20,415 nucleotides of DNA from a virus: IMG/VR virus record IMGVR_UViG_3300042924_000462, positions 1 to 20,415 of that record; one strand, given 5' to 3'. The translations under genes were made by a program, and so were the position numbers. The notes under the pieces were generated by a model, which saw nothing but the letters and a program-made list of their open reading frames with translations, was not told the DNA's origin and did not search any database. Shown here in pieces: positions 1-20,415 of this stretch (the first letter of the stretch is position 1; every line of letters begins with the position of its first letter).

Positions 1-1
1 C

Positions 2-37
2 CCACCCCCTAAGCCACCTAAAGACAGAGATAGATGA
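2..37 (+). CDS. 3' end of an upstream gene, possibly the terminase small subunit (partial)
   Basis: One frame is open from the window edge to a TGA at 35-37 and would encode a tail ending PPKPPKDRDR. Its stop overlaps the ATG of the terminase large subunit in an ATGA arrangement, the same coupling seen repeatedly further on. The Pro/Lys/charged tail looks like a flexible C-terminus. Position just before the large terminase makes a small terminase subunit plausible, but only 11 codons are visible, so identity is a guess from context. Confidence 0.4.
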   Translation, partial: PPPKPPKDRDR

Positions 38-1506
38 GTCTCGACACCCTCCCAGAAGCAGCCCTCAAAGAGCTGCTTCTGCTGACAGAAGCGAAACGGA
101 AGCTGGACCTGCGCGAGAAGGCGCAGGACAGCTTCATGGCGTTTGCCCACCACGTCTACGAGAACTTCATCGAGGGCCGACATCATCGGATCATCGCCGA
201 AAAGCTCGAGCGCGTCGCGCGTGGGGAGCTCAAGCGCCTGATCATCAACATGCCGCCTCGCCACTCGAAGTCGGAGTTCGCGTCATATCTGATGCCTGCG
301 TGGTTCCTTGGCCGGAACCCGAAGCTCAAGATCATTCAGGCCACGCACAACACAGAGCTTGCCGTCCGCTTCGGCCGCAAGGTCCGAGACCTGATCGACA
401 ACCCTCAGTATGCAGAGATTTTCCCGAAGACGAACCTCAAGGAAGACTCAAAGTCCGCGGGCCGATGGCAGACAGACCAGCTTGGCGAATACTTCGCTGC
501 GGGCGTGGGCGCGGCCGTGACGGGCCGCGGTGCCGATCTCTTCATCATCGACGACCCGCACTCTGAACAGGACGCCTTGTCCGAGACGGCGTTTGACCAC
601 GCCTACGAGTGGTACACCTCTGGCCCCCGCCAGCGTCTGCAGCCCGGCGGCGCGATCATCGTCGTTATGACCCGCTGGGGTAAGAAAGACCTGACGGGCC
701 GCCTGCTTCAGGCTCAGGGTTCGGACATCATGTCGGACCAGTGGGAGGTCGTGGAGTTCCCGGCAATCATGCCGTCGGGCGATCCGCTCTGGCCGGAGTT
801 CTGGGAAAAGAACGCGCTCCTGTCGATCAAGGCCTCGCTTCCGGCGGCCAAGTGGTCGGCTCAGTGGCAGCAACAGCCGACGACTTCCGACGCGGGCATC
901 ATCCGCAAGGACTGGTGGCGCATGTGGGAGAAGGAAGACATCCCTCGTCTGGACTACGTCCTTCAGGCCTACGATACGGCCTTCTCCAAGAAGGAGAGCG
1001 CCGACTACTCGGCGATCACGACGTGGGGAATCTTCAAACCGGAGATAGACGGCCCTGACCACATCATCCTGCTCGACGCGCAGCGGGGCCGATGGAGCTT
1101 TCCGGAGCTCAAACAGGTCGCCTTCGACGAGCATGAATACTGGCAGCCTGACATGGTTCTCGTCGAAGCGAAGGCCACGGGTCAGCCGCTTATTGACGAG
1201 TTGCGCCTGAAGAACATCCCTGCCCTTGGTTTTTCGCCGGGAGGTCGGGGCGGCGGGCGTGACAAGGTGAGCCGGATGCACATGGTTGCTCCGCTCTTCG
1301 AAGCGGGTATGGTATGGGCTCCAGAAGCCAAGAGTTTTGCGGACGACGTGATCGAAGAAGTGACTTCTTTTCCCAATGGCGATCATGACGACTTTTGTGA
1401 TAGCATGACGCTGGCTCTAATGCGTTTCCGTCAGGGCGGATTTGTGGCACTTGAAGGCGAAGACGTAGGGGATGATCCTATCCCACGCAAACGGGAGTAC
1501 TACTGA
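34..1506 (+). CDS. terL: Terminase large subunit (ATPase-nuclease)
   Basis: This is the DNA-packaging motor: it cuts concatemeric phage DNA and pumps it through the portal into the prohead using ATP. At 490 residues it is a normal length. The N-terminal ATPase domain shows a Walker A-like PPRHSKS at residues 74-80, a Walker B LFIIDDP at 169-175 and a coupling motif MTRWG at 212-216. The C-terminal RNase H-like nuclease shows its acidic residues in AYDTAFSKK (D313), LVEAKATG (E378) and HDDFCDS (D452/D453). All key motifs are intact. The ATG overlaps the stop of the preceding frame and its last base pairs with the portal start (ATGA), so it is probably translationally coupled on both sides. Family assignment is secure; the packaging strategy (headful or cohesive end) cannot be read from this sequence. 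Confidence 0.96.
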   Translation: MSLDTLPEAALKELLLLTEAKRKLDLREKAQDSFMAFAHHVYENFIEGRHHRIIAEKLERVARGELKRLIINMPPRHSKSEFASYLMPAWFLGRNPKLKIIQATHNTELAVRFGRKVRDLIDNPQYAEIFPKTNLKEDSKSAGRWQTDQLGEYFAAGVGAAVTGRGADLFIIDDPHSEQDALSETAFDHAYEWYTSGPRQRLQPGGAIIVVMTRWGKKDLTGRLLQAQGSDIMSDQWEVVEFPAIMPSGDPLWPEFWEKNALLSIKASLPAAKWSAQWQQQPTTSDAGIIRKDWWRMWEKEDIPRLDYVLQAYDTAFSKKESADYSAITTWGIFKPEIDGPDHIILLDAQRGRWSFPELKQVAFDEHEYWQPDMVLVEAKATGQPLIDELRLKNIPALGFSPGGRGGGRDKVSRMHMVAPLFEAGMVWAPEAKSFADDVIEEVTSFPNGDHDDFCDSMTLALMRFRQGGFVALEGEDVGDDPIPRKREYY

Positions 1507-4001
1507 TGGCTGTCGCACCTCGTATGGCAGGTTCATTGACCGATAGCGGCTTCATGCAGGGCGGCATGGACGAGGACGTCCCGCAGGTCGAGTTCTCGAT
1601 GCCCGGTGCCGAGGACTTCTCGGGTGGGGCGATTGTCACGGAGACCGAGGACGGCGGCGCGATGGTGCAGGCTGTTGCGGATGCGCTCATGGCTATGGAG
1701 GCCGAGGTCCAAATCCCGCACGACGCCAACCTCGCCGAATACCTCGAGGATTCCTACCTTGGCGAGATCGCCTCTGACCTGACGGCCGCCTACGAAGACG
1801 ATCTCCTGTCCCGCGAAGAATGGGAAGAGGCCTACACCAAGGGCCTCGACCTTCTCGGCGTCAAGACCATCGAGCGCACCGAGCCCTTCCAAGGCGCGTC
1901 GGGCGTGACCCACCCGCTCATCTCCGAGTCCGTCACCCAGTTTCAGGCGCAGGCCTACAAGGAGCTCCTTCCCGCAGGCGGCCCGGTCAAGACTGGCGTC
2001 ATGGGCCTGCAGGACCCAGAGCGCGAGGCTCAGGCGGCCCGGGTCCGGGACTTCATGAACTACGAGATCACCGAGGTCATGGAAGAATATGACCCGGACA
2101 TGGACCAGCTTCTGTTCTATCTGCCCCTCTCAGGTTCCTGCTTCAAGAAGGTTTACTGGGACGTGGGTCTGCAGCGCGCGGTGGCCAAGTTCATCCCGGC
2201 GCAGGACGTCGTTGTTCCGTACATGGCCACGGACCTCTACACGACGCCGCGCGTCACGCACCGCCTGCGGATGGATAAGAACGAAATCCGCAAGATGCAG
2301 GTCGCCGGGATGTACCGGGACATTGACCTGATTGCCAGCGACGAGCCCGTCGATCAGGTGCGCGAGAAGGTTGACGAGCTGCAGGGCACGTCCAAGACAT
2401 ACATGGACAAGACCTACACGCTGCTTGAGATGCACGTAAACCTCGACATCGAGGGCTTCGAGGACCTTGACCCAGAGGGCGAGCCCACAGGCATCGAGCT
2501 CCCGTACATCGTAACCATCGACAGGTCGTCTTCCAAAGTATTGTCGATCCGCCGCAACTTCGAAGAGGGGACGGAGCTTGCCAAGAAGCGCCAGTATTTC
2601 GTCCACTACAAGTTCATGCCGGGTCTGGGCTTCTACGGCTTCGGTCTGATCCACATGATCGGCGGCCTCGGCCGTGCTGCTACGTCGATCCTGCGTCAGT
2701 TGATTGACGCGGGCACCTTGGCGAACCTTCCGGGCGGCTTTAAGGCCAAGGGTATTAGGGTCCGCAACAGCGACGAGCCGATCCGCCCGGGCGAGTTCCG
2801 CGACATCGACGCCCCCGGTGGGGACCTCCGCAACTCGATCATGCCGCTGCCGTACAAGGAGCCGAGCGCAACGCTGGCCCAATTGCTTGGCAGCCTGATC
2901 GACGCTGGCCGTCGCTTCATCTCGCTGGCAGACGAAAAGACCGGAAACATGAACCAAGAGGCCCCGGTCGGGACCACCGTTGCTCTTCTCGAGCGCGGCA
3001 TGAAGGTCATGTCGGCGATCCACAAGCGCCTCCATTACGCACAGAAGACCGAGTTCCGTATCCTTGCGCGCATTTTTGCAGACAACCTTCCGCAGGAGTA
3101 CCCCTACGAGATTGCCGGGGCGGAGCGGACGGTGTTCGCGGCAGACTTCGACGACCGGGTCGATGTGATTCCGGTCAGCGATCCGAACATCTTCTCGATG
3201 GCGCAGCGCGTCACGTTGGCCCAGACCCAGCTTCAACTTGCTCAGTCGGCACCGCAGATGCACAATCTGCATGCCGCTTTCCGTCGCATGTATCAGGCCC
3301 TTGAGGTCCAGAACATTGAGGAAATCCTGCCTCCTCCTCCGGAGCCGCAGCCCACTGATCCAGTGACCGAGAACGCCCGTATCCTGATGGGCGAACTGGC
3401 GCAGGCTTTCCCCGATCAGCTGCACGACGTCCACATCCAGCTCCACGTGGCCTTTATGAAGACCCCGCTGGTTTCCACGTCTCCGACGGCTATGGGCGTC
3501 TTCTACGCCCACGTGCTTGAACACATTGCCCTCAAGGCTCGGAACGACGTCCAGAACCAGATCATGCAGCTGATGCAGTCGGCAGAGGCTCAGGCCATGG
3601 CCGGGAAAGCTAACCCGCAAATGGTCCAGCGCATGGTGATGCAGGCGCAGCAGCAGATGCAGGACCCCGCTCAAGTCGAGCAGCTTGTGGCCATTCGTCA
3701 GAAAGAGCTGATGGACGAGCTGATGCCGATGATCTCTCCGCAGGGCCCCGATCCGATGGCCGACCCGCTGGTAATGATCCGCATGCGGGAACTCGAGCTG
3801 AAGAACAAGGCCGAAGACCGCAAGACCGAGATGGAAAAGGCCCAGCTTTTGCTGGACGCCGCCAACCAGAAGCAGCGCGCAACCACCGACGCTGCCCGTT
3901 TGGAGCTGCAAGAGCAGATCGCCGACGAGCGCAACGAGGTAAACCGCGAGCGCATCGAGGTCCAACGCCAGTCGTCCATGGCAAAACAGAGGGCTTTCTG
4001 A
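1506..4001 (+). CDS. Portal protein, P22-like, with long helical C-terminus
   Basis: This protein forms the ring at the capsid vertex through which DNA enters and to which the neck attaches; the terminase docks on it. At 831 residues it is long for a portal and resembles the P22-type family. Around residues 375-415 it has the characteristic [19 protein letters not shown] stretch and an Ala/Leu/Gly-rich helix region, followed near 485-500 by [15 protein letters not shown], which I recognise from podovirus portals. A proline run ([15 protein letters not shown]) near 608-622 divides the core from a Gln/Met/Glu-rich, strongly helical tail (about 683-831), which may form a barrel like that of the P22 portal. 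It overlaps terL and the next gene by one base each. The only uncertainty is the sub-family. Confidence 0.92.
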
Positions 4002-4198
4002 TGCCGTTGAAGTCTGGAAAGTCGCAGAAGACCGTGTCTTCGAACATCAGCATGCTGGTCAAGGAGGGCCGCCCGCAGAAGCAGGCGGTCGCCATCGCCT
4101 TGTCCAAGGCGGGCAAAAAACGCTACGCCGTGGGCGGAATGGTCAACAGCCGCTTCAGTGACGCCGCTCGTCCGCAGAGGTTTCTGGGCGTTTTCTGA
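4001..4198 (+). CDS. Small basic phage protein (DUF6496-like)
   Basis: A 65-residue protein whose ATG overlaps the portal stop (TGATG). The first 39 residues, with [17 protein letters not shown] and [16 protein letters not shown], match a short motif I recall from many phage structural regions and filed as DUF6496: a Ser/Lys start, a small helix, then a [10 protein letters not shown] helix. The rest is Gly/Arg-containing and probably flexible. Net charge is strongly positive. Function is unknown; its place between portal and co-chaperonin suggests a role in the head or in packaging, but nothing in the sequence shows it. Confidence 0.75.
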
Positions 4199-4254
4199 GG
4201 TGACAGGACGTCACTTTCATGCGATGAACAAGAAACTTATGCGGAGGTTCTTGC

Positions 4255-4467
4255 ATGGATGTTGTTAGCTTGTCGAAAGCGCTGTATAAGGTTTTAAGGG
4301 AGCGCGAGCAGGACATCGCCGAGATGGTTGCTACGGGTTCTCCCGCGAACTGGGAGCAGTACCAGAGTATGGTTGGCGAGATACGGGGCCTCGCCTTTGC
4401 CAGAGAAGAACTTCGAGCCCTGCTGGAGAGAACAACAGAAGATGCCCTCGAAGCTTTATCTTCCTGA
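4255..4467 (+). CDS. Conserved hypothetical helical protein between portal and co-chaperonin
   Basis: A 70-residue protein preceded by a good ribosome site (GGAGG at 4243-4247). It appears wholly helical: a start resembling DVVSLSKALYKVLRERE, a short WEQYQSMVGEI element, then a Glu/Leu/Arg-rich amphipathic helix. Small proteins with this pattern are common beside phage portal genes, but I know of no assigned function. Its last 26 bases overlap the start of the downstream co-chaperonin gene in another frame, suggesting coupled translation. Confidence 0.75.
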   Translation: MDVVSLSKALYKVLREREQDIAEMVATGSPANWEQYQSMVGEIRGLAFAREELRALLERTTEDALEALSS

Positions 4468-4924
4468 CCACCTTGTGGAACGCATCAACAAGACCAAGGC
4501 GGCCAGCGAGCCCGTGTCTGCTCAGGCCGCCTACGTCAAAGCAGAGGACCGCGTCCTCGACCCCGAACTCCTCGACAAGCCCTTGGTAGACCGCCTGCCC
4601 CAACCGACAGGCTGGCGGATTCTTGTCATGCCCTATCAGGGTAAGGCAAAGACCGACGGCGGCTTGATCATCCCTGATCAGGTCCGTGACCGTGAAGCGC
4701 TGGCCACTGTCGTGGCCTACGTCATGCGCCTTGGGCCGCTGGCCTACAAGGACCCGAACAAGTTCGGGGACAACGCAGAGCCGTGGTGCCAAGAAGGACA
4801 GTGGGTCTGCATCGGCCGCTATGCTGGCTCGAGATTCAAGATTGACGGAGGCGAGGTCCGCATCATCAATGACGATGAGGTCATCGCTACGATCCTTGAA
4901 CCCGACGACGTACAACACGTGTGA
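4442..4924 (+). CDS. GroES-like co-chaperonin (Cpn10 fold)
   Basis: A 160-residue protein whose residues about 55-152 read as a Cpn10 domain: PTGWRILVMPY (first strands), then KAKTDGGLIIPDQ, which aligns with the GroES mobile loop and its hydrophobic tripeptide for GroEL binding, then ALATVVAYVMRLG, then EGQWVCIGRYAGSRFKIDG and EVRIINDDEVIATI, the usual GroES end. Residues 1-54 are an extra N-terminal extension, and an insert at 100-118 replaces the roof region. Known phage co-chaperonins such as T4 gp31 act with host GroEL to fold the major capsid protein. The place here, before scaffold and coat, fits that. ATG 4442 was chosen because upstream codons overlap the previous gene and share nothing with the fold. 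Domain match is by eye; partner and substrate are inferred. Confidence 0.82.
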   Translation: MPSKLYLPDHLVERINKTKAASEPVSAQAAYVKAEDRVLDPELLDKPLVDRLPQPTGWRILVMPYQGKAKTDGGLIIPDQVRDREALATVVAYVMRLGPLAYKDPNKFGDNAEPWCQEGQWVCIGRYAGSRFKIDGGEVRIINDDEVIATILEPDDVQHV

Positions 4925-4932
4925 GGAACAAC

Positions 4933-5805
4933 ATGAGCGTAGAGAAAAACGACGACGATGACGTCGGCAACGAGATCATCATTGAGACCGAAGAGTCCGG
5001 AGAAAGCCAGACCAGCCCGCAACAGGCTTCTGGTGACGATGACGACGAACTTTCGTCGTACAGCACCAAGGTCCAAGCTCGGATCGGCCGGATCACCGAG
5101 AAGTACCGCAAGGAGCAGAGGGACCGCGAGGAAGCGACCCGGATTGCCCAGAAGCTTCTGGAAGAGAACAACCAGCTCAAGAGCCGCGTTCAGGCCCTCG
5201 ACACGGGGTATCTGACGGAGTACGGCGCACGGCTCGAGCACCAAGAATACCTTGTGAAAGGTGCATACCGGGTTGCCTACGAGTCTGGGGATGCCGACGC
5301 AATGATGTCGGCCCAAGAGGACCTTGCCAAGATCGTCTTGGAAAAGCAGCGCTATGCCACAGCGAAGCAGCGTTCCGAGGCAGCTCCTGCCCGCGCGCAG
5401 CAGGCCGAGCGTGAAGCCCCGGCTCCGCAGCAACAGGCAGCCCCTCAGGTCAAGCCCGACCCCAAGGCTCAGGGCTGGGCCGAAAAGAACAAGTGGTTTG
5501 GCGAAGACCGCATCATGACAACTGCGGCAATCGCCATTCACCAGACGCTCGTTGAGGACGAAGGCTTTGACCCGAGTTCAAATGAGTACTATACTGAGAT
5601 CGACCGCAGACTTCGGACGGAATTTCCGCACAAGTTCGCGGCTCGCAAACCGGGTGGAGGAAGTCAGGTCGCCCCTGCTGGCAACTCCGCATCCCGCAGC
5701 ACGACACAGGAGCGCCGAACAGTGCGGTTGTCCCCGTCTCAGGTCGCCATCGCTAAGCGGCTGAATGTTCCGTTGGAAGAATACGCCAAATATGTGAAGG
5801 ACTGA
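4933..5805 (+). CDS. Probable capsid scaffolding protein
   Basis: A 290-residue protein in the usual scaffold position, between portal and coat genes. The N-terminus is extremely acidic (EKNDDDDVGNE). Residues about 45-95 are a charged helical or coiled-coil segment (RITEKYRKEQRDREEATRIA onward), and the middle is Ala/Gln/Pro-rich linker. Then come a compact block (WAEKNKWFGEDRIM, EIDRRLRTEFPHKF) and a C-terminal helix (LSPSQVAIAKRLNVPLEEYA) which may bind the coat. This acidic-coil-linker-helix layout is typical of scaffolds, which direct prohead assembly and then leave. I chose ATG 4933 over GTG 4921 because GAGGAA at 4923-4928 is well placed for it. No protease or protease site was identified. 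It could instead be an internal head protein. Confidence 0.72.
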   Translation: MSVEKNDDDDVGNEIIIETEESGESQTSPQQASGDDDDELSSYSTKVQARIGRITEKYRKEQRDREEATRIAQKLLEENNQLKSRVQALDTGYLTEYGARLEHQEYLVKGAYRVAYESGDADAMMSAQEDLAKIVLEKQRYATAKQRSEAAPARAQQAEREAPAPQQQAAPQVKPDPKAQGWAEKNKWFGEDRIMTTAAIAIHQTLVEDEGFDPSSNEYYTEIDRRLRTEFPHKFAARKPGGGSQVAPAGNSASRSTTQERRTVRLSPSQVAIAKRLNVPLEEYAKYVKD

Positions 5806-5809
5806 GAAG

Positions 5810-6262
5810 ATGGATCGCAATACCCGCACCAATACTACCCGCGAGGCAGATACTCGCCGCAAGCCTTGGGCTCCTCCAAGTGTTCTTGACGCTCCTCCCG
5901 CCCCTGAAGGCTTCAAGCACCGCTGGGTGCGCTCGGCCATCCGGGGAGAGGAAGACAAGGGCAACGTGTTCAACCGACTGCGTCAAGGCTACGAGCCTGT
6001 CCGGGCGGATGAGCATCCGGGGTACCAAGCTCCTACCATTGAAGACGGCAAGCATGCCGGGGTCATTGGTAACGGCGGTCTGATTCTGACTCGTGTACCT
6101 GTCGAAACAGCCCAAGAAAGAACCGCGTACTACGGGGGCCGGACCCGCGAACAAATGGACGCTGTTGATCAGGACTTGATGAAAGAGCAACATCCCTCGA
6201 TGCCGATTAACCAATCTCGGCAAAGCAGGGTATCTTTTGGCGGACGGAAATCGTCCGACTGA
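5810..6262 (+). CDS. Conserved hypothetical head-region protein
   Basis: A 150-residue protein starting four bases after the scaffold stop. The N-terminal third is Arg/Thr/Pro-rich and probably unfolded (KPWAPPSVLDAPPAPEGF). The middle has HRWVRSAIRGEEDKGNVFNR and GYEPVRADEHPGY, and the end has a Gln/Glu/Arg-rich helix and a basic tail. I recall similar proteins just before coat genes in marine phages, without known function. A minor head, pilot or scaffold-partner role is possible from location alone. Confidence 0.78.
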   Translation: MDRNTRTNTTREADTRRKPWAPPSVLDAPPAPEGFKHRWVRSAIRGEEDKGNVFNRLRQGYEPVRADEHPGYQAPTIEDGKHAGVIGNGGLILTRVPVETAQERTAYYGGRTREQMDAVDQDLMKEQHPSMPINQSRQSRVSFGGRKSSD

Positions 6263-6277
6263 TAAGGAGCAACGTCT

Positions 6278-6895
6278 ATGCCTAACTCGTCTGGTGCGTT
6301 CGGGCTTCGCCCGATCAACCTCGCAGGGGGCGCTCCCAACAGCCAAGGTACCAACGCGTACTTTATCGCTTCGGGCGCTTCTGCGATCTACAACGGTTCT
6401 CCGGTTATTGCGGTCAATGGTGGCGATATCGCTATCACTGGCTCGGCTTCCGGCGACACCTATAAGCACATCGGCGCATTCGCTGGCTGCGAGTACGTCT
6501 CGTCCGTGACTGGAAAGAAAACTTGGTCGAACTACTGGCCCGGTTCCGGCGCGAACACCAACTTTGACATCGTTGGGTATGTCTATGACAACCCCACCCA
6601 GCGCTTTGTCATCGCAACCGACGCGACGTTCACCAACCGGGCCACGGCTCGTGCGGCGATCTTCGAGAACACCCAGTTTGACTCGGGCACTTCGGGCTCG
6701 GCAACCACGGGTCAATCGTCGGCTGCCATGGATGTGGCTACGCTCGATGCTTCGAACGCGTCGCTTCCGCTCAAAATTCTCGGCATCTACGATGATCCGA
6801 CCAGCCAAGACTTCGCGGCTGCAGGCATCCAGATGATCGTGATGTTCAACAACCATGCACTCCTTCAGGCTGATTCTGAAGGTACGGTGGCATAA
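6278..6895 (+). CDS. Probable virion structural protein, candidate capsid decoration protein
   Basis: A 205-residue protein with a ribosome site (AAGGAG at 6265-6270), placed immediately before the coat gene. It begins NSSGAFGLRPINLAGG, a start shared by a common phage structural family, and is Gly/Ser/Thr/Ala-rich with alternating hydrophobic residues throughout (for example FDIVGYVYDNPTQRFVI and SLPLKILGIYD), as expected of an all-beta protein. It has no signal peptide or membrane segment. Small beta proteins beside the coat gene often decorate the capsid surface, so that is my preferred reading; a minor capsid or neck protein is the alternative. Confidence 0.72.
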   Translation: MPNSSGAFGLRPINLAGGAPNSQGTNAYFIASGASAIYNGSPVIAVNGGDIAITGSASGDTYKHIGAFAGCEYVSSVTGKKTWSNYWPGSGANTNFDIVGYVYDNPTQRFVIATDATFTNRATARAAIFENTQFDSGTSGSATTGQSSAAMDVATLDASNASLPLKILGIYDDPTSQDFAAAGIQMIVMFNNHALLQADSEGTVA

Positions 6896-6907
6896 GGAGA
6901 CTGACCC

Positions 6908-7819
6908 ATGGCAATTTCGCGCGCACAACTTGCGAAAGAGCTTGAGCCCGGTCTCAATGCTCTCTTCGGCATGGAGTATGCTCGGTATGAAAACCAGCAT
7001 GCTGAAATCTTCACCACCGAGTCCTCGGATCGTGCATTCGAGGAAGAGGTCATGCTGTCCGGGTTCGGATCAGCACCGACCAAATCGGAAGGCTCGGGCA
7101 TCTCGTATGACGATGCACAGGAAGCCTACACCGCTCGGTACAACCATGAGACCATCGCGCTGGCCTTCTCGATCACCGAGGAAGCCATCGAGGACAACCT
7201 GTACGACCGCCTCGGCAGCCGTTACACCCGTGCCCTTGCCCGCTCGATGGCTCACACCAAGCAGGTGAAAGCTGCTGCCATTCTGAACAACGCCTTCACG
7301 GCGGGTGCTTCGGCTGGTGGCGACGGCGTGGCTCTCTGCGCCACCAACCACCCGCTGGTGAATGGCTCGACCTTCGCCAACAAGCCCACCACCGATGCCG
7401 ACCTGAACGAAACCTCGCTCGAGGACGCTCTGATCAACATCGCTGGGTTCGTGGACGAACGCGGTCTGAAAGTGGCTCTTCGCGGCCTGAAGCTGATGAT
7501 TCCTCGTCAGTTGCAGTTCGTCGCTGAGCGTCTGATGGTTTCGAACCTCCGCGTCGGCACCGCCGACAACGACGTGAACGCCATCCGTTCGATGGGCCTG
7601 CTGCCGGAAGGCTACGCCGTCAACGACTTCCTGACCGACCCGGATGCGTACTTCATCAAGACGGACGCACCGCGCGGCTTCATCCACTTCGAGCGCACTG
7701 CGCTCTCGACTGGCATGGAAGCTGACTTCGACACGGGCAACATGCGCTACAAGGCGCGTGAGCGTTACTCGTTCGGCTTCTCGGACCCGCGCTGCGTGTT
7801 CGGCACCACCGGGGCCTAA
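6908..7819 (+). CDS. Major capsid protein, Mu gpT-like (HK97 fold expected)
   Basis: A 303-residue coat protein, close to the length of Mu gpT. Recognisable parts are the N-terminal helix (ISRAQLAKELEPGLNALFG), an extended arm region about 66-98 (ISYDDAQEAYTARYNHETIA then FSITEEAIEDN), the core helix with RYTRALARSM, and CATNHPLVNG at 144-153, which corresponds to the N-H-P-L signature I associate with gpT-type coats. The C-terminus has RYKARERYSFGFSDPR, a beta strand typical of the end of the axial domain. It is preceded by GGAGA and followed at once by a strong terminator, as expected for the most abundant transcript of a head operon. Scaffold and co-chaperonin sit just upstream. No separate long N-terminal prodomain is visible. 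Confidence 0.9.
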   Translation: MAISRAQLAKELEPGLNALFGMEYARYENQHAEIFTTESSDRAFEEEVMLSGFGSAPTKSEGSGISYDDAQEAYTARYNHETIALAFSITEEAIEDNLYDRLGSRYTRALARSMAHTKQVKAAAILNNAFTAGASAGGDGVALCATNHPLVNGSTFANKPTTDADLNETSLEDALINIAGFVDERGLKVALRGLKLMIPRQLQFVAERLMVSNLRVGTADNDVNAIRSMGLLPEGYAVNDFLTDPDAYFIKTDAPRGFIHFERTALSTGMEADFDTGNMRYKARERYSFGFSDPRCVFGTTGA

Positions 7820-7842
7820 TCGCTCGAGAACGGTTGACAGGG

Positions 7843-7872
7843 AGGGCGGGGGAAACCTCGCCCTTTCCTTTT
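7843..7872 (+). terminator. Intrinsic terminator after the major capsid gene
   Basis: A 9-bp stem (AGGGCGGGG at 7843-7851 with CCTCGCCCT at 7856-7864, one G-T pair) is closed by a GAAA tetraloop of the very stable GNRA class and followed by a T-rich run, TTTCCTTTT. It starts 23 bases after the coat stop. It would end or thin transcripts from the head operon, giving more coat than downstream message unless antitermination applies. The structure is read directly; activity is inferred. Confidence 0.85.
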
Positions 7873-7874
7873 AG

Positions 7875-7930
7875 GGGCACCCCGTGTACACTCTCGCCAA
7901 GGGCTAAACGGCCACGCAGACAGGGTGCCC
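7875..7930 (+). promoter_or_regulatory. Long-range inverted repeat in the capsid-downstream gap
   Basis: GGGCACCC at 7875-7882 is an exact inverted match to GGGTGCCC at 7923-7930. Directly inside it, CGTG 7883-7886 can pair with CACG 7913-7916, so the two together could form a bulged hairpin. The loop contains an 8-bp palindrome, GTGTACAC (7884-7891), and one copy of GGCTAAAC (7902-7909) that recurs at 7955-7962. This may be a folded RNA leader or a DNA site for a regulator. I see no convincing sigma-70 promoter: TACACT at 7887 has only a poor -35 partner. Confidence 0.4.
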
Positions 7931-7939
7931 TTCCTGACG

Positions 7940-7971
7940 TTGCACAGACGGCGCGGCTAAACTTCGTGCAA
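7940..7971 (+). promoter_or_regulatory. Inverted repeat touching the ribosome site of the next gene
   Basis: TTGCAC 7940-7945 pairs exactly with GTGCAA 7966-7971. The right arm includes the first two bases of the AAGGAG ribosome site (7970-7975) of the gene at 7982. If it forms in RNA, it would partly cover that site. A six-base stem with a 20-base loop is weak by itself, so I give it modest weight. Confidence 0.3.
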
Positions 7972-7981
7972 GGAGCTCATA

Positions 7982-8437
7982 ATGGGCAAGACTACTTTTT
8001 CAGGCCCGATCCGGGCAGGCAACATTGCCAACACCACTGGCACCACGCTGGGCACCAACGTCAAGAACGTCGGCTCCGTGGTCATGGCTCAGGTGGTCGC
8101 TATCACACAAGCCGCTACCGCAACCGCTCTCGGAACCGAGATCGTTCTGCCTGCGAACAGCCACATTATTAACATCCAGATGCTGAACACTGTGGCGTGG
8201 GACGGGGTTGCTACGACCCTGAGCGTTGGCGAGACCGCAACGGCCACTGAGCTTGTCGCTCTGACCGCAATGCCCGTCGGCCTTGTAGGCCTGAGCCCCG
8301 GCACTGACGCAACTCGCACGGCCAACTGGGATGACACTGGAACGACCGATGTTCGCATCTTCGTGAAGTCTGCCAACACTGGCGCTGGCGTTGGCACCCT
8401 CACGGTTCGCTACGTCCAAGCCCACGAACTGCCGTAA
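7982..8437 (+). CDS. Conserved beta-rich virion protein (hypothetical)
   Basis: A 151-residue protein with a strong ribosome site (AAGGAG six bases before ATG). It starts GKTTFSGPIRAGNIANTTGT and continues as short alternating hydrophobic strands separated by Gly/Thr/Asn turns (VVMAQVVAITQ, TEIVLPANSHIINIQMLN, TLTVRYVQAHE). There are no charged clusters, no Cys pairs and no membrane segment. I recall the SGPIRAG start from marine phage structural regions. A jelly-roll-like or immunoglobulin-like capsid surface or neck protein would fit. It is the first gene after the coat terminator. Function not shown by sequence. Confidence 0.78.
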   Translation: MGKTTFSGPIRAGNIANTTGTTLGTNVKNVGSVVMAQVVAITQAATATALGTEIVLPANSHIINIQMLNTVAWDGVATTLSVGETATATELVALTAMPVGLVGLSPGTDATRTANWDDTGTTDVRIFVKSANTGAGVGTLTVRYVQAHELP

Positions 8438-8449
8438 TAGGAGGCCCTG

Positions 8450-8725
8450 ATGGCCGGTTCTGACGTAAAATCAAAGCGGGTCACAGGGACGGGGGCGCTC
8501 GCAGTCGGGCGCTCCCGTCTCCGCATGATCCTCGTAACCACGGGCGCGGGAGCTGGGCGGCTGACCCTCACGGACGGCGATGGCGGGGCAACAACCGTCG
8601 ATGTCGATCTCGTGACTAGCACCACGCACAACGTCTACATCCCAGAGGAAGGCGTCCTGTTTTCCTCGGACATCCATGTCGCCACAGCCACCAACATCAC
8701 GGCTGCGACGTTCTTCTGGTCGTAA
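8450..8725 (+). CDS. Small beta-rich hypothetical protein
   Basis: A 91-residue protein with GGAGG at 8441-8445. It has an Arg/Lys-containing start (DVKSKRVTGTGALAVGRSRL), then strands RMILVTTGAGAGRLTLTDG and a hydrophobic end (NITAATFFWS). Its composition and strand pattern resemble the preceding protein, so the two may be related partners in the virion. No function recognised. Confidence 0.75.
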   Translation: MAGSDVKSKRVTGTGALAVGRSRLRMILVTTGAGAGRLTLTDGDGGATTVDVDLVTSTTHNVYIPEEGVLFSSDIHVATATNITAATFFWS

Positions 8726-8735
8726 GGCTTCGACA

Positions 8736-8987
8736 ATGGGCAAAACCCCAGCATGGACCCGCAAAGAGGGTAAGGACCCAAAAGGCGGGTTGAATGCCAA
8801 AGGCCGAGCTTCGGCAAAAGCGCAGGGGATGAATCTCAAACCCCCTGCGCCCAACCCGAAGACGGACAAGGACAAGGGGCGGCGCAAGTCATTCTGCGCC
8901 CGCATGGGCGGAATGCCCGGCCCGATGAAAGACGAGAAGGGCAAGCCCACCCGAAAGGCGCTGTCGCTTAGGGCGTGGAACTGCTGA
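8736..8987 (+). CDS. Small Lys/Gly-rich conserved phage protein (DUF6321-like)
   Basis: An 83-residue, very basic protein. The start is GKTPAWTRKEGKDPKGGLNA, the middle KGRASAKAQGMNLKPP, and the end RRKSFCARMGGMPGPM followed by KALSLRAWNC. I recognise the KSFCARM and SLRAWNC endings from a short family common in marine phages, which I believe is DUF6321; the name is from memory. The true start is ATG 8736, where the conserved GKTPAW begins, 11 bases after the previous stop, although the longer open frame begins at 8676. Two Cys residues and the charge could suit nucleic-acid or metal binding, but this is speculation. Confidence 0.75.
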   Translation: MGKTPAWTRKEGKDPKGGLNAKGRASAKAQGMNLKPPAPNPKTDKDKGRRKSFCARMGGMPGPMKDEKGKPTRKALSLRAWNC

Positions 8988-9039
8988 CATGAACCGTGGT
9001 AGCATGTCCCAACAGATCGAGAATCCCGGAGGGAAGAGG

Positions 9040-9192
9040 ATGGCAAAGACTGGCTTGTATGCTAACATCAACGCCAAGCGGAAGCGCATCGCCGCAGGCT
9101 CTGACGAGAAGATGCGGAAACCGGGAACCAAGGGCGCACCGACCGCACAAGCGTTTCGGCAGTCCGCCAAAACAGCGAAGGGGAAGAAATGA
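9040..9192 (+). CDS. Tiny Lys-rich conserved protein
   Basis: A 50-residue protein (AKTGLYANINAKRKRIAAGS, then EKMRKPGTKGAPTAQAF). I chose ATG 9040 because GGAGGGAAG at 9028-9036 is an excellent ribosome site for it and the GLYANINAKRKRIAAGSxEKMRKPG pattern is familiar from other phages starting at about this point; the frame is open back to 8989 but lacks such a site. Strongly basic and probably flexible. Function unknown; basic peptides of this kind may bind the packaged DNA or be internal head proteins. Confidence 0.72.
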   Translation: MAKTGLYANINAKRKRIAAGSDEKMRKPGTKGAPTAQAFRQSAKTAKGKK

Positions 9193-9302
9193 TGAAAGCT
9201 GGCAAGAAGGGCGGCAAGGGCTGCTCGGCTGACATGATCAGCCCGCGCAAGGCTATGGCCATGGGCATGAAGCCCGCAGTGGTCAAAAAGGGCAAGAAGT
9301 AA
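9189..9302 (+). CDS. 37-residue Lys/Gly/Met-rich protein
   Basis: A very short frame encoding MMKAGKKGGKGCSADMISPR and ending KPAVVKKGKK. It starts at ATG 9189 (or 9192) overlapping the stop of the previous gene, with AAGGGG at 9178-9183 correctly placed, and stops three bases before the next gene. It exactly fills the space between two well-supported genes and shares their basic composition, so I think it is real despite its size. Function unknown. Confidence 0.6.
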   Translation: MMKAGKKGGKGCSADMISPRKAMAMGMKPAVVKKGKK

Positions 9303-9305
9303 ACC

Positions 9306-9971
9306 ATGGCAACCTCAGGGACCCGGACGTTCAATCTGGACGTCGGCGAGCTTATCGAAGAGGCGTATGAGCGGTGCGGGCTTGAAGTCCGCACAGGCTA
9401 CGACGCGCGCACGGCACGGCGGTCCCTGAACCTGATGTTCGCTGAGTGGGCCAACCGCGGCCTGAACCTGTGGACCGTGAACCAAGCCACGATCACCGTC
9501 ACTGTTGGTGTCGCGACCTACACGGTCAACGCCGACCACGCGGACATCCTTGAGATGGTTCTTCGTCGGGACGGCACGGACTACGAAGTCGAGCGCATCA
9601 GCCGCGGGGACTTCTTCCTTCTGCCCAACAAGACCACGCAGGGGCGGCCGTCGCAGTTCTACTACGACCGCCAGATCGCCCCGAAGATCAGCCTTTGGCA
9701 GGTTCCTGAGAACTCGACCGACCAGTTGATCTACTACTACGTCCGCCGCATCGAGGACGCAGGAACCCTGCAGAACACCACCGACATGCCGTGGCGGTTC
9801 TATCCTTGCATGGTCGCGGGCTTGGCTTATTACCTCGCCATGAAGCGGGCCCCGGATCGCATGGGAATGCTCAAGGCGATCTACGACGAAGAGTTCACGC
9901 GCGCGGCCGAGGAAGACGAAGATCGGGTGCCGTTGAAGCTACAGCCTGATGTGGCCTACCTGAGGTTCTGA
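9306..9971 (+). CDS. Head-to-tail adaptor protein (gp4/gp11-like)
   Basis: A 221-residue protein. Its N-terminal helices (LDVGELIEEAYERCGLE, then TARRSLNLMFAEWANRGLNLW) lead into a beta segment (ATITVTVGVATYTVN, ILEMVLRR), then SQFYYDRQIAPKISLW, and a C-terminal helical bundle (PCMVAGLAYYLAMKRAPDRM). This helix-strand-helix layout is that of the adaptor ring that sits below the portal in short-tailed phages (P22 gp4, T7 gp11). It starts four bases after the previous stop without an obvious ribosome site, so coupling is likely. Together with the similar-sized protein at 10273 it gives two adaptor-like genes. Assignment by fold pattern and position rather than by exact motif. Confidence 0.75.
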   Translation: MATSGTRTFNLDVGELIEEAYERCGLEVRTGYDARTARRSLNLMFAEWANRGLNLWTVNQATITVTVGVATYTVNADHADILEMVLRRDGTDYEVERISRGDFFLLPNKTTQGRPSQFYYDRQIAPKISLWQVPENSTDQLIYYYVRRIEDAGTLQNTTDMPWRFYPCMVAGLAYYLAMKRAPDRMGMLKAIYDEEFTRAAEEDEDRVPLKLQPDVAYLRF

Positions 9972-10276
9972 TGCCATACGCCAGTGGAAAAAATGCTTGG
10001 GGTATTTCTGACCGCTCCGGCGTCCGCTTCCGGCTGCGCGACATGCGTAAGGAGTGGACGGGGCTTCTCGTCGGCCCCGACGAGTACGACCCAAAGCATC
10101 CGCAGCTGTTCCCGCCAAAGGCGTACCCTGACCCGCAGGCGCTTCGCAATCCTCGCCCAGACCCGGAGGCAGGGCATGTCTATGTCAATGCCGGAGACTG
10201 GGTCTTTCCTCCGCTTCCACACCTCGCAGGACCGATCACGGGATCGGTTGGAAGGGTTACGGTAACCACATCATGA
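9971..10276 (+). CDS. Conserved hypothetical protein between the two adaptors
   Basis: A 101-residue protein beginning in the TGATG overlap with the first adaptor and ending in an ATGA overlap with the second. The start, PYASGKNAWGISDRSGVRFR, then RDMRKEWTGLLVGPDEY and HPQLFPPKAYPDPQALRNPR, is a pattern I recall from other phages next to adaptor genes. It is Pro/Arg-rich with few helices. The C-terminal PITGSVGRVTVTTS may be a beta strand. Tight coupling on both sides suggests it belongs to the neck or to its assembly; no biochemical role is visible. Confidence 0.78.
   Translation: MPYASGKNAWGISDRSGVRFRLRDMRKEWTGLLVGPDEYDPKHPQLFPPKAYPDPQALRNPRPDPEAGHVYVNAGDWVFPPLPHLAGPITGSVGRVTVTTS
10231..10267 (+). 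promoter_or_regulatory. Two tandem inverted repeats ahead of the second adaptor
   Basis: ACCGATC 10231-10237 pairs exactly with GATCGGT 10242-10248 across a 4-base loop. Seven bases on, GGTTAC 10255-10260 and GTAACC 10262-10267 form a 13-base near-palindrome around one G. They lie in the last codons of the upstream gene, 5-42 bases before ATG 10273, and GGAAGGG (10250-10256) lies between them. They could tune translation or form a protein site; chance is not excluded. Confidence 0.3.
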
Positions 10277-10923
10277 GCTTCACTTACGGCCAACTGAAGC
10301 AGGCTCTGCAGGACTATCTCGAGACCTCGGAGACTACCTTCGTCAATAACCTCCCGCTCTTCATCCGCCTGTCGGAGGAGCGCATCCTCAAGAACGTCCA
10401 GCTGAACCTGTTCCGCAGGAACGTCACGGCCAACGCAACGTCTGGGAACCAGTTCCTCGCTTGCCCGTCGGATTTCCTTGCGCCGTTCTCGTTGTCCTAC
10501 ACGGACGGCGGAAACGATAAAATCTTCGCGGAGTTCAAGGACGTCAGCTTCGTGCAGGAGTACGCTCCGGACGTGGCTGTGACCGGAGCGCCCCGGTACT
10601 ACGCCCAGTTTGACAACGAGAACTTCATCTTGGGCCCAGCCCCGAACTCGGCGTATTCGATGGAGCTTCACTACTTCTACCGCCCTACCAGCTTGACGGC
10701 CGGATCGGACAGTGGGACCACGTGGCTCAGCGTCAACGCCGAACTGACCCTGTTCTACGGCGCAATGATCGAGGCATACCTGTTCCTGAAAGGCGAGCCC
10801 GACTTGCTGGCCAGCTACGACAAGCGGTTTCAAGAATCTCTGCTTGGTCTCAAGATGCTGGGCGAAGCCAAGCAAGTCACCGATGAATACCGCAAAGGCA
10901 TGGTTGTGAGGGCGAAAGAATAA
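10273..10923 (+). CDS. Head-to-tail adaptor, phage SU10 type
   Basis: A 216-residue protein I place in the SU10-type adaptor family: N-terminal TYGQLKQALQDYLE helix, then NNLPLFIRLSEERILKNVQL, then a beta stretch with LACPSDFLAPFSLSY, then FNLGP-like strand ENFILGPAPNSAYSMELHYF, and C-terminal helices (LFYGAMIEAYLFLKGEPDLL and a Lys-rich end). In phage SU10 this protein joins the portal to the tail nozzle. Its start overlaps the previous stop by four bases, and its stop overlaps the next start. The family call is from memory of characteristic motifs; a neck role is well supported by context. Confidence 0.8.
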   Translation: MSFTYGQLKQALQDYLETSETTFVNNLPLFIRLSEERILKNVQLNLFRRNVTANATSGNQFLACPSDFLAPFSLSYTDGGNDKIFAEFKDVSFVQEYAPDVAVTGAPRYYAQFDNENFILGPAPNSAYSMELHYFYRPTSLTAGSDSGTTWLSVNAELTLFYGAMIEAYLFLKGEPDLLASYDKRFQESLLGLKMLGEAKQVTDEYRKGMVVRAKE

Positions 10924-11207
10924 TGTTTACTGCCATGTCCGCCCCCGGCTCCGTCAGCGTCATGACGTCCTCCAACGGGGGGCACAGCCCAGAGCAGATC
11001 GCTGAGCTTTGTGTTGACCGTCTTATCCGGGTTTCCGACTCAGCCCCGCCAGAGATCGCCATGCAGGCCCGCGCCTTCAAAGAGCAGATGTTGGCCGTCG
11101 TCCTGCACTATGTTAGGATGGCCGCAGAACAGGACCGGGCGACGGTTGTGACCAAACTTGAGCAGGCCGGAGCGGCTGACATGGCTCAACAGATCAGGAG
11201 ACTTTGA
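10923..11207 (+). CDS. Conserved hypothetical helical protein
   Basis: A 94-residue protein starting in a TAATG overlap with the adaptor. After a Ser/Gly-rich start (SVMTSSNGGHSPEQIAELC) it is helical: VDRLIRVSDSAPPEIAMQAR, then KEQMLAVVLHYVRMAAEQDR, then an Ala/Gln/Arg end. Proteins with this SxNGGHSPEQxAELCxD start recur in phage neck regions in my memory, without a known role. It could be a neck cofactor or a chaperone; the sequence does not decide. Confidence 0.76.
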   Translation: MFTAMSAPGSVSVMTSSNGGHSPEQIAELCVDRLIRVSDSAPPEIAMQARAFKEQMLAVVLHYVRMAAEQDRATVVTKLEQAGAADMAQQIRRL

Positions 11208-11208
11208 G

Positions 11209-11655
11209 ATGGCCTTCACTGGCAACTTCATGTGCACCAGCTTCAAGGACGAGCTCCTCGAGGGCGTCCACGATTTCCGTCTCACGGGCGGCGACACTTT
11301 CAAGTTGGCGATGTACACCAACAGCGCCTCGTTCACCGCTGCAACCACCGCATACACCGCCACCAACGAGGTCGCTGCCTCGGGGTCGTACACCGCTGGC
11401 GGCGGTACGTTGACCAACGTCTCTCCCGTAACTTCCGGAACCACGGCGTTCACGGACTTTGCCGACCTGTCGTTCACCTCGGCCACCATCACGGCGCGAG
11501 GCGCTCTTATTTACAACACGACCCCGGCGCACACCTACACCAACCCGACGGTTGTGGTGCTCGACTTCGGCTCGGACAAAACGTCGACAAGCGGCACGTT
11601 CACCATCCAGTTCCCCACGGCAGACGCTACCAACGCCATCATCCGCATCGCTTAA
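11209..11655 (+). CDS. Beta-rich virion protein (hypothetical)
   Basis: A 148-residue protein. ATG 11209 is preceded by AGGAG at 11196-11200 and is where the conserved AFTGNFMCTSFKDELLEGVH start begins; the frame is open from 11158, but those codons overlap the previous gene. The middle is Thr/Ala/Ser-rich short strands (TAATTAYTATNEVAASGSYT, TFTIQFPTADATNAIIRIA). No membrane segment. Similar proteins with a start of this kind occur near fibre genes in marine phages; a tail or fibre-attachment role is possible. Confidence 0.74.
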   Translation: MAFTGNFMCTSFKDELLEGVHDFRLTGGDTFKLAMYTNSASFTAATTAYTATNEVAASGSYTAGGGTLTNVSPVTSGTTAFTDFADLSFTSATITARGALIYNTTPAHTYTNPTVVVLDFGSDKTSTSGTFTIQFPTADATNAIIRIA

Positions 11656-11670
11656 TCGTGGGGGTAGGCT

Positions 11671-12021
11671 GTGTCTCTGGTCCTGTCCGATAGGGTACTT
11701 GAAAGCTCGACGACGACGGGGACTGGTACTTTTGCTTTGGCGGGAGCTGTGGCAGGGTTCCAGAGTTTTTCCGCTGGGGTTGGAGACGGCCACACCACGT
11801 ACTACACGATTACGGACGGGACCTCCGGTGCGTGGGAAGTTGGCATCGGCACGTACACCTTGTCGGGGTCTACCCTGTCCAGAGACGTCATCCTGTCCTC
11901 ATCCAACAGTGGGTTGGTGGTGACCTTTGCAGCGGGGACCAAGAGCGTCTTCACAACACTCCCGGCCAAGAGGGCGGTGTATACTGGGAGAGCCGTCGCC
12001 ATGGCTCTTGTGTTTGGATAG
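11671..12021 (+). CDS. Small beta-rich tail-region protein (GTG start)
   Basis: A 116-residue protein that begins at GTG 11671; GGGGGT at 11660-11665 is a plausible ribosome site. The sequence SLVLSDRVLESSTTTGTGTF, then LAGAVAGFQSFSAGVGDGHT, then YYTITDGTSGAWEVGIGTYT and TLSRDVILSSSNSGLVV matches a small domain I recall in many phages (DRVxETTTTTGTGTxxLxGAVxGFQSF), sometimes fused to fibres. All-beta, probably part of a tail tip or fibre base. The exact role is unknown, but the family is widespread. Confidence 0.78.
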   Translation: MSLVLSDRVLESSTTTGTGTFALAGAVAGFQSFSAGVGDGHTTYYTITDGTSGAWEVGIGTYTLSGSTLSRDVILSSSNSGLVVTFAAGTKSVFTTLPAKRAVYTGRAVAMALVFG

Positions 12022-12032
12022 GGGGATAACCG

Positions 12033-12407
12033 ATGGCTGCGCCAAACATTGTCAACGTGACGAGCATTATCGGGAAGACTGTGACCGCGGATTTGACTAC
12101 AACCGCAGCCACTTCGGTATTGAGTAATGCAGCGTCCTCCAATCTAGTCCTTAAAATCAACACCTTGATCGTGTCGAACGTGGACCCTAGCGCCAGTTGT
12201 GACGTCACCGTCTCCCTCTACAGCGCGGCCGCTCTTGGCGGGACGCCGATCCAGATCGCAAGCACCATCAGCATCCCTGCGGACACGTCCTTGATCGTGA
12301 TCAGCAAGGACACGCCCGTTTATCTCGAAGAGAATCGGTCGATTGGTGCAACGGCAAGCGTCGCAAACGACCTGAAGGTCGTTTGTTCCTACGAAGAAAT
12401 TTCGTGA
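12033..12407 (+). CDS. Beta-rich virion protein (hypothetical)
   Basis: A 124-residue protein after a GGGGG ribosome site. It starts AAPNIVNVTSIIGKTVTADL, then alternates strands (NLVLKINTLIVSNVDPSASC, VTVSLYSAAALG, SLIVISKDTPVYLEENRSIG) in a pattern resembling a single beta-sandwich domain. Similar proteins are found near cyanophage and other marine-phage tail genes as unassigned structural proteins. A perfect 9-bp hairpin lies in its last 15 codons. Confidence 0.75.
   Translation: MAAPNIVNVTSIIGKTVTADLTTTAATSVLSNAASSNLVLKINTLIVSNVDPSASCDVTVSLYSAAALGGTPIQIASTISIPADTSLIVISKDTPVYLEENRSIGATASVANDLKVVCSYEEIS
12364..12385 (+). terminator. Perfect 9-bp hairpin inside the end of the preceding gene (possible weak terminator)
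   Basis: CAAACGACC (12364-12372) and GGTCGTTTG (12377-12385) pair exactly around a TGAA loop, followed by TTCCT. It lies within coding sequence 22 bases before the stop. The T-run is short, so it may be a weak terminator, an RNA-stability or processing element, or chance. I see no other reason for the exact symmetry. Confidence 0.35.
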
Positions 12408-12416
12408 GGCCTTGAT

Positions 12417-13385
12417 ATGACAAGAGCCCCGGGGGGATTTATCTCCGCAACACTCAACTCGTCGAACGGCGGGGCAAGAACCAGTGGCGGTATCTTCACC
12501 CTTCCTGAGTACAACGGTTGGTTTCGACGGGTAGGTCAGGTTGCGTACACATCTCCCGGAACCTACACTTTTGTAGCCCCATCTTTTGTCCCAGTCGTTG
12601 ACGTCGTTGCCATCGGAGGTGGGGGCGGTGGCCTTGGCACCGCGAGCGGGGGCAACGGCGGCGGGGGCGGTGGCCTTGGTTGGGCGAACAACATTCCGGT
12701 TGTAGCTGGAGCGTCGTACACGGTCACGGTGGGCGCTGGAGGGACGTCCACAAACAGCGGGACAACCACCACCAACGGAGGCGACAGCTGGTTCGACACC
12801 ACCGGGACGGTTCGGGGCGGCGGTGGCGGGCGGGCAAACTCAGCGACCGCTGCTACGACTAACACGGGCGGAACCTTTGCCTTCACTCAGAACATTCCCA
12901 TTGCCCAAACCGGAGGCGGTGGCAACGGCGGGGTCGGTGGAAGAAACACGGCTACCACAAGATCGGGTGGCGGTGGCGGCGCGGGCGGCTATGCGGGGAC
13001 TGGGGGCGCTGCGGGAACTACTGCGGCAGGAGGAGCCGGAACTGGCGGTGGCGCGGGCGGCGGTGGCGCTAGTGGTTCTACCGCTACGGCTGGTGCTGGT
13101 GGCGGGGTGGGGCTCTTGGGACAGGGGGCAAACGGAACTGGCGGCGCTGGCTCAGCTACAGCAGGGGTCGACGGCACCGGAGGCACCGGAGGCTCGGGTG
13201 GCACAAACGCAACGGTCGGGCCCTACAACACAACCACAAACCGCTCGACGCCCGGACTCTATGGCGGCGGTGCCGCAGGCTCGGAACTGGCATCCACCGA
13301 ACACGCCAACGGAGCTGGCGGCGCTGTCAGGATCATCTACGGATTCGGAAGGGCGTTTCCGTCAACGAACACGGGGGACTTGTGA
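12417..13385 (+). CDS. Glycine-rich tail-fibre or adhesin protein
   Basis: A 322-residue protein. Residues about 40-65 (VAYTSPGTYTFVAPSFVPVV) form a small beta lead-in common to glycine-rich phage adhesins. About 67-300 is a Gly/Ala/Thr-dominated stretch with many GGGG and GAGG runs, which can form polyglycine-II-like packed helices as in T4-type gp38 adhesins. The end, GGAVRIIYGFGRAFPSTNTG, is a motif I recall at the C-terminus of this class. Such proteins often sit at fibre tips and bind host surface. Overlapping the next start (GTGATG) and followed by fibre genes, it is likely part of the host-recognition apparatus. The receptor is unknown. Confidence 0.8.
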   Translation: MTRAPGGFISATLNSSNGGARTSGGIFTLPEYNGWFRRVGQVAYTSPGTYTFVAPSFVPVVDVVAIGGGGGGLGTASGGNGGGGGGLGWANNIPVVAGASYTVTVGAGGTSTNSGTTTTNGGDSWFDTTGTVRGGGGGRANSATAATTNTGGTFAFTQNIPIAQTGGGGNGGVGGRNTATTRSGGGGGAGGYAGTGGAAGTTAAGGAGTGGGAGGGGASGSTATAGAGGGVGLLGQGANGTGGAGSATAGVDGTGGTGGSGGTNATVGPYNTTTNRSTPGLYGGGAAGSELASTEHANGAGGAVRIIYGFGRAFPSTNTGDL

Positions 13386-13645
13386 TGCGTTTATTTATCC
13401 GCATGCTGGACGGCGTTCCGTTCGAGCACCCTATTGTAGAGTCGAACATGAGGGATGCGTTTCCCTTTGTGGACTTGGACAATCTGCCGCCTCAGTTCAT
13501 GCCGTTTGAGCGGATTCAATGCCCAAGAGCCGATGACGGTAAGATCATTATCAGCGCTGAGTGCCGCTACGAAATTCAGGACGGCGTTGTCCGGGATGTC
13601 TGGACGGTCGTCCAAGAGGATGCCCCGCCCGAGGAGGCAGTGTAA
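13385..13645 (+). CDS. Small conserved protein between adhesin genes (hypothetical)
   Basis: An 86-residue acidic protein. The ATG at 13385 overlaps the previous stop; a GTG at 13382 is an alternative. It begins RLFIRMLDGVPFEHPIVESN and contains FPFVDLDNLPPQFMPFERIQ, then a beta strand (KIIISAECRYEIQDGVVRDV) and acidic tail DAPPEEAV. I recall similar IxHPIxExN proteins next to phage fibre genes. It may assist folding or assembly of a neighbouring adhesin, by position only. Confidence 0.72.
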   Translation: MRLFIRMLDGVPFEHPIVESNMRDAFPFVDLDNLPPQFMPFERIQCPRADDGKIIISAECRYEIQDGVVRDVWTVVQEDAPPEEAV

Positions 13646-13697
13646 AGCTCGCTGTCCCGCATGCGCGGCCTGTGCTAAATTAAAGGAGCTGGCTTAA
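13620..13697 (+). CDS. Possible 25-residue Cys-rich basic peptide
   Basis: A short frame encodes MPRPRRQCKARCPACAACAK and ends LKELA, with four Cys at residues 8, 12, 15 and 18 (spacing C-x3-C-x2-C-x2-C). It overlaps the end of the preceding gene by 26 bases, fills nearly all of an otherwise empty 69-base gap, and stops just before the ribosome site of the next gene. The Cys spacing could bind a metal. AAGAGG lies before the ATG but too close to be ideal. I give it moderate-to-low confidence. Confidence 0.38.
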   Translation: MPRPRRQCKARCPACAACAKLKELA

Positions 13698-13714
13698 TCT
13701 AACGGAGGTGCCGG

Positions 13715-15244
13715 ATGTTAGGTTTTTATCCGCTGTCATCCGCTCCGCTTAGTTCGAGCGACATTTTTACAGCTAGTGTAGTCATAACGGTCCCCGTCAC
13801 GGGCGTTTCTGCCACGGGAGCTGTTGGGACTGTTTCAGTCACGGGGACTGCCGTTGTTCCCGTCACGGGCATTTTTGCCACTGGGGCTGTTGGGACTGTT
13901 TCGGTCACGGGGACTGCCGTTGTTCCCGTCACGGGCGTTTTTGCCACGGCGGCTGTCGGCACAGTCACTGTTGCGGCATCCACCGACGTTCCCGTCACGG
14001 GCGTTTCTGCCACTGGGGCTGTTGGGACTGTTTCGGTCACGGGGACTGCCGTTGTTCCCGTCACGGGCGTATCTGCCACAGGTACTGCCGGAACGGCTGT
14101 GGTTTCAACCTTCGCTGACGTTCCGGTCACAGGCCTCTCCGCCACGGGCGAGATTGGAACTGTTGCTGTTGCGGCATCCACCGACGTTCCCGTCACGGGC
14201 GTTTCTGCCACAGGTGCTGTTGGCACTGTCGTAGTCTCAATCCCGGTTGACGTCCCTGTCACTGGCGTAGCTGCCACGGGGGCTGTTGGAACTGTTGCTG
14301 TCACGGGCACCGCCCTTGTCCCTGTCACGGGCGTATCTTCCACGGGGGCTGTTGGCACTGTCGTAGCCTCAATCCTCATTGACGTCCCTGTCACGGGCGT
14401 ATCTGCCACGGGCGCTGTCGGTAGTGTCTTGGTAGCCGTTCCCGGAGTTACCCCTGTCGAGGGCGTATCTGCCACGGGCGCTGTTGGCAGTGTCTTGGTC
14501 TTCGCGGGTTCTGTCATTGTCCCTGTCACTGGCGTAGCTTCCACGGGAGATGTTGGAACTGCTGCGGCCACGGGCACCGCCCTTGTCCCTGTCACGGGAG
14601 TTTCCGCAACCGGGTCTGTTGGAACTGTCGTAGTCTCAACTCTTGTCGACGTCTTGCTGACAGGCGTATCTGCCACTGGCGCTGTCGGTGACGTTGAGGC
14701 GGGGGATATTGTCAACGCCCCAGTGACAGGCGTTTCCGCAACCGGGTCCGTTGGCTCAGTTGCCGTTGAGGGCTCTGCTCTGGTGGCGCTTAGCGGGGTC
14801 TCCGCAACAGGCGTTGTTGGCGCGATCCCCTTCAACACGTCGGTGCTTGTGACTGGCGTCTCGGCCTCAGGCTTTGTCGGCACCGTCTTTATCTGGACCC
14901 AGATTGTCCCTGCACCAGCGACCAATTGGGACCCCATTAGCCCGGCGGTGACCACGACGTGGGGTACTCTTTTTCCTGCCCCCGGCTCCGTCTGGGCGCA
15001 AGTTTCCCCTGCCCCGCCCACCGCGTGGAGCGCTTTTTCCCCTGCCCCCGGAACAACGTGGGCGCAGGTTACTCCGGTCGCGGCTGACTCGTGGACAGCC
15101 GTCTCGCCCTCTGCCCCCACCTCATGGAACGGTATTACCCCTGCTCCCGGTTCGACGTGGACGCAGGTCAATACAGATGCTATAAATTCATGGACCGAGG
15201 TGCAACCAGCACCGTCCACCACTTGGACAAACATCGCGGCGTAA
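13715..15244 (+). CDS. Two-part repeat protein: 17 x 22-residue and 10 x 11-residue units
   Basis: A 509-residue protein with GGAGGTG at 13704-13710. After 25 residues, residues 26-397 are 17 tandem units of 22 (20-23) residues with consensus VPVTGVSATGAVGTVxVxGT, an all-beta Val/Thr/Gly repeat. Residues 399-508 are 10 exact-length units of 11 residues, PAPxTxWxxVx, each with Trp at the seventh place. No membrane segment, signal peptide or catalytic motif appears. The first unit can be split into two 11-residue halves, so both parts share a period of 11. The regular strands suggest a fibrous beta structure and the Trp units a hydrophobic or carbohydrate-facing ladder. I think it is a fibre or virion surface protein, from position among fibre genes; no family is firmly recognised. 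Confidence 0.82.
   Translation: MLGFYPLSSAPLSSSDIFTASVVITVPVTGVSATGAVGTVSVTGTAVVPVTGIFATGAVGTVSVTGTAVVPVTGVFATAAVGTVTVAASTDVPVTGVSATGAVGTVSVTGTAVVPVTGVSATGTAGTAVVSTFADVPVTGLSATGEIGTVAVAASTDVPVTGVSATGAVGTVVVSIPVDVPVTGVAATGAVGTVAVTGTALVPVTGVSSTGAVGTVVASILIDVPVTGVSATGAVGSVLVAVPGVTPVEGVSATGAVGSVLVFAGSVIVPVTGVASTGDVGTAAATGTALVPVTGVSATGSVGTVVVSTLVDVLLTGVSATGAVGDVEAGDIVNAPVTGVSATGSVGSVAVEGSALVALSGVSATGVVGAIPFNTSVLVTGVSASGFVGTVFIWTQIVPAPATNWDPISPAVTTTWGTLFPAPGSVWAQVSPAPPTAWSAFSPAPGTTWAQVTPVAADSWTAVSPSAPTSWNGITPAPGSTWTQVNTDAINSWTEVQPAPSTTWTNIAA
13790..14905 (+). repeat. 66-bp tandem repeats encoding 22-residue units (17 copies)
   Basis: Seventeen in-frame units, most 66 bases long, run without interruption. 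Units 1, 2 and 4 are nearly identical in DNA as well as protein. Later units diverge mainly in the last eight residues, while the VTGVSATGxVGxV core is kept. Such DNA similarity favours copy-number change by recombination or slippage. Confidence 0.9.
14909..15238 (+). repeat. 33-bp tandem repeats encoding Trp-containing 11-residue units (10 copies)
   Basis: Ten consecutive units of exactly 33 bases encode PAPATNWDPIS, PAVTTTWGTLF, PAPGSVWAQVS and so on. Trp is invariant, and Pro leads eight or nine units. The fixed length with diverged DNA suggests selection on the protein shape rather than recent duplication. Confidence 0.9.
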
Positions 15245-15253
15245 GGAGGCGAT

Positions 15254-17617
15254 ATGGCCAGCACGTATACAGCGAACAGCGGCATTGAGCTCATTGCAAG
15301 CGGCGAACAGTCCGGCACTTGGGGCACAACGACCAACACCAACCTGTCGATTGTTGACCGACTGGCGAACGGGGTTGGGGTGATTTCTCTCGCAGGTACA
15401 ACCCACACGCTGACCACCTCTGACGGGGTTCTCTCGGACGGGCAGTACGCGGTTCTGGTTTTTGTCGGGGCCCCTTCCGGCACGAACACGGTGACAATTT
15501 CGCCAAACGACGGGCAGCACGTCTACATCGTCAAGAACTCCTCTGGCGAAAGCGTGATCCTGACCCAAGGTTCTGGAGGCAACGTCACTGTAGCCAACGG
15601 CGACACCAAGGTTGTGTACTCCGACGGAACCGGAGCAGGGGCCGCGGTCGTAGACATCACCGCTGACTTCGCTATGTCGAGCGTCAAAATCACCGGGGGT
15701 TCGATCACCGGGATCACCGACCTTGCTATCGTGGACGGGGGCACTGGAGCGTCGGATGCGTCCACTGCCCGGACCAACCTCGGCCTCGCCATCGGCACGA
15801 ACGTGCAAGCCTACGACGCGGAGCTCACCGCCATTGCCGCTCTCGCAGTAGCCGATGGAAACATCATTGTCGGCAACGGCACGACTTGGGTCGCCGAAAG
15901 CGGCGCGACTGCCAGAACCTCTCTTGGTCTTTCCATCGGCACAGACGTACAGGCCTACGACGCCGGACTTCAGTCGATTTCCGGGCTGACGACGTCTGCC
16001 GATCAGATGATCTATACGACGGCTCTGGACACCTACGCCACCACGGGGCTCACCGCGGCTGGGCGAGCAATCCTTGACGACGCCGACGCCTCTGCTCAGC
16101 GCACGACCCTTGGCGTTGCCATCGGCACTGACGTGCAGGCGTATGATGCGGCGCTTCAGTCCATCTCTGGGCTGACGACGTCTGCAAACCAGATGATCTA
16201 CACGACGGCCCTCGACACCTACGCCACCACGGGCTTGACCGCTGCTGGCCGCGCCATTCTTGATGACGCCGACGCCTCTGCCCAACGCACGACCCTCGGC
16301 CTCGCCATTGGAACAAACGTGCAGGCCTACGATGCGGAGCTGACAGCCATCGCAGGACTCGCGGTCACCAATGGAAACTTCATTGTCGGCAACGGCACGA
16401 CGTGGGTTGCCGAAAGCGGCGCGACGGCGCGGACCTCTCTTGGCCTCGGCACGATGGCGACTCAGGCTGCGTCGTCTGTGACGATCACTGGCGGCTCTAT
16501 CACGGGCATTACCGATCTGGCTGTCGCTGATGGTGGAACCGGGGCGTCTGACGCGGGCACAGCTCGGACCAACCTCGGCCTTGCTATCGGCACGAACGTG
16601 CAGGCCTACGATGCGGGGCTGCAGTCGATCTCCGCCCTGACGACGTCTGCCGACCAGATGATCTACACGACGGCGCTCGATACCTACGCCACCACGGGGC
16701 TTACCGCGGCTGGTCGCGCTATCCTCGACGACGCGGATGCGTCTGCTCAACGCACGACTCTTGGCCTTGCCATCGGCACGAACGTGCAGGCCTACGACGC
16801 TGAGCTGACCGCCATCGCGGGTCTTGCGGTTACCGACGGAAACATCATTGTCGGCAACGGTACGACTTGGGTTGCCGAGAGCGGAGCGACGGCGCGAACC
16901 TCCCTTGGTCTCGCCATCGGCACAGACGTGCAGGCCTACGACGCTGAGCTGACCGCCATCGCAGCTCTTGCGGTTACCGACAGCAACTTCATTGTTGGTA
17001 ATGGTACGACTTGGGTTGCCGAGAGCGGCGCGACGGCGCGAACCTCCCTTGGTCTTGGAACCATCGCCACGCAGGATGCTTCTTCTGTGACGATCACGGG
17101 AGGCACCATCAACGGCACCGCCATTGGCGGGTCCACCGCCGCCGCGGGGGCATTTACCACGGTGTCTGCGTCAGGCGACGTGACGATTGCCGACAAGATT
17201 GTACACGATGGAGATACGAACACCTCCATTCGCTTCCCTGCCGTTGATACGGTGACTGTGGAGACTGCGGGGGTGGAGCGTCTAAGGGTTGCCCCTTCCG
17301 GCGACGTGACTTTCTCTAACGGAATTATTCAGACAGTCTTTGCTTTGTCCGGCACCACTCCTGCGTTGGACCCGACCAACGGCACGATCCAAACATGGAC
17401 GCTCACGGCCAGCTCGACCCCTACCGACAGCTTGGTTGCGGGCGAAAGCCTGACGTTGATGATCGATGATGGCACGGCCTACACAATCACGTGGCCGTCT
17501 GTGACGTGGAAGACTGACGGCGGAACCGCGCCGACGTTGAACACGACGGGGTTCACCGCTATCATCCTGTGGAAGGTTGGGTCCGTGCTGTACGGCGCTC
17601 GGGTGGGTAACGCATAA
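15254..17617 (+). CDS. Large repetitive tail fibre protein
   Basis: A 787-residue protein with AAGGAGG at 15243-15249. The N-terminus (ASTYTANSGIELIASGEQSG, then TWGTTTNTNLSIVDR and HVYIVKNSSGESVILTQGSG) is a domain I recall at the start of many marine phage fibres and probably anchors it to the tail. Residues about 185-607 are repeats marked by QAYDA. The C-terminal region has INGTAIGGSTAAAGAFTTVS (a common fibre motif) and ends TAIILWKVGSVLYGARVGNA, a conserved fibre terminus. It probably forms a trimeric fibre that contacts the host. It overlaps the next gene by one base (TAATG). No peptidase, endosialidase or lyase motif is seen. Confidence 0.88.
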   Translation: MASTYTANSGIELIASGEQSGTWGTTTNTNLSIVDRLANGVGVISLAGTTHTLTTSDGVLSDGQYAVLVFVGAPSGTNTVTISPNDGQHVYIVKNSSGESVILTQGSGGNVTVANGDTKVVYSDGTGAGAAVVDITADFAMSSVKITGGSITGITDLAIVDGGTGASDASTARTNLGLAIGTNVQAYDAELTAIAALAVADGNIIVGNGTTWVAESGATARTSLGLSIGTDVQAYDAGLQSISGLTTSADQMIYTTALDTYATTGLTAAGRAILDDADASAQRTTLGVAIGTDVQAYDAALQSISGLTTSANQMIYTTALDTYATTGLTAAGRAILDDADASAQRTTLGLAIGTNVQAYDAELTAIAGLAVTNGNFIVGNGTTWVAESGATARTSLGLGTMATQAASSVTITGGSITGITDLAVADGGTGASDAGTARTNLGLAIGTNVQAYDAGLQSISALTTSADQMIYTTALDTYATTGLTAAGRAILDDADASAQRTTLGLAIGTNVQAYDAELTAIAGLAVTDGNIIVGNGTTWVAESGATARTSLGLAIGTDVQAYDAELTAIAALAVTDSNFIVGNGTTWVAESGATARTSLGLGTIATQDASSVTITGGTINGTAIGGSTAAAGAFTTVSASGDVTIADKIVHDGDTNTSIRFPAVDTVTVETAGVERLRVAPSGDVTFSNGIIQTVFALSGTTPALDPTNGTIQTWTLTASSTPTDSLVAGESLTLMIDDGTAYTITWPSVTWKTDGGTAPTLNTTGFTAIILWKVGSVLYGARVGNA
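15806..17074 (+). repeat. Interspersed A/B repeats in the tail fibre gene
   Basis: QAYDA begins at 15806, 15950, 16136, 16322, 16601, 16787 and 16931. Two unit types are present: A, 144 bases (ELTAIAxLAV ... WVAESGATARTSLGL), and B, 186 bases (LQSISxLTTSAxQMIYTTAL ... DDADASAQRTTLG). The order is A-B-B-A-B-A-A, and the fourth unit carries an extra 135 bases that repeat an earlier SSVxITGGSITGITDLA block. Copies are near-identical in DNA. Confidence 0.88.
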
Positions 17618-19659
17618 TGATCGGAGCAAATCTTCTCAGCGCGACGTCGTCGTCTCAGGGTTCGAGGGCCATCGCCGTAGGCGTCACCTCTTGGCCTAAT
17701 TTGATGGTGTACTCGTGGAACAATGGGTTTGGGGGTTTGTTTAGCAGTCCATCCACACCTGTTCCCGGAACTGTTCGAGGTGTGGCTTTTAGTCCCGACG
17801 ACTCGGCCATCGCCGTAGCGCATCTTACCACCCCGTTTATCACGGCCTACCCTTGGACGGCCTCTGGGTTCGGGACTAAATACACCAACCCGGGAACGCT
17901 TCCTGCAAGTACGGGCAACGGCATAGCCTTTAGCGGCGACGGCTCCGCTGTCGCCGTGGCCCATGCCGTAACCCCCTTCGTCACGGCCTATCCTTGGTCT
18001 GGCTCTGGGTTTGGAAGCAAGTATGCCAACCCCGCCACGCTGCCTGCAGGCACTGGAGAGGATATTGCCTTCACCGCAGGCGGCTCGGCCGTAGCTGTGG
18101 TTCACCAAACCACCCCTTTCGTCACGGTCTATCCTTGGTCCGGCTCTGGGTTTGGGACTAAATACACCGACCCGGGAACGCTTCCTACAGGCACGGGCAA
18201 TGACGTGGCCTTTAGCCCTGATGGCTCCGCCGTGGCCGTGGCACACACCACCAGCCCGTTCATTTCGGTCTACCCTTGGTCCGGCTCCGGGTTTGGAAGC
18301 AAGTTCTCAGACCCCGCCGCCCTCCCCGGGAACATCGGGTTTGGCGTAACTTTTTCTCCAGACGGGTCCTACGTTGCCGTAGCGCACAGCGTCAGCCCGT
18401 TCATTTCGGTCTACCCTTGGTCCGGCTCCGGGTTCGGCACAAGATATGCAGACCCTGCCACGCTGCCTACTGGGAACAGCAGCGGTGTTGCATTCAGCAG
18501 TGACGGGTCGAGCATTGCTGTAACGCACATCAACGCCCCCTACGTTACGGCCTACCCTTGGTCTGGCGCTGGGTATGGGACTAAGTACGCCGACCCGACC
18601 GTTCTGCCAACCAGCGCTGCCAACAGCGTGGCCTTCTCCAATGTTGGCAACGCCCAGCCCGCGTATACCGAATACATCGCCGTGGTCACCGACGCGTCTC
18701 CTCGTGTTTTAGCCTATCCTTGGTCGGGGTCTGGTTTCGGAACAAAGTACGCCAACCCGGCCACACTTCCTCCATCTACATCCTTTGGCGTGGCTTTCAG
18801 TCCCGACGGTTCAGCGCTTGCGGTAGCCCACGACTCGGGATTTGGCGTAACCGTCTACCCATGGTCCGGCTCTGGTTTTGGTACCAAGTATGCCGACCCG
18901 GCCGTTTCACCCGGAAGTGGCAGAGGCATAACTTTCAGCCCTGATGGCTCGACTATCGCTCTGGCAGTAAGCGGCAGCCCTAACATCGCGGCCTACGCTT
19001 GGTCCGGTTCTGGGTTTGGGTCTAAGTACGCCAACCCGGCCACGCTTCCAACGGGCTCTGGAACCGGGATAGCTTTCAGCCCCGACGGCTCGGCTATCGC
19101 TGTATCTCACCAAACCACCCCCTTCATTACGGCCTACCCTTGGTCTGGTTCTGGGTTTGGAACCAAGTACGCCAACCCGGGAACGCTTCCACCGGGCGAC
19201 ACAGATGGTATAGCCTTCAGCGGCTCGGCTATTGCCGTTGTTCATAGCCTTACTCCTTTCGTCTCGGCCTACCCGTGGTCCGGCTCTGGGTTTGGCTCTA
19301 AGTATTCCAACCCCAGTACTCTCCCAGCCGGACAGGGGGGCGGAGTGGCCTTCAGCCCCGACGGCTCGGCTATCGCCGTAGCACACATAACAACCCCTTT
19401 CTTCTCCGCCTACCCTTGGTCTGGCTCTGGGTTTGGGACTAAATACACCAACCCGGGCGTACTTCCGGCGGGCACTGGGACTGCAGTGGCTTTTAGGTCT
19501 AACACAGGCTCCGACTTGGCTATGGCTTCCAGTTTTAGCAGCTATCTTTATGTTTACCCTAGACTTTCCGGAGGAGGCCCCGGTACTAAGTACGCAGACC
19601 CGTCCACGCTTCCAACGGGTATCACCCGTGACGTAACCTTTGGGCGAGTCATACTATAG
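17617..19659 (+). CDS. WD40-like beta-propeller protein, candidate receptor-binding protein
   Basis: A 680-residue protein made almost wholly of 14 tandem units of about 47 residues. The consensus is IAVAHxTTPFITAYPWSGSG, then FGTKYANPATLPTGTGxG, then VAFSPDGS. The FSPDGSxIAVAH part is typical of WD40-like blades, and YPWSGSGFGTKY is a strong extra signature. Thirteen units are clear; the first is degenerate (MVYSWNNGFGG) and the last is altered (VYPRLSGGGPG). Fourteen blades equals two seven-bladed rings. No signal peptide, membrane segment or enzyme motif appears. Coupled to the tail fibre upstream and followed by assembly-chaperone-type genes, it is most likely a virion adhesin. A cytoplasmic scaffold role is the alternative. 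Confidence 0.82.
   Translation: MIGANLLSATSSSQGSRAIAVGVTSWPNLMVYSWNNGFGGLFSSPSTPVPGTVRGVAFSPDDSAIAVAHLTTPFITAYPWTASGFGTKYTNPGTLPASTGNGIAFSGDGSAVAVAHAVTPFVTAYPWSGSGFGSKYANPATLPAGTGEDIAFTAGGSAVAVVHQTTPFVTVYPWSGSGFGTKYTDPGTLPTGTGNDVAFSPDGSAVAVAHTTSPFISVYPWSGSGFGSKFSDPAALPGNIGFGVTFSPDGSYVAVAHSVSPFISVYPWSGSGFGTRYADPATLPTGNSSGVAFSSDGSSIAVTHINAPYVTAYPWSGAGYGTKYADPTVLPTSAANSVAFSNVGNAQPAYTEYIAVVTDASPRVLAYPWSGSGFGTKYANPATLPPSTSFGVAFSPDGSALAVAHDSGFGVTVYPWSGSGFGTKYADPAVSPGSGRGITFSPDGSTIALAVSGSPNIAAYAWSGSGFGSKYANPATLPTGSGTGIAFSPDGSAIAVSHQTTPFITAYPWSGSGFGTKYANPGTLPPGDTDGIAFSGSAIAVVHSLTPFVSAYPWSGSGFGSKYSNPSTLPAGQGGGVAFSPDGSAIAVAHITTPFFSAYPWSGSGFGTKYTNPGVLPAGTGTAVAFRSNTGSDLAMASSFSSYLYVYPRLSGGGPGTKYADPSTLPTGITRDVTFGRVIL
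17668..19656 (+). repeat. 141-bp tandem repeats encoding 14 propeller-type units
   Basis: The Pro-Trp codons of successive units fall at 17851, 17992 and 18133, a spacing of exactly 141 bases, and the pattern continues to the end of the gene. Unit 7 is about eight residues longer (NAQPAYTEY insert), marking the mid-point between two sets of seven. Confidence 0.88.
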
Positions 19660-19677
19660 CCACAGAAGGAGGAATCC

Positions 19678-19941
19678 GTGGAAAACACTGAAGCACCTAA
19701 GACCCGTGAAGAAATCCTGCAAATGTCGCTCGAGGCCCGAGTGCAGGAGGTCATGCACTACCAGATCAACATCGACAACTACGTCATCGCCTTGAACGAG
19801 ATCGCAAAGTTGTCGCAAGAAGAACAAGCCGAGCTCTCCGAGTTCTCCAGCCAACTCCGTGGCCTGCTCGCCTCGGAAAAACTTGAGCAGAAGAAGGCAA
19901 AGATCATGCTCGAGGTCATCCGGCAGCAGGTCGAAGCGTAA
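19678..19941 (+). CDS. Small coiled-coil hypothetical protein (GTG start)
   Basis: An 87-residue protein starting at GTG 19678, with AAGGAGG at 19667-19673. It is Glu/Gln/Lys-rich and helical: TREEILQMSLEARVQEVMHY, then QINIDNYVIALNEIAKLSQE, then a long C-terminal helix (EKLEQKKAKIMLEVIRQQVE). The EVMHYQINIDNY element is familiar from phage fibre regions, without an assigned role. It may be a fibre-assembly partner or virion coiled coil. No membrane segment. Confidence 0.75.
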   Translation: MENTEAPKTREEILQMSLEARVQEVMHYQINIDNYVIALNEIAKLSQEEQAELSEFSSQLRGLLASEKLEQKKAKIMLEVIRQQVEA

Positions 19942-19969
19942 CCCGTCAAGCGAACAGAAAGGATACACA

Positions 19970-20415
19970 ATGTTCGTCAAGGCCACAAACGGCGCAATCG
20001 TCCAGTACCCCTACAGCGTAGGGCTGCTTCGCCGCGACAACCCCAACACCAGCTTCCCGAGGACCATCCCCGACGAGGTTCTGGCCGAGTACGGCGTGTA
20101 CGAGGTCAAGAGCCCCCCGGCCCCGGACCACGATCCGGAGACGCACTTCGTAGAGTATGCCCCTGTCCCAGCCCTTGTGGACGGGGCATGGGTGTACGTT
20201 CCGTCCGTGCGCCCGCTTTCCGTGGAGCAGCTCGCCGCGCGCACCGCTTCTCGGGCCTCGGGCATTCGCGCTGAGCGCGACACCCTTCTGGCCGCCACCG
20301 ACTGGACGGCGCTGTCGGATGTGACTATGAGCCCGGAGATGGCTGCCTACCGTCAGGCGCTTCGTGACGTCACGGCGCAGCCGGGTTTCCCGGACACCGT
20401 AACTTGGCCCGCAAA
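19970..20415 (+). CDS. Tail assembly chaperone-like protein (partial, cut at window end)
   Basis: ATG 19970 opens a frame still open at the last base (148 codons visible); AGAAAGGA lies at 19956-19963. The N-terminal part (FVKATNGAIVQYPYSVGLLR, then PRTIPDEVLAEYGVYEV) resembles the short lead-in common to fibre chaperones. The C-terminal part has SGIRAERDTLLAATDWTALS, then AAYRQALRDVTAQPGFPDTV, ending in WPAK. This RxxRDxLLxxTDWTxLxD ... YRQxLRD ... WP pattern matches what I know as the phage tail assembly chaperone family (Phage_tail_APC). These usually sit after the fibre gene and assist its folding or trimerisation. Nearly complete: the WP motif is normally close to the C-terminus. Confidence 0.8.
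   Translation, partial: MFVKATNGAIVQYPYSVGLLRRDNPNTSFPRTIPDEVLAEYGVYEVKSPPAPDHDPETHFVEYAPVPALVDGAWVYVPSVRPLSVEQLAARTASRASGIRAERDTLLAATDWTALSDVTMSPEMAAYRQALRDVTAQPGFPDTVTWPA

Follow-up and report, generated by a model that had tools for sequence, protein, structure and literature searches.

To our knowledge, detailed studies exist for only a handful of phage co-chaperonins, the best known being gp31 of phage T4. In cultured pelagiphages, roseophages, Caulobacter phages and cyanobacterial phages, members of the family considered here already bear the GroES annotation, and a survey of virioplankton chaperonins in the ISME J in 2017 may well describe viral GroES in plankton. Homologs are carried by hundreds of IMG/VR loci, and the family is a large one of marine and freshwater phages. 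In T4, gp31 takes the place of host GroES as the lid for folding of the capsid protein, and it sets the precedent for a phage co-chaperonin with a capsid client (PMC6318259). GroES is also a core gene of the HTVC023P-type phages (PMC9599517), so that the novelty implied when the present gene was first noted is not supported; the family had already been annotated and published. The gene is mostly ordinary; what stands out is its conserved N-terminal tail.

The co-chaperonin gene and its predicted fold

The window analyzed here, the whole 20,415-nucleotide stretch of IMG/VR virus record IMGVR_UViG_3300042924_000462, holds on its plus strand an intact reading frame (4442..4924) that encodes a co-chaperonin (Cpn10/GroES) of 160 amino acids, ends in TGA, and overlaps the genes on both sides. 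Against the Pfam family PF00166 (Cpn10), residues 54-151 score 38.6 bits (E=1.1e-9), above the curated cut-off of 21.1 bits; PHROG 3188 (co-chaperonin GroES) matches the product with E=7e-15, and a search of solved-structure sequences returned Cpn20 and bacterial Cpn10. NCBIfam GroES models also match, at scores below their subfamily cut-offs, and a Cpn10 match was present in all 57 of a set of diverse homologs. The ATG is called correctly: many relatives have the frame closed by a stop that lies one codon before the aligned start.

A structure model built from the 57-sequence alignment has a mean pLDDT of 77, with block means of ~79-93 over residues 51-160 and of 50-62 over residues 1-50 (a model built from the close-clade alignment alone, with a mean pLDDT of 39, was left out of the comparisons). 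By Foldseek and VIA-align, residues ~52-152 superpose on Cpn10 structures, the best match being 8wuc_a (Z 11.0, rmsd 2.8, 93 aligned), and E. coli GroES, 1aon_O, is matched with Z 8.8. The matches to T4 gp31 (2cgt_O, Z 8.0; 1g31_A, Z 7.2) lie near a background in which unrelated oxidoreductase barrels reach Z 7 and below, and alone would prove little; it is the Cpn10 chains, matched with Z values of up to 11.0 and above the unrelated structures, that decide in favor of a predicted GroES-type beta-barrel, placed at residues 54-151 (4601..4894, plus strand). The nearest viral structure models carry the name co-chaperonin GroES. The complete Cpn10-like domain recognized in a first-pass annotation of this DNA is thus borne out by Pfam, PHROG and the predicted fold, and modeling followed by comparison with GroES and T4 gp31, as that annotation had envisaged, yielded a Cpn10 barrel.

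Within the domain, the mobile loop KAKTDGGLIIPDQ (residues 68-80; 4643..4681, plus strand), a putative GroEL-docking loop, carries a KTxGG[ILV]x[LIV] motif that is conserved in 398 homologs, confirming that the loop had been rightly recognized. Its KTDGGLII aligns with KSAGGIVL of GroES and VTESGLII of gp31, and has the Gly-Gly and hydrophobic residues of a Cpn10/GroES mobile loop. Residue T71 is found in 396/398 homologs and G74 in 397/398, and position 75 is I, V or L in every one of the 398; at position 77, 349/398 have I, L or V, and 49/398 have K or R at the last hydrophobic position. The mobile-loop span is 23 residues, as against 21 in GroES and 25 in gp31.

The roof-region segment (residues 97-118; 4730..4795, plus strand) is slightly longer than that of GroES in span comparison and alignment. 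Counted from residue 97 to 119, the stretch has 23 residues, compared with 20 for E. coli GroES and 13 for T4 gp31, and the roof-loop loss, or open dome, of the gp31 type was therefore not found, a 23-residue roof stretch being retained. The whole domain takes up 98 residues for 91 positions of the Pfam profile. A 19-residue insert had been proposed for the roof; it is absent, being ruled out by the Pfam span, the alignment and the roof-stretch comparison, and the real excess over GroES is ~3-7 residues.

Gene order and co-inheritance with a capsid lineage

In the window, TerL and portal (1506-4001; PHROG 1216) are followed by two small genes and then by GroES; next come a scaffold-like gene, a pair of genes with no known function, and the gene for the major capsid protein. 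The nearer of the small genes (70 amino acids; 4255..4467, plus strand; PHROG 32603, function unassigned) overlaps the start of the GroES gene and lies just upstream of it in 74/84 loci of the window's clade, and is unrecognized in most other loci. Overlapping the GroES gene end is the scaffold-like gene of 294 amino acids (4921..5805, plus strand), and here the first-pass placement between portal and scaffold was right as to position, but the scaffold label was a guess, PHROG 28737 being a family with no assigned function. The major capsid protein, of 303 amino acids (6908..7819, plus strand), matches Phage_capsid_4 (E=1.8e-11) and PHROG 371. In a synteny survey of 398 loci falling into seven groups, with capsid counts taken from loci with enough sequence, the capsid gene followed GroES at a distance of ~2.0-2.2 kb in all or nearly all cases: 64/64 in the window's clade, and 48/48, 31/31, 63/64 and 50/50 in other groups. 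The scaffold-like gene comes immediately after GroES in almost every locus of six groups out of seven; in the RW group it was not recognized by sequence.

Further on, past the capsid gene, are two genes with SU10-adaptor domains (9306-9971 and 10273-10923), both matching family PF24175 and separated by a 101-residue reading frame; they are possibly paralogous head-tail adaptors. Reading frame 13715-15244 encodes 509 residues of short tandem repeats, VPVTGVSATGAVGTV, with no Pfam or PHROGs match. It is followed by a 787-residue tail-fiber protein (15254-17617) with several near-identical internal repeats, TSLGLAIGTDVQAYDAELTAIA, and, late in the structural module, by a 680-residue frame (17617-19659) built of repeated 'AYPWSGSGFGTKYADPATLP...FSPDGSAVAVAH' units of the WD40-like beta-propeller type (PD40, E=2.9e-11).

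Inheritance of the GroES gene follows a single capsid lineage. Used as a query independent of GroES, the capsid protein retrieved 22 records of annotated phages, and Cpn10 was found in all 20 that were tested, MW202604 (of the same length as MW202601) and MT836833 (10.8 kb) being left out of the test. All 15 records that had been matched by GroES protein similarity are also among the 22 capsid records, and the 5 further capsid records each carry Cpn10 by annotation and profile. Three of these, QDWS535, MW202675 and MW202545, have the gene in the same head-module slot; in vir526 and MW202601, with capsid identities of 26-28%, it lies outside the usual slot, in MW202601 near the gene for a single-stranded DNA-binding protein. 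To count these two phages as lacking Cpn10 would be wrong, since the gene sits elsewhere in their genomes. Phage vir526 (BK063670), which has an assigned methanogen host (Methanomicrobiales), carries its Cpn10 gene beside, just upstream of, TerL, together with a distant relative of the capsid protein. Cpn10 was found in 0/12 phages that have a related terminase and fall outside the capsid search results, the T4 positive control being found; the control genomes are few, and the related genomes are not independent of one another. Cpn60 was not found in 6 complete relatives or in 14 further IMG/VR records, leaving host GroEL as the only plausible partner.

A conserved N-terminal extension

Residues 1-53 (4442..4600, plus strand) form an N-terminal extension of the domain, modeled with block pLDDT means of 50-62, that on its own has no match in Pfam, PHROGs or PDB sequences. 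An extension of 54 residues had been reported from the sequence; its existence is confirmed, as is its conservation within the window's clade, but 53 residues precede the domain. Two motifs stand out. The distal KLYLPDH (residues 4-10; 4451..4471, plus strand) is confined to the window's own clade and was not found in the other clades compared; among 83 clade members L5 is conserved in 99%, P8 in 100% and H10 in 96%. The proximal motif AYVxxxxRVLDPxLLxKxLxxRLP (residues 30-53; 4529..4600, plus strand) is common to several neighboring clades, and its Y31, V38 L39 D40 P41, L43 and R51 L52 P53 are nearly invariant in the 83 clade sequences. In a set of 22 sequences, the invariant residues of the extension are L5, P8, H10, Y31, V38-P41 and R51. 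Mean pN/pS falls from 0.44 over residues 2-29 to 0.18 over residues 30-53 and 0.09 over the core; judged by these ratios, the extension is under purifying selection.

Measured to the P55 column, the extension has a median length of 56 in the window's clade, the longest usual value. The figure is 41 for HTVC023P and 40 for the Pag-Yong1 group, the CRP-901 and RW groups have 25-27, and Alcaligenes phage QDWS535 and MW202785 have 4 and 8. Among relatives with 42-72% identity in the capsid protein, extensions range from 4 to 53 residues and differ in sequence. On this comparison the extension does not go invariably with this type of capsid, and it may therefore tune contact with the client, bind another head protein, or stabilize the ring. 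Put tentatively, the extension is probably an arm, for the most part flexible and specific to its clade, by which contact with the client, with another head-assembly protein, or with a neighboring subunit is tuned.

Proposed role and alternative explanations

Cpn10 homology, the predicted fold, the conserved loop, linkage to and co-inheritance with the capsid gene, and the failure to find a phage GroEL in the genomes searched support what the first-pass annotation had read as a GroES-like co-chaperonin inside the head module. The gene very probably encodes a GroES-type co-chaperonin that acts as a heptameric lid on host GroEL in the folding of head proteins, the major capsid protein being the likeliest client. 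We infer that the phage Cpn10 would assemble as a heptamer and would dock on host GroEL through its mobile loop, displacing host GroES from its role, and that GroEL with the phage lid would help to fold phage head proteins. The likeliest client would be the major capsid protein, whose gene lies 2 kb further on, although it could instead be another head protein; for this family, the evidence that points to capsid folding is co-inheritance and gene order.

It is hardly credible that the gene is spurious or decaying, or that its Cpn10-like barrel has a different function: structural-alignment identity to cellular Cpn10 is only ~17-30%, but the core pN/pS given above indicates strong purifying selection, the gene is intact in hundreds of loci, and the loop has been kept. 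A possible, if not a favored, explanation is that the protein is a general supplement to GroES, an extra or better-suited version serving many phage or host proteins with no special capsid client. The core loop and roof are ordinary and close to those of GroES, and GroES-like genes are found in many other kinds of phage, as such a supplement would have it; the fixed place beside the capsid gene, the strict co-inheritance with one capsid lineage, and the absence from terminase relatives argue instead for the dedicated head-protein co-chaperonin. A gp31-like bigger cage, in which the extension and longer roof would alter the volume to fit an oversized coat protein, seems very unlikely, even with T4 gp31 as a precedent (PMC6318259) and a loop span that exceeds that of GroES by two residues. 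The capsid protein, at only 303 residues or about 33 kDa by length, is well below the ~56 kDa of T4 gp23 (PMC6318259), the roof is kept here but lost in gp31, which lacks the roof loop (PMC6318259), the protein exceeds GroES by no more than 3-7 residues in this region, and relatives with a 4-8-residue extension adjoin genes for homologous capsid proteins. A change in cage size, as the first-pass annotation had suggested, is thus weakly motivated, an enlarged cage being unnecessary for a client of this size.

The first-pass annotation had also suggested that the extension might recognize the coat protein. Selection on this segment, most marked in its proximal half, and its invariant residues would suit a role as a dedicated adaptor, with the capsid or scaffold-like protein bound by the extension and handed on to GroEL. 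This appears doubtful: both the length and the sequence of the extension vary between clades with similar capsid proteins, the extension has no confident structure, and its proximal part may just pack on the barrel or on a neighboring subunit. A bolder version, which we consider rather improbable, would have short linear motifs of the arm recruit the capsid or scaffold-like protein under the lid of a dedicated capsid-folding co-chaperonin, with the arm diverging by clade and the capsid lineage obligately dependent on its own Cpn10. The reading preferred here remains that of a co-chaperonin for head proteins bearing what is probably a mostly flexible arm.

A limited literature search returned no relevant paper on a phage GroES with an N-terminal extension, and neither the strict tie between Cpn10 and a capsid lineage nor the clade-specific conserved arm was found stated in it. 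The family is common among the viruses of the ocean and travels with a single capsid lineage, so that nature offers many lid and client pairs, some of them in culture, and these pairs form a test bed for how a co-chaperonin becomes specific to one substrate.

Comparison with described co-chaperonins

Among solved structures, the best sequence-profile matches in the PDB are chloroplast Cpn20 and Cpn23 (7ekq), with E 7e-18 for Cpn20; those proteins have tandem double Cpn10 domains, whereas the phage protein has one domain and an unrelated extension. Bacterial GroES (E. coli, 1aon) has the same barrel, the same loop with its Gly-Gly and hydrophobic residues, and the same roof segment; identity in structural alignment is 17-30%, and the window's protein differs in having a 53-residue extension and a roof stretch of 23 rather than 20 residues. 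T4 gp31 is likewise a phage co-chaperonin tied to head formation, with GLII in its loop and structural matches of Z 7.2-8.0, but it has no long extension and gene 31 lies in a different gene neighborhood; the profile of the window's Cpn10 family does not find gp31, whereas that of Pfam Cpn10 does. The closest described relatives are the GroES proteins of the pelagiphages HTVC023P and HTVC027P and of DSL-LC04, CRP-901, Caulobacter phage RW and Pag-Yong1, whose Cpn10 cores are 33-50% identical to that of the window. Kinship with the HTVC023P-type co-chaperonins is seen in the PHROG 3188 match, in tblastn identities of up to 50%, and in synteny, the gene occupying the same slot of the head module, with a scaffold-like gene next after it and the capsid gene ~2 kb away. 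Relative to these phages, in which the extension has 4-53 residues, the window's clade adds the distal LYLPDH motif.
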